NCBI RefSeq assembly: GCF_025629245.1
Contig: NZ_JANZXN010000015.1
Location: forward strand, 62,001-126,000
Direction of reading: 5' to 3'
Source of the DNA: Natronobiforma cellulositropha
GTDB taxonomy: Archaea > Halobacteriota > Halobacteria > Halobacteriales > Natrialbaceae
Length of the DNA stretch: 64,000 nt
A model generated the notes under the pieces. It was not told the DNA's origin. It made no database searches and saw only the letters and a list, made by a program, of their open reading frames with translations. Both the position numbers and the translations under genes were made by a program. Below are positions 1 to 64,000 of this stretch, in pieces; within the stretch, counting starts at the first letter, position 1; each line of letters begins with the position of its first letter.

Positions 1-357
1 CTCTAAGGTGCCCTCGATCTGTGCGCGGATGTGCTTTCGTCCCAGGCCGGAGTCGTTCGGTCCGGGTTCGCCCCAGCCGTCGAAGGGGAAGTAGACCTTC
101 GAGGCGATGACGAAGTCCTCGCGGTCGTAGTCTGCGAGCCACTCGCCGATGTACTCCTCGCTGGTTCCGTCCGGATCGCCGTAGACGTTGGCGGTGTCGA
201 TGAAGTTGATGCCGTGGTCCCAGCAGGCATCGAGAATCTCGTGGGCTTCCTCGCGATTCGTCTCGACGACGTCGCCGGTCTGCTTGCCGAATCGCCAGGT
301 TCCGTAACAGAGTCTCGAGACGGTCGTGCCCGTGTTTCCGAGGGTGACGTACTCCAT
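1..357 (-). CDS. Aldo/keto reductase, N-terminal part (cut by window edge)
   Basis: The first 119 codons of a gene that runs off the left edge. The protein begins MEYVTLGNTGTTVSRLCYGT and continues with NFIDTANVYG, the N-terminal beta-alpha units of the aldo/keto reductase TIM barrel. The Asp-Thr-Ala-x-x-Tyr motif carries the catalytic Asp and Tyr; the catalytic Lys is seen at FVIASKVYF. The family uses NAD(P)H to reduce carbonyls; the substrate cannot be told. A TATA-like element at 381-387 lies 24-30 nt upstream of the ATG, so the mRNA is probably leaderless. That promoter sits only 15 nt from the decayed terminal repeat of the CRISPR array. Confidence 0.9.
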   Translation of the reverse strand, partial: MEYVTLGNTGTTVSRLCYGTWRFGKQTGDVVETNREEAHEILDACWDHGINFIDTANVYGDPDGTSEEYIGEWLADYDREDFVIASKVYFPFDGWGEPGPNDSGLGRKHIRAQIEGTLE

Positions 358-380
358 ACCACCCGTTCATCGACGGAGCG

Positions 381-387
381 TAAAAAC
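381..387 (-). promoter_or_regulatory. TATA box of the aldo/keto reductase gene
   Basis: On the minus strand the bases read GTTTTTA, 24-30 nt before the ATG at 357. This is the spacing of a haloarchaeal leaderless promoter. Confidence 0.5.
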
Positions 388-402
388 GAACTGGGAAGCG
401 GC

Positions 403-432
403 GATTCACCCCCACGAGGGTTCGTCTGAAAC
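403..432 (-). repeat. Degenerate terminal CRISPR repeat
   Basis: Differs from the consensus at positions 2, 7 and 14 of the plus-strand repeat and is followed by a normal 36-bp spacer (433-468). Decay at one end is typical of the leader-distal end of an array and supports leftward transcription. Confidence 0.85.
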
Positions 433-2527
433 TCTAATCGATCTGTTAAATAATGGCGATAATGTCCCGCTTCAACCCCACAAGGGTTCGTCTGAAACAC
501 GCGTACGCGTATGTGGGATAGTACCCCGACGGGTGCTTCAACCCCACAAGGGTTCGTCTGAAACTGGAAGCGAGATACTCCGACGGTGTAACAACATGCT
601 TCAACCCCACAAGGGTTCGTCTGAAACGATGTCAACGGCGTTGCCACACTCGTCCTCCTCGATCGGCTTCAACCCCACAAGGGTTCGTCTGAAACTGGCG
701 CACTAAGCGCCGCAACCGGCCGTGAGGATGGCTTCAACCCCACAAGGGTTCGTCTGAAACGTGGACGCTTCGGACGCACGAATCCTACGCCGAGCTTCAA
801 CCCCACAAGGGTTCGTCTGAAACCCCGGCCGGATACCAGTCACCGAGAGGCTGGTGGCTTCAACCCCACAAGGGTTCGTCTGAAACAACAGTACGGCGCA
901 TCCGACCTTTTACTCGCAGGACTGCTTCAACCCCACAAGGGTTCGTCTGAAACGGTGAACGCGATCCATCGCGTCACCGAACCCGCGGCGGCTTCAACCC
1001 CACAAGGGTTCGTCTGAAACCGGCCACGATCCGAAGTCCGTCGCTCCCCTCGTACGGGCTTCAACCCCACAAGGGTTCGTCTGAAACTCCCGATCTGGGT
1101 CGTATTCTCCTTCGATCGACGCTTCAACCCCACAAGGGTTCGTCTGAAACGATAACTCCTCCCCAGAGTCGATACCGACCACACAGAGCTTCAACCCCAC
1201 AAGGGTTCGTCTGAAACTCCCGCATCGAGTGCGTCGTAGACGTCCTGGACGCTTCAACCCCACAAGGGTTCGTCTGAAACGCGAGGCCTACGACTTCTTC
1301 GAGGCGAACTCCCAGGCTTCAACCCCACAAGGGTTCGTCTGAAACGCCGAATCATCGGCCACGATTGGTCCAAGAGGGTCGGCTTCAACCCCACAAGGGT
1401 TCGTCTGAAACCGCCGTACGGGGTGACGGACTGAGCCGATGGTGCGAGCTTCAACCCCACAAGGGTTCGTCTGAAACGCGGCCGAGTTGGCCGCACACGC
1501 CCCGCCCCGGATTCGCTTCAACCCCACAAGGGTTCGTCTGAAACCCTCATGTCGAACCCCGCCCGCAGCGGAGAGACGCAGGCTTCAACCCCACAAGGGT
1601 TCGTCTGAAACCTAGAGCCTTGGCACAGCGCGAGGTCCGCGTCCGATGCTTCAACCCCACAAGGGTTCGTCTGAAACAACCAGGCCGCGATGCAGGCAGC
1701 GGCTCAGATTTGGCTTCAACCCCACAAGGGTTCGTCTGAAACTCTACCGTGGTGAATCAGACACCAGTACCGTAGAACGCGCTTCAACCCCACAAGGGTT
1801 CGTCTGAAACTGTTTGCGACCGAGGACGCATCAGTTAAGTGGTTGGTGCTTCAACCCCACAAGGGTTCGTCTGAAACGATGGACGTTGCTCCGTGGTCGA
1901 GTGCATTCCAGCTTCAACCCCACAAGGGTTCGTCTGAAACGGCCGTGATTCCGGGATTCGTCGAACTCGTTGCCCGCTTCAACCCCACAAGGGTTCGTCT
2001 GAAACCGGCTGGTGTCATCAAAGCGGCCGTGAAACAGCTCGCTTCAACCCCACAAGGGTTCGTCTGAAACTCTCTTGGACGTGCGCGCCACGTGGTAGAG
2101 CTTCGCTTCAACCCCACAAGGGTTCGTCTGAAACCGCTCGGTCTCGGGCTGCGTCATCGAGTTGTGCGCTTCAACCCCACAAGGGTTCGTCTGAAACACG
2201 GACCCAACACGCTCGAGTCCCTCGAGCCAGTGGCTTCAACCCCACAAGGGTTCGTCTGAAACTCCATCGAAGCGGGCATACACGTCGTCGTAAACCCGCT
2301 TCAACCCCACAAGGGTTCGTCTGAAACGACGCTCGTCGACGACCTCGATCTCGAGGTCTGGCGCTTCAACCCCACAAGGGTTCGTCTGAAACGCTTCGAC
2401 GGTCGCTAACTCCTGTTGGATTTTGTCTTGGCTTCAACCCCACAAGGGTTCGTCTGAAACCAGGCGAGAGAGCGTGCCCGTGTGGAGATAGAGGTACGCT
2501 TCAACCCCACAAGGGTTCGTCTGAAAC

Positions 2528-2561
2528 AGCCGCGCATCCTCGAGACGGGCGAGCGTCGGCG
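2528..2561 (-). repeat. CRISPR spacer duplicated at 3381-3414 (first copy)
   Basis: This 34-bp spacer, starting AGCCGCGCATCCTCGAGACG on the plus strand, recurs without change at 3381-3414. The spacers on either side of the two copies differ. Confidence 0.95.
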
Positions 2562-3380
2562 GCTTCAACCCCACAAGGGTTCGTCTGAAACGGTCAGCGG
2601 GACCGTATCCGTCCGGGTCCGTGTGGTGCTTCAACCCCACAAGGGTTCGTCTGAAACAGAGCAAAGGCTACCGGACAAGACCGCGCCGAAGAAGCTTCAA
2701 CCCCACAAGGGTTCGTCTGAAACTAGCATTTCCCGTCTTCGGCTATTGCTCAACAAGTGGCTTCAACCCCACAAGGGTTCGTCTGAAACGAGTCTTAGGC
2801 CGTTCCCACCAACCCGGCGAAAGTTGCTTCAACCCCACAAGGGTTCGTCTGAAACGAGAGAGATAGACAAGCCCGTGGATCAACTGACGGGGCTTCAACC
2901 CCACAAGGGTTCGTCTGAAACAAGTTGCTATAGCACTCCTATTGAGCTATGGAATGTGCTTCAACCCCACAAGGGTTCGTCTGAAACACTGTTGCTTGTG
3001 AGTTTAAACCATGAGCGAGACAGCTTCAACCCCACAAGGGTTCGTCTGAAACTGGAACATAAATCACTTCTCGGCCATCGTTGTCCGCGCTTCAACCCCA
3101 CAAGGGTTCGTCTGAAACCGGTTTAACGGGCTAATGCTGGCAGCCCTTGACGACGCTTCAACCCCACAAGGGTTCGTCTGAAACGATAGTACCAAGATTG
3201 CCGACCGTTTGAGTCACGAGCTTCAACCCCACAAGGGTTCGTCTGAAACAACGGCAAAGGATTACCGATTCCTTGCACACAACCCGCTTCAACCCCACAA
3301 GGGTTCGTCTGAAACTAGACTTAGACAGCACCGCTGGACAGTACGCAGACGCTTCAACCCCACAAGGGTTCGTCTGAAAC

Positions 3381-3414
3381 AGCCGCGCATCCTCGAGACG
3401 GGCGAGCGTCGGCG
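3381..3414 (-). repeat. CRISPR spacer duplicated from 2528-2561 (second copy)
   Basis: Identical to the spacer at 2528-2561, thirteen repeat units away. See that entry. Confidence 0.95.
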
Positions 3415-5680
3415 GCTTCAACCCCACAAGGGTTCGTCTGAAACCATCATGGATTCGGGGATTGGAGACGAAACAACGCTTCAACCCCACAAGGGTTCGT
3501 CTGAAACGATACGCCTTAGCAGAGACAAATGCGTATCAGTTGCTTCAACCCCACAAGGGTTCGTCTGAAACAGATGAGGAGAAACACAATGCACACCGAC
3601 ACTGAACTCGCTTCAACCCCACAAGGGTTCGTCTGAAACGATCGCTCCGGCCACGATCGCGAACGTCAGCACGGGCTTCAACCCCACAAGGGTTCGTCTG
3701 AAACGCGCGACGCCCTCCACACGCTTGAGGGGCAACTCGACGCTTCAACCCCACAAGGGTTCGTCTGAAACAAGAACATCCAGGCAGGGATGACCGCGAC
3801 GATCCCGCTTCAACCCCACAAGGGTTCGTCTGAAACTCGCCTCGAGTGCCTGTGTCTCGAGGGCGTCGCCGCGCTTCAACCCCACAAGGGTTCGTCTGAA
3901 ACCGTTTCGTCTGGGGTGTCACGGTGTGTTTCCGGCTGCTTCAACCCCACAAGGGTTCGTCTGAAACTCTGCCACGACGCCGTGTAGCCAAGGTCCTCGA
4001 GCGTTCGCTTCAACCCCACAAGGGTTCGTCTGAAACGATTTCGAACTCCCACGAGACGGTACTCGCAGGACCGCTTCAACCCCACAAGGGTTCGTCTGAA
4101 ACCCGAACTACTGGTTCGATCTTGACACCATTCGAGCTTCAACCCCACAAGGGTTCGTCTGAAACGACTACAACGCAACCGCATGAAACTGTTACGACCG
4201 GAGCTTCAACCCCACAAGGGTTCGTCTGAAACCCCGAAAAACTCAGTCTATATCTGATTCCATTGGGTTGCTTCAACCCCACAAGGGTTCGTCTGAAACT
4301 GCCCCAACGCACAAAAATCCGCCGTCAAACGTACAGCTTCAACCCCACAAGGGTTCGTCTGAAACCCGCCGACCGTCTCGGCGCCCCACTTCGCCGCCTT
4401 GCTTCAACCCCACAAGGGTTCGTCTGAAACCGAGGAGGACGTCGAGGAGGTGCGGTGATGTTGACGCTTCAACCCCACAAGGGTTCGTCTGAAACGATTG
4501 TGACGTTCATGTTATCTGGTGTCCTCCATTGCGCTTCAACCCCACAAGGGTTCGTCTGAAACTGTAATCACTGGCCTTACCCACTCGGAAATAGTCAGCT
4601 TCAACCCCACAAGGGTTCGTCTGAAACGATGTTATAACGGGAAACCCCACTATCACGCAGTAAGGCTTCAACCCCACAAGGGTTCGTCTGAAACGTCGTC
4701 GAGAACGTATTCCAGCTCGTCGTTGATGCTTCAACCCCACAAGGGTTCGTCTGAAACTCGATGATCTTCGAATCGTATTGGTACACTGAAGATGCTTCAA
4801 CCCCACAAGGGTTCGTCTGAAACAACCTCACATCACTGTGAGTAGTTGTCGTATGATTCAGCTTCAACCCCACAAGGGTTCGTCTGAAACGACGTCGAAC
4901 TCGAGACCAAAGCCGACCTTCGCCAGGCTTCAACCCCACAAGGGTTCGTCTGAAACGGGCAAAACAGCGACTGCACAGGTAACCATGACAGAGAGCTTCA
5001 ACCCCACAAGGGTTCGTCTGAAACTAGGGGGGTTGTCCATTTATATATATCGTATGCGTAGCTTCAACCCCACAAGGGTTCGTCTGAAACCATCACTATG
5101 AGTGAGGTTCGAGCATCGGACGTGATGCTTCAACCCCACAAGGGTTCGTCTGAAACGACGGAGGTCCGTTTCGTGACTCGACCGAAGAACGGCTTCAACC
5201 CCACAAGGGTTCGTCTGAAACTCGGAGGGCGATAATGTCCCGGATCAGACTCGCTCAGGCTTCAACCCCACAAGGGTTCGTCTGAAACTCCCCCAGAGGG
5301 TCGCCCTGTCGGGTGGCCTTCTGGCTTCAACCCCACAAGGGTTCGTCTGAAACTTGTCGTATTCCTCACCGTTTTCCCACGGATCGCTTCAACCCCACAA
5401 GGGTTCGTCTGAAACGGGTTGCCTCGCTGCGTCCCCGGAACTCGATGGCTTCGCTTCAACCCCACAAGGGTTCGTCTGAAACTGGGGAGACGACGACGCT
5501 ACTTCCATCAGACTCAAACGCTTCAACCCCACAAGGGTTCGTCTGAAACCACGCTCCCCGATTCTCTGACCGCGTAACGGCTCGAGCTTCAACCCCACAA
5601 GGGTTCGTCTGAAACACCACTCCCCGGCCGTCGAGCCGTCCGACTTGCCCGCTTCAACCCCACAAGGGTTCGTCTGAAAC

Positions 5681-5781
5681 CGTGCCCGATTCGGGCACCT
5701 CGAGCGCTGGTACACACGCTGGGCACAAAACGATTCCGTCGACCGTCAGTAGCCGTTCCACCCCGGGGGGTCGACGGAGGG
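5681..5781 (-). other. Leader-side flank of the CRISPR array; no canonical leader seen
   Basis: Only 101 bp separate the last repeat from the stop codon of the UPF0179 gene, and they are GC-rich rather than AT-rich. A perfect 17-nt inverted repeat, GTGCCCGA-T-TCGGGCAC (5682-5698), almost abuts the repeat. The only weak TATA-like run is CGTTTTG on the minus strand near 5726-5732, which would place a start about 20-25 nt before the first repeat. Either this is a short atypical leader or the array is transcribed by read-through from the UPF0179 gene, which points the same way. Confidence 0.5.
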
Positions 5782-6228
5782 TTACTCCAGGAGGTCGAGT
5801 TCGACGAGTTCGAGCGAGCGCTCGAGGTGGCAGACGTCGTGTGGAGGGTCGCCGAGGATGGCGGCGATGCGGTACTCGCGGTCGAAGGTGACGCCGTCGG
5901 GTTCGCAGTACTCGTGGCTGGGACACTCGATGTAGGGGCAGGGTCCCTGGAGGCGGGCTTTGCTCCCGGCGAACGCGCCTTTGGTGGGGACGGCGGCGCG
6001 CGCGGAGACGGGTTCGACCTCGACGGCGCGGACGCCCTCGTCGTGCATGGCACACTCGAGCGTCTGGGCGTTCTCGCGGACCTCGGTGACGCGGTAGCGG
6101 GTGCCCGTCGTGAGGTTGAGACACTGGCTGCGGTAGGGACAGCCGGCGCAGCCGTCGGCTTCACCGTGGTAGACGAACTCGGTGCCGGGGTCGGCCAGAC
6201 GCGTGCCGATCAGGGTGACAGTCGACAT
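5782..6228 (-). CDS. UPF0179 family protein
   Basis: A 148-residue archaeal protein of family UPF0179, recognised from its start MSTVTLIGTRLADPGTEFVY and its two cysteine clusters: CxxCPYxxxC near residues 27-36, and CPYxxCPSHEYC near residues 96-107. The clusters suggest a metal or Fe-S site; the function is unknown. The ATG at 6226-6228 lies 39 bp after the DUF5820 gene on the same strand, so the two are probably co-transcribed. The stop codon is 101 bp from the CRISPR array, which follows in the same orientation. Confidence 0.9.
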   Translation of the reverse strand: MSTVTLIGTRLADPGTEFVYHGEADGCAGCPYRSQCLNLTTGTRYRVTEVRENAQTLECAMHDEGVRAVEVEPVSARAAVPTKGAFAGSKARLQGPCPYIECPSHEYCEPDGVTFDREYRIAAILGDPPHDVCHLERSLELVELDLLE

Positions 6229-6267
6229 AGGGGTGGGTGATCGGTGGAACGTACTCCGCGCGGGCGG

Positions 6268-6705
6268 TTAAGCGTCACGTCCGCGGCCGGTGAGGTCGTC
6301 GAGTCGGTCGAGGTAGCGCTCGCGCGGGACCTGGTAGGCGCTGCGGTAGTCGATGTCGCCGGCGTCGAACCGGCGGGCGAGCGAGTGAAACTGCTCGAGG
6401 GCGTCCGCTCGCGTCGAAAAGCGGGTGTCTTCGTCCCGGAGGTAGACGTCGGGCTCGAGGTAGAGGGTGACGTACCAGTCGTCGTCGACGGTGCGGTCGT
6501 TGGGGTTCGCGCCGGGGGGACGGGAGCGCGTCCCGCTGGTGAGGTAGAGTGTGGGGAGACAGGGGGCGGGAAACTCGTCGGCGTCGAAGACGTCAGGGCG
6601 GTAGGTGAGAATGCAGCGGCCGTCGTCTTCGGCGTTCCAGACGGTCCAGGCGTCGGGAATCGACTCGAGGTCGGGGAGCGCTCGGTCGGCGTCGGGGGCG
6701 GTCAT
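6268..6705 (-). CDS. Conserved haloarchaeal protein, DUF5820-like
   Basis: A 145-residue protein beginning MTAPDADRALPDLESIPDAW, with the conserved stretch VWNAEDDGRCILTYRPDVF and a central DDDWYVTLYLEPDVYL. I recall this as the haloarchaeal family DUF5820; its function is unknown. The ATG at 6705 is preferred over an in-frame start at 6783 because a TATA-like box at 6729-6735 lies 24-30 nt upstream of it and the extra N-terminus does not look like family sequence. It is the first gene of a two-gene unit with UPF0179. Confidence 0.8.
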   Translation of the reverse strand: MTAPDADRALPDLESIPDAWTVWNAEDDGRCILTYRPDVFDADEFPAPCLPTLYLTSGTRSRPPGANPNDRTVDDDWYVTLYLEPDVYLRDEDTRFSTRADALEQFHSLARRFDAGDIDYRSAYQVPRERYLDRLDDLTGRGRDA

Positions 6706-7260
6706 GGTAGGTCGAACGCGCGCGAGGGCTAAATTCCCGTCGGAGGGGGCGCGCACCCCTCGAGCAGGCGTTTGCAGGGACATTGCTTATATACGGATCG
6801 CGTTGTATGCGTGCACGAGTCACGGTACCAGGGGAGGATAATGCCAAATATGGCCTGTAATCTCTTCCTGATAAATATCTTTTGGGGTTATCCTTAAGTA
6901 GTTGGATTACGCACTCATTAAACACTATCGGTATCCGTCCGACGGACCGATCCACTCCGCGTCAGTCCCCGACGCGATGTCGTCGCACGCTGTTGACCCG
7001 GTCGCTCGTCCAGAGAGTGGTGCTGGTTCACACATGACACGACAACTCATCGCCGCCCGCCGTGATCTGTACTCCCTGGGGCGTCTACTCGCCAGGAGCA
7101 ACGGCTCTCCGTGCCGGCCGCCCGAGAGTGGGGTCGATTCGATGAACTCGCGTGTCGCGACGACGGACCGACCTGACCGACACCGTTCTCGATCGGCGCT
7201 CGATCGGACGACGGCGACGGTGGGGTGCCAGCGGGGGGACCAACAGACAACAACCAAACC
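6706..7260. other. Intergenic region with divergent promoters and a long prkA leader
   Basis: No credible gene in these 555 bp. The left end holds the DUF5820 promoter. AT-rich sequence around 6841-6900 includes a TATA-like ATAAATAT at 6871-6878 facing right. No TATA box lies close to the prkA start at 7261, so the prkA transcript may carry a 5' untranslated region of about 350 nt. An open frame at 6902-7264 ends in an ATGA overlap with prkA, but it is basic and serine/arginine-rich, unlike local proteins. Confidence 0.5.
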
Positions 7261-9333
7261 ATGACCGGTGACATCGAGACGCTCGAGAATCTGAGTAACG
7301 CATACCAGGAGTCGATGCCCGCGGACCTGCGGGAGACCAAGTCGTTCGACTGGTACCTCAAAGAGACCTACGAGGACCCGAAGGTCGCCCGCAACGCCCA
7401 CCAGCGGGTCGCGGACATGTTCGACTACTACGGGACCTCCTACGACGAGACCGAGGGGGTCGTCGAGTACCGTCTCGCCTCCGAGGACCCGCTGGGTGAG
7501 GGTGAGAACACCTTCTACGGGAAGGTGATCCACCAGTCGATCCACGAGTTCGTCAACAAGGTGAAGTCGGGCGCCCGCAGGCTGGGTCCCGAACGCCGGA
7601 TCAAACTCCTCCTCGGGCCGGTCGGCTCCGGGAAGTCTCACTTCGACAAGCAGGTCCGGAAGTACTTCGAGGACTACACGCTCCGCGAGGAGGGACGGAT
7701 GTACACCTTCCGCTGGATCAACCTCGGTGACGTGATCCACGACCAGGACCCCGCCGACGACACCGTCCGCTCGCCGATGAACCAGGACCCGCTCGTGCTC
7801 CTCCCGCTCGAGCAGCGCCAGTCGGTGATCGACGACCTGAACGAGCGTCTCGACGCCCCCTACACGATCCGCAACGAACAGAGCCTCGACCCCGAGAGCG
7901 AGTTCTACATGGACCGCTTGCTCGCCCACTACGAGGACGACCTCCAGTCGGTCCTCGAGAACCACGTCGAGGTGATCCGCCTCGTCGCCGACGAGAACAA
8001 GCGCCAGTGTCTCGAGACGTTCGAACCCAAGGACAAGAAGAACCAGGACGAGACCGAGCTGACGGGCGACGTCAACTACTCGAAGATCGCCGTCTACGGC
8101 GAGAGCGACCCGCGAGCGTTCGACTACTCGGGGGCGTTCTGTAACGCCAACCGGGGCATCTTCAGCGGAGAAGAACTCCTGAAACTCCAGCGGGAGTTCC
8201 TCTACGACTTCCTCCACGCCACCCAGGAGATGACGATCAAGCCGAAGAACAACCCGCGGATCGACATCGACCAGGTGATCGTCGGCCGGACGAACATGCC
8301 CGAGTACAAGGACAAGAAGGGCGACGAGAAGATGGAGGCGTTCAACGACCGCACGAAGCGCATCGACTTCCCGTACGTCCTCAGCTACGAACAGGAAGCA
8401 CGCATCTACCAGAAGATGCTCAACAACGCCGACGTGCCCGACATCGACGTCGAGCCGCACACGCTCGAGATGGCCGGACTGTTCGGCGTCCTGACCCGGA
8501 TCGAAGAGCCGGATACCGAGACGGTCGACTTACTCTCGAAAGCCAAAGCGTACAACGGCGAGATCGACGAGGGCGACGACATCGACGTGAAGAAACTCCG
8601 TGAGGAGGCCGCCGCGAAGGCCGTCATCGGCGAGGGGATGGTCGGCGTCTCCCCCCGGTTCATCGGCGACGAAATCGCGGAGGCCATCATGGACAGCAAA
8701 CACCGCCAGCGTGGCTTCCTCTCGCCGCTGACGGTGTTCAACTTCTTCGAGGAGAACTTAGAGCACCACGGCTCGATCCCCGAGGAGAACTTCGAGCGCT
8801 ACTACCGCTACTTAGAGACCGTCCGCGAGGAGTACAGAGAGCGCGCCATCGAAGACGTCCGTCACGCCCTCGCCTACGACATCGACGAGATCCAGCGCCA
8901 GGGCGAGAAGTACATGGACCACGTGATGGCCTACATCGACGACGGCACCGTCGAAGACGAGCTGACCGGCCGCGAGCAGGAACCCGACGAGACCTTCCTG
9001 CGGAGCGTCGAGGAGAAACTCGACGTGCCCGAAGACCGGAAGAACGACTTCCGACAGGAGGTCAGCAACTGGGTCTCCCGACGCGCACGCGAAGGGACCA
9101 CGTTCAACCCACAGGACAACGAACGTCTCCGTCGCGCCTTAGAGCGGAAACTCTGGGAGGATAAGAAACACAACATCAACTTCTCCGCACTGGTGAGCGC
9201 CAACGAGTTCGACGACGACGAGCGCAGTTCCTGGATCGACGCGCTGATCGAACAGGGCTACTCCGAAGACGGCGCGAAGGAAGTGCTCGAGTTCGCCGGC
9301 GCGGAGGTCGCGAAAGCAGAGATCGAAGACTAA
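7261..9333 (+). CDS. prkA: PrkA-family serine protein kinase (first paralog)
   Basis: A 690-residue protein of the PrkA/YeaG family: an AAA-type P-loop domain with Walker A GPVGSGKS at residues 119-126, then the PrkA kinase-like C-terminal domain (about 440-690). PrkA proteins are Ser/Thr kinases or AAA proteins; in enterobacteria YeaG acts with YeaH in starvation and stationary-phase responses. The ATG at 7261 is chosen over an upstream in-frame start at 7225, as homologs begin close to MTGD. The second prkA starts one base after the stop. The four genes prkA, prkA, DUF444 and spoVR form one operon. Confidence 0.92.
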   Translation: MTGDIETLENLSNAYQESMPADLRETKSFDWYLKETYEDPKVARNAHQRVADMFDYYGTSYDETEGVVEYRLASEDPLGEGENTFYGKVIHQSIHEFVNKVKSGARRLGPERRIKLLLGPVGSGKSHFDKQVRKYFEDYTLREEGRMYTFRWINLGDVIHDQDPADDTVRSPMNQDPLVLLPLEQRQSVIDDLNERLDAPYTIRNEQSLDPESEFYMDRLLAHYEDDLQSVLENHVEVIRLVADENKRQCLETFEPKDKKNQDETELTGDVNYSKIAVYGESDPRAFDYSGAFCNANRGIFSGEELLKLQREFLYDFLHATQEMTIKPKNNPRIDIDQVIVGRTNMPEYKDKKGDEKMEAFNDRTKRIDFPYVLSYEQEARIYQKMLNNADVPDIDVEPHTLEMAGLFGVLTRIEEPDTETVDLLSKAKAYNGEIDEGDDIDVKKLREEAAAKAVIGEGMVGVSPRFIGDEIAEAIMDSKHRQRGFLSPLTVFNFFEENLEHHGSIPEENFERYYRYLETVREEYRERAIEDVRHALAYDIDEIQRQGEKYMDHVMAYIDDGTVEDELTGREQEPDETFLRSVEEKLDVPEDRKNDFRQEVSNWVSRRAREGTTFNPQDNERLRRALERKLWEDKKHNINFSALVSANEFDDDERSSWIDALIEQGYSEDGAKEVLEFAGAEVAKAEIED

Positions 9334-9334
9334 C

Positions 9335-11623
9335 ATGACGAGAGGAACCGAGTACGTCCGCGACGCCGACCGGGAACTCGAGGAGACGTACGAAGAGCCG
9401 ATGAGCCTCGCGTCGTACGTCGACCGCGTCTTCGAGGCGCCGAACATCGCCTCGCACGCGGCGAAGTACGTCCTCGAGGCGATCGAAGCGGCTGGAACGC
9501 GAACCGTCGTCGAGGAGGGCGAGGAGAAACGGCGCTATCGCTTCTTCGACGACCCACACAACGACGGCGAACACGCGGTGCTCGGCAACACGGAGGTACT
9601 GAACGGATTCGTCGACGACCTGCGTTCGATCGCTTCGGGACGGGGTAAAGACGAGAAGATCATCTGGTTCGAGGGACCGACGGCGACCGGCAAGTCCGAA
9701 CTGAAGCGGTGTCTGGTCAACGGTCTGCGCGAGTACTCGAAGACGCCTGCGGGGCGTCGCTACACCGTCGAGTGGAACATCCAGTCGGCGAGCAGCGACG
9801 ACCGCGGCCTGAGTTACGGTGTCGATCCGACGACGGGTGACGACGAGCACTGGTACGAGAGTCCCGTCCAGGCCCACCCGCTCTCGGTCTTCCCCGAGGA
9901 GGTCCGCGAGGACCTCGTCGCGTCGGTCAACGCCGAACTCGACGACCACGTCCCGCTCCGGGTCGACACCCGTCTCGACCCCTTCTCGCGGGAGGCCTAC
10001 GACTATCTCGAGGAACACTACCGACGCCAGGGCGAGGAGGGACTGTTCTCGGCGATCACCGCCGAGAACCACCTCCGTGTGAAGAACTACGTCGTCGACG
10101 TGGGCCAGGGTGTCGGCGTCCTCCACTCCGAAGACGACGGACGGCCGAAAGAGCGTCTGGTGGGTTCGTGGATGCACGGGATGCTCCAGGAACTCGACTC
10201 GAGAGGGCGGAAGAATCCCCAGGCGTTCAGCTACGACGGCGTGCTCAGCCAGGGCAACGGCGTGCTCACTATCGTCGAGGACGCCGCCCAGCACGCCGAC
10301 TTACTCCAGAAGCTGTTGAACGTTCCCGACGAGCAGTCGGTGAAGCTCGATAAGGGGATCGGGATGGACATCGACACCCAGATGCTGATCATCTCGAATC
10401 CGGACCTCGAGGCCCAGCTCAACCAGCACGCCGACCGGAACGGGATGGACCCGCTGAAGGCACTCAAGCGCCGCCTCGACAAACACGAGTTCGGCTACCT
10501 GACGAACCTCTCGCTCGAGACGGAGCTCATCCGGCGTGAACTCACGGGCGAGACGGCCGTCTGGGAGGCCGACCGCTACGACCAGCTCGCCGAGAAGATC
10601 GGCGAGTCCGTACAGGTGACGCTTCGCGACCGGACCGGGCAGACGCGGACACTCGAGTTCGCTCCGCACGCCATCGAGGCGGCGGCGCTGTACGCGGTCG
10701 TCACGCGCCTCGACGAGGAGGACCTGCCCGCGGGACTGGACCTGGTCGATAAGGCGTTGATCTTCGACCAGGGCTACTTACAGGAGGGTGACGCCCGCCG
10801 GGAGAAAGACGACTTCGACTTCGTCGACGGCGCGCACAACGGCGAACACGGCATTCCGGTGACGTTCACGCGCGACGTCCTCGCGGACCTGCTGCAGGTC
10901 GAACGCGACCGCCACCACCCCGACCTCGCCGTCGAGGACGTGATCATGCCCCGGGACGTGTTGAACGCGATGGCCGACGGTCTCGCCGACGCGCCGGTGT
11001 TCTCGACGGGCGAGCGTACCGAGTTCGAAAACCGGGTGGTGCCGGTGAAAAACCACGTCTTCGACCAGCAAGAGCGTGACGTCGTCGGCGCGATCATGCA
11101 CACCAAGCGCGTCGACGAGGAGACGGTCTCGGCGTACGTCGAACAGGTCTACGCCTGGGAGACCGGCGAACCGCTCTACAACGACCGGGGCGAGGAGGTC
11201 GATCCCGATCCGCTGAAGATGAAGGTGTTCGAGGTCGAACACCTCGGGCGCTTCTCGGAGGCGGCCTACGAGAACAACCTCCCGCGCGAGAGCGTCCGGA
11301 ACTTCCGCCGCGAGAAGGTGATCACGGCGCTCAACCGCCACGCCTGGGAACACCGCGACGAGGACTTCACCGTCGACGACGTCGACCTGACGGCGATTCC
11401 CGTCATCAAGGCGGTCCTCGAGAGCCACGACTGGGACGACGTCCGCCGGACCTACGAGGACTTCGACCCCCGCCACTGGGAGGACCCGCCGAGCGGGACC
11501 GAGACGGCCGCGGTCAAGGAGTCGACGCTCGAGGCGATGACCGATGTCTTCGGCTACTCGCGGGCGTCGGCGGAGCTGACGAGCCGACACGTCATGGGAC
11601 AGGTGAGCTACCGATGGGACTGA
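9335..11623 (+). CDS. prkA: PrkA-family serine protein kinase (second paralog)
   Basis: A 762-residue PrkA-family protein with Walker A GPTATGKS at residues 114-121 and a C-terminal PrkA domain containing the paralog signature [16 protein letters not shown]. It has clearly diverged from the first copy: only short motifs align by eye, so the pair is old and not a recent duplication. The ATG lies one base after the upstream stop, and the last 10 bases overlap the DUF444 gene, so translation is likely coupled. The two kinases may form a hetero-oligomer, which is inference from adjacency. Confidence 0.92.
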
Positions 11624-12939
11624 GAGAAGACATCGAACGGTTTCGAGAGGTGGGCGAAGAGCGCCGCGAGGACTTAGCGGAGTTCATCCAGTACGGCGAT
11701 CTGGGGAGCGGCCGCCCGGACGACATCCAGATTCCGGTCAAGATCGTCTCCCTGCCGGGATTCGAGTACGACCGCCGGGACCAGGGTGGCGTCGGACAGG
11801 GCCAGGGTGGCACGCCCGACGTCGGCCAGCCGGTGGGTCGCCCCCAGCCACAGCCGGGTGACGAGGACGGCGACGGCGAGGAAGCCGGTGAGGACGGCGG
11901 CGAACACGAGTACTACCAGATGGACCCCGAGGAGTTCGCCCAGGAACTCGACGACGCGCTCGGTCTCGAGCTCGAGCCGAAGGGAAAGCGCGTCATCGAG
12001 GAGAAGGAAGGTCCCTACACGGATCTGACCCGGTCGGGTCCGGACAGCACGCTCGACTTCGAGCGGATGTTCAAGGAGGGGCTGAAGCGCAAACTCACGA
12101 TGGACTTCGACGAGGAGTTCCTGCGCGAACTGTGTAAGGTCGACGGGATCACCGCGCGCGAAGCGTTCGAGTACGCCCGTGGCCAGAACCTCCCGGTCTC
12201 GATGGCCTGGATCGAGGAGACCCACCGCGAGGTGGCCGACGAACGCGGCGCGTGGCCCTCGATCGAGGCGGTCGAGGAGAGCGTCGAGCGCGAGACGGTC
12301 CAGCAGAAGATCCGTCGCGAGGGACTGAAACACGTCCCGTTCCGCCGCGAGGACGAACGCTACCGCTACCCCGAGATCATCGAAGAGAGAGAGAAGAACG
12401 TCGTCGTCGTCAACATCCGCGACGTCTCGGGGTCGATGCGCGAGAAGAAGCGCGAACTCGTCGAGCGGACGTTCACGCCGCTCGACTGGTATCTGACCGG
12501 GAAGTACGACAACGCCGAGTTCGTCTACATCGCCCACGACGCCGACGCCTGGCAGGTCGAGCGCGAGGACTTCTTCGGCATCCGCTCGGGCGGCGGCACG
12601 AAGATCTCGAGCGCGTACGAACTCGCCGCGGAGTTGCTCGAGGAGTATCCCTGGAGCGACTGGAACCGCTACGTCTTCGCGGCGGGCGACTCCGAGAACT
12701 CGAGTAACGACACCGAAGAGCGCGTCATCCCGCTGATGGAGGAGATCGACGCGAACCTCCACGCCTACGTCGAGACCCAGCCGAGCGGGAACGCGATCAA
12801 CGCGACCCACGCCGAGGAGCTCGAGCGCTACTTCGGGACGGACGCAGACGACGTGGCGATCGCCTACGTCAACAGTGAGGACGATGTGACCGACGCGATC
12901 TACGAGATCCTCAGCACAGAAGGTGAGACGAATGAGTGA
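11614..12939 (+). CDS. DUF444/YeaH-like protein with VWA-type MIDAS motif
   Basis: A 441-residue member of the YeaH/YhbH (DUF444) family. Residues 55-100 are a Gly/Gln-rich acidic linker. A VWA-like domain follows, with the metal-site motif DVSGSM (Asp270, Ser272, Ser274). In bacteria this protein is the constant partner of PrkA/YeaG. It starts inside the end of the second prkA gene (10-nt overlap). Its stop codon overlaps the start of an 18-codon micro-ORF that leads into spoVR. Confidence 0.9.
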
Positions 12940-12988
12940 CGATAGACGTCCCGTCTATCGGACGCACGAAACCAGGTGGTTGTCATGA
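12932..12988 (+). CDS. Micro-ORF of 18 codons bridging the DUF444 gene and spoVR
   Basis: ATG at 12932 overlaps the DUF444 gene end by 8 nt (stop TGA at 12937-12939), and its own TGA (12986-12988) overlaps the spoVR ATG (12985-12987) as ATGA. The peptide would be [18 protein letters not shown]. It exactly fills the 45-bp gap, so it could carry ribosomes through to spoVR. No homology is recognised, and a short open frame fitting this gap by chance is possible. Confidence 0.35.
12940..12960 (+). promoter_or_regulatory. Intercistronic hairpin before spoVR
   Basis: CGATAGACG (12940-12948), loop TCC, CGTCTATCG (12952-12960): a perfect 9-bp stem in the gap between the DUF444 gene and spoVR, inside the micro-ORF. 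It could be a processing or attenuation site that tunes spoVR relative to the kinase genes. Confidence 0.55.
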
Positions 12989-14997
12989 GTGAATCAGACA
13001 GGTTCAAAAAGCAGGCGATAGCGGCCGACCTCGAGGAGCCGGTTTCGGAGGCGCGTAACCTCGCGGAGAAACTCGGTCTCGAGCCCTACGCGGTGAACTA
13101 CTGGATCGTCGACTACGACGAGATGAACGAACTCATCGCCTACGGGGGGTTCCAGAACCGGTACCCACACTGGCGGTGGGGGATGGCCTACGACCGCCAG
13201 CAGAAACAGGGCCAGTACAGCGGCGGGAAGGCCTTCGAGATCGTCAACAACGACAACCCCTCACACGCCTTCCTCCAGGAGTCGAACACGGTCGCCGACC
13301 AGAAGGCCGTCATCACCCACGTCGAGGCACACGCCGACTTCTTCGCGAACAACGAGTGGTTCGGTCTCTTCACGCAAGGGCGCTCTGACGAGCAGGTCGA
13401 CGCGGCCGCGATGCTCGAGCGCCACGCTCGTGCCATCGGTGAGTACATGGCGGACCCCGAGATCGACCGCGCCGAGGTCGAGAAGTGGATCGACCACGCG
13501 CTGTGTCTCGAGGACAACATCGACCAGCACCGGGTGTTTACGCGCCGGCTCGAGACCGACTCGAGCGACCGCGACCTCGACGAGGACCTCTCGGCGAAAC
13601 TCGACGAACTCGGTCTCTCCGAAGAGGTCAAAGCCGAGGTGTTCGACGACGAGTGGCTCGAGCAGATGGACGAAGACGACGCGCCCGCGAGTTTCCCCGA
13701 CGAACCCGAACGCGACCTGCTGGCATTCGTGCGCGAACACGGCAAGCGCTACGACGAGGCGGCGGGGAAGGCCGTCGAGATGGAACCCTGGCAGCGCGAC
13801 GTCCTCGACATGATGCGCGCGGAGGCGTACTACTTCGCCGCCCAGAAGATGACGAAGGTGATGAACGAGGGCTGGGCGGCCTACTGGGAGTCGGCGATGA
13901 TGGCCGACGAGGGCTTCGCCGGACGCGACGAGTACCTCGACTACGCAGACCACATGGCGAAGGTGCTCGCCTCGCCCGGTCTCAACCCCTACAGCCTCGG
14001 CAAACAGCTCTGGGAGTACATCGAGAACACGGTGAACCGACGCGAGGTCATCGAGCACCTCCTGCGGATCGAGGGTGTCTCCTGGCGCAACCTCACCGAT
14101 GTCGTCGACTTCGAGGAGGTCCTCGGCCACCTCGAGTCACCTGCAGCGGTCGATGCGATCACCTCGGAGACGCTCGACGCGCTCGAGGAGGTCCCCGAGG
14201 AGTGGGTCGATCGCGAGGCGCTCGAGGCGGCCCACGCGGGCGAGGTGGACGTCGACCGCTACCCCTGGAAAGTGCTCACCTACGAGGGGCTGGCGCGTCG
14301 TCACTACTCGCTGGCCAAGCGCCAGAATCGCGGGTTCCTCTCGCGGGTGAGCCAGAACGAACTCGAGCGTATCGGCCGCTACCTCTTCGACGACGCGCGC
14401 TACTCGTCGATCGAGGAGGCGCTCGCCGACGTCGACTTCACCGCCGGGTGGACGCGGATGTACGACGTGCGCGAGAGTCACAACGACGTGACGTTCCTCG
14501 ACGGCTTCCTCACCCAGGAGTTCATCACGGAGAACGACTACTTCACCTACGAGTACTCCCAGGCGTCGGGGCAGTTCCACGTCTCGAGCGTCGAGGCAGC
14601 GGACGTGAAGAAGAAGCTCTTACTCCAGTTCACCAACTTCGGGAAGCCCACCATCGTCGTCACCGACGGCAACTACGACAACGCCAACGAACTGCTGCTC
14701 GCCCACCAGTACAACGGCGTCATGCTGGACCTGCGGAAAGCCGGCGAGACGCTCGAGCGCGTCTTCGAACTCTGGGGGCGGCCGGTGAACCTGTTGACGA
14801 TCGTCAAGGAACTCGACGAACACGATATCGAGGTCGCCAGACGCCGCAACCGCGAACCGGAACCCGAAGAGCGCGGGAAGCTGATCCGCTACGACGGCGA
14901 GGAGCTGACCATCGAAGACGTTCCCTGGGAGGCGGTCGAACACCTCGCCGCCGACGACGTCGACTACGACACGAAACCCGAGGAGTGGCTGGCCTGA
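12985..14997 (+). CDS. spoVR: SpoVR family protein
   Basis: A 670-residue SpoVR-like protein (E. coli YcgB family). The N-terminal region has the conserved YAVNYWIVDYDEMNELIAYG and a run ending in FPHW-like YPHWRWGMAYD, then HVEAHADFFANNEWF. It also has the C-terminal FGKPTIVVTDGNY and LLLAHQYNGVMLDL stretches. The biochemical role is unknown; in Bacillus it affects spore cortex, and across bacteria it accompanies PrkA and DUF444 proteins. I use ATG 12985 rather than GTG 12976 because of the ATGA overlap with the micro-ORF and the natural family N-terminus. Confidence 0.9.
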   Translation: MSESDRFKKQAIAADLEEPVSEARNLAEKLGLEPYAVNYWIVDYDEMNELIAYGGFQNRYPHWRWGMAYDRQQKQGQYSGGKAFEIVNNDNPSHAFLQESNTVADQKAVITHVEAHADFFANNEWFGLFTQGRSDEQVDAAAMLERHARAIGEYMADPEIDRAEVEKWIDHALCLEDNIDQHRVFTRRLETDSSDRDLDEDLSAKLDELGLSEEVKAEVFDDEWLEQMDEDDAPASFPDEPERDLLAFVREHGKRYDEAAGKAVEMEPWQRDVLDMMRAEAYYFAAQKMTKVMNEGWAAYWESAMMADEGFAGRDEYLDYADHMAKVLASPGLNPYSLGKQLWEYIENTVNRREVIEHLLRIEGVSWRNLTDVVDFEEVLGHLESPAAVDAITSETLDALEEVPEEWVDREALEAAHAGEVDVDRYPWKVLTYEGLARRHYSLAKRQNRGFLSRVSQNELERIGRYLFDDARYSSIEEALADVDFTAGWTRMYDVRESHNDVTFLDGFLTQEFITENDYFTYEYSQASGQFHVSSVEAADVKKKLLLQFTNFGKPTIVVTDGNYDNANELLLAHQYNGVMLDLRKAGETLERVFELWGRPVNLLTIVKELDEHDIEVARRRNREPEPEERGKLIRYDGEELTIEDVPWEAVEHLAADDVDYDTKPEEWLA

Positions 14998-15092
14998 GTT
15001 TCGCCCGCAGCCGCTGTTCTCTCCCGACTGTCGGTTGCCGCCGGCGATTCTCTACACCCATCACCGACATATATCAACAAATCCGAAATTCT

Positions 15093-15100
15093 TTTATAAT
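15093..15100 (+). promoter_or_regulatory. TATA box of the HEAT-like gene
   Basis: TTTATAAT in an AT-rich patch, 23-30 nt before the ATG at 15123, typical of a strong leaderless promoter. It separates this gene from the spoVR operon. Confidence 0.7.
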
Positions 15101-15122
15101 CTATTACGAACCTACGGCACGT

Positions 15123-15857
15123 ATGCGAAGTGGTGCTCCCGGTGAGGGCGATCGTGATAGTGGTCCCTCGAGCGACGAGTTCGACGTTCTCGCCGCGTTG
15201 ACCGGTCTCGACGCCGACGATGCCGAGACGCGGGCGGAGGCACTCACCGCCGTGAGGGCGGCCGTCGACGACGTGCCGGAGCGCTGTGCCCCGACGGTGC
15301 CGAAACTCCGCAGCCTGCTCGAGGATCCGTCGTTCGACGGATCTGCCGACGTGCTCTACTGTCTCGCGGAACTCGCCGTTGCGGTCCCGACCGACGTCGC
15401 GCCGTCGACGGATTCGATCGTCGCGTTCACGGCCGCACACCATCCGTCGGCCGGCTCCGCCGACGGCTTCCGGTGTCTCGCGAACGTCGCCAGAGAGCGC
15501 CCCGACGCCGTCGCGGGCCACGTCGACGAACTCGTCACCAGCCTCGAGACCGAACTCGACGAGTGGGGACTGACGCTCCTCGCTCGCCTCTCCGCGGAAG
15601 AGCCGGCCGCGGTCGCGCCCGCTGCGTCGGTGCTGGTCGACGCACTCGAGGAAACACCGGATCGGTACGCGTCCGACGCCTGTGTCGCGCTCGCAAACCT
15701 CTCGCGGGCGGACGATACCGCACTCGAGGACGCCGCTGCACTCGCACGTACGGTCGACACCTCGCGCTGTGTCGACGCCCTCGACGAATCCGATGGAGCG
15801 GTACTCCGTCCCGACGCGCTCGAGGGGGTTCCCTCGGTCGTCGAAGAGTCCAGGTGA
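15123..15857 (+). CDS. HEAT-repeat-like haloarchaeal protein
   Basis: A 244-residue Ala/Leu/Val-rich helical protein. Successive pieces such as ETRAEALTAVRAAVDDVPER, VLYCLAELAVAVPTDV, FRCLANVARERPDAV and CVALANLSRADDTAL recur about every 40 residues, as in HEAT or armadillo solenoids. Such proteins act as scaffolds. No enzymatic motif is seen, nor any membrane or signal segment. It has its own TATA box and follows the spoVR operon on the same strand. Confidence 0.75.
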   Translation: MRSGAPGEGDRDSGPSSDEFDVLAALTGLDADDAETRAEALTAVRAAVDDVPERCAPTVPKLRSLLEDPSFDGSADVLYCLAELAVAVPTDVAPSTDSIVAFTAAHHPSAGSADGFRCLANVARERPDAVAGHVDELVTSLETELDEWGLTLLARLSAEEPAAVAPAASVLVDALEETPDRYASDACVALANLSRADDTALEDAAALARTVDTSRCVDALDESDGAVLRPDALEGVPSVVEESR

Positions 15858-15867
15858 CGCTCACCCG

Positions 15868-16524
15868 CTACTCGAGTGGCCGGTCAGCGGAGATGCAGTC
15901 GACGCCGCGCCAGGTGAGGAGTCTCGCGCCGAGCCGACCGGGAACCGCCCACGCGTGAACCTCGAGACCGACGCGTTTCGCCCGGGGGACGAGTCGGGTG
16001 AACAGACACCGGCGCGCGTGCGCGCCGATCACGTCACACTCGAGTTCGACCGCGCGCGTCACCGGCCGGCGTACGTCTCTGCTCACGAGAACGCCCGTCG
16101 GCTGATTCCGGTCGAGTTCGCGCACCCGGCGCAGTGCCGTCGGGAGAAACGAGGTGACGACCACGCGGTTCGGCACGTCCTCGAGTGCGCGCAGGACGTC
16201 GCCAGCGATTCCCTGGGTCTTGAGTTCGAGGTTGACGTCGACGGCCGGTGGCAGCGCCTCGAGGACGGTCTCGAGCGTCGGGATGCGTTCGTCCGTCCCG
16301 AGCACCCGTTCTGACTGGAGTTGCTCGAGTGAGAGGTCAGCGACGGTTCCCGATCCGTCGGTGACCCGGTCGATCGTCTCGTCGTGGATGACGACGAGTT
16401 CGCCCGAGCCACACCGGCGAACGTCGAACTCGACGATATCCGCGCGTTCGGCCGCCGCACGGAGCGCACCGACCGTGTTCTCCGGAGCGACCGCGGCGAA
16501 GCCACGGTGGGCGATGAGCCGCAT
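15868..16524 (-). CDS. Glycerophosphodiester phosphodiesterase family protein
   Basis: A 218-residue GDPD-family TIM barrel beginning MRLIAHRG, with the catalytic His-Arg-Gly, then APENTVGAL, the metal-binding EFDVRR, the second His at VVIHDETIDR and NLELKTQG. The family hydrolyses glycerophosphodiesters to glycerol-3-phosphate and an alcohol. There is no signal peptide, so it is probably cytosolic. The start at 16524 is set by the N-terminal catalytic strand; the longer frame to 16674 is not family-like. It converges with the HEAT-like gene, 10 bp from its stop. Confidence 0.88.
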   Translation of the reverse strand: MRLIAHRGFAAVAPENTVGALRAAAERADIVEFDVRRCGSGELVVIHDETIDRVTDGSGTVADLSLEQLQSERVLGTDERIPTLETVLEALPPAVDVNLELKTQGIAGDVLRALEDVPNRVVVTSFLPTALRRVRELDRNQPTGVLVSRDVRRPVTRAVELECDVIGAHARRCLFTRLVPRAKRVGLEVHAWAVPGRLGARLLTWRGVDCISADRPLE

Positions 16525-16661
16525 TCGTCCGCCTCTTGGGCGACAGCGGCCTTGAACGCACCGGCGACGTAACCTCGTTCCCCAGCCACAGCGTCCGTGA
16601 CTGGTCTCGTCTCCCGACGGTGAGAAGTAACGTTTTTGCGAGCGCCCGACTGAAGGCGGGT

Positions 16662-16982
16662 ATGGACTGGCCACACGATCCCGACGGCGAGGAGGGCAGC
16701 GAGGGGATGCGCAAGTTCGACATGGCGATCATCGCGAAGAAAGTCGACGAGGAGGGCGACTTCCCACTCGAGCGCGACGCCTTCGTCGCCGACCACGGCG
16801 ACGACCCGATCCGGGTCAACTACGGGAAGGTCGTCGCGATGCGCGAGATCTTCGAGTACGTCGAGGAGGAGTCGTTCGAGACGATACTCGACATGCACAA
16901 GGCGGTCGGCCGGGCCATGCGCGCCGGTGGATTCTGGGACTACCACCCCGTCGGCCCGAACCCGGAGAAGAAGTCCGCGTAA
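16662..16982 (+). CDS. Conserved haloarchaeal protein, DUF5785-like
   Basis: A 106-residue protein starting MDWPHDPDGEEGSEGMRKFD, which I recall as the haloarchaeal family DUF5785. It has a central FPLERDAFVADHGDDPIRVN and a C-terminal GGFWDYHPVG. The function is unknown. The ATG is fixed by the conserved MDWPHDPDGEE start; a T-rich CGTTTTTGCG lies 20-30 nt upstream as a probable TATA element. It is divergent from the glycerophosphodiesterase gene. Confidence 0.85.
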   Translation: MDWPHDPDGEEGSEGMRKFDMAIIAKKVDEEGDFPLERDAFVADHGDDPIRVNYGKVVAMREIFEYVEEESFETILDMHKAVGRAMRAGGFWDYHPVGPNPEKKSA

Positions 16983-17090
16983 ACGAACACCCCCTGCCGC
17001 GCTGAGGTTCTCTGCCGGCCGAGCGTCGGTGTTCGAGACGCTCGAGTGACCGGTTCGCCGGTCCCCATCACGAATGTGGATTACGTATCG

Positions 17091-17097
17091 CTTATAC
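17091..17097 (+). promoter_or_regulatory. TATA box of gch3
   Basis: CTTATAC, 27-33 nt upstream of the GTG start at 17124. It supports the GTG as a leaderless start. Confidence 0.65.
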
Positions 17098-17123
17098 GAC
17101 GGCGCTCGTAACGGTCAGATACT

Positions 17124-17885
17124 GTGACGAACACGCAGGTTACGCTCGTTCAAATCGACAACTACGGCCCGTGGACGGTCACGCCGGAGCCGCGACGCGA
17201 AGCCGATCTGCAGACCCTCCAGTCGAGGCTGTACGCCGACATCTCGCAGTTCGTCGGCGCCCGGGACGGCTACGTCTTCTTCACGCGCTTCGACAACATG
17301 ATCGCCGTCACGAACGGTCTCGACCGGGCCGCTCACGCGCTCTTACAGGAGTCGATCGGAAACCGCTACCCGGTGACGCTCAGCCTCGGTATCGCCGTCG
17401 ACGAGTCTCCGATCGATGCGCTCGCGACGGCGACCGCCGTCGTCCAGAACGAAGGCAGCGCACAGGACGAACGGCGCACGGAGGTCCTCGGGGGGAACGT
17501 CCTCGAGGAGGCGGACCGAACCGACGAGGACGTCCAGATCGCTCACTTCGACGTCAACGACGCCACCGGCGTCTACACCGACGAACTCAACGCCTTCGAC
17601 AGCTTCATCGAGATCGAACAGGGCTACGCCGAACTCATGCGCTACATGCGAACCGCCCACGACGGTCTCTCGTTTTTCGTCGGCGGAGACAACATCATCG
17701 CCGTCTGTCCCGACCTCGAGCGCGCCGACTACGAGGATGCCATCGACCACGTCGCGACGACCGTCGACGTCGCGCTCAAAGTCGGCGTCGGCCGCGCCGC
17801 CGACCCACAGCGGGCCGGGATGGCCGCGAAACACGCACTCGAGGTGTGCCGCGAGGACGGCTCTCACGTCGAGTTCGGCTGGTGA
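17124..17885 (+). CDS. gch3: GTP cyclohydrolase III (IIa)
   Basis: A 253-residue archaeal GTP cyclohydrolase III, with the family start TQVTLVQIDNYGPWTVTPEPRRE, a nucleotide-cyclase-like GGDN motif (FFVGGDNIIAVCP), and RDGYVFFTRFDNMIAVTNG in the first half. It converts GTP to 2-amino-5-formylamino-6-ribosylaminopyrimidinone 5'-phosphate, the first step toward riboflavin and F420 deazaflavin in archaea. The start codon is GTG, supported by the TATA spacing. Single-gene transcription is likely. Confidence 0.92.
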   Translation: MTNTQVTLVQIDNYGPWTVTPEPRREADLQTLQSRLYADISQFVGARDGYVFFTRFDNMIAVTNGLDRAAHALLQESIGNRYPVTLSLGIAVDESPIDALATATAVVQNEGSAQDERRTEVLGGNVLEEADRTDEDVQIAHFDVNDATGVYTDELNAFDSFIEIEQGYAELMRYMRTAHDGLSFFVGGDNIIAVCPDLERADYEDAIDHVATTVDVALKVGVGRAADPQRAGMAAKHALEVCREDGSHVEFGW

Positions 17886-17998
17886 ACCGCCAGTGTGCGT
17901 GGCTGTGAGCGCCACTCGAGAGACCAGTCAGCTACGCCAGGCGATTTCATAAGTGTACCGGGGGTAGCTTTTAGCCCGTCTGTGCTATACGTTCGCAC

Positions 17999-18571
17999 AT
18001 GGAATCGGATCTCTCGGTCCGGGATATTCTGACCAACGACTACGTCGCCGTCAGCGAGTCGGACACCGTCCTCGACGCCGTTCGGCTCATGCGTGAAGAG
18101 CGGGTCGGGTACGTCCTCGTCGTTCGTGGAGCGGATCCGGTCGGAATACTGACGGAGTGGGACGTGCTCGGTCTCGTCGCCGCAGAGGAGTCACCGAAGA
18201 CCACGCTGCTCGAGACGGCGATGTCTGCACCCGTCCTCACGGTCGAGGCGAGCCTCCCACTGAGTGATGCCGCGACGAAGATGACGACCGACAACATCCG
18301 CCACCTGGTCGTCACCGACGAAGAGGACGTACTCGGCGTGCTCACCCAGCGCGACGTCATCGCAGCGGCCGGGTCGTTCCGGGCGACGACTGTCTCTCCC
18401 GGTCTCGTCTCGAACTCGGCCGGACCTGACGAAGAGACCGAACGACCGCTCGTCTCGAACGGTGGCGAGGAGTACACGACGCAGGGCGTCTGTGAGGCGT
18501 GTGGGGCGCTCGCTGCGTCGCTCAGGGAGGCGAACGGCCGACTCGTCTGTCTCGACTGTCGGAACATCTAG
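17999..18571 (+). CDS. CBS-domain protein with C-terminal zinc ribbon
   Basis: A 190-residue protein: two CBS motifs in tandem (about residues 8-62 and 72-125, with VGYVLVVRGADPVGILTEWD and IRHLVVTDEEDVLGVLTQRDV) forming one Bateman module, a short linker, then a zinc ribbon CEACG...CLDCRN. CBS pairs bind adenine nucleotides, so this is likely an energy or ligand sensor. A TTTTAG element at 17967-17974 is 25-32 nt before the ATG, so it is leaderless. The stop codon forms a CTAG. Confidence 0.88.
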   Translation: MESDLSVRDILTNDYVAVSESDTVLDAVRLMREERVGYVLVVRGADPVGILTEWDVLGLVAAEESPKTTLLETAMSAPVLTVEASLPLSDAATKMTTDNIRHLVVTDEEDVLGVLTQRDVIAAAGSFRATTVSPGLVSNSAGPDEETERPLVSNGGEEYTTQGVCEACGALAASLREANGRLVCLDCRNI

Positions 18572-18658
18572 GTGATCTGGCTCTCCGTTCAGACGCTCTT
18601 TTCCGAAGACCTATCCTTCCCACCGGTGAGGGTGCGTGTGTCTACGACGCGTGTTCCT

Positions 18659-19207
18659 ATGATCGACGAAGACAACCGGCCCGACATCCCTGCCACCGAA
18701 CGCCTCGTCGTCGAACCGGCGACGAACGACGACGTCGACGCACTCGCCGACGCGTGGCTGGACCTCGCTCGCGAGCAACTCGCCTACGGGTCACACGTCG
18801 TTCCGGGGGCGAATCACTCGACGATTCGCGACCTGTTTGCGACCCACGTCTTCAACGACGGCCTGCTCGTCGCTCGAATCGACGGCGACGTCGTCGGTTT
18901 CGCCAGTTACGCACTCGAACGCGGGACCTTCACACTCGATACGAGACGGGGACTGCTCTCGAACATCTACGTCGTCCCCGAAGCGCGAAACCGCGGCGTC
19001 GGAACCGCACTGCTCGAGACCGTCGAGGACGCGCTCGCCGAGCGGGGCGCTACGGTCGTCATGCTCGAGGCGATGGCGAGCAACGAGGGTGCTCGCCGGT
19101 TCTACAGACGCCACGGTTACGAGACCTACCGCGTGGGAATGGAGCGGACGCTCACGTCGAAATCGCCAGCCGAAAACGATACACACTCAAAGGAGGACGG
19201 TCAATGA
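18659..19207 (+). CDS. GNAT family N-acetyltransferase
   Basis: A 182-residue GNAT acetyltransferase with the acetyl-CoA-binding motif A, IYVVPEARNRGVGTALLETV (R/Q-x-x-G-x-G/A), and motif B, NEGARRFYRRHGYE. The substrate is unknown. The ATG at 18659 is used; an upstream in-frame start at 18572 would add a non-family leader. The gene ends 8 bp before tRNA-Thr on the same strand. Confidence 0.88.
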   Translation: MIDEDNRPDIPATERLVVEPATNDDVDALADAWLDLAREQLAYGSHVVPGANHSTIRDLFATHVFNDGLLVARIDGDVVGFASYALERGTFTLDTRRGLLSNIYVVPEARNRGVGTALLETVEDALAERGATVVMLEAMASNEGARRFYRRHGYETYRVGMERTLTSKSPAENDTHSKEDGQ

Positions 19208-19215
19208 GAGACCGC

Positions 19216-19289
19216 GCCAGGGGAGCATGGGTGGTACATGCACTCGACTTGTAATCGAGAGTTCACGGGTTCAAATCCCGTCCCTGGCT
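19216..19289 (+). tRNA. tRNA-Thr (anticodon TGT)
   Basis: A 74-nt cloverleaf. The acceptor arm GCCAGGG pairs with CCCTGGC (19282-19288), the discriminator is T, the anticodon stem CTCGA/TCGAG encloses loop CTTGTAA with anticodon TGT, and the T arm is CGGGTTCAAATCCCG. No intron is seen and CCA is not encoded. It follows the GNAT gene by 8 bp, so its promoter lies inside that gene or it is processed from a joint transcript. Confidence 0.97.
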
Positions 19290-19322
19290 CTGTCTACTTG
19301 CTTTTCGATCTGTTCGAAGTGT

Positions 19323-19742
19323 TCACCGCTCGAGTACCTCGATCAGCGTTCCATCCGGGTCGGTGAAGAACAGAATCGTCGAGCCGCTCTCGGTCGTCTG
19401 TGGCTCGCTGATCGTCTCGAGTGACTCCGGCAGGTCGGCGTAGAAGCGCGCGATATCGTCGACGAGAAACCCGAGGTGGGTCGATCCAGGCTGGTTGATC
19501 GTCGCACTCGAGCGCGCCGTTCCGGCGGGTTCGTACTCGACGAGTTCGACGAGAGCACCGCCCGCCTCGAGGTGGGCGAACCTCGCGCTCGCGCCGTCGA
19601 CGCCGACGCCGGTCGCGAAGGCGTCACCGGAGACGCTGAACCGGCTCTCGACCGACAGTCCGAGTACGTCACCGTAGAAGTCGACGGCTCGCTCGAGGTC
19701 GCTGACGGTGATTCCGACGTGGTGGGTCCGTAGTGAGACCAT
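19323..19742 (-). CDS. VOC family protein (glyoxalase/dioxygenase fold)
   Basis: A 139-residue vicinal-oxygen-chelate protein with two beta-alpha-beta-beta-beta modules: THHVGITVSDLERAVDFYGD at the start (metal His) and STHLGFLVDDIARFYADLPE in the second half, ending FTDPDGTLIEVLE (metal Glu). Members include glyoxalase I, methylmalonyl-CoA epimerase and fosfomycin resistance enzymes; the exact reaction is not clear. It is convergent with tRNA-Thr. Confidence 0.9.
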   Translation of the reverse strand: MVSLRTHHVGITVSDLERAVDFYGDVLGLSVESRFSVSGDAFATGVGVDGASARFAHLEAGGALVELVEYEPAGTARSSATINQPGSTHLGFLVDDIARFYADLPESLETISEPQTTESGSTILFFTDPDGTLIEVLER

Positions 19743-19893
19743 ACGCGTGACGAATCGGCCGGTTCACAAAACGATTCACACTCGCCTCGGCCACTCACGG
19801 GGAGCGTGTACGACGAACCTCGGGCGAAAACCGTGGGATAGCACTCCTTGTACACCTTGCAGTGGGTTCTTGAGAGCTAGATAAGACCGCATT

Positions 19894-19907
19894 ACTGTGT
19901 ACACAGT
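19894..19907. promoter_or_regulatory. 14-bp perfect palindrome, candidate operator
   Basis: ACTGTGTACACAGT is identical on both strands. It lies about 165 bp upstream of the HalOD1 gene and 150 bp upstream of the VOC gene start. Confidence 0.5.
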
Positions 19908-20005
19908 GTTCTTGAAATACTATATTTCTCACTAAATTCATAAATTTAGACTTCAATTAGCTGCCAAAATATACACTAGAGGCAGTAATCGTTCATTGAA
20001 CGACG

Positions 20006-20048
20006 ATGCTGTGCGTATCGACTCCCCCGAGGCCACAGCATTTATAAG
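20006..20048 (+). promoter_or_regulatory. HalOD1 promoter: inverted repeat next to TATA box
   Basis: ATGCTGTG (20006-20013) and CACAGCAT (20034-20041) form an 8-bp inverted repeat ending at the TATA box TTTATAAG (20041-20048), 24-31 nt before the ATG at 20072. A regulator bound there would block or recruit TBP/TFB. Confidence 0.5.
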
Positions 20049-20071
20049 TAGGCGAATAATGCATCTGGCTA

Positions 20072-20347
20072 ATGCTCCTATCAGTGGACCGTTCCGACGG
20101 GAAACGAAGCCGATCACTGAGCTTCGAGGTGATCGACGCAGTTGCAGAGCGGGAGGGCGTCGACTCGACCGAAATCGAACCACCCGAGTACGAAGCGCTC
20201 TACGACGTGCTGAACCCGGAGGCGCTGGATGCGCTCTTCGCGCCGCGACACGACGGCACCGAACGGGCCCCCGGGCGCGTCGAATTCACGTTCTGTGGAT
20301 ACGACATCGTCGTGACCAGCGACGGCGAGGTCACCGTCTCCGAGTAA
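20072..20347 (+). CDS. HalOD1 output-domain protein
   Basis: A 91-residue protein made of a halobacterial output domain 1 (HalOD1): SLSFEVIDAVAEREGVDSTEIEPP, then YEALYDVLNPEALDALF, ending VEFTFCGYDIVVTSDGEVTV. This small domain is widespread in haloarchaea, alone or at the end of signalling proteins; its target is unknown. The promoter is close and leaderless. It converges with the thioesterase gene. Confidence 0.85.
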   Translation: MLLSVDRSDGKRSRSLSFEVIDAVAEREGVDSTEIEPPEYEALYDVLNPEALDALFAPRHDGTERAPGRVEFTFCGYDIVVTSDGEVTVSE

Positions 20348-20352
20348 CTGGC

Positions 20353-20817
20353 TCAGGCGTCGTGTCTCTCCCGGTGGGTAGCGATCCGTTCGCGCCAGTG
20401 TTCGGGAATCGATCTCGAGCGACCCCGCTCTCGGTCGACGACGACCTGGACCGTTCGCGCCGTCGCCGCCCTGCGATCGCCGGCGTACACCTCGTACTCC
20501 ATCGGGAGGCTCGACGAGCCGAGCGGTGCCACCCGTAACCCGACCGTCACGGTGTCCGCCGCGTCGATCGGCTGCTCGTAATCGATCGTCAGGTTCGCCA
20601 GGACGGTGTCCGCCTCGACGAGCGACTCGCCGATCACCTCACGGAAGAAGGCCGCTCGAGCCTGCTCTAAGTACGTCGCGTAGACGGCGTTGTTGACGTG
20701 GCCCATGAAGTCGATGTCGCGAAGCCGAACGTCGATGGTGACGACGTAGGGGTACTCGTGGTGTTCGTTCACGTCACCGTCATTGCGTGGCCGGCCGCTG
20801 TATCTGTCGGTCTCCAT
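20353..20817 (-). CDS. Acyl-CoA thioesterase (4HBT hot-dog fold)
   Basis: A 154-residue single hot-dog-domain protein with the 4-hydroxybenzoyl-CoA thioesterase motif DIDFMGHVNNAVYATYLEQA, in which the Asp and the Gly-His-Val-Asn-Asn stretch form the active site. It probably hydrolyses an acyl-CoA; the chain length is unknown. The N-terminal 15 residues are variable and the true start could be a little later. It converges with the HalOD1 gene. Confidence 0.87.
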   Translation of the reverse strand: METDRYSGRPRNDGDVNEHHEYPYVVTIDVRLRDIDFMGHVNNAVYATYLEQARAAFFREVIGESLVEADTVLANLTIDYEQPIDAADTVTVGLRVAPLGSSSLPMEYEVYAGDRRAATARTVQVVVDRERGRSRSIPEHWRERIATHRERHDA

Positions 20818-20918
20818 CGGGGAACCTGGCGAGTGTTGCTGTCACTCACACCGACGGCCGACATTGTAACGCACACGTTACTTTCCGTCTGTGGCCCCGT
20901 TCGGTCACTCCGGCTCTC

Positions 20919-21671
20919 TCAGACCGTCCCACACACCGACTCGAAGACCTCGCGGTGGAGTCGGTCGGCGACCAGTTCCATCAGCGGCTCTAAGTTCGCC
21001 GTGTCCGCCCGGTTGTACTCGATCAGGGTCTCGAGTGCGCCGTCGTCTCCCGCCTCGTACTGGTGCCAGAGTCGCACCGCGTCGAGTCCCGAGATGTCCG
21101 GGAGGTCGCGTTCGATCTCGAGGTCGCGTTCGATCTGTTTCAGCCCGCCACTGAGTCCCAGGCTCTGACAGGGATACATGAGGTCGACGTGTGGCAGGCT
21201 CACGTCCACGTCGTAGTGCTGCTGGAGGAACGGCACGTCGAAGCGCTGGCCGTTGAACGTCACGAGCAGCGCCGAGCGGTCGAACTCTCGCTGGAGACTC
21301 CCAGCGGAGAGGTCCTGGTCTGCGACGAAGGTCTTCGTCTCGCCGCCCCGGTGGACGCTGACGGTCGTCACCTGGTTGCGCGATGGGTCGAGTCCGGTCG
21401 TCTCGATGTCGAGGAAACACGCCTCCTCACGGACGTTCTCGTAGAGCCGCCACCGACTCGAGGCGGGCAGTGCGTCGGCGAAAAAGCGCAGGTCGCCCTC
21501 CTCGAGACACGTGCGTCCGGTCTCGATGTAGGCGTCGATTCGGTCGGCGAGCGTCGAGCCGACGACGCTCCCGTCGAACTCGTCCCAGTGGGTGATGCCG
21601 TGTTCCCAGAGCTTTCGCTCGGTCCGCTCACCGACGCCGCGAACGGGAATGAAGCTGTTCTCGATTCGCAC
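20919..21671 (-). CDS. Ribonuclease H-like DEDD exonuclease with N-terminal HhH
   Basis: About 250 residues. Residues 8-30 (IPVRGVGERTERKLWEHGIT) look like a helix-hairpin-helix. Residues 80-235 form a DEDD exonuclease core: FLDIETTGLDP (Asp88, Glu90), FNGQRFDVPF (Asp145) and YNRADTANL (Asp223). It resembles the YprB/RNase_H_2 group acting on nucleic acid ends. I choose the GTG start at 21671, before RIENSFIPV; the longer frame to 21749 overlaps the promoter of the divergent operon. Confidence 0.85.
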   Translation of the reverse strand: MRIENSFIPVRGVGERTERKLWEHGITHWDEFDGSVVGSTLADRIDAYIETGRTCLEEGDLRFFADALPASSRWRLYENVREEACFLDIETTGLDPSRNQVTTVSVHRGGETKTFVADQDLSAGSLQREFDRSALLVTFNGQRFDVPFLQQHYDVDVSLPHVDLMYPCQSLGLSGGLKQIERDLEIERDLPDISGLDAVRLWHQYEAGDDGALETLIEYNRADTANLEPLMELVADRLHREVFESVCGTV

Positions 21672-21767
21672 ACTCGTCGGAGGGTGTCGAACCGGTAAAA
21701 AGCGTGCGGGTTGCGGCCCACGGTCGCAATCGGAGCTCGCGACCGGCACCCTGCCCCCACGACAAAT

Positions 21768-21774
21768 GTTATAC
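21768..21774 (+). promoter_or_regulatory. TATA box of the Gfo/Idh operon
   Basis: GTTATAC, 23-29 nt upstream of the GTG start at 21797. Confidence 0.6.
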
Positions 21775-21796
21775 AGTGGCGCGGAAAGACCAGTCT

Positions 21797-22900
21797 GTGA
21801 CCTACCGTGTTGCAGTCGTCGGCACCGGCACCGAACCCGAGAACCCCAACCGCGACGGCTACGCGATGGCCTACCACCACGCGGATGGCTACGAGCGACT
21901 CGACGAGTGCGAACTCGTCGCCTGTGCCGACATCGTCGAGGAGAACGCCGCGGCGTTCGCCGACGCCTACGACATCGACGAGGCGGGCATCTTCACCGAC
22001 TACGCGACGATGCTCGAGACGGCCGAACCCGACGTCGTCTCGCTGTGCGTGCCACCGTCGGTCCACGCCGCCATCGCCGTCGACTGTATCCGCTCGGGCG
22101 TCGTCGAGGCGATCCACTGCGAGAAACCGATGGCCGACACCTACGGCGGCGCTCGGCTGATGGCCCAGGAGGCTCTCCGCCACGACGTCCAGCTGACGTT
22201 CAACCACCAGCGCCGGTTCAGCCAGGCGGTCAGAACCGCGAAGTCGCTGCTCGACGACGGTGAGATCGGCCGCCTTGAGCGCGTCGAGTTCCAGGCCTAC
22301 GCCGGCCTGCTCGACTACGGCAGCCACTCGTTCGACCTCTGTTCGTACTTCGTCGACGAGACACCCGGCTCGTGGGTGCTCGCACAGGTCGACTACGGCG
22401 AGGAGAACCGCCTCTTCGGCACCCACAACGAGAACCGGGCGATCGTCTCCTGGGAGTACGAAAACGGCGTCCACGGCATCGGCGTCAGCGACTCGAGCGA
22501 CGACGGCCGCGTGGGGGCGACCATCGGCTGCCACAACCGTCTCTGTGGCAGTGAGGGAACGATCGAACTGGGCGCGGCCGACGCGGACGCGCCGCTTCGC
22601 ATCCGCCGCAGCGGCGACGCCGGGTGGGAGACGGTCGACACCGGCGACGGCTTACACGACTGGGAGTACCTCTACCGGGCCATCGCCGAGACCGTCCGCT
22701 GTCTCGAGACCGGGACCGAATCCGAACTCGGGGCGAAAAACGCCCTCAACGCGACCGAGTTGATCTTCGGTGCCTACGAGTCCGCCCGCCGCCGCGGCCG
22801 CGTCGACCTCCCGCTCGATATCGAGGACAACCCGCTGGTGTCGATGGTCGACAGCGGCGCACTCAGGCCGGAGCCACGGCCCGATACGGAGGACTCCTAG
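21797..22900 (+). CDS. Gfo/Idh/MocA family oxidoreductase
   Basis: A 367-residue NAD(P)-dependent dehydrogenase. The N-terminal Rossmann fold reads YRVAVVGTGTEPENPNRDGY, a GxGxxx motif with an unusual insert before the helix. Then come CADIVEENA, VSLCVPPSVHAA and the family motif HCEKPMADT (Glu-Lys-Pro). The C-terminal domain has GLLDYGSHSFDLCSYF. It acts on a sugar, inositol or similar polyol. The GTG start is set by TATA spacing. It abuts the sugar-isomerase gene, so they form a catabolic operon. Confidence 0.88.
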   Translation: MTYRVAVVGTGTEPENPNRDGYAMAYHHADGYERLDECELVACADIVEENAAAFADAYDIDEAGIFTDYATMLETAEPDVVSLCVPPSVHAAIAVDCIRSGVVEAIHCEKPMADTYGGARLMAQEALRHDVQLTFNHQRRFSQAVRTAKSLLDDGEIGRLERVEFQAYAGLLDYGSHSFDLCSYFVDETPGSWVLAQVDYGEENRLFGTHNENRAIVSWEYENGVHGIGVSDSSDDGRVGATIGCHNRLCGSEGTIELGAADADAPLRIRRSGDAGWETVDTGDGLHDWEYLYRAIAETVRCLETGTESELGAKNALNATELIFGAYESARRRGRVDLPLDIEDNPLVSMVDSGALRPEPRPDTEDS

Positions 22901-23659
22901 ATGCCCCGGACCTCGGTCTGCGTCGAGTTGGTCTACGACGACGAGCCGTTCTCGGCGCGTATCGAACGCGCAGGGACCGCCGGTGCCGACGCGATCGAGT
23001 TCTGGAACTGGCGGGAGAAGGACCTCGAGACCATCGAGCGTGCCGCGAGCGAGGCGGGCGTCTCGGTCGCAGGCTTCACTGCCGGTGGCGTGCTCACCGA
23101 CCCGGCGGTCGCCGACGAGGCGGTCGAGACGATCCGCGAGTCGATCACGGTTGCGACGGGACTCGACGCCGAGGTCCTGATCGTCACGACCGGCCCTGAC
23201 CAGGCGGGACTCCCTCGAGACGTCCAGTACGACTCGATCGTCGACGTCCTCACTCGCGTTTCCCCGGACGCCGAAGCCGCGGGGGTCTCGCTCGTCCTCG
23301 AGCCGTTGAACACGCTCGTCGACCACCCCGGCTACTACCTCACCGCTTCGCGTGAGGGGTTCGCAATCGTCGACGCCGTCGACTCTCCAAACGTGGCGCT
23401 CCTCTACGACGTCTACCATCAGCAGGTCACCGAGGGGAACGTCATCGCGACGCTCACCGAACACGTCGATCTCGTCGGTCACGTCCACGTCGCCGACGTC
23501 CCCGGCCGCCACGAACCCGGGACCGGTGAGCTGAACTACGAACTCATCCTCGAGCGGCTCGAGGGGGCAGGCTACACCGGGTACGTCGGCTGTGAGTTCG
23601 CCCCGCTCGGTGACGCTGACGAGGCGGTCGCTCGCGTCGTCGACTGGCTCTCACCGTAA
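22901..23659 (+). CDS. Sugar phosphate isomerase/epimerase-like (hydroxypyruvate isomerase type)
   Basis: A 252-residue AP-endonuclease-2 type TIM barrel, starting SVCVELVYDDEPFSARIERA and containing LVLEPLNTLVDHPGYYL (metal Glu), LLYDVYHQQVTEGN (metal Asp/His), VGHVHVADVPGRHEPGTGEL and YVGCEFAPLG (Glu). This matches the hydroxypyruvate isomerase/sugar-epimerase group. The ATG directly follows the stop of the Gfo/Idh gene, so they are co-translated and probably consecutive in one sugar pathway. Confidence 0.88.
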   Translation: MPRTSVCVELVYDDEPFSARIERAGTAGADAIEFWNWREKDLETIERAASEAGVSVAGFTAGGVLTDPAVADEAVETIRESITVATGLDAEVLIVTTGPDQAGLPRDVQYDSIVDVLTRVSPDAEAAGVSLVLEPLNTLVDHPGYYLTASREGFAIVDAVDSPNVALLYDVYHQQVTEGNVIATLTEHVDLVGHVHVADVPGRHEPGTGELNYELILERLEGAGYTGYVGCEFAPLGDADEAVARVVDWLSP

Positions 23660-23676
23660 CGAAAAACGAAGCCGCC

Positions 23677-25329
23677 TCAGGTGCTGTTATCCGAGAGGTA
23701 GAGCGTCCGGTCGATGATGTTGATCGTCCCCTCGCCCCACCTCGAGATGGCGTCCCCGCTCGCATCGGGGAGGTCGATGACGATCGTGTTCCCGTCGATG
23801 GTCACCTCGCCTTCCGGCGTCGACTCGCGCTCTGCGAAACTGCGCAACTGGTAGTCGAGTAGCCGTCTGGTCGACCCGGTGATCGTGATCGTGTTCGGAT
23901 CGAACTCGAAGACTACCACCGCCCCTTCCTCGTTGCCCTCCGCCACGATGTCGAAGCCGTGACTCGAGAGGGAGAGTTCCGGCGAATCGTCGTTCATCGC
24001 CTCGATAGCCTCCTCGACGGTGAGTTTCTCTACCTGATCTTCGTCCGTCGCGTCCGCGGCTGTCGACTCGCTCGTCTCCTCATCGAACGCGAACTCCGCG
24101 CTGGTCTCCGCTCCGTCGTCGTCCACCGCGTCGTCCTCTTCTGCACTCTCACCACCAGCCGCGTCGCCGGCCGTCGTCTCCGCTGGCGCATCGTCGTCAC
24201 CGGTCGGGGTTTCGATTTCCTCGCCGCCTGCTTGGTCCTCTCCCCCCTCGAGTCCGTCTGCGTCTGCACCGGCCGGTGGCTCGCCGTCATCATCGCCGCC
24301 ATCATCGCCGTCGTCGTCATCGCCATCATCGCCGTCGTCGTCATCGCCATCATCGCCGTCGTCGTCATCGCCATCATCGCTCTCGTCGCCCTCGTCGCCG
24401 TCATCGCCCTCGTCGCCGTCATCGCCCTCGTCGCCGTCGCCATCGTCGGCACCACCAGTGCCGCCGTCATCGTCGTCACCGGCTGGCTCGACCGGTGCAC
24501 GCTCCTCCTCGTCGTCGATCGCTGGCTCACTCGTCTCGGCTCCCGTCTCCTCGCTTTCCGATCCGGTTTTGTCTCCTTGCGCGGCAGACGGTGCGACTGC
24601 AACGATCGGTTCGTCTTCGTCGTCCCCACCGTCTTCGTCGCCGTCGTCGCCATTCTCACCGTCTGTTTCCTCGACGTCCCAGGCCTCGAGTTCGCCAGCG
24701 ATCGCCGGGCCCGCGGCGATCACGTCGCGGTCGATCGGCGTCAAGTACCACGGCGTCCGGTCGGGAGACGCGATGAACCGGCCACGGTTGTACACCCCTC
24801 GAGGGTGTTCGTCCGGTTCGTCGTCCGTCGACGGCTCCTCGTCGGGAGTCTCGGTCGCCGGTTCGTCTCCCGTCTCGTCTGCTGGTGTGTTGGCCGTCGT
24901 CTCACCCTCGTGTCCTGTTTCTGCGGGGTCTTCGTCACCGGTCGGTGGGGCGGCGGGTTGTTCGTCAGTCGGTCCCTGCTGGGGCGTCTCACTGCTGGGG
25001 GCGTGTGACTCTGGCTGAGCCTGACTACCGTGTTGGGGCTGGTGATCGCCCTGCTGGGGCTGCTGAGGGCCGACCGGACCCGAACTGATCGTTCCGCTGC
25101 CGAGGTGTAACTGCGTTCCGCCACCGCCGGGTGCCCGCGAGATGCCGTCCAGGGCGTAGCCGATGTCTTTCAGATCGTCGTCGAGATTGTCCTCGAGTTT
25201 GTCGATCTTATCGCCCACGCTTCGGAGCGCGAGCGCGACATCCCAGAGCACGACCACACCGAAGAACATGAGCGCGAGGAACACTGTCACGGCGACTCCA
25301 GCGAGAAATTGAATGTCTACTTCGACCAT
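23677..25329 (-). CDS. Very acidic membrane-anchored haloarchaeal protein
   Basis: A 550-residue protein of unknown function. One membrane helix at residues 8-30 (AVTVFLALMFFGVVVLWDVA) precedes a short coiled coil (VGDKIDKLEDNLDDDLKDIG). Next is a Pro/Gln/Gly-rich stretch, then a conserved-looking GVYNRGRFIASPDRTPWYL (about 183-201). A run of DDGDDGDDDD-type repeats follows (about 300-355), and a folded C-terminal domain ends at DLPDASGDAISRWGEGTINI. The acidic part is encoded by 24-bp and 18-bp tandem repeats around 24300-24440, a likely site of length change. The ATG start places the helix right at the N-terminus. Confidence 0.7.
   Translation of the reverse strand: MVEVDIQFLAGVAVTVFLALMFFGVVVLWDVALALRSVGDKIDKLEDNLDDDLKDIGYALDGISRAPGGGGTQLHLGSGTISSGPVGPQQPQQGDHQPQHGSQAQPESHAPSSETPQQGPTDEQPAAPPTGDEDPAETGHEGETTANTPADETGDEPATETPDEEPSTDDEPDEHPRGVYNRGRFIASPDRTPWYLTPIDRDVIAAGPAIAGELEAWDVEETDGENGDDGDEDGGDDEDEPIVAVAPSAAQGDKTGSESEETGAETSEPAIDDEEERAPVEPAGDDDDGGTGGADDGDGDEGDDGDEGDDGDEGDESDDGDDDDGDDGDDDDGDDGDDDDGDDGGDDDGEPPAGADADGLEGGEDQAGGEEIETPTGDDDAPAETTAGDAAGGESAEEDDAVDDDGAETSAEFAFDEETSESTAADATDEDQVEKLTVEEAIEAMNDDSPELSLSSHGFDIVAEGNEEGAVVVFEFDPNTITITGSTRRLLDYQLRSFAERESTPEGEVTIDGNTIVIDLPDASGDAISRWGEGTINIIDRTLYLSDNST
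24300..24440 (-). repeat. Minisatellite in the acidic-protein gene
   Basis: On the plus strand a 24-bp unit (GCCGTCGTCGTCATCGCCAT plus CATC) repeats about three times near 24306-24380. An 18-bp unit (GCCCTCGTCGCCGTCATC) repeats about three times near 24387-24440. Both encode Asp/Gly-rich acidic repeats. Confidence 0.75.
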
Positions 25330-25483
25330 GAATTTCGCTCTTTCGTCTGATAGTTCAGTCGCTATTTATCACTTGTGGCAACATGACAGCACCAGTACCC
25401 TCACGCCAGTTGTGGCGAAAACCGACTGCCGAAAAATTAACCGCCGTGTCGGCTGTACGCGTCTACCACGCCCAGTGCTCGGG

Positions 25484-26197
25484 CTAGAGTGGCAGCCACT
25501 CGCTGGATGTGCGCTGATCTCTGAGGTGCCAGCGCTGTTCGTTGGTGCCGCCGTTCGCACGAACCTCGACGATGGCGTCGAACAGCGGCTCGAGTAAGTT
25601 CACCGCGTCGTGTTCGAGTGCCACCGGCAGGTGGAAGTGTCCCATGCCGTTTACCTGTCGGACCCACGAGGTTATCACGTGTAAGAGTCGAAAGACGTTC
25701 TCTGGCCGGTGGTCGACCAACAGCGGTGCGAGCGAGTCGACGCAGACGCGAAGTTCCGATGGCTCGAGTCCGTCCGCGTCCTCGTCGAAGGCGGTGACGG
25801 TGTCGATCACCTCGGAGCCGAGTACGCTGAGCAGTTCGGTGCCGACGACCGACTGTGACACCGCGCTGTCGTTGCCATCCTCGCCGAGTACTGTGTCGTG
25901 TTCGTCCGTTTCGTCGGCCGCCCGGACGATCACCCGCGTCATCGTCTCCTCGTGGCCGTGTCCTCCCGAACACGTACAGTCGAAGCCGTGTGAGTTCCGT
26001 GGCCGCTCGGTCACGACGAACAGTCGGTACCGGGGGTCGTCACCCGATTCCCCCAGTAACCGGTGACACGCGGCCTTGTGTGCCTGGGTTGCACTCTCAC
26101 CAACGAGCAGGATGTTACTCCCTTCCTGCTTGAGCGAATCGAGTGCGTGTGCGAAGGTCGCACTGTCTGGGATTGTTCCCCCGAGCTCAGTTCCCAT
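25484..26197 (-). CDS. RecA-like haloarchaeal protein (DUF7504-type)
   Basis: A 237-residue protein with NILLVGESATQAHKAACHRLL near the N-terminus and RYRLFVVTERPR, then LRVCVDSLAPLLVDHRPENVF, VITSWVRQVNGMGHFHLPVAL and LFDAIVEVRANGGTNEQRWH. This order (nucleotide-binding-like strand, a CVDSL strand, a final recruit-like strand) matches the RecA/KaiC-derived proteins common in haloarchaea that I recall as DUF7504 or HTR-like. The Walker A lysine is not evident. It probably has a signalling or regulatory role; nothing more can be said. Confidence 0.6.
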   Translation of the reverse strand: MGTELGGTIPDSATFAHALDSLKQEGSNILLVGESATQAHKAACHRLLGESGDDPRYRLFVVTERPRNSHGFDCTCSGGHGHEETMTRVIVRAADETDEHDTVLGEDGNDSAVSQSVVGTELLSVLGSEVIDTVTAFDEDADGLEPSELRVCVDSLAPLLVDHRPENVFRLLHVITSWVRQVNGMGHFHLPVALEHDAVNLLEPLFDAIVEVRANGGTNEQRWHLRDQRTSSEWLPL

Positions 26198-26354
26198 CTT
26201 TTATAGAAAAGGATTCCTCCGGCAATAAATATTGTGGCTCACAGAAATCCACCGAACGGTTCAGTAAATTAAATCGTGTACGTTTCGGAGACCGCCGTCT
26301 GTAGATGTCACTTCGTATCCACTCACTTTTGGGTCGAGCGCCCGTAGCGGGGCT

Positions 26355-27065
26355 ATGAGCGACTCAGACGACGACCTCGCTGAGACCATCGACGACCTCG
26401 CCGAGACGGTCGACGAACTCAAACGCGAACTCCGGTCCCAGCGCCGGCCGCCCCTGCGCCCGCCGACGCCACAGGAGTTACTCCGGGTGACCGACGAACT
26501 CGCGATTCCGACACTCATCGCCGTCCTCGAGACCAACCGCCGCGCACTCGAGGCGTTGCAACGGTCGATTCGCCTGCTCAGACGTGAGCGCGAAGTCAGG
26601 AGCGCGGGCGACGAGTTGAACGACCGGACCCGCGAGCGCGCCGCCGACCTCAGGCGGACGACGCTCGCCCACCTCGACACCACGCTCACCGAACTCGGGC
26701 GCGTCGTCTCCGAGGGTGGCGACCCCCGCGACGAACGCGCGCGCGAACTGCTGGCTGACGCCCGTGCCGTTCGAGACGATATCGACGACCGGTTGCGACG
26801 GCTCGCAGAGGCAGACACGGCGGCCGACGAGGTGAGCGAGCAGGCAGGTGACCCGGACGACGGTGCCGACACGAACACCGACGACGACGAAGACCCAGCC
26901 GACGACGCAGCCGTCGACGTCGACGCCGAACTCGAGACGCTCCGGGACCGGTACGGATCGAACGAAGACGGGCCGAGCGAAGACAGACCGAACGAAAACG
27001 AATCGAACGACGGCGGCGGCGACGAGGAGTCCGGGAGCGGTGACGACGCTCGAGACGACGGCTGA
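26355..27065 (+). CDS. Haloarchaeal coiled-coil protein with acidic tail
   Basis: A 236-residue protein. Residues 1-35 are a heptad-rich acidic helix (DDLAETIDDLAETVDELKRE). Residues 37-110 form a basic helical domain with PTPQELLRVTDELAIPTLIA and a long helix to about 150. The last 80 residues are Asp/Asn/Gly-rich and disordered. No enzyme motif is seen. I recall similar proteins as a DUF in haloarchaea (DUF7547-like). It converges with the DUF35 gene, 3 bp from its stop. Confidence 0.65.
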   Translation: MSDSDDDLAETIDDLAETVDELKRELRSQRRPPLRPPTPQELLRVTDELAIPTLIAVLETNRRALEALQRSIRLLRREREVRSAGDELNDRTRERAADLRRTTLAHLDTTLTELGRVVSEGGDPRDERARELLADARAVRDDIDDRLRRLAEADTAADEVSEQAGDPDDGADTNTDDDEDPADDAAVDVDAELETLRDRYGSNEDGPSEDRPNENESNDGGGDEESGSGDDARDDG

Positions 27066-27068
27066 CCC

Positions 27069-27434
27069 TCAGAGTGGCTCGAAGCGGTAGCCGTCCCACG
27101 CCTGGCTCTCGGGGACTTTGATCCCTTCGTTCGGGTCGCGAAGCTCCTCGGTGTACACCGGGCGGACCTCGGTGCCGGTTTCGACCTCGTCGGTCGTCAC
27201 CTGTCCGATGGCGCGTACGGGTTCACTGTCGACGTCAAACTCGACGATTGCGACGGTGTTCGGCTCTCTGACGCCCGGTGGCGTGGCGGTGCTCGTCGTC
27301 CAGGTAACGACCGTCGCGGTGTACTCGCTCAGGTCGACCGTCTCGACCGGTTTCGAGCCGTCCGGTCCGAGCGGGTGTCCGGGGTAGCTGATCGAGCCAT
27401 CCTCGTAGCGGTACGCTTCCATGCGGTCGCTCAT
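27069..27434 (-). CDS. DUF35-type OB-fold protein, thiolase partner, without zinc cysteines
   Basis: A 121-residue protein with the OB-fold half of DUF35 (LSEYTATVVTWTTSTATPPG, NTVAIVEFDVDSEPVRAIGQ, VETGTEVRPVYTEEL). DUF35 proteins bridge thiolase and HMG-CoA synthase in archaea and normally carry a rubredoxin-like zinc ribbon with CxxC pairs at the N-terminus. Here that region reads YRYEDGSISYPGHPLGPDG and has no cysteine at all. It overlaps the upstream thiolase-like gene by ATGA, so the two proteins are made together. Confidence 0.82.
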   Translation of the reverse strand: MSDRMEAYRYEDGSISYPGHPLGPDGSKPVETVDLSEYTATVVTWTTSTATPPGVREPNTVAIVEFDVDSEPVRAIGQVTTDEVETGTEVRPVYTEELRDPNEGIKVPESQAWDGYRFEPL

Positions 27435-28585
27435 GCTGCAGCCTCCATGATCGTAGTGATGACACAGTTTCCAAAGCCACCGACGTTACAGCAGAGCCCG
27501 ACCTCCGCGTCGACCTGTCGCGGTCCCGCCTCGCCGACCAGTTGCTCGTAGATCTCGACGCCCTGGGCGACGCCGCTCGCACCGAGCGGATGCCCCTTCG
27601 ACTTCAACCCGCCCGAGGTGTTGATCGGTAACTCGCTCTCGCGGTCGGTCCGGCCCTCCTCGACGTGCATCCACGCCTCGCCCTGGTCGGCGAAGCCCAG
27701 CCCCTCCATCTGGAGGAACTCGAGGATGGTGAACATGTCGTGGAGTTCGGCGACGTCGATGTCCTCGGGTCCGTAGCCGCTCATCTCGTAGGCCGCGGCC
27801 CCGCTCTCGACGACACCAGCCATGATCGTCGGATCGGGGCGCTCGTGGACGACGTGGGTGTCCGTCGCACCGGCGATACCCGAGACGACGGCGTACTCGT
27901 CGGTGTACTCTTTCGCGACCGACTCGGGACAGAACAACAGGGCTGCGCTGCCGTCGGTGATCGGACAGAAGTCGTAGAGCCTGAGCGGGTCGGCGATGAC
28001 CGGCGACTCGAGCACCGTCTCGAGGTCGACTTCCTTCTGGAACTGCGCGTGGGGGTTGTCGACGCCGTTTTTGTGGTTCTTCACTGCGACCTTCGCGAGG
28101 CTCTCTCGCGGTGCATCGAAGCGCTCCAGATAGTGACGCGCCGTCAGCCCCGCGAACGAAGGGAGCGTCAGGCCATGTTTGTACTCACAGGGGTGGGTGA
28201 TCGAAGCGATGACGTCGGTCGACTCGGCGGTCGTCTTGTGGGTCATCTTCTCACCACCGACGAGCAAGGTCATCTCGCTCGCGCCGCTGGCGACCGACTG
28301 CCAGGCGGCGTACATTCCGGCCCCGCCGCTCGAGCTCGTCTGGTCGACGCGCTGGGCGTACGCCGGGAGCAAGTCGAGGTCGTGCGCCAGCGCGTTCATG
28401 ATCCCCGTCTGGCCTTCGAACTCACCGCTGGCCATGTTCGAGACGTAGAGGTGTTCTATCGCCGCCGGATCGACGCCCCCGTCCTCGAGACAGGCGACTC
28501 CCGCCTCGACGAGCAACTCACAGATCCACTCTTCGCGCTGGCCGAACTGGGTCATCGACGCCCCGATGATCGCAACACGTTCCAT
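27431..28585 (-). CDS. Thiolase-like protein, nucleophilic cysteine replaced by serine
   Basis: A 384-residue thiolase-fold protein (acetyl-CoA C-acyltransferase/SCP2-like). The start MERVAIIGASMTQFGQREEW and the C-terminal motifs GGLKSKGHPLGASG (catalytic His) and GLCCNVGGFGNCVI (second Cys) are intact. At the usual CxSGG site the sequence is VDQTSSSGGAGMY, so the nucleophilic Cys appears to be Ser84. It may be a non-thiolase paralog with a changed acyl reaction. ATG 28585 is preferred; 28597 is possible. It is co-translated with the DUF35 protein. Confidence 0.85.
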   Translation of the reverse strand: MERVAIIGASMTQFGQREEWICELLVEAGVACLEDGGVDPAAIEHLYVSNMASGEFEGQTGIMNALAHDLDLLPAYAQRVDQTSSSGGAGMYAAWQSVASGASEMTLLVGGEKMTHKTTAESTDVIASITHPCEYKHGLTLPSFAGLTARHYLERFDAPRESLAKVAVKNHKNGVDNPHAQFQKEVDLETVLESPVIADPLRLYDFCPITDGSAALLFCPESVAKEYTDEYAVVSGIAGATDTHVVHERPDPTIMAGVVESGAAAYEMSGYGPEDIDVAELHDMFTILEFLQMEGLGFADQGEAWMHVEEGRTDRESELPINTSGGLKSKGHPLGASGVAQGVEIYEQLVGEAGPRQVDAEVGLCCNVGGFGNCVITTIMEAAA

Positions 28586-28650
28586 ACGCTCACCCATTCG
28601 GATCAACGATTTATAGGATGTGGAAACGACAGCGCCTGCCGACCGGCCGG

Positions 28651-29949
28651 CTACGCCGACTCGAGGTGTGCCGTCAACTCGCTCGCTCGAGCGCGCGCCT
28701 GCTCGATGACTGCGGGACGGGCCTCGAAGGAGACCACCACGTCGTCGTCACCGTACTCGACGGTCTCGACGTGGCCGTTGTCGTGGATCCAGGAGACGAG
28801 GCTCATGGTGTCGTCGGTCATCTCGAGCATCAGTCGCTCGTGTTCCCAGGCGGGCAGTTCGGCGTCGATTCGCTCTCTGAGCGCGTCGACGTTCTCACCG
28901 CGGGCTGCACTGACGGTGACCGGGTTCGGTGCGAGCGCCGACAGCACCTCGCGCTTCTCGGCTAACTCCTCCTCGCTCACCCGGTCGATCTTGTTCAACA
29001 CGGTCACGATCGGGGCCTCGTTGCGCTCGTAGAGCGTGTCGTGGCAGGTGACGAGCTTCTCGTGAATCTCCTCGACTGGCTCGCTCACGTCGACGACGAG
29101 CAACACCAGGTCCGCCCGGTAGACCGAGTCGAGGGTGGACTTGAACGACTCGACCAGCCAGTGTGGCAGGTTGCTGACGAAGCCGACGGTGTCGGTCACC
29201 AACACGTTGCGCGGTTCGATCGCCGCGCGGCGGGTCGTCGTCCCGAGCGTCGTGAACAGCTGATCTCTCGACTCGGCGGTCGCCTCGAGATCCGGGTGTA
29301 AGTCCTCGTTCTCGTCGACGTCGAGGTCCGCGGCGAGCCGACGCATCAGCGTCGACTTTCCGGCGTTGGTGTAGCCCGCCAGCGCGACGAGGTCGAATCC
29401 CGAGGCGCGCCGTCGCTCGCGGCGCTGTTCCTCGGTTCGCTCGATCTGTGCGAGTTCGTCCGTGATCCGGCTGATCTGGGCTTTGATGTCGCGTTCGCGA
29501 CTCTCGTCGTACTCCCCGAGACCCATGAATCCGGGGTGTTCGTCGCGCTTGGCGAGGCTCGCCTTCGCCTCCGCCCGCGGCAGTTCGTAGCGCAGTTCGG
29601 CGAGTTCGACCTGGAGCTGTGCCTTCCTGGTCTGGGCGCGCTGGCCGAAGATCTCGAGGATCAGCGTGAACCGGTCGATCACTTCGACGCCGTCGGGGAG
29701 CAGTCGGCCTAAGTTGTACGTCTGGTAGGGACCGAGGCGGTTGTCGAAGATCACCGTCGACGCGTCGGTGGCGTCGACGACGGCGACGAGTTCGTCTGCC
29801 TTCCCCTCACCCAGCTGAAGCGCCGGATCTGCCTTCCGCGACTGGGTCAGCTCGCCGACGACCTCGTAGCCCGCAGCCCTCGCCAGCTCTCGGATCTCGC
29901 TCGTATCTACACTCCCGGAGTCGACGCGCTTTGCGATGATTGTCCTCAT
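28651..29949 (-). CDS. hflX: GTPase HflX
   Basis: A 432-residue HflX-type ribosome-associated GTPase. The N-terminal HflX domain (1-180) has LGEGKADELVAVVDA, FDNRLGPYQTYNL and GQRAQTRKAQLQVELAEL. The G domain has G1 GYTNAGKST (192-200), G3 DTVGF (253-257) and G4 NKID (319-322). HflX binds the large ribosomal subunit and splits stalled ribosomes. Between G1 and the switch-I TT there is an acidic insert, LDVDENEDLHPDLEATAESR, that most bacterial HflX lack. The start at 29949 matches the family N-terminus. Confidence 0.93.
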   Translation of the reverse strand: MRTIIAKRVDSGSVDTSEIRELARAAGYEVVGELTQSRKADPALQLGEGKADELVAVVDATDASTVIFDNRLGPYQTYNLGRLLPDGVEVIDRFTLILEIFGQRAQTRKAQLQVELAELRYELPRAEAKASLAKRDEHPGFMGLGEYDESRERDIKAQISRITDELAQIERTEEQRRERRRASGFDLVALAGYTNAGKSTLMRRLAADLDVDENEDLHPDLEATAESRDQLFTTLGTTTRRAAIEPRNVLVTDTVGFVSNLPHWLVESFKSTLDSVYRADLVLLVVDVSEPVEEIHEKLVTCHDTLYERNEAPIVTVLNKIDRVSEEELAEKREVLSALAPNPVTVSAARGENVDALRERIDAELPAWEHERLMLEMTDDTMSLVSWIHDNGHVETVEYGDDDVVVSFEARPAVIEQARARASELTAHLESA

Positions 29950-30286
29950 AACTCTCTCTGCCCTCGTGAACGGCGTGGTCGTCGCGGGCGGCCGACCCGT
30001 TCTCGGCGGTCGCTGCCTCCACAGGCCGCTGGCTCGCGCTCGAGTGGCCACCGGCTACCAGAACGGTGCGGTCGCTCGCGGTCGGTCGTCACGGCTCGGT
30101 CGACGGCGCTCGCGGGCCGTCGACGGGTACACCACGCGTTCACGATGGGAGGGACGCCGGTCGGTCACCCCCACGGTGTTGGACGCTCATACGCAGGCTA
30201 CGTCCCGGGCGACCTTCAATCTCGTGGCGTCGGTCGATGTCCGGACACCACAACAGTCTTATCGACTGACGGAAGTCGATGAGACA
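29950..30286. other. Divergent intergenic region, hflX/FUN14
   Basis: 337 bp with no credible gene. It is GC-rich except near the right end, where the TATA-like CTTATCG (30258-30264) serves the FUN14 gene. I see no RNA motif. Confidence 0.4.
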
Positions 30287-30592
30287 ATGATCGATATCGA
30301 TCTCAACGCGCTCGGTCTCGAGTTCGGCACGGGTGCCGTCATCGGACTGCTCATGGGATTCGCGGCGAAGAAGGTCGCGAAACTCGTCGCGATCATCGTC
30401 GGTGTCCAGCTCGTCATCTTCCGCTACCTCGAGTCGCGCGGGATTCTCATCGTCGACTGGGACGCCCTCAGTGCGGGCCTGATCAGCGCGAGCGAACACG
30501 CCGATCCGAGCTACCTCGAGACCGTCATCTCGACGCTCTCGGTTGGTGCCGGGTTCACGGCAGGCTTTCTCATCGGCTTCCGCCGCGGGTGA
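30287..30592 (+). CDS. FUN14 family membrane protein
   Basis: A 101-residue small membrane protein of the FUN14 family: GTGAVIGLLMGFAAKKVAKL (TM1, about 14-33), VAIIVGVQLVIFRYLESRGI (TM2) and a C-terminal hydrophobic segment, LSVGAGFTAGFLIGF. The family is found in archaea and eukaryotes (mitophagy receptor FUNDC1), but the archaeal role is unknown. A TATA box 23-29 nt upstream supports the ATG at 30287. Confidence 0.85.
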   Translation: MIDIDLNALGLEFGTGAVIGLLMGFAAKKVAKLVAIIVGVQLVIFRYLESRGILIVDWDALSAGLISASEHADPSYLETVISTLSVGAGFTAGFLIGFRRG

Positions 30593-30621
30593 GGCACCTG
30601 GCGGGGCGTGGCCGTTTCCAG

Positions 30622-31347
30622 CTACCGCGTCCGTAACTCGTCTTTGTCCTTGACGATCTGTGTCTCGGCCTCCCCGCTCGTGTGCTCGTTGACCACGTCG
30701 TAGAAGTCGTTCTGTAAGCCGGCCGGGAAGGTGACGACGCCGATCCAGGAGCCGTCGGGCTGCCACTCCTCGCGCTCGAGATCGCCGTACTGGCGGACTT
30801 TCGCCTGCGCGCTCCCGGCGTACTCCGCTGGGAGTTGAACCGCGATCGAGACCTCCTCGAACCGGATCGGGATCACGGGCCGGAGTGCGTCGAGCGCCTC
30901 GTCGACCTGTTCTTCGACCGGCGTCATCGGATCGACGGTGAAGCCCGCCTCCTCGAGTGCGTTCTCGATTCGTTCCGGCGGATGGGGCGCGTCGTCCATC
31001 TGCGGGTTGATGGCGTTGCGCGCGATGGTCGTGATCAGCTGACGACGCTTCTGTTCTTGCATCTCGCGGCGCTGGTCGGCCGTGATCTGGATCTCCCCGC
31101 GCTCGATCACCTGCGGGATGATCTCGAGGGGGTCGGTCGTCTCGAAGGCCTTCTCGAGGTCGGTCTCTGCGGGCCGGTCACCCGTCGCGGCGTTGTCGAA
31201 GACGTCCTCTGCGGCGATCACGTCCTCGATCTCGCCGTCGAACTCGCCGCGCTTGATCGCGAGCGCTGCGTCCGGGTCGACTAACACTTCGAAGCGCGCG
31301 CCGTGTGACTCGAGTCGCGCCGTCACCGCCTCGTCGAGCGATATCAT
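30622..31347 (-). CDS. sdo1: SBDS/Sdo1 ribosome maturation protein
   Basis: A 241-residue archaeal SBDS homolog beginning MISLDEAVTARLESHGARFE, with the three-domain layout: FYSH domain (1-85), helical middle with GEIQITADQRREMQEQKRRQ (about 110-165), and an RRM-like end with PIRFEEVSIAVQLPAEYAGS. In eukaryotes it helps release eIF6 from the 60S subunit; archaea have the same partners. It follows psmA on the same strand, the conserved archaeal order. The ATG at 31347 matches the family. Confidence 0.94.
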   Translation of the reverse strand: MISLDEAVTARLESHGARFEVLVDPDAALAIKRGEFDGEIEDVIAAEDVFDNAATGDRPAETDLEKAFETTDPLEIIPQVIERGEIQITADQRREMQEQKRRQLITTIARNAINPQMDDAPHPPERIENALEEAGFTVDPMTPVEEQVDEALDALRPVIPIRFEEVSIAVQLPAEYAGSAQAKVRQYGDLEREEWQPDGSWIGVVTFPAGLQNDFYDVVNEHTSGEAETQIVKDKDELRTR

Positions 31348-31477
31348 GCCTACCGATAGCAGGGGGCGGGTAAAAGACCTTTCTTGCTGGACGCACGTTC
31401 GTGGCGGGTCGCCAGTCCGCGACCGACCTGTCGCTGTCGGGAAGTGGCGTGAAAACGAACCTCCGCATCCGATCCGC

Positions 31478-32239
31478 TTATTCGGCGTCTTCGTCCTCGC
31501 CCTCACCCTCGTCTAGGAGGTCGTTCTCGACGAGGTACTCTTCGATCTGGTCGTAATCGAACTGCTCGAAGGACTCGGTCTCGACGTCGACCGTCGCGAG
31601 ACCGACCTCGTTGGGCAGCAGCGACCCCTCGTTGACCGACGCCAGCGAGTCGAGCGCGAGCGCGATGCCGCCATCCAGGTCGGCCTCCTCGTCGTAGTTC
31701 TCCTCTAAGTAGCCCTGGAGTTCACCGCGCTCTGCGCCGACGGCGAGGGCCTTCCACTCGTAGGGCGTCCCGGAGGGGTCGGTCTCGAACAGGCGCGGCT
31801 CGCCGTTCTCGATACCGCCGACGATCAGCGCGACACCGAACGGGCGGGCACCGCCGACCTGGGTGTACTGCTGGATGTGGTCGGTGACGGTCTTCGTCAG
31901 CGTCTCGACGCCGATCGGCTCGCCGTAGCGGAGGTGGTTGACCTGCCCCTGGCGGCGGGCGAAGTCGATTAGCTGGCGGGCGTCGGCGACGTGGCCCGCG
32001 CTCGCGATGCCGATGTGGTCGTCGGCCTTGTGGATCTTCTCGACGCTCGAGTCCTCGAGCAGTGGCGACGGAATCCGTTTGTCGACGGCGAGGACGACCC
32101 CGCCGTTGGTTCGGATCCCGATGCTCGCGGTCCCGCGCTTGACCGCTTCGCGGGCGTACTCCACCTGGTAGAGTCTGCCGTCGGGCGAGAAGATCGTGAT
32201 GCCGCGGTCGTACGCCTGCTGTTGGGCTTGTCCCTGCAT
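31478..32239 (-). CDS. psmA: Proteasome subunit alpha
   Basis: A 253-residue 20S proteasome alpha subunit. It has the alpha signature YDRGITIFSPDGRLYQVEYA at the N-terminus, then RGTASIGIRTNGGVVLAVDK and the C-terminal acidic tail DEGEGEDEDAE. Alpha subunits form the outer gated rings. It lies between rnp2 and sdo1 in a conserved translation/proteolysis block. A TATA-like TATTTAG at 32419-32425 could start a transcript with a leader of about 155 nt. Confidence 0.96.
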   Translation of the reverse strand: MQGQAQQQAYDRGITIFSPDGRLYQVEYAREAVKRGTASIGIRTNGGVVLAVDKRIPSPLLEDSSVEKIHKADDHIGIASAGHVADARQLIDFARRQGQVNHLRYGEPIGVETLTKTVTDHIQQYTQVGGARPFGVALIVGGIENGEPRLFETDPSGTPYEWKALAVGAERGELQGYLEENYDEEADLDGGIALALDSLASVNEGSLLPNEVGLATVDVETESFEQFDYDQIEEYLVENDLLDEGEGEDEDAE

Positions 32240-32532
32240 AGTATCACATTAAATCGAGGTCTGTCGCGTTCGACTTCGCCGTCGCGAGTCGAGCGCCTCG
32301 AACGCGGCTCCCACACGGGGGGCCGCGCACACGGGTGGCTTCCATCTCCGTGACGGCGACTCGGTCTGCGATCTCGAACACGACGTTTCTCTCTTCCCGA
32401 ACTTGCCCGTGGCGTCCTAAATACTTTTCTTCCCGCGGTTTCGTGGCCGCTAGGCGAAGGTTCATACGCGGTGACCCCCGCGGGGGACGAGTCGGCCACG
32501 GGTCCACCTCGAGACGCCCCCTCCGACCCCGC
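32240..32532 (-). promoter_or_regulatory. psmA upstream region with internal promoter
   Basis: A 293-bp gap inside an otherwise compact gene block. On the minus strand AAAAGTATTTAGG (32416-32428) is a good TATA element for a psmA transcript. A 73-codon open frame (32465-32244) covers the gap but starts upstream of that TATA and has less GC at third positions than true genes here, so I do not call it. Confidence 0.45.
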
Positions 32533-32892
32533 TCACTCGAGCGCCCGTTCGGGAGTCATCCGCGAGGCCGCACGGATCGTCCCGCTGACGCCACGGACGC
32601 AGAGACCGAGCGGCGCGCCGTCGACCTCGTCGATACAGGCCAGGGCGGCCCGCGCGCGCTCGCTCTCGCCGTGGCGGGCGCGAACGATCGCTTCGCCTGC
32701 CCCATCCGAGAAGGTGAACCGGACGACGCGCAGGTCGGCGTCGGCGCTGCCGGGGTCACCGAGGAGGTTCTGTCCAGCGTACCACACCTCGCGCTGGAAC
32801 GACCGACGCTCGATGGCGACACCCGACTGTGACTCGAGGGTGAGCGCCAGGTAGCGCCACCGCGGTCGGATGTGTTTGGGGAGGTGTTTCAC
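32533..32892 (-). CDS. rnp2: Ribonuclease P protein component 2 (Pop5)
   Basis: A 119-residue archaeal Pop5/Rnp2 with the characteristic start MKHLPKHIRPRWRYLALTLE and the LRVVRFTFSDGAGEAIVRAR core strand. Together with Rpp30 it activates the RNase P RNA for tRNA 5' maturation. It lies 28 bp after the methyltransferase gene, within the rnp3-methyltransferase-rnp2 run. Confidence 0.94.
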   Translation of the reverse strand: MKHLPKHIRPRWRYLALTLESQSGVAIERRSFQREVWYAGQNLLGDPGSADADLRVVRFTFSDGAGEAIVRARHGESERARAALACIDEVDGAPLGLCVRGVSGTIRAASRMTPERALE

Positions 32893-32920
32893 TGTCCACC
32901 TCGCCCGCGTCGGTGGGCGG

Positions 32921-33553
32921 TCACGTCTCTCGCCCTCGCTCTCGCTCTGCGACCAGCACGCCGACCTGGTCGTGGACGCGCTCGACCGCAGTCAGCGAGA
33001 AGCCCGCGTCGGTCAGTGCGTCGGCGAGGACGCCGACTGTCGCTGGATCGTCGACATCGGGATCGTAGAACGGCTCGTCGGGGTCGGGTTCGCCGAAGAA
33101 CATCACGTCGCCGAGGACGAACTTCCGTGGCTCGAGTCCGGCGATCATGTCGAACGCCTCGCGTTTCTCCTCGTCGGCGAGGTGGTGGAGTGCGAAGTTC
33201 GAGGTGACGAGGTCTACACGAGCGTCATCGCCGTTACCCTCGTACGCTGGCTCGCGGAAGGTCCCGTAGCCGAACTCGACGTTCTCGAGACCGTCGGCCG
33301 CCGCCTTCTCGCGTGCTCGCTCGAGCATGCCCTCGCTGATGTCGCGGCCGACGACGCGCTCCGCGTCGGGGGCGAGCGCCAGTGCGATTGCGCCCGTCCC
33401 CGTGCCGAGGTCGAGGACGACCTCGTCGGACCCGGGTGCAGCGTGGTCGATCACCAGCGCAGCACACGCACGGTACTCCGTGGAGGCGGACTCGTCGTAC
33501 GCGGCTGCGAGCGCGTCGAAGCGGGCCGCGTGTTCCTCAATCGTCTTCTTCAT
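32921..33553 (-). CDS. SAM-dependent methyltransferase
   Basis: A 210-residue class I methyltransferase with motif I VVLDLGTGTGAIALALAP, then VGRDISEGMLERAREKA and LVTSNFALHHLADEEK. It resembles the UbiE/COQ5 group but the substrate is unknown; its fixed position between RNase P genes suggests an RNA- or translation-related target. The ATG at 33553 overlaps rnp3 by 17 nt and is supported by the family start KKTIEEHAARFDALAAAYDE. Confidence 0.88.
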   Translation of the reverse strand: MKKTIEEHAARFDALAAAYDESASTEYRACAALVIDHAAPGSDEVVLDLGTGTGAIALALAPDAERVVGRDISEGMLERAREKAAADGLENVEFGYGTFREPAYEGNGDDARVDLVTSNFALHHLADEEKREAFDMIAGLEPRKFVLGDVMFFGEPDPDEPFYDPDVDDPATVGVLADALTDAGFSLTAVERVHDQVGVLVAERERGRET

Positions 33554-34241
33554 ACCGTCCCCGTTGGACCCCCGGCTCAATGAAGGAGTCGGACCGGACG
33601 GCGCGCGTTCGCTCGGCGATGACGCCCCACTCGCGTAAGCCCGCCTCGAGCGCGTCGGCCGAGAAGCCGATCACCTCGCCGAGGGCACACAGCTCTCGGG
33701 GTGCGCGTAGCTCGAAGTGTGAGGTCGGGTCAGCACTGACGACGTACGGCGCGTCGTAGTACGCGACGAGTTCGCGGAGCTTTCGGAGTGACTGAATCGC
33801 CCGAACCCGGTGGCCACCGCTCGAGCGCAATACCGGTGCGAGCGAGAACTCGAGGCGGACGCCGTTGTCGGCGGCGGCTTTCACGAGGACGTGGTTGACG
33901 TCGCCGTGGTCGGTCATGGGGTGAGCGAGCACGTCGACCTTCTCGTTCTCGACGGCGAAGCGGTTCATCGCGTTGGTGCCGCCGTGGACGGCGACGACGG
34001 TGTGTGTCGTCCGGAAGTTGCCGACGGCACCGCCGGCCCGGTGTGGGTCGTCGGCACGGATTTCGACGCCGTCGACGACGTCGATGTCGGCGGCCGCCGC
34101 GACGGCCGGGAGGTCAGTGACGGGGCGCGCGTCGGAGTGGTTCCGGACCACCACGCCCTCGAACCCGTAGTCGGCGGCGGTCTCGACCAGCCGTGAGAGA
34201 TCACTCTCCCCGTCGGGCCGGACGTGCACACTCTCGTACAT
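33537..34241 (-). CDS. rnp3: Ribonuclease P protein component 3 (Rpp30)
   Basis: A 234-residue Rpp30 with the PHP-like TIM barrel: MYESVHVRPDGESDLSRLVE, FEGVVVRNHSD, VDVLAHPMTDHGDVNHVLVK and RLEFSLAPVLRSSGGHRVRA. It pairs with Pop5 in archaeal RNase P. It is the first gene of the block rnp3-methyltransferase-rnp2-psmA-sdo1, starting 51 bp from the stop of the polyferredoxin gene. Confidence 0.94.
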   Translation of the reverse strand: MYESVHVRPDGESDLSRLVETAADYGFEGVVVRNHSDARPVTDLPAVAAAADIDVVDGVEIRADDPHRAGGAVGNFRTTHTVVAVHGGTNAMNRFAVENEKVDVLAHPMTDHGDVNHVLVKAAADNGVRLEFSLAPVLRSSGGHRVRAIQSLRKLRELVAYYDAPYVVSADPTSHFELRAPRELCALGEVIGFSADALEAGLREWGVIAERTRAVRSDSFIEPGVQRGRYEEDD

Positions 34242-34292
34242 ACGACAGTCGAATCGAAGTGAGAACTTGGGTGTTCCGTCTCTCGAGCCGTC

Positions 34293-35630
34293 TCAGAACA
34301 GTCCGAGAGAGCCGAGGTGGCCCTCGATCCATGCGGTAGTGAGGACCAGGAGCACGAGGTGAGGGACGATCGCACGGACGGCGCGCCCGTCGACGTCGGT
34401 GAGGCGCTTGGCGGCGAACCAGACGATGACTGCACCCCAGAGGACGCCGAGCCACGGCCAGATCGTCGCGTTGAACCAGTCCCAGGCGGCGATAGTCGAC
34501 TCACTCGCCAGCGCTTCCGGCAGCGAGAGGGGGATGCCGATACCGTTGAAGAGGGCGTTCAGGGTCGCGCCGCCCTCCTCGAGCCAGTTCGGGATGACGT
34601 GGTTGCCGAGCATGTACATGATGCTGTAGGGGAGGTAGGCGTAGGCGAACATGGTGAACGAGTCGCTCCAGTCGAGCCCGCTCCACCAGGTGCCGACCGC
34701 GTTCGCGAGCAGGTACGCGCCGATGGCGGCGGCGATACTCGCGAAGTAGGGGATGACGCTCAGCCACGGGTCGCCGAAGGGGACGAACACTTCGACGTGG
34801 TCGCCGAGGACGTGGTCGATGGGGAAGACCGCCCAGAGGATGATGACGAGCAGCGCTTCGTCGGGCAGCGGGATGCGCTGGCGGACGGCGGCGGCACCCG
34901 GCCAGCGAGCACGGAGCTGTACGTCACGTTCCGGGTTCTGGGTCGTACACTTCATACACGAGACACACCGACGATCGGTGCTCAGATAGTCGCTCTTGTA
35001 CTCGAGCGTCGCACACTGGACGCCCGTATCCGCGTTCTGTCTGATCTCGAACGGCGAGAGGCGGGCGGTGACGCTCATCACGCCGGTCGCCGGGCAGACG
35101 TACCGGCAGAACGCCTGGCGCTGGTAGACCAGACTGACGCCGACGGCGAGGGCGGTGAAACCGAGGAAGTAGATGCCGATCAGCTGTGGGTCGAAGACGA
35201 CGCCGAGTTTGTACATCGGCATCCGGCCGAAGACGACGAAGACGGCCGCTGAGATCATGATGACGCTCAGTGAGACGCCGAACAGTTTCAGTTTCGGACC
35301 CGTCGAGTACATCGGGAAGTGGCGCTCAAGCCCGAACCGTTGGGTGAATCGAACGATCGCTCCCATCGGGCAGACGTAACACCACACCCGTCCGAAGAGG
35401 ACGAGGCTCACGAGCATGACGCTCGACCACCAGACGCTGAAGAAGGCGACCGAGGCGAAGTTCTCGTTCGGGTTCGACGTCCCCGTAAACGCCGTCCACA
35501 GCGCCCACGCGAACAGCGAGACGCTCACCACGTGCACCGTCGGCTGGACGTACCGGTTCGTGAGCAGGAACTGGAGGAGCCGGTTGCTCGTCAGTGAGAG
35601 TTTCCACCGTGTCGAGTCCTGTGTTGCCAT
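34293..35630 (-). CDS. NapH/NosR-like membrane polyferredoxin
   Basis: A 445-residue membrane protein with at least six helices. It has two cytoplasmic CxxxCP-type motifs, RVWCYVCPMG (Cys84, Cys87) and FCRYVCPATG (Cys175, Cys179), as in NapH and NosR quinol-side electron carriers. A cluster motif CVSCMKCTTQNP (222-233) follows, but its fourth Cys is replaced; Cys206 may serve instead. It likely passes electrons between the quinone pool and a periplasmic or cytoplasmic partner not in this window. The ATG at 35630 is used. Confidence 0.83.
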   Translation of the reverse strand: MATQDSTRWKLSLTSNRLLQFLLTNRYVQPTVHVVSVSLFAWALWTAFTGTSNPNENFASVAFFSVWWSSVMLVSLVLFGRVWCYVCPMGAIVRFTQRFGLERHFPMYSTGPKLKLFGVSLSVIMISAAVFVVFGRMPMYKLGVVFDPQLIGIYFLGFTALAVGVSLVYQRQAFCRYVCPATGVMSVTARLSPFEIRQNADTGVQCATLEYKSDYLSTDRRCVSCMKCTTQNPERDVQLRARWPGAAAVRQRIPLPDEALLVIILWAVFPIDHVLGDHVEVFVPFGDPWLSVIPYFASIAAAIGAYLLANAVGTWWSGLDWSDSFTMFAYAYLPYSIMYMLGNHVIPNWLEEGGATLNALFNGIGIPLSLPEALASESTIAAWDWFNATIWPWLGVLWGAVIVWFAAKRLTDVDGRAVRAIVPHLVLLVLTTAWIEGHLGSLGLF

Positions 35631-35816
35631 ACCCAATACGTATAAACGAACGTGTGAAATACGAATTGGTACAATTACCGAATCGCCTACAGATATCGCT
35701 ACGACCTGCGATCATTTCCAGTAGATGTGGTCGGAAATTTGAGGGTCAGTAGAACTGCGCCACTCGAGCGTCCGCTCACAGGACGGTGTGTTCGAAAGAA
35801 GTCTAGGTGTGGCTGC

Positions 35817-36635
35817 TCAGTTGAGGATCGACTGGGCGACGGTGGCGAGCTGGCCGTTGTCGGCCTCGCGGAGTCGCTCGTCGCCGATCTTCAGGCGCAG
35901 GCGCGGCCGGCCGACGTCGATGGGCACTTTCTCGGTGTCGATGAGACCCATGTCCTCGAGTTTGGTCTTCGTGCGGCTGAAGGTCGCCTTGCTGGCGATG
36001 CCGACGTCCTCGCCCCACTTGCTGATGTCGTAGAGCAGCGCGTCGTTCTTCGCCGCAACGAGCAGCGAGATGGTGACTTCGTCGAGACCGTCGCCGTCGC
36101 CGCGGGCCGTCTCGAGCGAGTCGAGGATGGCGGCGAAGTCGTTCTCGGCGTCGGCGGAGATTTCGGTGGTGAGCGTCTCACGGACGCGCGAGATGGGTGG
36201 CGTACGGAGGTTGAACTCGTCGGCGTGCTCCCAGCGGGTCGCGTAGGTGTCGAACGCCGCACCGACGAACTCCTCGTCGTCGGTGACGAGTCCACCGACG
36301 CGGTCGCCCGCGTGGACGACGGCGATGACGCGTTCGTCGGTGACGAGCAGAGAGTTCTCGGGTGCCTGGTCGAGCGTTCTGAGCGCGAGGGCATCTGCAG
36401 CGATCAGGTCTGCGGCGTTACTCGCGACGATGAAGTCGTCCATCACGTCTTTGAGCGTCCGTTCGTCGGCGAGCATGTGCACGGTCGGGAGCGACTCCTC
36501 GAAGCCGGTCGCGACGGTGACGAACTCCTCGATGGCTTCCCACGAGGGGTTGATCATGTATACGTCACCCGAGGCATCTGACAGAACGGTGCTGAGGATA
36601 TCGTCTATCTGGTGGTTGAGTAAATTTGAGGTCAT
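35817..36635 (-). CDS. tbsP: Transcriptional regulator TbsP
   Basis: A 272-residue haloarchaeal regulator recognised from MTSNLLNHQIDDILSTVLSD and the C-terminal winged-helix piece GIASKATFSRTKTKLEDMGL. TbsP in Haloferax volcanii was described as acting with TrmB on the glyceraldehyde-3-phosphate dehydrogenase gene gapII. The middle domain (60-150) has LALRTLDQAPENSLLVTDER. The ATG at 36635 fits the family. TrmB itself is also in this window (62832). Confidence 0.85.
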   Translation of the reverse strand: MTSNLLNHQIDDILSTVLSDASGDVYMINPSWEAIEEFVTVATGFEESLPTVHMLADERTLKDVMDDFIVASNAADLIAADALALRTLDQAPENSLLVTDERVIAVVHAGDRVGGLVTDDEEFVGAAFDTYATRWEHADEFNLRTPPISRVRETLTTEISADAENDFAAILDSLETARGDGDGLDEVTISLLVAAKNDALLYDISKWGEDVGIASKATFSRTKTKLEDMGLIDTEKVPIDVGRPRLRLKIGDERLREADNGQLATVAQSILN

Positions 36636-36902
36636 GCCTATGGACAACTAAAGGAGTGCTAACTACTTAATTTTGATGGCCCCAGGACCACCGTAACTTG
36701 TCACCGGCCAATGTAGCGGTAATTTTTGTCGGATTCTCCCTCAATTCGTGAGGGCGTGGCCGGCGTTAATGAGAACATTACCTACCTTAGTAGTGAATCT
36801 TCTTCTACCAATCGCTACAGACGCGGGATATATAGTTGCATCGATTCGCTGCCAACTCGATAGTAAGGAATAAATACACAGAATGTGTTCCGTCTAGACG
36901 GT
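36636..36902. other. AT-rich intergenic region, tbsP promoter and small-ORF promoter
   Basis: 267 bp with no gene. The left end must hold the tbsP promoter (AAAATTAAG and CCTTTAG on the minus strand). The right end holds the TATA box and two dyads listed separately. Confidence 0.5.
36869..36901 (+). promoter_or_regulatory. TATA box with two adjacent dyads
   Basis: AATAAATA (36869-36876) is followed by ACACA-GAA-TGTGT (36876-36888) and the perfect palindrome CCGTCTAGACGG (36890-36901). The ATG at 36903 comes next, placing the TATA 27-34 nt upstream and the palindrome over the expected transcription start. This is the layout of a tightly repressed archaeal promoter. The palindrome contains a CTAG. 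Confidence 0.6.
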
Positions 36903-37031
36903 ATGGGAGAGAAACACATGCACTTGGTGCGGGAGGGGTGGCGTCGAGCGTGGCAGGTACTGTCACTCAGTGCGCCGATCACAGCGGAACCACTCGAGGC
37001 GAAACGCATCAGCACTTACGGCGGACCGTAG
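36903..37031 (+). CDS. Possible small leaderless gene, 42 residues
   Basis: ATG 36903 opens a 42-codon frame (MGEKHMHLVREGWRRAWQVL, ending AKRISTYGGP) that stops at TAG 37029-37031, one base before the end of the convergent CHAT gene. The support is promoter geometry: TATA 27-34 nt upstream and two dyads in between. The peptide has an amphipathic helix (VREGWRRAWQVLSL). No homolog is recognised and codon bias is only partly haloarchaeal, so it may be untranslated RNA instead. Confidence 0.4.
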   Translation: MGEKHMHLVREGWRRAWQVLSLSAPITAEPLEAKRISTYGGP

Positions 37032-37032
37032 C

Positions 37033-39093
37033 TCAGCCTTCCCGTTCGATTTCTGGCCACAGTTCCTGCGACCAGTAGACGTCACCATCGTAGATGACCG
37101 GCGTCTCAGAGCCCTGTAAGAACGAGACGAGTTCCGCCGGCTCGAGCATGAAGTTCGACTCCGTTCCACAGAGGAACGCATGATCGTTCGTCTCGACGTG
37201 GGGGAAGTAGTACGAGCCGGTGCGCTGGGTCGAGAAACACTCGAGGCTGAGGAAGTATCGGCCATCCTCGAGTCGCTCGACGGTCGCAGTCGTCGGGACC
37301 TGGTGGTCGCCCTGGGTGATCGTGTGCGTCCCGTCGCCGACGACGGCGTAGTCTTTCCCCATCATAATTCTATTGCGCGCGAGGGACATCGCCCGCTCGA
37401 TACTGAAGCCGTGGACGAGCAACTTCGCGAACGTCGAGCCGACCTTGATGGCGTGGTCGTTGAGCACTTGCGAGAACGTGATCGCTCCGGCGACGCTCCC
37501 CTTCTCGATCAACGACATCCCTTCGTAGAACGACCCACAGGCGTTGAGGAAGAACGTCTGGGTGTTACACTCCTCGAGCGTCGACATCGAGAGATTTCCG
37601 TCGGGACAGCGCAGGCCGCTGGTCTCACAGTGGCCGATGAAGTGGACGAAGTCGTGTTCGCTCTCGAACACTCGCGCGAGCTCCGCCGTGCCGAGTGACT
37701 CCTCGACGGTGACGTCGATGGCGAGTTCTTCGGCCCGCTGGCGGTAGATCGCAGCCACGTCCGTGTGTTCGCCGGCCATGTCGCTGTCGTTCAACACGAC
37801 ACAGATCGAGGTGCACTCCCGTTCGCGCTCGACGTACTCGAGCCGGTTGTAGTAGGCTTCGGGTGCCGATTTGAACACGTCGATGGGGACGCCGTCCGCG
37901 AGCCAGCCGTGGACCCGCCCGGTCGTGAGTTCGGGCTTGACGATGTCGACGGAAGCGACCTGGCGCGCTCCCCGGTAGAAGTCGTCGAGCGAGCGCTCGA
38001 CCAGTTCCTTCCCCTCGAGTTCCGAGGTTCGCGGCATGGACACCATGCTGAGGCGGTCGAGCAGGAACGGGAGCGTGTCGACGTTCAACGGCGTTGGCTC
38101 GACGTACGTCGTGAGGTGCCAGTCCGGAAGCCGGTGCTCGAGCGCACTGTAGGGGACGTCGAGGTAGCTCTCGAGCCGTGCCTGTGGCGAGGCATCGTAC
38201 AGCGTCTCGGCGTCGAGACCGAGCGCCTCGAGCATGCTGAGTTCCGAGAGGTTCGCCCGGTACGGCCCGGCGTTGCGCACCAGACAGTCGAGGAAGAACG
38301 ACTGTCGCAACAGGCGCTCGACGTCGCGCTCGAGACCCGGGAGCGACGCGAGGTCGTGTTCGCGCCCCGAACCGGCGAATCTGATCGCAGGCGTCTCCCT
38401 CGCTTCCAGGGCGACCTGTGCCTGGAGGTAGTAGCCGAGCGGGGCGAGGACGAAGAGGTCCTCGAGCGTGGCGTCCTGTGGTGCGAGGAGTTCGATGCCC
38501 ACGTCTTCGACGTCAGCGGCGATCTCCGGCGGGATGGCGCACTCGGGACCTTCCCGGAGGAGCGGGGGGTGGCCGCGCAACGTCGGGTAGGTTCGGTCGG
38601 GACCCGTCGTCTTGTGTGACGACGAGAGGTACGTCAACGCCGTCGCCACCCCGTCCGGCGTGTACGGAATCGTGAGTGTGTCGGCCGGGAACTCGTGTCT
38701 GCTCCGCAATCCGAGGGTGGCCGCCTGCTCCTCCGGGAAGCGGACGACGACGTGTTCGTAATCGCTCGTCTTCTCGAGGGCTGCCCGGCCGCTGAAGTGG
38801 AGGTAAATTTTGATCTCGGCGTCGATGTCGACGACGTACTCGCCCGCCGGGAGCACGAGCGGCTCTCCCGGTTCGCCCAGTTCGTACTGCTCACCGCCGT
38901 CGACGTCGAAGACGTAGACGACAGTGTGCGGAAACGCCAGCCCTGCCGCTGTGACGGCGACCGTCTCGTCGACCGGTCTCGGGATCTCCGGACCGCGACC
39001 CTCGACAGTCAACCCCTTCCCCTGGATGGTGACCTCCACGTTGTCGGTGTCGACGACGCGGAGGTGACTGCCCACCACCTCCCACTCGATCAT
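37033..39093 (-). CDS. CHAT-domain (caspase-fold) protease-like protein
   Basis: A 686-residue protein. Residues 1-190 are a beta-rich N-terminal domain, 190-425 mostly helical, and 428-640 a CHAT domain. The CHAT part has the catalytic pair: His488 in FVHFIGHC and Cys519 in FFLNACGS. The later helix GSTFAKLLVHGFSIERAMSL is typical. CHAT proteins are cysteine proteases of the caspase/separase clan, often effectors in defence or cell death. The substrate is unknown and no partner is adjacent except the small convergent frame. A TATA-like CTAAATC (39119-39125) is 26-32 nt upstream. Confidence 0.85.
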   Translation of the reverse strand: MIEWEVVGSHLRVVDTDNVEVTIQGKGLTVEGRGPEIPRPVDETVAVTAAGLAFPHTVVYVFDVDGGEQYELGEPGEPLVLPAGEYVVDIDAEIKIYLHFSGRAALEKTSDYEHVVVRFPEEQAATLGLRSRHEFPADTLTIPYTPDGVATALTYLSSSHKTTGPDRTYPTLRGHPPLLREGPECAIPPEIAADVEDVGIELLAPQDATLEDLFVLAPLGYYLQAQVALEARETPAIRFAGSGREHDLASLPGLERDVERLLRQSFFLDCLVRNAGPYRANLSELSMLEALGLDAETLYDASPQARLESYLDVPYSALEHRLPDWHLTTYVEPTPLNVDTLPFLLDRLSMVSMPRTSELEGKELVERSLDDFYRGARQVASVDIVKPELTTGRVHGWLADGVPIDVFKSAPEAYYNRLEYVERERECTSICVVLNDSDMAGEHTDVAAIYRQRAEELAIDVTVEESLGTAELARVFESEHDFVHFIGHCETSGLRCPDGNLSMSTLEECNTQTFFLNACGSFYEGMSLIEKGSVAGAITFSQVLNDHAIKVGSTFAKLLVHGFSIERAMSLARNRIMMGKDYAVVGDGTHTITQGDHQVPTTATVERLEDGRYFLSLECFSTQRTGSYYFPHVETNDHAFLCGTESNFMLEPAELVSFLQGSETPVIYDGDVYWSQELWPEIEREG

Positions 39094-39295
39094 TCGAGTC
39101 TGTGAATGTCACTCAGTCGATTTAGTTGTATCGGGAAGAATATCAGCAAAGATTATTGTTATCGGCGCCGTATCGCAGTGGACTCGGTCTCGAGCGCCTC
39201 ACTCGAGGGTGTGTGTTGTGCCAACGATGCTGCGTCCGGGGCGTATTTTGGGCCAGAAAGGTACACTTATACGTCGCCCAGACGCCACAGAGCAC
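39094..39295. promoter_or_regulatory. Divergent promoters, CHAT gene and glyA
   Basis: Minus-strand TATA CTAAATC at 39119-39125 for the CHAT gene; plus-strand TATA CTTATAC at 39266-39272 for glyA, 24-30 nt before its ATG. Both transcripts look leaderless. Confidence 0.6.
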
Positions 39296-40543
39296 ATGGA
39301 ACACGAGCACGTTCGGGCGGCCGATCCGGCCGTCGCTGACGCTCTCGAGGGCGAAATCGATCGCCAGCGCGAGTCGCTCCAGATGATCGCGAGTGAGAAC
39401 CACGTGAGCCGTGCGGTCCTCGACGCACAGAGCAGCGTCCTCACCAACAAGTACGCCGAGGGCTACCCCGGATCGCGCTACTACGGTGGCTGTCGGTACG
39501 CAGACGACGTCGAACAGCTCGCTATCGACCGCGCGACCGAACTCTTCGGTGCCGAACACGTCAACGTCCAGCCCCACTCCGGGACGCAGGCCAACCAGGC
39601 CGTCTACTTCGCCATGCTCGAGCCTGGCGATAAGGTCCTCTCTCTCGACCTCACCCACGGCGGCCACCTCAGCCACGGCCACCCGGCGAACTTCACCGGA
39701 CAGCTCTACGAGGTCGACCAGTACGAGGTCGACGCCGAGACCGGCCGCCTCGACTACGAGGGTCTCGCCGAGCACGCCGCCGAGTTCGAGCCGGACATCA
39801 TCGTCTCCGGTTACTCCGCCTACCCGCGCGAGGTCGACTGGGAGCGCATCCAGGCGGCCGCCGACGAGGTCGACGCCCTCCACCTCGCCGACATCGCTCA
39901 CATCACCGGTCTCGTCGCCGCTGGTGTCCACCCCTCGCCCGTCGGTATCGCCGACTTCGTCACCGGGAGCACCCACAAGACCATCCGCGCCGGCCGCGGT
40001 GGCATCGTCATGTGCGACGAGGAGTACGCGAGCGACATCGACGCCGCCGTCTTCCCCGGCGGCCAGGGCGGCCCGCTCATGCACAACGTCGCTGGCAAGG
40101 CCGTCGGCTTCGGCGAGGCGCTCACCGACGAGTTCGAGCAGTACTCGAAACAGACGGTCGCCAACGCGAAAGCGCTCGGCGAGGCGCTCGTCGACCAGGG
40201 CTTCGAACTGGTCTCCGGCGGCACCGACAACCACCTCGTGCTCGTCGACCTCCGACCTTCCCACCCCGACACGACCGGCGGAGACGCCGAAGTCGCGCTC
40301 GAGGAGGCCGGTATCGTTCTCAACGGCAACACCGTTCCCGGCGAGACCCGCTCGGCGTTCGACCCGAGCGGCATCCGCGCCGGGACGCCCGGCCTGACCA
40401 CGCGCGGCTTCGACGAGGACGACATGGCCGTCGTCGGTGAGTGTATCGCCCGCGTCGTCGACGCCCCCGACGACGAGGACGTGAAAGCAGAGGTCCGGGA
40501 GACGGTCGCAGACCTCTGTGCGGCGAACCCGCTCTACGAATAA
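39296..40543 (+). CDS. glyA: Serine hydroxymethyltransferase
   Basis: A 415-residue PLP enzyme interconverting serine and glycine with transfer of a one-carbon unit to a folate or pterin. Landmarks are IASENHVSRAVLDAQSS, NKYAEGYPGSRYYGG, the PLP lysine in VTGSTHKTIRAGRGG (Lys228) and the C-terminal FDPSGIRAGTPGLTTRG. It is followed by folD, the next enzyme of one-carbon metabolism. The start is supported by the TATA box and the family N-terminus. Confidence 0.96.
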   Translation: MEHEHVRAADPAVADALEGEIDRQRESLQMIASENHVSRAVLDAQSSVLTNKYAEGYPGSRYYGGCRYADDVEQLAIDRATELFGAEHVNVQPHSGTQANQAVYFAMLEPGDKVLSLDLTHGGHLSHGHPANFTGQLYEVDQYEVDAETGRLDYEGLAEHAAEFEPDIIVSGYSAYPREVDWERIQAAADEVDALHLADIAHITGLVAAGVHPSPVGIADFVTGSTHKTIRAGRGGIVMCDEEYASDIDAAVFPGGQGGPLMHNVAGKAVGFGEALTDEFEQYSKQTVANAKALGEALVDQGFELVSGGTDNHLVLVDLRPSHPDTTGGDAEVALEEAGIVLNGNTVPGETRSAFDPSGIRAGTPGLTTRGFDEDDMAVVGECIARVVDAPDDEDVKAEVRETVADLCAANPLYE

Positions 40544-40554
40544 TCCGCGTTCGG

Positions 40555-40562
40555 TTTTTTTT
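40555..40562 (+). terminator. Poly-T terminator after glyA
   Basis: TTTTTTTT begins 12 nt after the glyA stop codon. Oligo-T tracts are intrinsic terminators for archaeal RNA polymerase. Confidence 0.75.
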
Positions 40563-40619
40563 CGCTCCTGAAGACGCCCGAGCGAATGCGCTGGTCGCCA
40601 CCACGAGCCACTCGAGGGA

Positions 40620-40635
40620 ATACACATCCGTGTAT
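40620..40635. promoter_or_regulatory. Dyad upstream of folD
   Basis: ATACAC-ATCC-GTGTAT, a 6-bp inverted repeat overlapping the TATA-like TGTATATC, about 75-90 nt before the folD ATG. It could be a folD promoter/operator giving a leader of about 50 nt. Confidence 0.35.
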
Positions 40636-40709
40636 ATCGAGGCTCGGGTGACGCCCGAAGTGAGCACGAATCCGAGCGTTGAAGTGGCTCCCCGTCGCCC
40701 TCTCGCGTA

Positions 40710-41603
40710 ATGACGGAGATCATCGACGGGAACGCGGTCGCCGGCCAGATTCGCGCGGAGTTGACGGGTGCGATCGAGACGTTGACCGATGCGGGCTCTC
40801 AGCCGGGACTCGCGACGGTGTTGATGGGTGACGACCCGGCGAGTCAGACCTACGTCAACATGAAACAGCGCGACTGTGAGGAAGTCGGTATCGACGGCGT
40901 CCACGTCGAAATCGACGGCGGCGCGTCGGCCGAGACGCTCTACGAGACGATCGCCGACCTCAACGACGACCCCGACGTCCACGGCTACCTCGTCCAGTCG
41001 CCGGTCCCCGACCACATCGACTACCGCGAGGTGATTCGCCGGATCGACCCCGCGAAGGACGTAGACGGCTTCCACCCCGAGAACGTCGGCCGTCTCGTCG
41101 CCGGTGACGCCCGCTTTCGCCCCTGTACCCCACACGGCGTCCAGAAGCTACTCGAGGCGACGGGCGTCGAGACCGAGGGTGCGGACGTGACGGTCGTCGG
41201 CCGCTCCGACATCGTCGGCAAGCCGCTGGCGAACTTACTGATCCAGAAGGCCGACGACGGCAACGCGACCGTCACCGTCTGTCACTCACGCACCGAGGAC
41301 CTCGCGACGAAGACGCGCGCGGCGGACATCGTCGTCGCCGCCTGCGGCGTCCCCGAGTTGATCGACGGCTCGATGATCGGCGAGGGTGCCGTCGTCGTCG
41401 ACGTCGGCGTCAACCGCGTCGACGCCGACACCGAGAAGGGCTACGAACTGGTCGGCGACGTCGAATTCGAGAGCGCGAAGGAGGTCGCGAGCGCGATTAC
41501 ACCCGTCCCCGGCGGCGTCGGCCCGATGACGCGCGCGATGTTGCTCTACAACACCGTCGCGGCCGCGAGCGCACAGACCGGCGTCGACGTCGACCTCCCC
41601 TGA
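40710..41603 (+). CDS. folD: Methylene-THF dehydrogenase/methenyl-THF cyclohydrolase
   Basis: A 297-residue bifunctional FolD. The N-terminal catalytic domain has TYVNMKQRDCEEVGI (Tyr48 and Lys52 of the YxxxK pair) and VQSPVPDHID. The Rossmann domain has VTVVGRSDIVGKPLANLL, and the C-terminus has ITPVPGGVGPMTRAML. It converts methylene- to formyl-tetrahydrofolate. Its position after glyA makes a one-carbon pair, but the poly-T tract and dyad between them suggest separate transcription. Confidence 0.95.
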   Translation: MTEIIDGNAVAGQIRAELTGAIETLTDAGSQPGLATVLMGDDPASQTYVNMKQRDCEEVGIDGVHVEIDGGASAETLYETIADLNDDPDVHGYLVQSPVPDHIDYREVIRRIDPAKDVDGFHPENVGRLVAGDARFRPCTPHGVQKLLEATGVETEGADVTVVGRSDIVGKPLANLLIQKADDGNATVTVCHSRTEDLATKTRAADIVVAACGVPELIDGSMIGEGAVVVDVGVNRVDADTEKGYELVGDVEFESAKEVASAITPVPGGVGPMTRAMLLYNTVAAASAQTGVDVDLP

Positions 41604-41628
41604 TCGGTCCAGACACCGACTAGTGGCG

Positions 41629-41698
41629 TTCCAAGCCTGAACTGATGAGTCGAATCGGTACCCGACACCTGGTTCGACTCATCAGTCGACGCTTGGAA
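41629..41698. repeat. 26-bp inverted repeat (long hairpin)
   Basis: The left arm 41629-41654 (TTCCAAGC..., ending CTGATGAGTCGAA) and the right arm 41673-41698 are inverted with only three mismatches (13 perfect bp in the inner part, 8 in the outer), around an 18-nt loop. It lies between folD and the convergent zinc-ribbon gene. Confidence 0.85.
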
Positions 41699-41703
41699 GG
41701 GTA

Positions 41704-41789
41704 CTATAGTAACAACTGCAACGAGTTACACACTGATCGCCGCCCCGTCTGGCGATCAGGTGTGCACTGACTTGCAGTGGCTGCTATAG
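41704..41789. repeat. Second, longer imperfect inverted repeat (MITE-like)
   Basis: CTATAG at both ends (41704-41709, 41784-41789). Paired blocks ACTGCAA/TTGCAGT and CACACTGATCGCC/GGCGATCAGGTGTG (one bulged G) follow, around a 9-nt loop. The 86-bp palindromic unit starts 5 bp after the first hairpin. The CTATAG...ACTGCAA ends look like terminal inverted repeats of a small non-autonomous element; no target duplication is seen. Confidence 0.7.
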
Positions 41790-41836
41790 CTGGCGACCGA
41801 CGCCGGTTTCCGTTCTTCCATCCACAGTTCGTCGCC

Positions 41837-42553
41837 TCACACCGAGAGGCGCTCGAGTCGATCACGCGCACGCGAGAGGGCGGGTTCGTCGCCCTCGCTC
41901 ACCGCCCGGGCGAGGTCTCTCGCCGCCTCGACCAGCGTCCGTGCCGTCTCGGGTGAGACGTCACCCTCGAGCAGCTGGACGCGGGTGACGTGTTCGCCGA
42001 GCAGCGCGAGCGTCGAGCGTTCTTCGGGGGTAACTGCCCGTCCCTCGAGCCAGGTTCTGAGCTCCCGCCGGTAGGCGTCGACCGCGTCGGCGTACGCCAG
42101 GCCCCGGTCCGCTCGCAGCGTCTTCGGGATGGACGCCTCCGGCGGGTACTCACCCTGGTCAGCCTCGCGCAGCAGGCCGAGGAAGTAGAGCGCTTCGTCC
42201 TCGAGCGTCGTCCGCCGTCTGCTGACGGTGTCGGCGACGTACTGGAGTTCCACCGCGGCGAGGTAGGTGTCCTCGAGCGGCTTGAGCGTGCCGCCGCTGA
42301 TGAAGCCTCGCTTTCGAACGTACGCTTTCGCTTCTTCGCGTGCGCGCGAAGCGAGTTCGCTCGTCGAACACTCGTCGACGGCGGCCCGGACGCCGGTGAG
42401 GTCGAACGGCGTCTCGAGGTCTGTGTGTTCGGTCGGTTCGTCGACGCCGACGCTGCGGAGGCTGCCACAGGCGGGACAGCCGACACTGCCGGTCTCGTAG
42501 TACGACCAGCGAGTACCACACTCGGTACACGAGCGTTCGCCCCGAATCTTCAT
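41837..42553 (-). CDS. Zinc-ribbon haloarchaeal protein (DUF7117-type)
   Basis: A 238-residue protein. The N-terminus is a TFIIB-like zinc ribbon, CTECGTRWSYYETGSVGCPACG (CxxC...CxxC). The rest is helical, with SRAREEAKAYVRKRGFISGG, DTYLAAVELQYVADTVSRRR and TPEERSTLALLGEHVTRVQL. I recall this as haloarchaeal DUF7117; the function is unknown. The ATG at 42553 directly precedes the ribbon. Confidence 0.75.
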   Translation of the reverse strand: MKIRGERSCTECGTRWSYYETGSVGCPACGSLRSVGVDEPTEHTDLETPFDLTGVRAAVDECSTSELASRAREEAKAYVRKRGFISGGTLKPLEDTYLAAVELQYVADTVSRRRTTLEDEALYFLGLLREADQGEYPPEASIPKTLRADRGLAYADAVDAYRRELRTWLEGRAVTPEERSTLALLGEHVTRVQLLEGDVSPETARTLVEAARDLARAVSEGDEPALSRARDRLERLSV

Positions 42554-42809
42554 ACGCCACCTACTCGAGAGGTGCAAAAAGGCTCGTCGGTCTCACGGAT
42601 CGCCCGACGCGTCCGAGTCGAGTCTGGAATTTCCGTGCCTCAGTGTCTGTATCGATCGTTCGTGACTAATCTCGCTCGAGCGGGAGTCCGACGGCCACAC
42701 CTGTCACGTTCGATGAAAACCACCGGTACTGAGCCGATACGCGGGGCCTCATGAACGTGCGGCAACTGCAGGCCACACCGCAACCAGTCGAACCGTCTTA
42801 CGGAGAGAT

Positions 42810-43454
42810 ATGTCCCGCCGCCGATTCAGTCGACGGAAGTTCGTGGCCGCAACCGGAACCGCAACCGCCATCGCCCTCGCGGGCTGTGCAGACGAGGGTC
42901 CCGGTGAGGAAGAAGAGGAAGAGCCGGCGAACGGTGTCGAAGAGGAAGAAGAAGAGACGATCGTCGAAGAAGACGACGGCGTTGAAGAGGAAGAAGAAGA
43001 GGAGGACGTCGAGAACGGCGAGCACACGCTGACAGTCACCGTCGAAGACGAAGACGGCGACCCCATCGAGGGTGCCCACGTCAGACTCGAGGGTGACGAC
43101 GACATGCTGGACGACGAGGATGACGAGGACGACGATCCGTTGGCCGACGACGAAGACGACGAGATGGACGACGAGGAGGACGACGACCCGCTGGCTGACG
43201 ACGAAGACGACGAGATGGACGACGAAGACGAGCACGAGGAGGAGACCGACGAGGACGGCGAGGTCGAGTTCACCGAACTCGCCGACGGCGAGTACACCGT
43301 TCACGCCGAGGCCGACGGTTACGAAGACGGGGAGGAGGACGTCGAGATCGACGGTGACGACGAGGAGCTGACGATGACGCTCGAAGCGGAGAACGGTGAC
43401 GACGATGGAGTGACCGACGACAACGGCAACGACGATAACGACGACGGCCTCTAG
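42810..43454 (+). CDS. Acidic Tat lipoprotein with carboxypeptidase-regulatory-like domain
   Basis: A 214-residue protein with a Tat-type signal, SRRRFSRRKFVAATG, and a lipobox ALAGC at about residue 25. It is therefore exported folded and lipid-anchored. After a Glu-rich linker, a beta-sandwich of the carboxypeptidase-regulatory type begins (HTLTVTVEDEDGDPIEGAHV). It is interrupted by a 16-residue acidic unit, DDDPLADDEDDEMDDE, present twice, and resumes at GEVEFTELADGEYTVHAEAD. The C-terminal tail is Asp/Asn-rich. Likely a cell-surface or metal-binding protein. Confidence 0.8.
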   Translation: MSRRRFSRRKFVAATGTATAIALAGCADEGPGEEEEEEPANGVEEEEEETIVEEDDGVEEEEEEEDVENGEHTLTVTVEDEDGDPIEGAHVRLEGDDDMLDDEDDEDDDPLADDEDDEMDDEEDDDPLADDEDDEMDDEDEHEEETDEDGEVEFTELADGEYTVHAEADGYEDGEEDVEIDGDDEELTMTLEAENGDDDGVTDDNGNDDNDDGL

Positions 43455-43491
43455 ACCGCCAACCGCTCGAGACAGCTCCGTTCTGCCACCG

Positions 43492-43516
43492 CACCGTCGT
43501 TTCTGCCACGACGGTG
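43492..43516 (+). terminator. Hairpin downstream of the lipoprotein gene
   Basis: CACCGTCGT-TTCTGCC-ACGACGGTG, a perfect 9-bp stem 38 nt after the stop codon, with a T5 run at 43550-43554. It may end or protect the lipoprotein mRNA. Confidence 0.5.
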
Positions 43517-43712
43517 TCCCGTACCGGACGCGGTGTGTCCGACCGAGTCGTTTTTCGTCGAACCTGCCCACAGTGGCTACACCGACGCCGTTCGCACAGC
43601 CTCGACGACGACCCTCGCCCGGCGCACTCGAGGGTGAGAACGAGACGGGGTGGCCGCCGTCGGCGGGCCGTGTGTTCGGATTCGTATCACGTTTTCGGGC
43701 GGTGTCGGTACA

Positions 43713-43718
43713 TTTAAG
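43713..43718 (+). promoter_or_regulatory. TATA box of the candidate small RNA
   Basis: TTTAAG in GTACATTTAAGTT; the expected start, about 25 nt on, falls at 43738-43742, exactly where the first hairpin of the candidate RNA begins. Confidence 0.5.
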
Positions 43719-43739
43719 TTCACCGAGCGAATTTCATCA

Positions 43740-43836
43740 CGTGACGCTTCGCTTTGGAGGGCCGAAGCGTCAGCGGGGACCAATTCAGGGCGGCAAGCAA
43801 CCGTGCGACATTTTTCCGTCGCGCGGTTTGCTTTCC
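43740..43836 (+). ncRNA. Candidate structured non-coding RNA, two hairpins
   Basis: Hairpin 1: TGACGCTTCG (43742-43751) pairs with CGAAGCGTCA (43763-43772). Hairpin 2: AAGCAACCGTGCGAC (43795-43809) pairs with GTCGCGCGGTTTGCTT (43818-43833), with one G-T pair and one bulged T, around the loop ATTTTTCC. A TATA element lies about 25 nt before hairpin 1. It sits in a gene-free gap and matches no RNA family I can name. Confidence 0.5.
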
Positions 43837-43974
43837 TGTTCACGACACTGCCCACCGACGGGTAGCGCTCGAGTTCTGTCCGCCGGGCCGACACCGCACG
43901 CGAGTCACGGCTACGGCCGTCCGTCGTGGGCTAATTGTGCGAGAGCGAACGCATAGAAGGCTAAACATGAACAA

Positions 43975-44080
43975 CGGGTTATGGAACGAGTGTAGAGTTC
44001 TCCTCACTCGTGTTATCCTTCGTTCTATCGGCAAACCTCTTCGAGGCGTAGACTCTCCGGAGTTCGGACGGGATAACCCG
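43975..44080. promoter_or_regulatory. PadR-gene upstream dyads
   Basis: CGGGTTAT (43975-43982) and ATAACCCG (44073-44080) form a wide 8-bp inverted repeat; the right arm sits directly upstream of the TATA box TATTTAT (44084-44090). Between them is a hairpin ACGAGTG...CACTCGT (43986-44011). PadR proteins bind palindromes, so autoregulation is plausible. Confidence 0.4.
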
Positions 44081-44126
44081 GAATATTTATTAAATTCCTA
44101 CAAGAAGTATGATCGGGACTTACCCA

Positions 44127-44402
44127 ATGTACGACTTGACAGGATTCCAGCGCGACTTACTCTACGTCGTCGCTGGGGAGGACGAACCGCACGGACTGGC
44201 GATCAAAGACCAACTGGAACAGTACTACGAGAAGGAGATCCACCACGGGCGACTCTACCCCAACCTCGATACGCTCGTCGATAAGGGTCTGGTCGAGAAG
44301 GGCCGACGTGACCGGCGGACGAACTTCTACACGATGACGCGGCGTGGACGCCGAGAACTCGAGGCACGCCGCGACTGGGAAGCCCAGTACGTCGACTTGT
44401 AA
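44127..44402 (+). CDS. PadR family transcriptional regulator
   Basis: A 91-residue PadR-type winged-helix protein: MYDLTGFQRDLLYVVAGEDE, GLAIKDQLEQYYEKEIHHGR, LYPNLDTLVDKGLVEKGRRD and NFYTMTRRGRRELEARRDWE. It lacks the C-terminal dimerisation helix of longer PadR members. I choose ATG 44127 because haloarchaeal homologs begin MYDLTGF and the TATA at 44084-44090 predicts a start near 44112; the upstream ATG at 44109 adds six residues and remains possible. Confidence 0.85.
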   Translation: MYDLTGFQRDLLYVVAGEDEPHGLAIKDQLEQYYEKEIHHGRLYPNLDTLVDKGLVEKGRRDRRTNFYTMTRRGRRELEARRDWEAQYVDL

Positions 44403-44523
44403 CGGTCCCGAGTGGGAACCGTACCGCGCTGGTCGTCGTCCGTCCCGCCAGCCGTCTACGTGTCGGTCCGGTACGTGATCGTCTCCCGGTTCGTTTATGT
44501 GCTCGAGCGGAGAATCGGGGGAA

Positions 44524-45822
44524 GTGAACGAGGTCGTCCTCCAGCTCGCCGACGCCCCGCTCGAGGAGTCCGTCGTCCGCATCGCGCTGGCCGGTGCGCT
44601 GGGAATGTTCCTCGGACTCGAGCGCGAGTGGTCACAGAAGTCGGCGGGCATCCGCACCTTCTCGCTCATCAGCCTCCTCGGCGCCGTCTTCACCGTGTTG
44701 GTGCTCGAGGCGAACGTCGGCGAGAGTCTCCTCCTCCTGGGTGGGCTGCTCGTCATCGTACAGGGGGTCCTCCTCGCCGTCCAGGGACTGCTCGGAGACG
44801 AGGACGAGGAGACCGGTCTCTCGCTGACGACCTCGGTGTCGATGCTGGTCGCCTACGGCGTCGGCGTCTTAGTCGCCGCAGGCTTCATCATCGAGGGGAT
44901 CACCGTCGCCGTCCTCTCCTCGCTCTTGCTCGTCCTCAAGCGCGAACTCCACGAGTTCGCCTGGGGTCTCTCACGCAAGGAGATGCGCGCGACCACCGAG
45001 TTCGCCATCCTCGCGTTCGTCATCTACCCGATTCTCCCCGCGACCGCGACGCTCGAGTTCGGCGAGACGGCGATCCCGCTCGAGCCACAGGTGATCTGGC
45101 TCATGGTCGTCGCCGTCGCGGGCATCGGCATCGTCAACTACGCTATCGTCTCGAGCTACGGCGGCCGGGGCATCGCCGTCACCGGCTTCTTCGGCGGGCT
45201 GGCTTCCTCGACGGCCGTCGTCGGAACGATGCTCGACCACGTCCGCCAGCGTCCCGAGGCGGCCTCCTACGCCGTCGCAGCGATTCTCCTCGCCGACGCG
45301 GCGATGGCCGCGCGAAACCTCGCCATCGCCGTCGCCTTCACCACCGGCAGCGGCGTCCCGGTACTCGTCCAGGCGGTCGTCCCGCTCGGTGCGGTCATCG
45401 TCCTCGCCTTCCTCATCGCCGGCCTGACCGCCGACTGGCGCGAGTCCTCGGCGATGGAACTCGAGAGTCCGTTCTCGATGAAGAATGCCTTAGGCTTCGG
45501 CGCGGTGTTCCTCGCCGTGCTCGTCTTCGGATCGCTCGCAGAGACCTGGTTCGGCACCCTCGGCTTCTACGTGACCGCCGTCGCGAGCGGTCTCGTCTCG
45601 AGTGCGGGGGCGACCACGTCCGCGGTCGTCCTCTACCGCGGTGGCCAGCTCGGCGGTCCCGAGGCGACGATCGCCATCTTACTCGCGACCGTCTCGAGCA
45701 TCGTCGTCAAGGCGCTGCTGGCTGCGACCTCGTCGAACACGCAGTTTCGGTACAAGGTCGCGGTCTACAGCGCGGTGTTGCTCGTCGGCGGTGCGCTCGC
45801 CTCGGTTGTCGTCGTGCTGTGA
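44524..45822 (+). CDS. MgtC/DUF4010 family membrane protein
   Basis: A 432-residue integral membrane protein. An N-terminal MgtC/SapB-like part (ALAGALGMFLGLEREWSQKS, IRTFSLISLLGAVFTVLVLE) is fused to a DUF4010 part (FAILAFVIYPILPATATLEF, VTGFFGGLASSTAVVGTMLD), with about 12 helices. The transported or sensed substrate is unknown. A TATA GTTTATG at 44493-44499 is 25-31 nt before the GTG at 44524, so I use that start; ATG 44497 overlaps the TATA box itself. Confidence 0.83.
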   Translation: MNEVVLQLADAPLEESVVRIALAGALGMFLGLEREWSQKSAGIRTFSLISLLGAVFTVLVLEANVGESLLLLGGLLVIVQGVLLAVQGLLGDEDEETGLSLTTSVSMLVAYGVGVLVAAGFIIEGITVAVLSSLLLVLKRELHEFAWGLSRKEMRATTEFAILAFVIYPILPATATLEFGETAIPLEPQVIWLMVVAVAGIGIVNYAIVSSYGGRGIAVTGFFGGLASSTAVVGTMLDHVRQRPEAASYAVAAILLADAAMAARNLAIAVAFTTGSGVPVLVQAVVPLGAVIVLAFLIAGLTADWRESSAMELESPFSMKNALGFGAVFLAVLVFGSLAETWFGTLGFYVTAVASGLVSSAGATTSAVVLYRGGQLGGPEATIAILLATVSSIVVKALLAATSSNTQFRYKVAVYSAVLLVGGALASVVVVL

Positions 45823-45870
45823 GTTCAGCGCGCGACGAACGTTTTAGCCGACGGGTCTCCTACACGACCT

Positions 45871-47202
45871 ATGGACCGCGACACGGCCGAACCGCAGGTA
45901 GACCACCTCCCCGGAGAGCGCGCTCGACGCTGGGTCGAGTACCACCACGCGTTCGCCGCCCCGAGCACCTACGTCTACGAGTTCGTCTGGGACCTCCAGG
46001 GACCTGCGGTCGGTCCCTTCTGTACCGACGTCGACGGCAACGTCCTCCTCGACTTTACGAGTCACGTCGCCTCAGCCCCGCTCGGCTACAACAATCCCGA
46101 GATCAGGGAGCGACTCGCGGCGCTCGACCTCCCCGATCCAACCAAAATCGCTGGCCAGGACTTCTACGTCAGCGGTGGCTGGCCGCCCGACGACCCCGAC
46201 TTTCCGGGTCCGACACAGCTGATGGACCGGCTGGTCGACCTCACGAGCCACTACGAGATGGATACCGTCTTCCTCTCGAACTCCGGAGCGGAAGCCGTCG
46301 AGAACGCCATCAAGATCTGCTACGCCGACGGCGGCCACCGCGCGGTCACCTTCGAAGGGGCGTTCCACGGCCGTACCCTCGGCGCACTCTCGCTCAACCG
46401 CTCGAAGGCCGTCCACCGACGGGGCTACCCCGAGGTTCCAGGGGTGATGAGCGTCCCCTACCCCTCGAGCGAGACCGAGTACGAGCAGCGGTGGCTGACG
46501 GACGGTCCCGGCGGCAACGTCCTCGCCGACAGACTCGACCCCGACGGGGGCGTCGTCGACCCCGACGAGGTCGCCTACCTCATCCTCGAACCCGTCCAGG
46601 GCGAGGGCGGCTACCGGCTGCCCCACCCCGAGTTCGCGCGCGACCTCGAGGCGATCCGTGAGCGCTACGGCGTAAAGATCGTCGCCGACGAGATCCAGTC
46701 CGGCCTGGGCCGGACGGGCGAGTGCTGGGGGGTCGACCACCTCGAGCTCACACCGGACGTGATCACCAGCGCGAAGGGGCTGCGCGTCGGCGCGACCATC
46801 TCCCGTTCGGACGTCTTCCCCGAGGAGGAGGCGCGTCTCTCCTCGACCTGGGGCGGGGGTGACTTCCTCGCTGCCTTACAGGGCGTGCTCACCATCGACG
46901 TGATCTCGGCTCCGGGACTGCTCGAGAACGTCCGCGAGCGCGGCCGGCAGTTCCACGAGTCGTTTACGGCGGCCGACCTCGAGTCGGTCGTCGACGTGCG
47001 CGGCCTGGGACTCATGGTCGCCCTCGAGTTCGACACCAAAGCGCGCCGCGACGCCGTGATCGAAGCCGCGTTGCGCCGGGGCGTCCTCACCCTCGGCTGT
47101 GGGCGCAAGACGCTGCGCCTGCTCCCGCCACTCGACGTGACCGACCGCGAGGTGGCACTCGGTGCGAGGCTCGTCCTCGATGCCATCGAAGCAGTCGAGT
47201 GA
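45871..47202 (+). CDS. Class III aminotransferase
   Basis: A 443-residue fold-type I PLP aminotransferase of the omega-amino-acid class: LSNSGAEAVENAIKICYADG (PLP phosphate loop), FEGAFHGRTLGALSL, LEPVQGEGGY, VADEIQSGLGRTG (Asp of the pyridine nitrogen) and the PLP lysine in ITSAKGLRVGA (Lys302). Relatives act on GABA, lysine epsilon-amino groups or acetylornithine; the sequence does not decide. It starts 48 bp after the DUF4010 gene. Confidence 0.9.
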   Translation: MDRDTAEPQVDHLPGERARRWVEYHHAFAAPSTYVYEFVWDLQGPAVGPFCTDVDGNVLLDFTSHVASAPLGYNNPEIRERLAALDLPDPTKIAGQDFYVSGGWPPDDPDFPGPTQLMDRLVDLTSHYEMDTVFLSNSGAEAVENAIKICYADGGHRAVTFEGAFHGRTLGALSLNRSKAVHRRGYPEVPGVMSVPYPSSETEYEQRWLTDGPGGNVLADRLDPDGGVVDPDEVAYLILEPVQGEGGYRLPHPEFARDLEAIRERYGVKIVADEIQSGLGRTGECWGVDHLELTPDVITSAKGLRVGATISRSDVFPEEEARLSSTWGGGDFLAALQGVLTIDVISAPGLLENVRERGRQFHESFTAADLESVVDVRGLGLMVALEFDTKARRDAVIEAALRRGVLTLGCGRKTLRLLPPLDVTDREVALGARLVLDAIEAVE

Positions 47203-47221
47203 CTGCGGGAACGCGCGAGCG

Positions 47222-47545
47222 TCAGAACCGGTAGCGGCGCTCGTCGTCGAGTTTCGGGTAGGTCTGGCCGCCAGCCATCTCCTGGAAAGTCATTCCCGTC
47301 AGGTACTCGTCGTAGGTGACGTCGTAGCCCGAGCGCAGGTGAAAGTCGAGTCTGCCGGTCTCGACCGTCGACTGAAAGAGCAGGTGAATCGCCCGACGGA
47401 CGAGTTCGTCGGTCTCCTCGGGTTCGAGTACCGTCTCCAACATCGCGAGTTCGGTTCGCGTCTCGCGGTCGAGCGAAGTCGTACACGTGTCGCCCAGGTC
47501 GCGGTAGGTGGCTTCGACGTCCTCGGTGAGATCCTCGAGACTCAT
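47222..47545 (-). CDS. Conserved haloarchaeal protein of unknown function
   Basis: A 107-residue protein, MSLEDLTEDVEATYRDLGDT, mostly helical, with ETVLEPEETDELVRRAIHLL and a C-terminal DEYLTGMTFQEMAGGQTYPK. I do not recognise a named family. Codon use (GC-rich third positions, acidic) fits a real gene. It converges with the aminotransferase and is divergent from mutY. Confidence 0.7.
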   Translation of the reverse strand: MSLEDLTEDVEATYRDLGDTCTTSLDRETRTELAMLETVLEPEETDELVRRAIHLLFQSTVETGRLDFHLRSGYDVTYDEYLTGMTFQEMAGGQTYPKLDDERRYRF

Positions 47546-47637
47546 ACCGGCCCGTATCCGGGCAGGCACCGAGTTCCTTCCGGTCGAGCGCGGGCAACCA
47601 GCAACCCTAAACGACGGCCTTCCCAACGGTCGAGGCG

Positions 47638-48564
47638 ATGAGCGACGCCGACGGCGAGGACTGGACGCTTCCCGAGACGCTCGAGGCGGTGCAGACGGCG
47701 CTGGTCGAGTGGTACGAGGCGGACCACCGATCCTATCCGTGGCGCGAGACCGACGACCCCTACGCGATTCTCGTCTGCGAAGTGATGAGCCAGCAGACCC
47801 AACTCGAGCGCGTCGAGACCGCGTGGGCGGCCTTCCTCGAGCGGTGGCCGACGACGGCCGACCTGGCGGCGGCAGCACGCGCCGATGTCGTCGGCTTCTG
47901 GAGCAGCCACAGCCTCGGCTACAACAACCGTGCGAAGTACCTCCACGAAGCGGCCAGACAGGTCGAAGGCGAGTTCGACGGTGAATTTCCGGAGACGCCC
48001 GAGGGGTTACAGGAACTCATGGGCGTCGGTCCCTACACCGCGAACGCGGTCGCGAGTTTCGCGTTCGACAACGGTGACGCGGTCGTCGACACGAACGTCA
48101 AACGCGTCTGTTACCGGGCCTTCTCGGTTCCCGACGACGACGGTGCGTTCGAGCGAGCGGCGAACACACTGCTCCCGGCGGGACGCTCGCGCGTCTGGAA
48201 CAACGCGATCATGGAACTCGGCGGCGTCGTCTGCCGGAAGCGCCCGCGGTGCGACGAGGGGGGCTGTCCGTGGCGCGAGTGGTGTGACGCCTACGAGTCG
48301 GGTGATTTCACCGCCCCCGACGTGCCCACACAGTCGGCGTTCGAAGGCAGTCGCCGCCAGTTCCGCGGCCGCGTGATCAGGACGCTCGACGAGTACGACG
48401 AACTCACCCTCGACACCCTCGGCCACCGCATCCGCGTCGACTACACGCCGGACGGCGAGTACGGCCGCGACTGGCTCTCCGAGCTCCTCACGGACCTCGC
48501 AGACGACGACCTGGTGACGCTCACAGAGCGAGACGGCGACACCGTCGCACGGCTCCGCCGGTGA
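47638..48564 (+). CDS. mutY: A/G-specific adenine DNA glycosylase
   Basis: A 308-residue MutY. It has the catalytic Glu48 in LVCEVMSQQTQL, the helix-hairpin-helix LMGVGPYTANAVASF, catalytic Asp151 in VVDTNVKRVC and a [4Fe-4S] loop with Cys199, 205, 210 and 216. The cluster spacing C-x5-C-x4-C-x5-C differs from the common C-x6-C-x2-C-x5-C. It removes adenine opposite 8-oxoguanine. The C-terminal MutT-like domain of bacterial MutY is replaced by about 85 residues with a winged-helix-like look. Confidence 0.92.
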   Translation: MSDADGEDWTLPETLEAVQTALVEWYEADHRSYPWRETDDPYAILVCEVMSQQTQLERVETAWAAFLERWPTTADLAAAARADVVGFWSSHSLGYNNRAKYLHEAARQVEGEFDGEFPETPEGLQELMGVGPYTANAVASFAFDNGDAVVDTNVKRVCYRAFSVPDDDGAFERAANTLLPAGRSRVWNNAIMELGGVVCRKRPRCDEGGCPWREWCDAYESGDFTAPDVPTQSAFEGSRRQFRGRVIRTLDEYDELTLDTLGHRIRVDYTPDGEYGRDWLSELLTDLADDDLVTLTERDGDTVARLRR

Positions 48565-48644
48565 CCCTCTCCACTCGAGTCGCGTTCGACGCGTGACGGT
48601 CGCCAGACGACTCATTTTTCACGCGCGCACTCGAGCGAACCGAT

Positions 48645-49262
48645 ATGAGCACTGACAATCGAGACGCTGTAACCGAAGACGCCCTCCGCGTCGTCGCAAT
48701 CTCCGGCAGCCTCCGTGACGGCAGTTACACCACCCTCGCACTCGAGCGCGCACTCGAGGAAGCCGAACGCGGCGGTGCCGAAACCGATCTGATCGACCTC
48801 GGCGACCTCGAGTTGCCCGCGTACGACCCGGACGTCGAACGCTCCGCTGCGGGTGACGCAGACGAACTGGTCGAGCGCGTCCTCGCCGCCGACGCCATCC
48901 TCCTCGGCTCACCGATGTACCACGGCTCGTTCTCCTCGCCGTTGAAGACCGCCATCGACTACTGTGGCTTCGACGAGTTCGAGGGCAAGACCGTCGGCTT
49001 ACTCGCCGTCGCGGGTGGCTCGTTCCCGGTGACGACGCTCGAGCACCTGCGCTCTGTGTGTCGCTCGCTGAACGCGTGGGTGATTCCTCACCAGGCGGCG
49101 GTATCGAACTCACACGCGGCGTTCGACGACGGCGAGTTCGCCGACGCCGACCTCGAAGAACGGGTCGCGAAACTCGGCCGCCAGGCGGTCCAGTTCGCCC
49201 GGATCGAACCCGACTCGTTCTCGTTCGAGAGCGAACAGAACGTCGGCGCGGTCGGCCGCTGA
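48645..49262 (+). CDS. NADPH-dependent FMN reductase
   Basis: A 205-residue flavodoxin-fold reductase: VVAISGSLRDGSYTTLAL (FMN phosphate loop), LGSPMYHGSFSSPLKTAIDY (FMN ring loop) and LLAVAGGSFPVTTLEHLRSV. It probably reduces FMN, quinones or similar acceptors with NAD(P)H. A CATTTTTCAC element lies about 25-35 nt upstream. It converges with the next membrane-protein gene, one base from its stop. Confidence 0.9.
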   Translation: MSTDNRDAVTEDALRVVAISGSLRDGSYTTLALERALEEAERGGAETDLIDLGDLELPAYDPDVERSAAGDADELVERVLAADAILLGSPMYHGSFSSPLKTAIDYCGFDEFEGKTVGLLAVAGGSFPVTTLEHLRSVCRSLNAWVIPHQAAVSNSHAAFDDGEFADADLEERVAKLGRQAVQFARIEPDSFSFESEQNVGAVGR

Positions 49263-49263
49263 G

Positions 49264-49923
49264 TCAGCTCTCGAGTGCCCGAGCGATGCGCTGTTGCTGG
49301 CCGAGGAACGAGCAGACGCCGTAGCTCGCCAGACCCACGGCTAGACCGCCGATCTCCAGTGCGAGCGTGAGGTCACCGACCGGGACGTAGGCGACGACGA
49401 GTCGCCAGTCGAGAAACCAGGTCGCAGCCAGGAGGAGACTCGCCCCGGCGGCGACGACCACACCCGCGGCGACGGTCTTCACGGCGTCAGTGAGCGAGGG
49501 CCACCCCCCGCTCGCGCCGTACCACCGGCGCTCGAGCGAGAACTGCAGCGACAGCGTCGACGCCAGGAGCGCGAACGCGACGAGGATACCGTTCTGGCCA
49601 CCGACCAGTTCGGCAGCCACCAGCCAGGTGAGCCAGCACGTCGCGAGGACGAGTGCGAGAGCGAAGCGAATCGGTTCCGAGGCGTCTCGCGACCGGCGAC
49701 CCGCGACGGCGTCGAACACGCCGGTCCGGACCAGCGAACCGAACAGCAAGACACCGAGACCGGCCAGCGCGGTGAAGAGCGTTCGCGTCTCGACGACGAC
49801 CAGCACGAACCAGAGTCCGACCGCGGCCGCCTCGACGGTGGCCGCAGAGAGGGCGCTCGTGACGCCGACGAGACGACGCTGTGTCGCCCGTCCGAGCACG
49901 TCCGGTCGCCGAATCACGTCCAT
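49264..49923 (-). CDS. Multi-pass membrane protein, haloarchaeal
   Basis: A 219-residue hydrophobic protein with about six membrane helices, e.g. VEAAAVGLWFVLVVVETRTL, FALALVLATCWLTWLVAAEL, VKTVAAGVVVAAGASLLLAA and IGGLAVGLASYGVCSFLGQQ. It carries no transport signature and no recognised family. The start is set at the ATG 49923; a GTG one codon earlier is possible. Confidence 0.7.
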   Translation of the reverse strand: MDVIRRPDVLGRATQRRLVGVTSALSAATVEAAAVGLWFVLVVVETRTLFTALAGLGVLLFGSLVRTGVFDAVAGRRSRDASEPIRFALALVLATCWLTWLVAAELVGGQNGILVAFALLASTLSLQFSLERRWYGASGGWPSLTDAVKTVAAGVVVAAGASLLLAATWFLDWRLVVAYVPVGDLTLALEIGGLAVGLASYGVCSFLGQQQRIARALES

Positions 49924-50180
49924 CACCCGGGTTTCGAAGTCGGCCGGTTTCGTTATGCAATCCTTTCGGCGCTCGAGCCACCGTCACACTCGCGTCGCAT
50001 CTCTCTCGCTCACCGCACGTCGTCTACGGTCGGATTGACAACGGCTATAATGTCGGATTTCCCCAGTTCACTCGTGAACGAAGCGGTCGATCGCTCGAGC
50101 GGGCCGGCGCAGTTCCTCCCCACTCGTCCCGAGACGGCCGCTCGCCGGACGGCCGAGTCTGGCGCGCACCCCGAGAACGC

Positions 50181-50795
50181 ATGACGAAGTGGATCGAGAA
50201 CCCCGAAGGCGGCCGCGACCGCGGGCCGAGAGCGATGGCTCGAGCGTGGCTCGAGGTACTGGTCCGTCCGGGTCGCTTCTTCCGGACCGGGGTCGCACCG
50301 GGCGATCAGGCACCGGGGCTGACGTTCTTCATGGCCGTCGTCCTGGTCGTCGAGACGACGCGGTATCTCACCGAGCCAGGTGTCTACCCCGCACTCGGGG
50401 TCCGGTTCCCGCTCGAGATGCTCTTCTGGCTGGGACTCGTCGTCTTCCTCGTCGCCCCGCTCGGCTTACACGCCGTCGCGGCCCTCCAGACGCTGTGTCT
50501 GCTGCTGACGGTGGACGACCGGGCGGGGATCAGCCAGACCGTCCAGGTACTCGCCTACTCGAGTGCGCCGTGTGTCCTCGCCGGGGTAGCAGTTCCCGAA
50601 CTTCGGCTCCTCTGTGGGATCTACGCGAGCGCGTTGCTCGTCTACGGACTGTCGATCGTCCACGGCACCTCGCTCGCTCGCGCGGCAGTCGCCGGCTCGA
50701 TTCCCGCGCTCTTCCTCTACGGCTACGGGTTTCGTGCCGTCGCCGCGGCTACCGAGATAGCCGTGTCGCTCCCCCTCGCGGCAGCCACTCCGTGA
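50181..50795 (+). CDS. YIP1-family membrane protein
   Basis: A 204-residue protein starting MTKWIENPEGGRDRGPRAMA, then WLEVLVRPGRFFRTGVAPGD and five hydrophobic helices (LTFFMAVVLVVETTRYL, MLFWLGLVVFLVAPLGLHAV, LLCGIYASALLVYGLSIVHG). This is the haloarchaeal YIP1-like layout with a conserved RPxRFF motif before the first helix. The function is unknown. The ATG 50181 follows the family; upstream frame is basic and not conserved. Confidence 0.8.
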   Translation: MTKWIENPEGGRDRGPRAMARAWLEVLVRPGRFFRTGVAPGDQAPGLTFFMAVVLVVETTRYLTEPGVYPALGVRFPLEMLFWLGLVVFLVAPLGLHAVAALQTLCLLLTVDDRAGISQTVQVLAYSSAPCVLAGVAVPELRLLCGIYASALLVYGLSIVHGTSLARAAVAGSIPALFLYGYGFRAVAAATEIAVSLPLAAATP

Positions 50796-51007
50796 CGTCT
50801 TTCGGCGTACGTCTCGGATACGTCATACTTCTGTGACCGGTTTCGTTCGTTCATCGTGTTCAGATCCGCTCGAGCGTGGCGCCGGAGCGTAGTATTGTAT
50901 TACCGGGACGGCGGCCGGCCGGTACGAACTGCTTACCCGATTTCGAGCGCGGAAAACTGATTGAAACATTGGACAGACCTATTTACAGTGATGTGGTCGA
51001 GCGCAAT

Positions 51008-51607
51008 ATGGCCGAAAGCCAACAAGAAGAGGCGACCCTGTCGCACCTCGTCGTGAAGGAGGCGGTGAGCAAGGGCATGGACTCCTCGCTCAGAGAGTCG
51101 ATCGTCGAAGCCGTCGAGGAAGCCGACGGTCCCCGTTCGAGTTCTTCGAAGCAATTCCCGCTCGTCGGCATCCTCGTCGGTCTCGCCGGTGGAATCGGCT
51201 ACCTGCTGGGATCGAAAGGCGAACTTCCGAGCACCGACGCGCTCGGTCTCGAGGGGGAGACGACACCCACGGGCGAGGACGTTCTCGAGAAGAAAGCAGA
51301 GATGACCGAGGCGGTGAGCGAAGAACTCGACGACGACCCGGAAGAAGCGGAGACGGAGGCATCCGGTGGCCGACTCCGCAGGCTCGTTCTCGTCCTGGCA
51401 GTCGTCGCCGGGGCGGTAGCGATCCGCCGACGCATGCAGGCGGACGACGAAGACGAGTGGGAACCGATCGAGGAGTTCGAAACGGCCGTGATCTCCGACA
51501 GTGACGAGGAGGAAGAGGCAGGTGAGGAGTCCGAAGCAGCCGACTCCGAAACCGACTCGACGGACGAAGAGCGCGCGGACGTCGCCGACGAGGACGAAGA
51601 GGAGTAA
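51008..51607 (+). CDS. Acidic two-helix membrane protein
   Basis: A 199-residue protein. The N-terminal 45 residues are soluble and helical (VVKEAVSKGMDSSLRESIVE). A glycine-rich membrane helix follows (FPLVGILVGLAGGIGYLLGS, about 49-68), then an acidic loop, a second helix (LRRLVLVLAVVAGAVAI, about 126-142), and a Glu/Asp-rich tail of 50 residues. A TATA CTATTTAC at 50979-50986 gives a leaderless start. No family is recognised; it shares its style with the acidic operon at 52921-56093. Confidence 0.7.
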   Translation: MAESQQEEATLSHLVVKEAVSKGMDSSLRESIVEAVEEADGPRSSSSKQFPLVGILVGLAGGIGYLLGSKGELPSTDALGLEGETTPTGEDVLEKKAEMTEAVSEELDDDPEEAETEASGGRLRRLVLVLAVVAGAVAIRRRMQADDEDEWEPIEEFETAVISDSDEEEEAGEESEAADSETDSTDEERADVADEDEEE

Positions 51608-51779
51608 CTCGGTTCGACACACCTCTCGCACTGAAATCACGCTCTTTCCGAGGCGGTGACCGTCGTCGATCAGCGCTCCGGACTCGTCGTCTCCCCTCTC
51701 GTCGTGGCCGCAGGTGTCCGTACTCGATCTCACTCGAGTGACGAAGGAGCTAAGGAGCAGACGGCGACACAGAGAAACG

Positions 51780-52841
51780 ATGGAGACGACCCACCGGGTC
51801 ATCGTCGGCGACTCGCGCGACCTCTCGAGTGTCGCCGACGAGTCGGTCGATCTCGTGGTCACCTCGCCGCCGTACCCGATGATCGAGCTCTGGGACGACC
51901 TGTTCGCGTCGCTCGACCCCGCCATCGGCGAGGCGCTCGAAGCGGGCGAAGGCCAGGCGGCGTTCGACGGGATGCACGCACAGCTCGAACGCGTCTGGGA
52001 CGAACTCGAACGCGTGCTCGTCGACGGCGGTATCGCCTGTATCAACGTCGGTGACGCGACGCGCACGCTCGACGGTAGCTTCCGCGTCTATCCGAACCAC
52101 GCGCGGATACTCGAGTCGTTCACCGACCGCGGGTTCGACCCGCTGCCTGACGTCCTCTGGCGCAAGCCCGCCAACAGCGCGGCGAAGTTCATGGGCAGCG
52201 GGATGATCCCGCCCAACGCCTACGTCACGCTCGAGCACGAGTACGTGCTACTCTTTCGGAAGGGCGCGACGAGTCGCTCGTTTTCGGCCGGAGCCGACTG
52301 CCGCTACGAGGCGGCGTACTTCTGGGAGGAGCGAAACCGCTGGTTCTCGGACCTCTGGACGGACGTCCGCGGCGAACTCCAGGCGCTCGAGGGCGACGAC
52401 GTGCGCGAGCGCTCGGCCGCCTACCCGCTCGAGATTCCGTACCGACTCGTCTGTATGTACTCGACCTACGGCGACACCGTCCTCGACCCGTTCTGGGGGA
52501 CCGGCACGACCTCGCTCGCGGCGATGTGTGCGGGCCGGCACTCCGTCGGCTGCGAGCTCGAGTCGGCGTTCGTCTCACGCTTCGAGGAGACCGTCGACGA
52601 GACGCCCTCGCTCTCGCGAGCGGTCGCTCGAGCGCGTCTCGAGAGCCACCGTTCGTTCGTCGAGGAGCGCACGGCGAGCGGTGACGAACCGGCGTACCGA
52701 GCCGAGCACTACGACCTGCCTGTCGTGACGAAGATGGAACGCCACATCCGTTTCTACGCCGTCGACGAGGTCGTGTCCGTCGACGACGGCTACCGACTGC
52801 ACCACACACCCGTCGAGGACATCCCTCGAGAGGGGACCTGA
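51780..52841 (+). CDS. zim: CTAG-specific N4-cytosine DNA methyltransferase Zim
   Basis: A 353-residue DNA methyltransferase of the beta order: catalytic motif IV VVTSPPYPMIELWDDLF (residues 27-43) comes first and the SAM motif I DPFWGTGTTSLAAM near residue 240. SPPYPMI followed by WD is, as I recall, characteristic of the MthZI/MjaI group that modifies CTAG, called Zim in haloarchaea, where it is an orphan enzyme without a restriction partner. No endonuclease is adjacent here. The ATG 51780 matches the family start. Confidence 0.85.
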   Translation: METTHRVIVGDSRDLSSVADESVDLVVTSPPYPMIELWDDLFASLDPAIGEALEAGEGQAAFDGMHAQLERVWDELERVLVDGGIACINVGDATRTLDGSFRVYPNHARILESFTDRGFDPLPDVLWRKPANSAAKFMGSGMIPPNAYVTLEHEYVLLFRKGATSRSFSAGADCRYEAAYFWEERNRWFSDLWTDVRGELQALEGDDVRERSAAYPLEIPYRLVCMYSTYGDTVLDPFWGTGTTSLAAMCAGRHSVGCELESAFVSRFEETVDETPSLSRAVARARLESHRSFVEERTASGDEPAYRAEHYDLPVVTKMERHIRFYAVDEVVSVDDGYRLHHTPVEDIPREGT

Positions 52842-52920
52842 GACCGGCGTCAGCCTCTCACGCACACGCAAGCCTAACTACCACGCACCGGCGTGGTGTG
52901 TGACGTACTGGTTTTCGGCC

Positions 52921-53859
52921 ATGGGCGACAGATCAGCGCGTGAACGCGACAGTGGCACCGGCGACCCCGCCCTCTCGAGGAGCGAAGGGATGGCGTGTGA
53001 GACGGGGAGACGAGTAGACAGGCGTTCACGCTCGCTCGTCACCGACGGTGGGTCCGACGCCGAGAGTGAAGAGTCGGCAGCCGACGAGCCAGCGGACGGC
53101 TCCGAGAGTGAGGCAGGTGACGACGAGAACGACGTGAGCGACGACGAGACGGACGAAGAAGCCGAGTCCGAATCCGAAGAAATGGACGAATCGGACGACG
53201 AGACGGACGACCAAGTCGAGTCCGAGCCGGACGAGACGGACGAGGAGGAGCGACCGACCGAAGACGACGACGCCGTCGGCGTCCACAGCGGCGACGCGGA
53301 GGCCGCCTACGAGAGCGACGATACCTCCGGCGTCCTCCACCTCGACCTCGACGGTCTCGCGCTCGACCTCCTCGGACTCGAGGTGAACTTGAACGAGGTC
53401 ACCCTCGACGTCTCGGCCCGCCCGGGTGAGAACAACCTCCTCGGCAACCTGCTCTCGGGAGTCACCGGCCTACTCGATGGTCTCGCGATGTCGCCGCTCG
53501 AGGCGCTCACCGATCGGCTGAGTGGCCTGAAAGACACCATCACGGACGCGCTCCCCGGGTCGCCGCTCGGGTGGGTCCGCTCGAAACTCGGCGGCTTCAG
53601 AGAGCGACTCCCCAGCCCGCTCGAGGGGCGGGAGGTAGGAGACGGCGAGGAGTCCGAAGGGGGCTTCATCTCGTCGATTACGAGTTCCGTCCGGGGTGCG
53701 CTCGGACGCGTCGTCTCGGCGCTGCCGCTCGAGGACGTCATCGCCGTGGTCGTCCGCGCGGCCGTGCGCGGCCTGGTCCGCGGTGCGAGTGAGGTGACTG
53801 AGGAGGAGGAAGCGCAGCCAGAACCGGATGCGGCGCAGTCTGCGGAGGCACAATCATGA
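52921..53859 (+). CDS. Acidic protein with LDLLGL/GNLLGNLL motif, first gene of acidic operon
   Basis: 312 residues. Residues 40-135 are Glu/Asp/Ser-rich and disordered. Residues 137-187 read GVLHLDLDGLALDLLGLEVN, then TLDVSARPGENNLLGNLLSG and VTGLLDGL. I recall this motif from bacterial proteins of unknown function (LDLLGLxV...PGxGNLLGNLLC...LLDG). Amphipathic helices follow, ending in a Glu tail. It has no signal peptide. Its last four bases overlap the next gene (ATGA). The ATG 52921 is preferred over the GTG at 52900. Confidence 0.7.
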   Translation: MGDRSARERDSGTGDPALSRSEGMACETGRRVDRRSRSLVTDGGSDAESEESAADEPADGSESEAGDDENDVSDDETDEEAESESEEMDESDDETDDQVESEPDETDEEERPTEDDDAVGVHSGDAEAAYESDDTSGVLHLDLDGLALDLLGLEVNLNEVTLDVSARPGENNLLGNLLSGVTGLLDGLAMSPLEALTDRLSGLKDTITDALPGSPLGWVRSKLGGFRERLPSPLEGREVGDGEESEGGFISSITSSVRGALGRVVSALPLEDVIAVVVRAAVRGLVRGASEVTEEEEAQPEPDAAQSAEAQS

Positions 53860-54326
53860 GTGACGAGACACTACTCCAGCGAATCGATTACGAGGAAGTC
53901 GTCGAGAAAGTCGACGTCGACGAGTTGCTCGAGGGTACCGCGTGGGAAGGAGAGATCGATACCGACGAGAACCTCGGTGCGGCAATCGGTGGTCTCGTCG
54001 GCGCGTTCGTCGGTCGGAAGGTCGGCGAAGCGATCGGCAAGTCGATCGGTGAGGCGCTGGTCGAGGAACTGCTCGGTGAGGACGAAGCGGACGAAGACGA
54101 CGAGGAAGACGAAGAGAGCGAGGCCGAAGACGACGAGGAAGACGACGAGAGCGAGACCGAAGACGAGACGGACGAAGAGACGAGCGACGAGGGCGAGGAA
54201 GACGACGCGGAGACGAGCGACGACGGTGAAGAAAGCGATGCTGAGGCGAGCGACGAGAGTGAGGGAGAAGAAGCGGAAGCGAGCGGTGACGAGGAGGAGT
54301 CGTCCGAGGACAGTGATTCCGAGTGA
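53856..54326 (+). CDS. Glycine-zipper acidic protein, second gene of acidic operon
   Basis: 156 residues. After a helical start (LLQRIDYEEVVEKVDVDELL), residues 40-66 form a glycine zipper, GAAIGGLVGAFVGRKVGEAI and GKSIGEAL, of a type that packs helices in membranes or oligomers. From residue 75 to the end nearly every residue is Asp, Glu, Ser or Ala. Translationally coupled to the gene before. No family recognised. Confidence 0.65.
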   Translation: MSDETLLQRIDYEEVVEKVDVDELLEGTAWEGEIDTDENLGAAIGGLVGAFVGRKVGEAIGKSIGEALVEELLGEDEADEDDEEDEESEAEDDEEDDESETEDETDEETSDEGEEDDAETSDDGEESDAEASDESEGEEAEASGDEEESSEDSDSE

Positions 54327-54356
54327 GCACGACAGCGTCCTCCCGACCGACCCGAG

Positions 54357-55217
54357 GTGAGTACCGTGGCTGAAGAGGCTGTCGAGGAACTCTCGAGTCT
54401 GGTGCTCGAGGAAGCCACAGACCAGATCGACGCCGAGGCGCTCCTCGACGGCGGGTCGCTCGAGGAGCACATCTCGGCCGAGCGCGTCGGCGCAGCGGTC
54501 GGTGCGGAACTCGGCGAGCGAATCGGGCGCGAACTCGGGGAGACCATCGGACGCAGCGTCCACGAGTCGCTCGCGGCGGGTGTCGAACGCGGCGCCTCCA
54601 TCGGCGAACTGGCGACCGAGGTCAAGGAGGCCGTCGTCGACGCCCTGCGGACGGTGACGGGGACCGACGAGGACGATGGTGACGGTCTCGCCTCGAGCGC
54701 TCGCGAGGCCGCCGACGAGGGCCGCGAACGAGTCGAGGACGTTACACCGGACCTGAGCGAGGAGGGAGACGACGACGGTGACGGTCTCGCCTCGAGCGCC
54801 CGCGAAGCCGCCGCGGAAGGCCGCGAGCGAGTCGAGGACGTCACGCCTGATCTGAAAGACGGCGAAGCGGAGGAGACGGTGAGCGACGAGGAAGACGAGG
54901 AGACGGCGAGCGAGGACGAAGAAGACGCCCCCTCGCTCCCCGACGCCGACGACCTCGGAGAGTTCCGTCGAGAGACCCTCTCGGAGTTTCTCGAACTCCT
55001 CTCCTATCGCGACCTGCAGTCGATTGCGAAGGACCTCGACGTTCGTGCAAACCTCACCCGCGAGGAGATGACCGAAGCGATTCTCGAGACGGTAGCCGAC
55101 GACGCCGGCAGCGGCGACGGAACAGACGGCGAGAGCGCGGCGGCGGAAGAATCCGACGACGAAGCGGGCGCAGACGCCAGCAACGAACACGAAACCGAAC
55201 GTGGTGAGACGGCGTGA
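54357..55217 (+). CDS. Glycine-zipper acidic protein with internal repeat, third gene
   Basis: 286 residues from a GTG start. Residues 44-80 form a second glycine-spaced helix pair (VGAAVGAELGERIGRELGET). A 28-residue unit, DDGDGLASSAREAADEGRER plus VEDVTPDL, occurs at 106-133 and 139-166, looking like amphipathic helices. After an acidic stretch, residues 199-247 form a small helical domain (GEFRRETLSEFLELLSYRDL, LDVRANLTREEMTEAILETV) resembling SAP or Rho-N folds. Three bases separate it from the next gene. Confidence 0.65.
   Translation: MSTVAEEAVEELSSLVLEEATDQIDAEALLDGGSLEEHISAERVGAAVGAELGERIGRELGETIGRSVHESLAAGVERGASIGELATEVKEAVVDALRTVTGTDEDDGDGLASSAREAADEGRERVEDVTPDLSEEGDDDGDGLASSAREAAAEGRERVEDVTPDLKDGEAEETVSDEEDEETASEDEEDAPSLPDADDLGEFRRETLSEFLELLSYRDLQSIAKDLDVRANLTREEMTEAILETVADDAGSGDGTDGESAAAEESDDEAGADASNEHETERGETA
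54672..54854 (+). repeat. Internal tandem duplication in the third acidic-operon gene
   Basis: Two copies of an 84-bp unit at 54672-54755 and 54771-54854 encode nearly the same 28 residues; DNA copies differ at silent sites, so the duplication is not recent. Confidence 0.85.
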
Positions 55218-55220
55218 GCG

Positions 55221-56093
55221 ATGAGTGACGACCTCTCGGAACGGCTCACCGACCTCCTCGACGCCGCGGAGGCGGCCCTCGAGTCGGACGACGACGAAGC
55301 CCTCCTCGAGACGGCCGAAGAGGCGTCTTCGGTGCTCGAGGATGGACCCACCGAGGAGGTGCTCTCGGCGCTCGGCTTCGAGACGGGTGCCGACGGCCCG
55401 GGATCGATCCCCGAAGCCGTCCTGACCGGCGAGCGAGAGTCGGTTTCCGCGCTCAACGCGCTCGTCAAACTCGAGCGGCTGGCGGGCGGCGAAGAGCCGT
55501 CTTCGGACGCACGCTCCGCACTCGATGCGGCGCTCGAGGCACGAGCGCCAGCGGGTACTGCCGTCGACGAATCCGACGACGGAGCGAGCGACGAGAGCGA
55601 GGAGAGTACGGATGAGGGCGACGAAGAGAGTGCAGACGAGGGCGACGAAGAGAGTGCGGACGAGGGCGACGGAGAGGGTGCAGGTGAAGGCGACGAAGGG
55701 AGTGCGGATGACGAGAGCGAAGACGGAGAGCGCCGGGGAGACACGGACGGTGACGAGACGGTGACCGACCGCGTCGGTGAGACGCTCGAGGGTATCACTG
55801 AGGGAGTGGACGACGAGTCGCCGCTCGCGGACGCGGTCTCGGAGCGACTCGGTGCGTTCGGTGACGACCTCGAGGGACTTCGCGGGACGCTCGAGGGGGC
55901 GCTGGGGGACGACTCGAGCGAGGAACCGGGCGGCGAAGGTGAGACGGACGACGAGGACGACCCGCTGTTCGACTCGTTCGGTTCGTCGGAGTCGGCGAAG
56001 GGGACGATGTATTCGACGGTGGCTCCGCCGCCGTCAGAGCGTGCGGACATGCGCACGTCGACGCGTCACTCGACGATGCCGGACCGGAAGTGA
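55221..56093 (+). CDS. Acidic repeat protein, fourth gene of acidic operon
   Basis: 290 residues. The helical N-terminal domain (LSERLTDLLDAAEAALESDD, EEVLSALGFETGADGPGSIP, ALNALVKLERLAGGEEPSSD) is followed by repeats of DEGDEESA (about 131-160), a DRVGETLEGITEGV helix, and a non-acidic tail, GTMYSTVAPPPSERADMRTS plus TRHSTMPDRK, that is unlike the rest and looks like a conserved terminal peptide. Three bases after the previous stop. Function unknown. Confidence 0.65.
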   Translation: MSDDLSERLTDLLDAAEAALESDDDEALLETAEEASSVLEDGPTEEVLSALGFETGADGPGSIPEAVLTGERESVSALNALVKLERLAGGEEPSSDARSALDAALEARAPAGTAVDESDDGASDESEESTDEGDEESADEGDEESADEGDGEGAGEGDEGSADDESEDGERRGDTDGDETVTDRVGETLEGITEGVDDESPLADAVSERLGAFGDDLEGLRGTLEGALGDDSSEEPGGEGETDDEDDPLFDSFGSSESAKGTMYSTVAPPPSERADMRTSTRHSTMPDRK

Positions 56094-56190
56094 CGAGTCG
56101 GCCCGCAGTGCGGTAGCCGGATCGCTCGAGCCACTGGGCGGCGTTGTGACGACGGTCACGGCTCGCCGACGGCCGATTCGACCAGCAGTG

Positions 56191-56196
56191 TTTAGC
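56191..56196 (+). promoter_or_regulatory. TATA box of the small membrane protein gene
   Basis: TTTAGC, 23-28 nt before the ATG at 56219, separating this gene from the acidic operon. Confidence 0.5.
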
Positions 56197-56218
56197 GCCC
56201 GCCCGACCAGTGTTGCGT

Positions 56219-56434
56219 ATGGACCAGCAGCGGTTCGTCACGCTCGCACTCCTGGCGTTCGGGCTCGTGGTCGCGAGTTTCGTCCTCCTTGGGACGACTC
56301 GCATCGTCGTCGGCTACCGGGAGGCCCAGCTCGTCTCCGCGCCGGTCGGCGTCGTCGGCTTCTCGCTGCTCGTCTCCCTCTCTGTCCGGGCGACGCTCGC
56401 GAAAGTCGGTCTCTGGCCGATCGACTCCTCGTGA
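56219..56434 (+). CDS. Small two-helix membrane protein
   Basis: 71 residues: MDQQRFVTLALLAFGLVVAS begins the first helix (6-26), IVVGYREAQLVSAPVGVVGF leads into the second (about 40-57), ending KVGLWPIDSS. No motif beyond the helices and no named family recalled. The TATA spacing and local codon bias support expression. It lies 64 bp before hisD. Confidence 0.65.
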   Translation: MDQQRFVTLALLAFGLVVASFVLLGTTRIVVGYREAQLVSAPVGVVGFSLLVSLSVRATLAKVGLWPIDSS

Positions 56435-56498
56435 GCACACTCGAGCGACGACCGGCCGAAGGGAAACCGTTTTTCACCGGCCCTGCGAACGCTCGTCT

Positions 56499-57785
56499 AT
56501 GACTATCGACGTGAGGGACCTCGCTGATCTCGGCCCGGCGGACCGCGCGGCACTCTTCGAGCGCGACGCCGGTGTCGAGGCGGTCTCCGAAGACGTTCGC
56601 GGGATCGTCGAGCGCGTCCGCGAGGAGGGTGACGTCGCCGTCCGCGAGTTCACGAGCGAGTTCGACGGTGTCGAGGTCGGCAACCTCGAGATCACCGACG
56701 ACGCCGAGCGCGCGCTCGAGCGGATCGACGACGACGTTCGCGAAGCGATCGAGACGGCCGTGGCGAACGTCCGTGCGTTCCACGAGGCACAGGTGCCGGA
56801 AGACTGGCGACGCGAGTTCGCCGACGGCCGAGAACTCGGCCGCCGCTTTCGCCCGCTCGAGCGCGTCGGCGTCTACGTTCCCGGCGGCACGGCGGCCTAC
56901 CCCTCGAGTGCGATCATGGGTGTCGTTCCGGCGGTCGTCGCGGGCGTCGAACACGTCGTGGTCGTGACGCCGCCAGCCGAGGAGATCAACCCCGTCACGC
57001 TCGCGGCGGTTCACCTCGCCGGGGCGGACGCCGTCTACCGCGTCGGCGGCGCACAGGCCATCGGTGCGCTCGCCTACGGCACCGAGTCGCTCCCGCGCGT
57101 GCAGAAGATCGTCGGTCCCGGAAACAAGTGGGTCGCCGCGGCCAAAGGTGTGGTCCGCGGCGACGTCGAGATCGACTTCATCGCCGGGCCGAGTGAGATC
57201 GTCGTGGTCGCAGACGAGACGGCCGACCCGGCGTTCGTCGCGGCGGACCTGCTCGCACAGGCCGAACACGACCCGAACTCGCCGGTCGTCGCGGTGACCG
57301 ACGATGCGGACACTGCGGACGCGATCGCGACGGCCGTCGAGTCGGGCCTCGAGTCGTGTTCGCGCGCAGAGATCGCCCGCGAAGCACTCGCGAACGACGC
57401 CAGCGGCGTCTTTCTCGCCCGCTCGATGAGCGAGGCGATCCTCTTCACCGAGTCGTTCGCCCCCGAACACCTCACCATCGTCGCCGACGACGACGAGGCG
57501 ATCCTCGAGCGGATCGACAGCGCTGGAAGCGTCTTCCTGGGACCCCAGACCCCCGTCGCCGCGGGTGATTACGCCTCCGGGACGAACCACGTCCTGCCGA
57601 CGAACGGCCGCGCACGCGTCACCGGTGGTCTCTCCGTCGAGACCTTCCTCCGGGCGACGACCGTCCAGCGCCTCTCGAGTGAGGGACTCGACTCGCTGGC
57701 CGACACCGTCACGACCCTCGCCGAAGCAGAGGGGCTCGACGCCCACGCCGAGAGCGTCCGGGTTCGAACGGAGCGCGAGGAGTGA
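56499..57785 (+). CDS. hisD: Histidinol dehydrogenase
   Basis: A 428-residue HisD catalysing the last two steps of histidine synthesis (histidinol to histidine, NAD and zinc dependent). Landmarks are PLERVGVYVPGGTAAYPSSA, GVHRVGGAQAIGALAYGT-type YRVGGAQAIGALAYGTES, KIVGPGNKWVAAAK, IDFIAGPSEIVVVADE and the metal-site region SFAPEHLTIV. Full family length. A T-rich GTTTTTC at 56469-56475 is 24-30 nt upstream. No other his gene is nearby. Confidence 0.95.
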   Translation: MTIDVRDLADLGPADRAALFERDAGVEAVSEDVRGIVERVREEGDVAVREFTSEFDGVEVGNLEITDDAERALERIDDDVREAIETAVANVRAFHEAQVPEDWRREFADGRELGRRFRPLERVGVYVPGGTAAYPSSAIMGVVPAVVAGVEHVVVVTPPAEEINPVTLAAVHLAGADAVYRVGGAQAIGALAYGTESLPRVQKIVGPGNKWVAAAKGVVRGDVEIDFIAGPSEIVVVADETADPAFVAADLLAQAEHDPNSPVVAVTDDADTADAIATAVESGLESCSRAEIAREALANDASGVFLARSMSEAILFTESFAPEHLTIVADDDEAILERIDSAGSVFLGPQTPVAAGDYASGTNHVLPTNGRARVTGGLSVETFLRATTVQRLSSEGLDSLADTVTTLAEAEGLDAHAESVRVRTEREE

Positions 57786-57845
57786 CGCTCGAGCGCTCGG
57801 GGAATCGGCGTCACAGTTAACATCGTTGCGACGAAACGAGAGAGT

Positions 57846-58214
57846 ATGAGCACCGACAGCATGGAGGGCGGCGAGACGCGCCCCCGTATCGAGGTCACCG
57901 AGGCGGCCGCCGACCAGGCGCTCTCGTTACTCAGAGAGGAGGGTCTCGACACCGGCGAAGCGGGCCTGCGGATGTTCGTCCAGCAGGGTGGCTGTGCGGG
58001 TCTCTCCTACGGGATGCGCTTCGACACCGAACCCGAAGCGGACGACACGGTGTACGAACACCACGACCTGCGGGTCTTCGTCGACCCGGCGAGCCTGAAG
58101 TACATCGAAGGCAGCGTCCTCGACTACGAGAGCGGTCTCCAGGCCGAGGGCTTCCACGTCGAGAACCCGAACGTCGTCAGCGAGTGCGGCTGTGGCGAGT
58201 CGTTCCGGACCTGA
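57846..58214 (+). CDS. HesB/IscA-type iron-sulfur assembly protein
   Basis: A 122-residue A-type Fe-S carrier with all three cysteines: GGCAGLSYGMRFD and the C-terminal SECGCGESF. It receives and passes Fe-S clusters to target enzymes. The 12 N-terminal residues are variable; ATG 57846 is the only good start. It follows hisD by 60 bp on the same strand. Confidence 0.93.
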   Translation: MSTDSMEGGETRPRIEVTEAAADQALSLLREEGLDTGEAGLRMFVQQGGCAGLSYGMRFDTEPEADDTVYEHHDLRVFVDPASLKYIEGSVLDYESGLQAEGFHVENPNVVSECGCGESFRT

Positions 58215-58232
58215 TACCGACTGTTCTCCGTC

Positions 58233-58892
58233 TCACGCGCGCTCTCGCGTCGAGACCGCCAGGCCGTTGCCGACCGGCACGAGTACGGTGTGAAAGTCCT
58301 CGTCCGCCCGCACGCGCTCGAGGTAGGCCGCGATGCCCTCCGTGTTCGCGTCGTCGGGGAGCGACGCGCCGGAGTCGACGTACGCGAGCAGGTCGGTCAT
58401 CGAGACCGGGCCGCCCATCACGTTGTCGGCGACGACGACGCCGCCGACGGGGACCTTCTCGCGGACCGCCTCGAACGCGTCGGCGTAGCGGGTCTTCTGG
58501 TGGTCGATGAGGACCACGTCGAACGGGCCGTCGTGGCGGTCGATCGCTTCCATCGCGTCGCCGTGTTCGAACGTCGCGCGGTCCGCGAGATCGGCTGACT
58601 CGAGGAATCGTCGCCCCTGCTCGAGTTCGTCGCGGTCGAACTCCGTGAGGACGATTTCGGCCCGCTCGCTGCCGGCGAGGAACCAGCTCGCGGAGTAGCC
58701 GAAGCCGGAGCCGAACTCGAAGATGCGTTCTGCGCGCGTCGCCGCGGCGAGCGACCGGAGAACGCCGCCCGCACCGGGACCGATGATCGGGAAGTCGTGT
58801 TCGGCCGCGAACGCGGCCATCCGTTCCTGTAGCTCGTCGTGGTCGGGTCCGACCGCGCGAACGTAGCGCTCGACCTCCTCGGTAGGTGCCAT
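58233..58892 (-). CDS. Class I SAM-dependent O-methyltransferase
   Basis: A 219-residue protein of the catechol-O-methyltransferase-like family: IFEFGSGFGYSASWFL (SAM loop), VLTEFDRDELEQGRRFLE, FDVVLIDHQKTRYADAFEAV (metal-binding Asp-His) and GGVVVADNVMGGPVSM. It methylates a hydroxyl on an unknown substrate, with Mg. It converges with the HesB-like gene, 18 bp apart. Confidence 0.9.
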   Translation of the reverse strand: MAPTEEVERYVRAVGPDHDELQERMAAFAAEHDFPIIGPGAGGVLRSLAAATRAERIFEFGSGFGYSASWFLAGSERAEIVLTEFDRDELEQGRRFLESADLADRATFEHGDAMEAIDRHDGPFDVVLIDHQKTRYADAFEAVREKVPVGGVVVADNVMGGPVSMTDLLAYVDSGASLPDDANTEGIAAYLERVRADEDFHTVLVPVGNGLAVSTRERA

Positions 58893-58944
58893 AGCGGGGA
58901 GAGGGAGGCCCGCTACTTGTCTCTCACGACCGGGTCAGTCCGGG

Positions 58945-59145
58945 TCAGTCCTCGAGTTCGAACGCCACGGTGACCTCGGCCTGGTACTCTCGTTCGTCGA
59001 CGCTCGCGATTTCGACGCCGAGTTCGTCGACTTCGGCCCAGTAGACGTTCTGGAGGGTCGACTCGGCGCGGTCGATGGCGTCGTCTGCGGCGTCGTCGAA
59101 GCTCTCGGTGCTCGTGCCGATCAGGGTAATCTTCTTGAATACCAT
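58945..59145 (-). CDS. Dodecin
   Basis: A 66-residue flavin-storage protein: [20 protein letters not shown], then [20 protein letters not shown] (the Trp stacks on flavin) and [11 protein letters not shown]. Twelve copies form a shell that holds riboflavin or FMN in haloarchaea. ATG 59145 is chosen because the TATA element GTTTATA on the minus strand (59171-59177) is 26-32 nt upstream and homologs start MVFKKI. Confidence 0.93.
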
Positions 59146-59170
59146 GTCATCGACTATCACTGTCTGTCAC

Positions 59171-59177
59171 TATAAAC
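59171..59177 (-). promoter_or_regulatory. TATA box of the dodecin gene
   Basis: Reads GTTTATA on the minus strand, 26-32 nt before the ATG at 59145. Confidence 0.6.
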
Positions 59178-59254
59178 GTAGGTCGTCCACTTTCGAGTCA
59201 GGGGCGTCTGCCGCGGCGTGAACGTTTTTGAGGATTCACCCTGTGTCACGGGAT

Positions 59255-60445
59255 ATGACCGGACCGACGCCGCCGGAGACCGACGAACTCACACCGCCGA
59301 CGCGGACACTGATGGGACCGGGACCGAGTGACGTGCATCCACGTGTGCTACGCGCGATGGCCACGCCGCTGGTCGGCCACCTCGACCCGTCGTTCATCGA
59401 GGTGATGAACGAGGTCCAGGACCTGCTGCGTTACACCTTCCGGACGGACAACGAGTGGACGATTCCCGTTTCAGGTACCGGCTCGGCGGCGATGGAGGCC
59501 GCTATCGCCAACGTCCTCGAGCCCGGCGAGACGATGCTCGTTCCGACGAACGGCTACTTCGGCGGACGCATGGCGGAGATGGCCCGTCGCGCTGGCGGCA
59601 CCGTCGTCACCGTCGACGCACCGTGGGGCGAGCCACTCGAGCCAGCGGCGGTCGAACGCGCCCTCGCCGAACACGACCCCGACGTGTTCGGATTCGTCCA
59701 CGCGGAGACGAGTACGGGCGTCCTCCAGCCCGACGTGCCTGCGCTCACCGAGGCGGCACACGGTCACGACGCGCTCGTGATCGCCGACACCGTCACCTCC
59801 ATCGGCGGCGTCGAACTCCGCGTCGACGAGTGGGGGATCGACGTCGCCTACGCCGGTGGACAGAAGTGTCTCTCCTGTCCGCCGGGAGCGAGTCCACTGA
59901 CGCTCTCGGAGGAGGCGATGGCGAAGGTGCTCGCCCGCGAGGACCCGGTCCGGTCGTGGTACCTCGACCTCTCGTTGCTCGAGGGCTACTGGGGGGAGGA
60001 GCGCTCGTATCACCACACGGCACCGGTCACGAACGTCTACGCGCTGCGCGAGGCGCTCAGGCTGGTCGCGAACGAGGGGATCGACGCGCGCTGGGCCCGC
60101 CACGAACGGCTGGCTGGCGCGCTGAAAGCCGGCGTCGAGGCGATGGGACTCGAGATGAACACCTCGAGCGAGTACAGGCTGGCGAGTCTGAACGCGGTTC
60201 GCGTCCCCGACGGGGTCGACGACGGAGCGGTCTGCGCTGCCCTGCTCGAGCGCTACGACCTCGAGATTGCGGGCGGACTCGGCGACCTCGCCGGTGACAT
60301 CTTCAGAATTGGGTGTATGGGTCACTCGGCGCGGCCGGAGAACGTGGTGTTCGTGGTGGCTGCGCTGGGTGACGTTCTCGAATCGATGGGTGCCGACGTC
60401 GACCCCGACGCGGGTGTCGGGGCGACGCGTGCAGCGTTACGCTGA
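59255..60445 (+). CDS. Class V aminotransferase (alanine-glyoxylate/serine-pyruvate type)
   Basis: A 396-residue PLP enzyme: MGPGPSDVHPRVLRAMATPL, PVSGTGSAAMEAAIANVL, FVHAETSTGVLQPDV, IADTVTSIGGVELRVDEW and the PLP lysine in AYAGGQKCLSCPPGASPL (Lys204). This matches the SgaA/AGXT group acting on serine, alanine and glyoxylate. With glyA and folD it would link glyoxylate, glycine and serine. The ATG 59255 is used. Its 3' end overlaps the convergent next gene by 9 nt. Confidence 0.92.
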   Translation: MTGPTPPETDELTPPTRTLMGPGPSDVHPRVLRAMATPLVGHLDPSFIEVMNEVQDLLRYTFRTDNEWTIPVSGTGSAAMEAAIANVLEPGETMLVPTNGYFGGRMAEMARRAGGTVVTVDAPWGEPLEPAAVERALAEHDPDVFGFVHAETSTGVLQPDVPALTEAAHGHDALVIADTVTSIGGVELRVDEWGIDVAYAGGQKCLSCPPGASPLTLSEEAMAKVLAREDPVRSWYLDLSLLEGYWGEERSYHHTAPVTNVYALREALRLVANEGIDARWARHERLAGALKAGVEAMGLEMNTSSEYRLASLNAVRVPDGVDDGAVCAALLERYDLEIAGGLGDLAGDIFRIGCMGHSARPENVVFVVAALGDVLESMGADVDPDAGVGATRAALR

Positions 60446-60757
60446 GGCTTTCGGTCCCGGCGGAGCGCGCTCGACCTGGTAGTCGTCGCCGTCGACGACG
60501 ATGATCGCCCACTCGTAGTCGGGGTCCTGGTACCGAAGCCGGTCCTCGAGTTCGTCTGCGTCTTCCGGTTGCGCGACGAAACAGTGGAACTCGCCCGACG
60601 GGGTGGAGAGTTCCGGTGTCTCGAGCACGGTGCTGACGTGGACTACTTTCCACTCCCGCTCGGCGCGAAAGTCCGGCCCGTTGCCTTCGACGGTGTATCC
60701 GAGCTCTGCGAAAATCGACCTGGCCTGCTCGACGAGTCGCATGTTAACAGGACCCAT
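60437..60757 (-). CDS. Conserved haloarchaeal protein (DUF7116-type)
   Basis: A 106-residue protein: MRLVEQARSIFAELGYTVEG, FRAEREWKVVHVSTVLETPE, HCFVAQPEDADELEDRLRYQ and YEWAIIVVDGDDYQVER. I recall it as a haloarchaeal family close to DUF7116; the function is unknown. Start 60757 (MGPVNM) is taken; 60742 is possible. Confidence 0.75.
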   Translation of the reverse strand: MGPVNMRLVEQARSIFAELGYTVEGNGPDFRAEREWKVVHVSTVLETPELSTPSGEFHCFVAQPEDADELEDRLRYQDPDYEWAIIVVDGDDYQVERAPPGPKASA

Positions 60758-60938
60758 TCAGTAACGTGTACGGTAGCGACTATGATAAGCCTTGTCATCC
60801 CACACAGTTCTGCCGCTGCTTACCAGACGTTCGGCCACCGGTTCCGCAGTATGGTAGTCGTCTGTATGCCCTATCCGAGTTCGGGGTGGTGGACGGACAC
60901 AAACACCCTGGATTGGTTCTCGAGTGGTGATTTTCGAC

Positions 60939-61178
60939 TCACTCGTGGGCTGCGTCCCACTCGGTGGCCTTCCGGAAGTTCCCACACCGGTTGCACTGAA
61001 TGCGCCCCATCGCGTCCATCGCGTTGTCGAAGCTCTCGCAGTTCGTACAGAACCAGCCGTAGCGGTCCGTCCGCTCGGGGGAGGCGTACGCCGCGAGAAA
61101 CGGTCCCTTCGAGCCACGGTCGCCCTCCGATCGAGAGACGTAGACCTCCGTGCCGTCCTCGGTCGACTTCGCGTTCAT
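60939..61178 (-). CDS. Small zinc-ribbon protein, DUF5816-like
   Basis: 79 residues. The core FLAAYASPERTDRYGWFCTN then CESFDNAMDAMGRIQCNRCG has CxxC...CxxC zinc ligands and ends FRKATEWDAAHE, as in the haloarchaeal family I recall as DUF5816. The function is unknown. The ATG 61178 precedes the conserved part; longer upstream frame is arginine-rich and unlikely. Confidence 0.82.
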   Translation of the reverse strand: MNAKSTEDGTEVYVSRSEGDRGSKGPFLAAYASPERTDRYGWFCTNCESFDNAMDAMGRIQCNRCGNFRKATEWDAAHE

Positions 61179-61307
61179 GGGCGTCCGTACTCGTTCTCGC
61201 CGTAAATGCGTATCTTCTCGTTCCACCTGGCGCGAGCGGAGAGCGCAGGTCTCGACGAGCCATCTCGCTCGAGCGTTCGCCGGCCGAATCACCGCAGAAA
61301 CTGAAAG

Positions 61308-61314
61308 GTTTACC
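61308..61314 (+). promoter_or_regulatory. TATA box of the UspA-like gene
   Basis: GTTTACC, 26-32 nt before ATG 61340. Confidence 0.5.
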
Positions 61315-61339
61315 CGCACCCGCCGCGTTCGCTTGCGTG

Positions 61340-61750
61340 ATGACGCTGGTCGTGGTCCCCGTACGCTACCCGCTGACGGAACACTCGCGACGGACCTTAG
61401 GGCGTGCGCTCGAGGTCTCTCGCGAACACGATGCCGCCCTGACGGTCTTACACGTGAACCTCTATCAGGACGGGCGGAAGGTGACGCGGACCGACCTCAA
61501 ACGGGCGGTCGAGCGACGGTTCGGGAGAGTCGAGAACGTTCGTTACGTCGTCCGGACCGGATTTTTAGTCGAGGAGAGTATTCTGGACGAAGTGGCCGCC
61601 GAGGAGGCGGACATCGTCGTCATCGGCCACAAACAGGCGAGTCGCTGGCGGCGAATCTTCCGGCGGTTCACCGACAACCCGAACATCGACCGCTACCTCC
61701 GGAACCACCTCGACTGTGAAGTGATCACCGTCGAGGGGACCTCGATCTGA
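61340..61750 (+). CDS. UspA-like universal stress protein
   Basis: A 136-residue Usp-domain protein: TLVVVPVRYPLTEHSRRTLG, AALTVLHVNLYQDGRKVT, VEESILDEVAAEEADIVVIG and the C-terminal CEVITVEG. The usual ATP-binding GxxGx9GS stretch is degenerate here (GHKQASRWRRIFRRFTDNPN), so ATP binding is doubtful. It converges with the mscS gene. Confidence 0.83.
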   Translation: MTLVVVPVRYPLTEHSRRTLGRALEVSREHDAALTVLHVNLYQDGRKVTRTDLKRAVERRFGRVENVRYVVRTGFLVEESILDEVAAEEADIVVIGHKQASRWRRIFRRFTDNPNIDRYLRNHLDCEVITVEGTSI

Positions 61751-61768
61751 ACACACGTTGGTGCGTCC

Positions 61769-62695
61769 TCACTCGTCGCTCGAGTCGACGCGCACGCGTG
61801 CCGTGCCGCTCGTCCCGTCGAACACGTGGTGCGTGTGGGGGTAAGCGAATTCGACGTCAGCGTCCGCGAGTCGCGTCCACAGTTCTTCCTGTACTGCAGA
61901 CCGTGCGCCGAGCAGGCGGTAGGGGTGTTTCACCCAGAAACGCAGCGTGAGGAGGACGCCGCTGTCGCCGTACTCGTCGATGTCACAGGTCGGTGCTGCC
62001 GAGTAGCGTGCACTGCCGATGCGGATGTCCGGACCGCCGGTGATGACGTCGTCGGCGGCGCTCGCGGCCCGGACGGCGAGACGACGTGCCTGGTCGATGT
62101 CGCTCTCGTAGGTGACCTCGAACTGGATGGGGACTCGCGTCCGCTCGTCCTCCGCCGAGTAGTTGATGACGTCGCGCTCTCTGATCTCCGAGTTCGGGAT
62201 GACGATGAACGTATTCTCGAGGGTGAAAATCTTCGTATACCGGATCGTGATGTCCTCGACGAAGCCACGGTGGCCCGCGTCCGGGAGTTCGATCATGTCA
62301 CCGATTTCGTAGGGGCGGTCGGCGAGGACGAACAGGCCGTTGACGAAACTCCCGACCAGGGGTGCGAGGATCACACCGACGACGGCCGAGAAGACCGTCA
62401 CCGACAACAGGAGTTCGAACCCGTCGAAGAGTATCGTCGCGACGACCAGGAGCGTAACGCCGAGGATGATCGCCCGGATGCCACGCAGAATCGTCCGCGT
62501 GACGCTCGGCCGCTCGACCCGCTGGGCGACCGTCCGCGCAGTGAGTCGAACCACGAGTTTCGAGAGGTACCACCCGATAGCGAGGACGACGAGGGCGAGC
62601 ACCAGCGACCCCACCCCCTCCGGGAGACCGATGCCGACGGTCTCCTCGAGTCTGCCGGTCAGGTTCCCGGTGTCACCCAGTACGTCCTCCTCCAT
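61769..62695 (-). CDS. MscS-family mechanosensitive channel
   Basis: A 308-residue small-conductance channel. There are three membrane helices (SLVLALVVLAIGWYLSKLVV, AIILGVTLLVVATILFDGFE, and the pore helix SAVVGVILAPLVGSFVNGLF). The MscS beta domain follows (RPYEIGDMIELPDAGHRGFV, YTKIFTLENTFIVIPNSEIR), then a C-terminal alpha/beta domain. It releases solutes on hypo-osmotic shock. ATG 62695 is preferred: CTTAACC near 62718-62724 on the minus strand is 23-29 nt upstream; the ATG at 62728 lies before it. Confidence 0.88.
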   Translation of the reverse strand: MEEDVLGDTGNLTGRLEETVGIGLPEGVGSLVLALVVLAIGWYLSKLVVRLTARTVAQRVERPSVTRTILRGIRAIILGVTLLVVATILFDGFELLLSVTVFSAVVGVILAPLVGSFVNGLFVLADRPYEIGDMIELPDAGHRGFVEDITIRYTKIFTLENTFIVIPNSEIRERDVINYSAEDERTRVPIQFEVTYESDIDQARRLAVRAASAADDVITGGPDIRIGSARYSAAPTCDIDEYGDSGVLLTLRFWVKHPYRLLGARSAVQEELWTRLADADVEFAYPHTHHVFDGTSGTARVRVDSSDE

Positions 62696-62766
62696 GCGCT
62701 GATTCTCATGCGCTCGACGGTTAAGCATTCTGTCCGACGGGACCGACGTCGTCGAACACTACTCGA

Positions 62767-62809
62767 TTTCGAAACAAAGTGTTACTCGGAACACAATAAT
62801 ACGTTTATC
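62767..62809 (+). promoter_or_regulatory. trmB promoter with operator-like dyad
   Basis: TTTCGAAA (62767-62774) and the dyad GTGTT-ACTCGG-AACAC (62779-62794) precede the TATA element CGTTTATC (62802-62809), 23-30 nt before the ATG. The dyad lies just upstream of the TFB-recognition position, so a bound regulator would affect initiation. Confidence 0.55.
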
Positions 62810-62831
62810 GACGGCTCCCGTCGACTCGGCT

Positions 62832-63893
62832 ATGGCGAGAGACGAACTCCGCTCGACCGTCGAACGTGTCGGCGACCGCTTCAACCTCGGCGAGTACGAG
62901 ATTGACGCGTACCTGGCCGTCTTAGAACACGGCACGCTGACGGCGAGTGAGATCGCAGACAGTACGAGTATCCCCCAGCCACGAGTCTACGACACGGTCC
63001 GGAGCCTGAGCGACCGCGGACTCGTCGAACTCCGTGAATCCAGGCCGATGCAGGTCGTCGCCATCGACCCGACCGACGCCTTCGACGACGTCCACGCCGC
63101 ACTCGAGGAGATGATCGACGAACTCGAGGCGCGGTTCACTGCTCCGGCGCGCGACACCGAGGCGGTCTCGCTCGTGAAATCCCGCTCGACGATCCTCCGG
63201 TACATCGAGGAGGTGATCGACGCCGCCGAGTACGAACTCGCGTTGTCGTTGACGCCGGACCTGCTCGAGCGCTTCGAGGACGACCTGATGCGTGCACGCG
63301 CGAGCGGTGTCAGTACGGACCTGCTCATCACGCCCGCCGCGGACGCGCCCTCACCGGAGGAGTACGCGTACACGGAGGTCGCGACGGCCGCACGGGCGCG
63401 CCGGGGGATTACGACGCCGGTGATCGCCGTCGCCGACGGCACCTACTCGATCTACGCCACCCAGGACGCCTTACGCGACGACCAGGACCGCTACGGCGTC
63501 ATCTTCAACCGGTCTGCACTCGGCTTTCTGATCTCCGGATTCTTCGGGACCGTCCTCTGGACGACCGCGGAGACCACCCTCGGCGAGGACACGGAGAGCC
63601 GACCGTTCCCGCGCCGCTACGCCTCCATCCGCCGCTGCGTCAAAGAACTGATCGACGCCGGCGGCGAGTTCTACGCGACGATCGACGGCCGCGACGTCGA
63701 ATCCGGCCGCTCGAGAGTCGTCCGCGGGAAAGTCACCGACGTCTCCTTCGAGATGACCGAAGAGGTCGCCGCCCTCTCGCTCGAGACCGACGACGGAATC
63801 GTCACCGTCGGCGGCCGGGTCGCCGCACTCGAGGAGATCGAAGCCTACGAGATCCGCGTCGGCCGCCACCGGCCACCGGCCTACGAGGAGTGA
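62832..63893 (+). CDS. trmB: Sugar-sensing transcriptional regulator TrmB
   Basis: A 353-residue TrmB. The winged helix-turn-helix is at 18-75 ([40 protein letters not shown]), then a coiled coil and the TrmB sugar-binding region ([40 protein letters not shown]). In Halobacterium TrmB controls gluconeogenesis and many enzyme-coding genes in response to glucose. The start is supported by a close TATA box. TbsP, its reported partner, is in the same window. Confidence 0.93.
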
Positions 63894-63927
63894 GCGTCGG
63901 TCGGCCGCCGTCCGTCGCTGTGTGCGG

Positions 63928-63999
63928 TCACCGGAATGTGAACAGCCGAACCGAACACGACTGACAGACGAGTTTCTCCGCGGGCGTCTTTCCGACCGG
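63928..63999 (-). CDS. C-terminal end of a CxxC protein (cut by window edge)
   Basis: On the minus strand an open frame reads PVGKTPAEKLVCQSCSVRLF then TFR and a stop (TGA at 63928-63930). The CxxC suggests half of a zinc ribbon. Only about 23 residues are visible, so the identity is open. Confidence 0.4.
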   Translation of the reverse strand, partial: PVGKTPAEKLVCQSCSVRLFTFR

Positions 64000-64000
64000 C

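Follow-up and report, generated by a model that had tools for sequence, protein, structure and literature searches.

A near-universal haloarchaeal small RNA gene and its proposed pairing with two-box elements in mRNA 3' untranslated regions

Positions 43713-43841 (plus strand) of a 64,000-nucleotide stretch of the Natronobiforma cellulositropha genome (hereafter referred to as the window) are identified by comparative sequence analysis as a real, conserved noncoding RNA gene, which is near-universal in the order Halobacteriales. The locus is likely to encode a trans-acting small RNA (sRNA) that pairs with two-box sites in the 3' untranslated regions (3'UTRs) of mRNAs, its transcription, the duplex and the effect on the mRNAs being inferred. 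As the fixed sequence of the sRNA is complementary to repeated tags shortly past the ends of certain genes, it probably controls the messages of these genes by pairing with their tails. The core of the sRNA is kept nearly letter for letter across the order and the candidate target grammar can be read from genome sequence alone; if the proposal is true, archaea have a conserved 3'UTR-directed sRNA regulon. The 3'UTR complementarity is an addition to an earlier note on this DNA, in which a small structured RNA transcribed from a promoter of its own had been put forward.

The earlier note had described a TATA box followed by hairpins of 10 bp and 15 bp, and both sequence and fold confirm this arrangement (Table 1), the spacing from TTTAAG (43713-43718) to hairpin 1 being 23 nt. 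The usual distance between a TATA box and the transcription start is the basis for the predicted start. Hairpin 2 is formed by 43795-43809 with 43818-43833 and encloses the T-rich loop ATTTTTCC (43810-43817); its imperfections are limited, as had been noted, to a bulged base and a G-T pair among the 15 pairs. The linker after hairpin 1 starts with GCGGGGACC. The description of the region as a protein-free gap also holds: the ORF lying over the sRNA (43573-43956), which was the only overlapping ORF scanned, has no Pfam match, and no conserved reading frame was found, the conserved core carrying 1-nt indels in relatives and the wobble positions being fixed.

Table 1. Features of the sRNA locus and its conserved neighbours (positions in the window)
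Feature	Position	Strand	Basis or remark
TATA box TTTAAGT	43713..43719	+	sequence; TTTAAG-like box at about the same distance in relatives, flanks diverged
Predicted transcription start, foot of hairpin 1	43740..43742	+	inferred from TATA-to-start distance
Hairpin 1, 5' arm TGACGCTTCG	43742..43751	+	10 bp with the 3' arm
Hairpin 1 loop CTTTGGAGGGC	43752..43762	+	TGGAGGG (43755-43761) complementary to box 2
Hairpin 1, 3' arm CGAAGCGTCA	43763..43772	+	pairs with TGACGCTTCG
CGTCAGCGGGG	43768..43778	+	complementary to box 1 (CCCCGCTGACG) of the 3'UTR element
Remaining linker ACCAATTCAGGGCGGC	43779..43794	+	near-invariant in Natrialbaceae, variable across the order
Hairpin 2, terminator-like, covarying	43795..43833	+	fold and covariation
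Pyrimidine-rich tail CTTTCCTGTTC, probable 3' end	43831..43841	+	sequence; conserved in the family only
PadR-like regulator, conserved downstream neighbour	44109..44402	+	PF03551, E 3.9e-17
DUF7117 protein, conserved upstream neighbour	41837..42577	-	PF23430

The predicted fold of 43713-43836 has an energy of -50.6 kcal/mol as compared to a shuffle mean of -38.0 (z -3.21; 0 of 200 shuffles reaching this energy), and CTT pairs with GGG within the hairpin 1 loop in the lowest-energy fold, leaving three loop bases paired. Among 24 distinct Natrialbaceae sequences, 99.4% of the cells of the whole structure are paired versus 94.1% in shuffles, and double changes occupy 58 cells where shuffles average 15.5. 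For the whole order, an alignment made with the covariance model, which still contains two 17-bit matches, gave 143 such cells against 32.3. Covariation of both stems, suggested earlier as a check, was found for stem 2, where 11 of 14 pairs show double changes and 98.8% of the cells are paired in the 24 sequences; stem 1 barely varies and is little informative. A closing helix proposed by RNAalifold (GCGGGGA/TTCCTGT) was not relied on, because other families have a different 3' tail and, across the order, every other helix is stronger, only 85.8% of its cells being paired. Across 70 aligned loci with diverged flanks, little changes in the TATA-like box, in hairpin 1 or in the linker. Conservation, covariation and a TATA-like box that stays in step with the RNA thus strongly support a small structured RNA under a promoter of its own, and the independent gene, promoter-like box and conserved structure expected of a trans-acting sRNA are all present.

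DNA searches located the sRNA in 123 of 125 Natrialbaceae genomes (111/111 of those of good quality), and the covariance model in 383 of 392 genomes of Halobacteriales (343/345 of good quality; 91 of 95 genera). The nine genomes of the order without it belong to three families (f2, f9 and f11), and a renewed search of six of them at E 0.5 still yielded none. In a sample of the phylum, 52 of 294 genomes matched, all 52 within the order; Haloferax, Haloquadratum, Haloarcula, Halococcus and Halorubrum are named among the matches listed. Rfam has no match at the sRNA at gathering score, only five far below it with E up to 10.

Sequence invariance was counted in 36 of 42 matches, all 36 from families other than Natrialbaceae, leaving out two 17-bit matches and the Natrialbaceae rows L001, L038, L049 and L068; these copies lean towards Natrialbaceae, as they were found by a model built on that family. 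GGAGGG of the loop and AGCGGGG are each identical in 36/36 copies, the 3' arm CGAAGCGTC in 35 and the 5' arm GACGCTTCG in 33, while CAATTCAGGGCGGCA of the linker is identical in 12. The 3' arm has changed in one copy only (L134), where the 5' arm compensates; this change faces the free spacer of the 3'UTR element described below. The other two changes in the 5' arm leave G-U pairs with the 3' arm kept. The parts that would pair are therefore the frozen ones: the conserved positions of the sRNA coincide with the segments matching the putative boxes, and the variable part of the arm faces the free spacer. As the relevant segments hardly vary, no covariation between the sRNA and its targets is demonstrable.

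The loop UGGAGGG and the lower arm and linker CGUCAGCGGGG are complementary, in order, to an element CCCCGCUGACG-N-CCCUCC(A) in 3'UTRs. Judged by eye, this element is made up of the boxes CCCCGCTGACG and CCCTCC(A), separated by a free spacer, and is often repeated. A search of the 125 Natrialbaceae genomes with the core GGAGGGCCGAANCGTCAGCGGG, allowing two or fewer mismatches, yielded, on top of a single site in each genome, 33 additional sites spread over 20 genomes, as compared to one site for the reversed core; no fewer than three of these additional sites are extra copies or fragments of the sRNA (G020, G109 and G124). Non-sRNA core matches were placed at 19 loci, comprising 12 intergenic, 6 inside ORFs and 1 unresolved, and all the loci with multiple sites are among the intergenic ones. 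In these 12 the core is antisense and lies shortly past the stop of a gene, namely gene A in five genera and three others; two of these three other genes face a convergent neighbour, relative to which the core is sense, and convergent genes leave the orientation ambiguous at some loci. A protein site on the sense strand, suspected from short copies of the core, was rejected in view of the orientation and the two-box form, which are antisense to genes. Gene A appears by eye to encode a secreted, beta-helix-like protein with a Tat-like signal and has no Pfam match.

Orthologues of gene A, which are related by descent, were found in 110 of the 125 Natrialbaceae genomes, and 74 of their 3'UTRs were analysed (L339 contains runs of N and L386 is only 204 nt); the gene itself had been discovered via the motif in 5 of the 74. 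The antisense of the core occurs at six or fewer mismatches in 32/74 of these 3'UTRs and the sense in none, the reversed controls giving 2 and 0. The predicted duplex with the sRNA has a z below -2 relative to shuffles in 65 of the 74 (mean -4.25) and below -4 in 42, versus 4/74 below -2 for each of the reversed and the reverse-complemented sRNA. A control set of 269 other 3'UTRs, taken from 60 of 119 loci with those overlapping the sRNA core excluded, averages a z of -0.15; 21 of these 3'UTRs fall below -2 and one falls below -4. The median z for gene A is below -2 in 22 of 26 genera, the signal being absent in the remaining four (g9, g11, g22 and g25). In a count of 7-mers made without any input from the sRNA, the six most widespread in the gene A 3'UTRs are all antisense to it, GCTGACG being present in 59/74 UTRs and 22/26 genera. 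In the genome to which the window belongs, CCCCGCTGACGACGACCCCTCCC, the single element of the gene A 3'UTR and with both boxes intact, lies 29 nt past the stop; it has 7 mismatches to the one-block core, a duplex energy of -36.9 kcal/mol and a genus median z of -2.9. Conserved complementarity to mRNAs encoded elsewhere, as a trans-acting sRNA would require, is thus found.

Beyond this family, the pattern CCGCTGACG-N0-5-CCCTCC, whose spacer excludes the sRNA itself, is present in 166 of 392 genomes, with 116 matches versus 25 for the reversed control in 96 Natrialbaceae genomes and 165 versus 61 in 296 others. Twenty two-box regions were picked by hand from the matches, favouring tandem or long ones. 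A same-strand ORF ends at most 161 nt before the site in 13 of them (L425-L429, L432-L434, L436, L438, L441, L442 and L444), although this count has no control and some ORF calls are weak; two sites (L439 and L440) lie inside genes and five regions (L430, L431, L435, L437 and L443) are unresolved. Several of the proteins preceding the sites look exported or membrane-bound, by eye only. Tandem arrays outside Natrialbaceae occur in families f4 and f5. In three genomes of f5, genes for exported proteins that resemble SIMPL-domain proteins by eye (L425, L434 and L438) are followed by the element, partly in tandem. In L430 (approximately 2300-2720), from a genome of the Haloferax genus, at least ten degenerate copies were seen by eye in a row.

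The mechanism proposed from these observations involves an sRNA of about 100 nt, in which hairpin 1 with the fixed loop UGGAGGG would be followed by the fixed single strand AGCGGGG, and hairpin 2 with the pyrimidine tail would form the 3' end. A target 3'UTR would carry one to about ten elements, each consisting of CCCCGCUGACG, 0-8 nt and CCCUCC(A). Pairing of box 1 with CGUCAGCGGGG would open hairpin 1 in its lower part, and box 2 would pair with the loop of this hairpin; the upper stem might remain closed, the reason proposed for the free spacer of the element. Pairing at the tail would then alter the decay of the mRNA, more likely by shielding its 3' end from 3'-to-5' exonucleases, although the tail might instead be marked for decay. 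Protection is preferred because an exonuclease route running 3' to 5' exists in haloarchaea, and in view of the positive action of another haloarchaeal sRNA, sRNA132, with a predicted 3'UTR contact. A wider inference, which we favour only slightly over its negation, is that of an ancient order-wide system, wherein a universal sRNA reads, by simultaneous pairing of loop and linker, two-box tags, often tandem, in the 3'UTRs of a changing regulon in which exported and membrane proteins are, by eye, abundant, the tags being gained and lost by tandem duplication with the RNA frozen.

The two-box element could also be a protein-binding or mRNA 3'-end signal that the sRNA masks or competes for, without a duplex as the main step. 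In being C-rich, frequently tandem and close behind stop codons, the element has features that processing or binding signals can show, and some site variants break the rules of pairing with the sRNA. However, both boxes match two separate invariant segments of the sRNA in the correct antiparallel order, the signal is missing from the other 3'UTRs (mean z -0.15) and the strict pattern in 0.93 Mb of 8-kb sRNA loci gave 119 matches in 119 loci, all of them the sRNA itself, so this reading is regarded as unlikely. Even less probable is a constitutive structural or housekeeping RNA bound by protein, for which the targets would be incidental. Near-universal presence and a 10-bp stem whose near-total invariance exceeds the needs of pairing would fit such a particle, but the segments identical in 36/36 copies are those matching the boxes, no Rfam class matches and complementarity to 16S and 23S rRNA does not exceed chance, the longest exact match being 8, the same as in shuffles, which also led to the rejection of rRNA as a target. 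An H/ACA or C/D guide RNA finds no support either, with no Rfam match, rRNA complementarity at chance and the characteristic boxes absent by eye, and an anti-Shine-Dalgarno role of GGAGG was discarded on reasoning alone, the fit being limited to 5 nt.

The gene neighbourhood bears on whether the RNA might be the 5' leader or a riboswitch of the PadR gene. In the window the sRNA lies between the DUF7117 and PadR genes, with folD and an aminotransferase gene further out. In a survey of 119 named loci, second copies included, PadR is found downstream on the same strand within 1.5 kb in 55 of 95 loci with enough flank; DUF7117, for which 96 loci have enough flank, precedes the sRNA on the other strand in 35. 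The Haloferax copy L257 has the same gene order, with identities of 81% for PadR, 78% for FolD, 61% for the aminotransferase and 46% for DUF7117. The frequency of the PadR neighbour favours a leader, yet the RNA is not always upstream of PadR: paralogues occur elsewhere, beside a chemotaxis transducer in Haloferax and between BREX genes, and a terminator-like hairpin closes the RNA, the PadR start being 268 nt further. This reading is hardly credible, and a trans-acting sRNA that pairs with 3'UTRs remains the preferred one. A conserved 48-residue ORF (about 48-51 residues, ending GWVLEEEHI; for example L316:24-179) was observed within 600 bases upstream in 62 of 112 loci, and this protein was not seen upstream of the sRNA in the window. 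Between DUF7117 and the sRNA, positions 42810-43454 encode a protein that begins, by eye, like a lipoprotein and contains a long repeat region of extreme acidity.

The architecture of bacterial trans-acting sRNAs, with a 5' hairpin, a single-stranded seed and a terminator-like 3' hairpin, is shared by the sRNA of the window, whereas its proposed sites are 3'UTR elements that are often tandem. Animal microRNAs likewise have several short sites for one small RNA per 3'UTR, as proposed here; the two-box geometry differs, and neither processing nor an Argonaute step is implied. If the proposal is true, tags would be gained and lost around a frozen sRNA much as microRNA sites evolve. Nearly 2800 sRNAs are given for Haloferax volcanii in PMC6560208, which also describes sRNA132 as an intergenic haloarchaeal RNA composed of two stems plus a linker; it acts on mRNAs, positively and with a predicted 3'UTR interaction. 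Unlike the sRNA of the window, sRNA132 is found only in Haloferax, has a pyrimidine-rich linker and has one predicted site instead of two-box arrays (PMC6560208). According to PMC3956466, 22 of 27 H. volcanii sRNA genes tested for conservation are confined to that species. Literature searches retrieved no paper with the core sequences as text and none on a haloarchaeal sRNA with multiple UTR sites; for shorter box strings, the titles among the matches listed were unrelated.

Two copies of the sRNA are present in 15/15 genomes searched of genus g70, which is Haloferax to judge by the copies shared with named Haloferax contigs. The second copy adjoins the chemotaxis transducer gene, with a gene resembling FtsZ/CetZ some 6 kb away; the other side is a neighbourhood of CofC, FtsZ/CetZ-like, pdhA-like and TrkA-like genes. 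This copy is probably hts10 (HVO_2213s) of H. volcanii, on the basis only of gene order in another Haloferax and without a sequence match to 2078656-2078816. The gene numbering that links it to HVO_2213s is in part presumed. CetZ1 is HVO_2204 according to PMC10927574. The earlier suggestion of a new haloarchaeal RNA thus stands in that the family is absent from Rfam, and is to be qualified in that a Haloferax paralogue has probably been published. In PMC3956466, hts10 is listed at 161 nt, which is longer than the sRNA of the window, and as present in 18 other haloarchaeal genomes; no target is noted in the sections consulted, and its deletion in H. volcanii caused modest phenotypes. Another copy of the sRNA may remain in that deletion strain. 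H225.2R, htsf416 and HVO_2908s of H. volcanii, and sRNA_61 and sRNA_83 (PMC12482152), were considered as copies without a sequence basis and nothing is claimed for them.

Extra copies of the sRNA were observed between pglX and brxA of a BREX defence system in two genomes (L272, approximately 6713-6790; L222, approximately 5967-6060), preceded by the inverted repeat GTTG-TGCG-CAAC; PADLOC calls PglX, BrxA and BrxC in L272, and the L222 genes were assigned by similarity to the L272 proteins. Two genomes (G123 and G124; loci L038 and L068) carry sRNA-like copies with the invariant hairpin 1 and a different linker and 3' hairpin. Elsewhere in the window, a CRISPR array with 80 repeats matching Rfam CRISPR-DR24 occupies positions 469-5680 on the minus strand.

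Follow-up and report, generated by a model that had tools for sequence, protein, structure and literature searches.

A conserved four-gene operon of acidic proteins accompanies gvpC-less gas-vesicle clusters in haloarchaea

A gas vesicle is a protein-walled balloon that floats, usually stiffened by GvpC, an outer protein bound to the outside of the GvpA shell. Haloarchaeal gas-vesicle clusters of the gvpACNO / gvpDEFGHIJKLM type comprise 14 described gvp genes (PMC4390858). A 2015 review judged that vesicle genesis needs no more than the 11 gvp genes found in gvpC-less clusters, although named species with such clusters were reported as Vac-, for a reason stated as not known (PMC4390858). Roles have been published for both GvpC and GvpI (PMC9501494, PMC7688916). 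GvpC of Anabaena is built from amphipathic-helix repeats of 33 residues (PMC9501494), while GvpI, which limits vesicle length, is strongly basic in Hbt. salinarum (pI 10.75), interacts with the accessory complex and is not a known shell component (PMC7688916). Here, we analyse a four-gene operon (A1, B2, C3 and D4) found in a 64,000-nucleotide stretch of Natronobiforma cellulositropha DNA (the window). The four genes accompany gvpC-less clusters in most genomes, usually at a separate location.

Four acidic proteins and their relatives

The four genes run in the same direction, as an earlier note on this DNA had described (Table 1). Its ATGA overlap lies between A1 and B2, and its gaps of 3–30 bp are the 30 bases between B2 and C3 and the 3 bases between C3 and D4; the start codon of C3 is GTG. 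The extreme acidity claimed there was borne out, with a pI of approximately 4.05 for each protein and an aspartate plus glutamate fraction of 0.27 in A1, 0.47 in B2, 0.32 in C3 and 0.32 in D4 (ranks 10, 2, 4 and 3 among the 59 called window ORFs, median 0.185). The glycine-zipper design that the note extended to all four proteins holds for B2 and C3, with GxxxG runs of 25 and 21 residues, neither length being reached in 10,000 shuffles, but not for A1 and D4. Internal repeats are real in C3 (two copies of DGDGLASSAREAADEGRERVEDVTPDL) and in D4 (DEGDEESA repeats), as read from the translations. The note was also right to see a coupled, scaffold-like set without an enzyme motif; its statement that no known family is visible gives way to a profile match that places D4 in the GvpI family.

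Table 1 Features of the operon in window coordinates
Feature	Position	Strand	Basis
Conserved element GCACACGCAAGCCTAACTACCACGCACC, located 60 bases upstream of the A1 start	52862..52889	+	Upstream conservation
A1 (gene 1), 312 aa: disordered acidic N-terminus, then a hydrophobic core, an amphipathic middle and a C-terminal helix	52921..53859	+	ORF, orthologues
A1 conserved core VLHLDLDGLALDLLGLEVNLNEVTLDVSARPGENNLLGNLLSGVTGLLDG, the family's diagnostic motif	53329..53481	+	22-sequence alignment, 17 invariant columns
A1 amphipathic middle	53482..53622	+	Lag-11 self-match
A1 C-terminal helical region	53668..53808	+	AF2 helices, local pLDDT 77–89 within a low-confidence model
B2 (gene 2), 156 aa: glycine-zipper helix and very acidic tail	53856..54326	+	ORF, alignment
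B2 glycine zipper GAAIGGLVGAFVGRKVGEAIGKSIGEA	53970..54059	+	GxxxG run, 0/10,000 shuffles
C3 (gene 3), 286 aa: zipper helix, tandem-repeat acidic linker, C-terminal SAP/Rho_N-like module	54357..55217	+	ORF, alignment, AF2 helices
C3 C-terminal SAP/Rho_N-like module	54945..55112	+	Pfam, AF2, Foldseek
D4 (gene 4), 290 aa: GvpI-family paralogue	55221..56093	+	Profile-profile match
D4 C-terminal STxP motif region GTMYSTVAPPPSERADMRTSTRHSTMPDRK, common with GvpI	56001..56090	+	Profile matches

Pfam, NCBIfam and PHROG scans of the four proteins gave no family above the curated cut-offs, and PDB sequence searches returned chance matches only. A1, B2 and C3, for which we found no description in searchable papers or family models, appear to be undescribed additions to the known gas-vesicle system. 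In most Natrialbaceae the middle of A1 is an array of basic 11-residue repeats of the SKPKELLSGLL type, which is degenerate in the window genome. Self-matching is best at lag 11 in 39 of 69 A1 sequences, and the window A1 has a lag-11 shuffle fraction of 0.024. The whole AF2 model of A1 is poor (pLDDT 63), and a Foldseek search with it gave nothing informative. Homology to GvpC was considered and rejected because the A1 sequence does not resemble that of haloarchaeal GvpC; on this basis, A1 falls outside the GvpC family.

B2 is paralogous to the N-terminus of C3 (E = 1e-7) and scores 24 bits against Gly-zipper_Omp (PF13488), under the gathering cut-off of 25. A reading of B2 and C3 as membrane proteins was set aside because their zipper helices, as read from the letters, are charged about every turn. 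The C-terminal module of C3 is modelled with a pLDDT of approximately 93 and scores 15.1 bits against Rho_N (PF07498; cut-off 24.9). Foldseek matched it to DEK, Rho and SAP chains with probabilities of up to 0.99 but at E>=1. The same module is also carried by haloarchaeal uS3 and Hsp20. Some GvpC proteins have a SAP-like end, but kinship with it was unsupported, the module HMM having no GvpC match at E<=1.

Profile-profile alignment with hhalign matched D4 to the long GvpI over 246 columns (probability 99.2, E 1.3e-19). The D4 HMM also matches GvpI, and the long-GvpI HMM in turn matches classical GvpI. D4 is best classed as a GvpI-family paralogue and not as GvpI itself, because its pI is not basic and the GvpI that occupies the gvpI position in gvpC-less clusters also has a long, extended form.

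Distribution, linkage and upstream element

The A1-B2-C3-D4 order is kept in approximately 29 other Natrialbaceae loci, in most of the 71 named loci and in nearly all Natrialbaceae genomes that carry the four genes. Hence, the four ORFs are genes and not chance frames, and the check proposed in the earlier note, that the genes stay together in other haloarchaea, came out in its favour. We profiled 392 Halobacteria genomes, counting as gas-vesicle-positive those carrying gas-vesicle-family (PF00741) genes. A1 is present in 130 genomes, all 130 of them gas-vesicle-positive, and in none of the 230 gas-vesicle-negative genomes. A search of the plasmid collection for A1 gave no match. Weak B2-profile matches in G155 and G272 were dropped, tblastn of the flanks having matched none of the reference gvp or operon proteins.

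In the window genome, the operon (contig C7) is unlinked to the main gvpO-A / F-G-H-I-J-K-L-M cluster (contig C9), and the same holds for most Natrialbaceae. In several families, however, it lies inside or adjoins the gvp cluster. Within the window's own family, two genomes have the arrangement gvpA-gvpO-A1-B2-C3-D4 (L218, L219), one locus reads gvpF-G-H-A1-C3-I-J-K-L-M (L170), and further gvp-linked loci are L062, L064, L069, L173, L174, L193, L203, L204, L220 and L222.

In most Natrialbaceae a GCACACGCAAGCCTAACTACCACGCACC-type element lies 50–60 bases upstream of A1. Of 37 genomes, 14 contain a single copy of the exact pattern, each time upstream of A1, and the reversed control gave 0. Its skeleton, GCA-N3-GCA-N5-A[AG][CT], is common to gvpA promoters, where it lies at the same distance before gvpA. 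It was counted in 48 of 91 A1 upstreams and 11 of 28 gvpA upstreams, compared with 5 of 1,863 upstreams of other genes, and a motif-score test of the gvpA upstreams gave p=2e-6.

Strict nesting in gas-vesicle-positive genomes, linkage to gvp, the homology between D4 and GvpI and the common promoter skeleton tie the operon to gas vesicles, and we have little doubt that the two are associated. The earlier note had offered the locus as a candidate undescribed system of scaffold-like proteins that could build a membrane-associated assembly or a condensate. Taken as free-standing and unlinked to gas vesicles, that reading draws on the tight operon of acidic, low-complexity, zipper-containing proteins, on the missing linkage in most Natrialbaceae and on one A1-positive genome (G015) that retains the operon with only a gvpJ/gvpM remnant as its detected gvp genes. 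It is largely refuted by the profile, linkage, homology and promoter evidence, and we regard it as extremely improbable. The granule coat that the note also offered comes close to our reading, and nothing was found that would favour an assembly at the membrane or a free-standing condensate.

Possible roles of the operon

Beyond the association, we consider a role in the shell or the assembly of gvpC-less vesicles likely. Among gas-vesicle-positive genomes, gvpC was detected by sequence in 0 of the 130 with A1 versus 15 of the 32 without it (Fisher 1e-12; this and the other statistics are uncorrected for phylogeny). GvpC searches of the A1-positive genomes gave no match except in the second cluster of one genome (G035). 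Of the gas-vesicle-positive genomes, 17 have neither gvpC nor an intact A1, including one (G216) with B2-C3-D4 and a truncated A1, so gvpC-less clusters do not strictly require the module. Whether the four-gene module is the counterpart of gvpC is, in our estimate, evenly balanced.

The operon is very probably a gas-vesicle accessory unit of the gvpC-less haloarchaeal type, and it may do GvpC's job. A1 would rest against the GvpA shell by means of its conserved hydrophobic core and its amphipathic repeats of 11 residues, much as GvpC does with repeats of 33 residues. The glycine-zipper helices of B2 and C3 would join these proteins into multimers that hold A1 together, while the acidic tails of both would keep the surface in solution at saturating salt, and D4 would limit vesicle length with other accessory proteins, as GvpI does. 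This detailed coat model is tentative and somewhat doubtful. The sequence of A1, which is unlike GvpC, the low pLDDT of its model and the degenerate repeats of the window copy speak against it. The gvp remnant of G015, the 17 genomes without gvpC or an intact A1 and the Vac- reports weigh against the explanation as a whole.

A gvp-linked function other than a shell coat, such as nucleation, chaperoning, clustering or a role of the C3 module in tethering vesicles to nucleic acid or to ribosomes, would also fit the profile, linkage and promoter evidence. The module resembles nucleic-acid-binding SAP/Rho_N domains and also sits on haloarchaeal uS3, and GvpI contacts the accessory complex. The mutual exclusion of A1 and gvpC and the A1 repeat array point instead to the shell, and the Foldseek E values lend the nucleic-acid-binding fold weak support. 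Hence, we hold such a function to be unlikely, if worth keeping in view.

The Vac- reports, set beside a gvp set called sufficient and the wide conservation of both loci, would also suit a gas-vesicle-derived compartment with a non-buoyancy use and a new outer coat made of the four proteins. Yet Vac- may just mean unexpressed in the laboratory, and GvpA of gvpC-less clusters shows 76–90% identity from genome to genome and is a good match to the halophile GvpA model. We consider such a compartment improbable.

Returning to gas vesicles proper, the operon could mark a second major haloarchaeal class, commoner than the gvpC type in the sampled genomes, in which a four-protein coat of A1, B2, C3 and D4 replaces GvpC and is usually encoded off-cluster but co-regulated through the common promoter element. 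We advance this as a possibility somewhat short of even. If it holds, the Vac- state would point to a lack of induction or to a vesicle of a different, specialised kind. Annotation or cloning restricted to the cluster would miss the four genes because they usually lie elsewhere, and they open a direct test of why gvpC-less clusters have not been seen making vesicles. Should they act on the shell, gas-vesicle engineering would gain new parts, and the upstream element is an entry to regulation in species without gvpD and gvpE.

Comparison with described gas-vesicle systems

GvpC is the closest comparison for A1. The likeness, which concerns a hypothesised way of working, lies in amphipathic-helix repeats (11 residues in A1, 33 in Anabaena GvpC), in acidic regions and in the complementary set of genomes that A1 occupies. 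The two differ in sequence, and A1 has neither the 32–39-residue repeats nor the zinc-finger-like C-terminus of GvpC. With GvpI, D4 has in common the STxP C-terminal region and, for the long GvpI of gvpC-less clusters, an N-terminal helical region. In contrast to the basic Hbt. salinarum protein, D4 is acidic (pI 4.05 versus 10.75), lacks the final R-x-YG-x-R segment and is encoded in a separate operon, whereas the window genome's own gvpI lies between gvpH and gvpJ in the main cluster. The resemblance of the B2 zipper to Gly-zipper_Omp and of the C3 module to Rho_N is local, with scores below the curated cut-offs. Compared with the haloarchaeal gvp cluster as a whole, the operon accompanies it in all 130 A1-positive genomes, adjoins or lies within it in several lineages, has the gvpA promoter skeleton and brings a GvpI paralogue. 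It differs in that none of the described gvp genes corresponds to A1, B2 or C3 and in that the four genes are usually encoded away from the main cluster.

Architecture and conservation of the operon

The acidic operon of Natronobiforma cellulositropha consists of four genes (A1, B2, C3 and D4), and the four co-directional ORFs reported earlier were confirmed at their position: A1 and B2 overlap in ATGA, and the two following gaps measure 30 and 3 bases. Each protein has a pI of approximately 4.05, and three of them rank second, third and fourth in Asp plus Glu content among the 59 ORFs of the window. The single design that the earlier note saw in all four holds for B2 and C3, whose glycine-zipper runs were unmatched in 10,000 shuffles and whose N-terminal regions are paralogues of each other (38%, E = 1e-7), but not for A1 and D4, which have no glycine zipper. 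Library family scans of the four proteins gave no match at or above its cut-off.

A1 carries a conserved, alternating-hydrophobic core (LHLDLDGLFLDLLGLEVNLN-VTLDVSARPG-NNLLGNLLSAVxGLLDG), followed in most Natrialbaceae by an array of 11-residue repeats, basic and amphipathic (the best lag is 11 for 39 of 69 sequences), and by a C-terminal helix; its AF2 model is of low confidence (pLDDT 63) and gave no fold match. For C3, AF2 predicts helices with confidence, together with a SAP/Rho_N-like module. This C-terminal module (SYRELQ..AK..GVKANLSREEMT) also occurs on haloarchaeal uS3 and on an Hsp20-type protein.

The genes stay together in other haloarchaea: across neighbourhoods of up to 19 kb, order and orientation were kept in essentially every Natrialbaceae locus, and the flanks vary, so the conservation is a property of the operon and not of a long syntenic block. 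C3 matched 39 of 61 genomes (own and relatives), part of these through the C-terminal module alone, and the simple gene caller missed genes in two loci (L038, L046). Directly upstream lies a putative N4/N6 DNA methyltransferase gene (51780-52841), orthologues of which (75-79% identity) adjoin the operon in L033, L041, L053 and L056; most relatives lack this adjacency. Another window gene (50876-51607; no family above cut-off) encodes a highly acidic protein containing two hydrophobic segments, and its synteny with the operon is conserved in L048, L053 and L056.

Coordinates of the operon and related features (window positions unless a fetched locus, L, is named)
Feature	Position	Remark
A1 upstream element, window copy	52862-52889	upstream of A1
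A1 ORF	52921-53859	co-directional with B2, C3, D4
B2 ORF	53856-54326	co-directional with A1, C3, D4; ATGA overlap with A1
C3 ORF	54357-55217	co-directional with A1, B2, D4; 30-base gap after B2
D4 ORF	55221-56093	co-directional with A1, B2, C3; 3-base gap after C3
Gas vesicle remnant, genome G015	L110:9088-9651	one frame fusing gvpJ-like and gvpM-like pieces
Reduced operon, genome G216	L232:4805-7198	upstream element retained
C3-type module on uS3 / Hsp20-type protein	L065:8723-9670 and L067:8955-9551	C-terminal

Association with gas vesicle genes

The association of the operon with gas vesicles is well supported. Outside the window's family, homologues of its genes lie within gas vesicle (gvp) clusters: A1 and a B2/C3-type gene between gvpH and gvpI (L064), D4-C3-B2-A1 adjoining gvpM-L-K (L062), A1 and a B2/C3 fusion adjoining gvpA (L069), gvpF-G-H-A1-C3-I-J-K-L-M in Halocatena marina (L170) and gvpA followed by A1-B2 in Halalkalicoccus paucihalophilus (L203). 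Within the family, two genomes have gvpA-gvpO-A1-B2-C3-D4 adjoining gvpFGHIJKLM (L218, L219). The main cluster of the window's genome is on another contig (C9, ~167.6-173 kb) and contains gvpO, A, F, G, H, I, J, K, L and a third PF00741 gene at the gvpM position; neither gvpC nor gvpN was found in this genome.

Among 392 Halobacteria genomes, the A1 core matched 130 and the gas vesicle marker PF00741 matched 162, including all 130 with A1; A1 occurred in 0 of the 230 others (Fisher 1e-73, phylogeny ignored). Both are absent in parallel within two genera of the family (g6, g9), consistent with co-loss, and B2 matched 0 of 20 gvp-negative controls. G015 has an intact operon elsewhere in the genome and only a gvpJ/gvpM remnant. 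G216, counted as A1-negative, keeps B2-C3-D4 intact, but its A1 is an N-terminal stub of 88 residues that lacks the core. Across 84,980 species genomes, the A1 core was confined to haloarchaea and archaeal MAGs.

The element GCAYACGCAAGgcmAAYnaCCACAACG precedes A1, usually by 50-60 bases, in 51 of 93 A1 loci by strict pattern and in more by matrix. The exact pattern occurred in 14 of 37 genomes, once each and upstream of A1; a reversed control had no matches there. Of the matches away from A1 in the 2.9 Mb of fetched loci, the best was upstream of gvpA (L062 and L174, two records of one locus). By the A1 matrix, gvpA upstream regions outscored other genes (p = 2e-6), and the skeleton GCA-N3-GCA-N5-A[AG][CT] precedes 48/91 A1, 11/28 gvpA, 0/39 gvpF, 0/29 gvpO and 5/1863 other genes, but such p-values are indicative because the skeleton was defined after both sets were seen and related genomes are not independent.

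By profile comparison, D4 is a GvpI-family paralogue: its profile and that of the long GvpI in gvpC-less clusters align over 246 columns (probability 99.2, E = 1.3e-19), and in a search of all proteins called in the fetched loci its HMM matches GvpI and little else. The long-GvpI HMM in turn matches classical basic GvpI (1e-9 to 1e-17) via the STxP region; an extended GvpI was already noted in Natrialba magadii (PMC3403918). Since the A1-(B/C)-gvpI order of some clusters (L170, L064) parallels A1-B2-C3-D4, such a cluster segment may be the origin of the separate operon. Diverged B2/C3-type zipper genes in or beside other gvp clusters (L213:7256-7936, L223:3240-4145), where A1 was not called in the fetched stretches, suggest that zipper proteins are a broader gas vesicle feature than A1.

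Relation to GvpC and proposed role

All 15 gvp-positive genomes with gvpC detected by sequence are A1-negative, and GvpC matched 0 of the 130 A1-positive genomes (Fisher 1e-12 among gvp-positive genomes). In each of these 15, a long acidic ORF immediately precedes gvpN. Besides a gvpC-less cluster and the operon, G035 carries a divergent gvpC in a second cluster. Another 17 gvp-positive genomes, G216 included, lack both detected gvpC and intact A1, so the two states are exclusive, not exhaustive. In G308, a genome in which no gas vesicle genes were detected, a short ORF (C4:208863-209057; 113 aa) matches GvpC at the zinc-finger-like end only.

GvpC, which binds GvpF, H, I, K, L, N and O, stiffens the vesicle shell through 33-residue repeats (PMC9501494); vesicles formed without GvpC are long and weak, and those formed without GvpI are very long (PMC7688916). 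In the most economical model, each step of which we infer, A1 would be the shell-facing component in GvpC's stead, B2 and C3 would multimerise and act as its partners, and D4 would be a second factor of the GvpI type, for length or assembly. Two Natrialbaceae GvpC proteins (L104:12184-13434, L224:9555-10577) end in a SAP-like segment (LQYGKLKQAANRVGYDGNLNAAKKDELVAFL), whereas other haloarchaeal GvpC end zinc-finger-like.

A 2015 review (PMC4390858) described 14 gvp genes in haloarchaea, as well as clusters without gvpC in species that are reported as Vac-. We found no description of the operon in the open literature searched, and class it as an accessory module of the known gas vesicle system.
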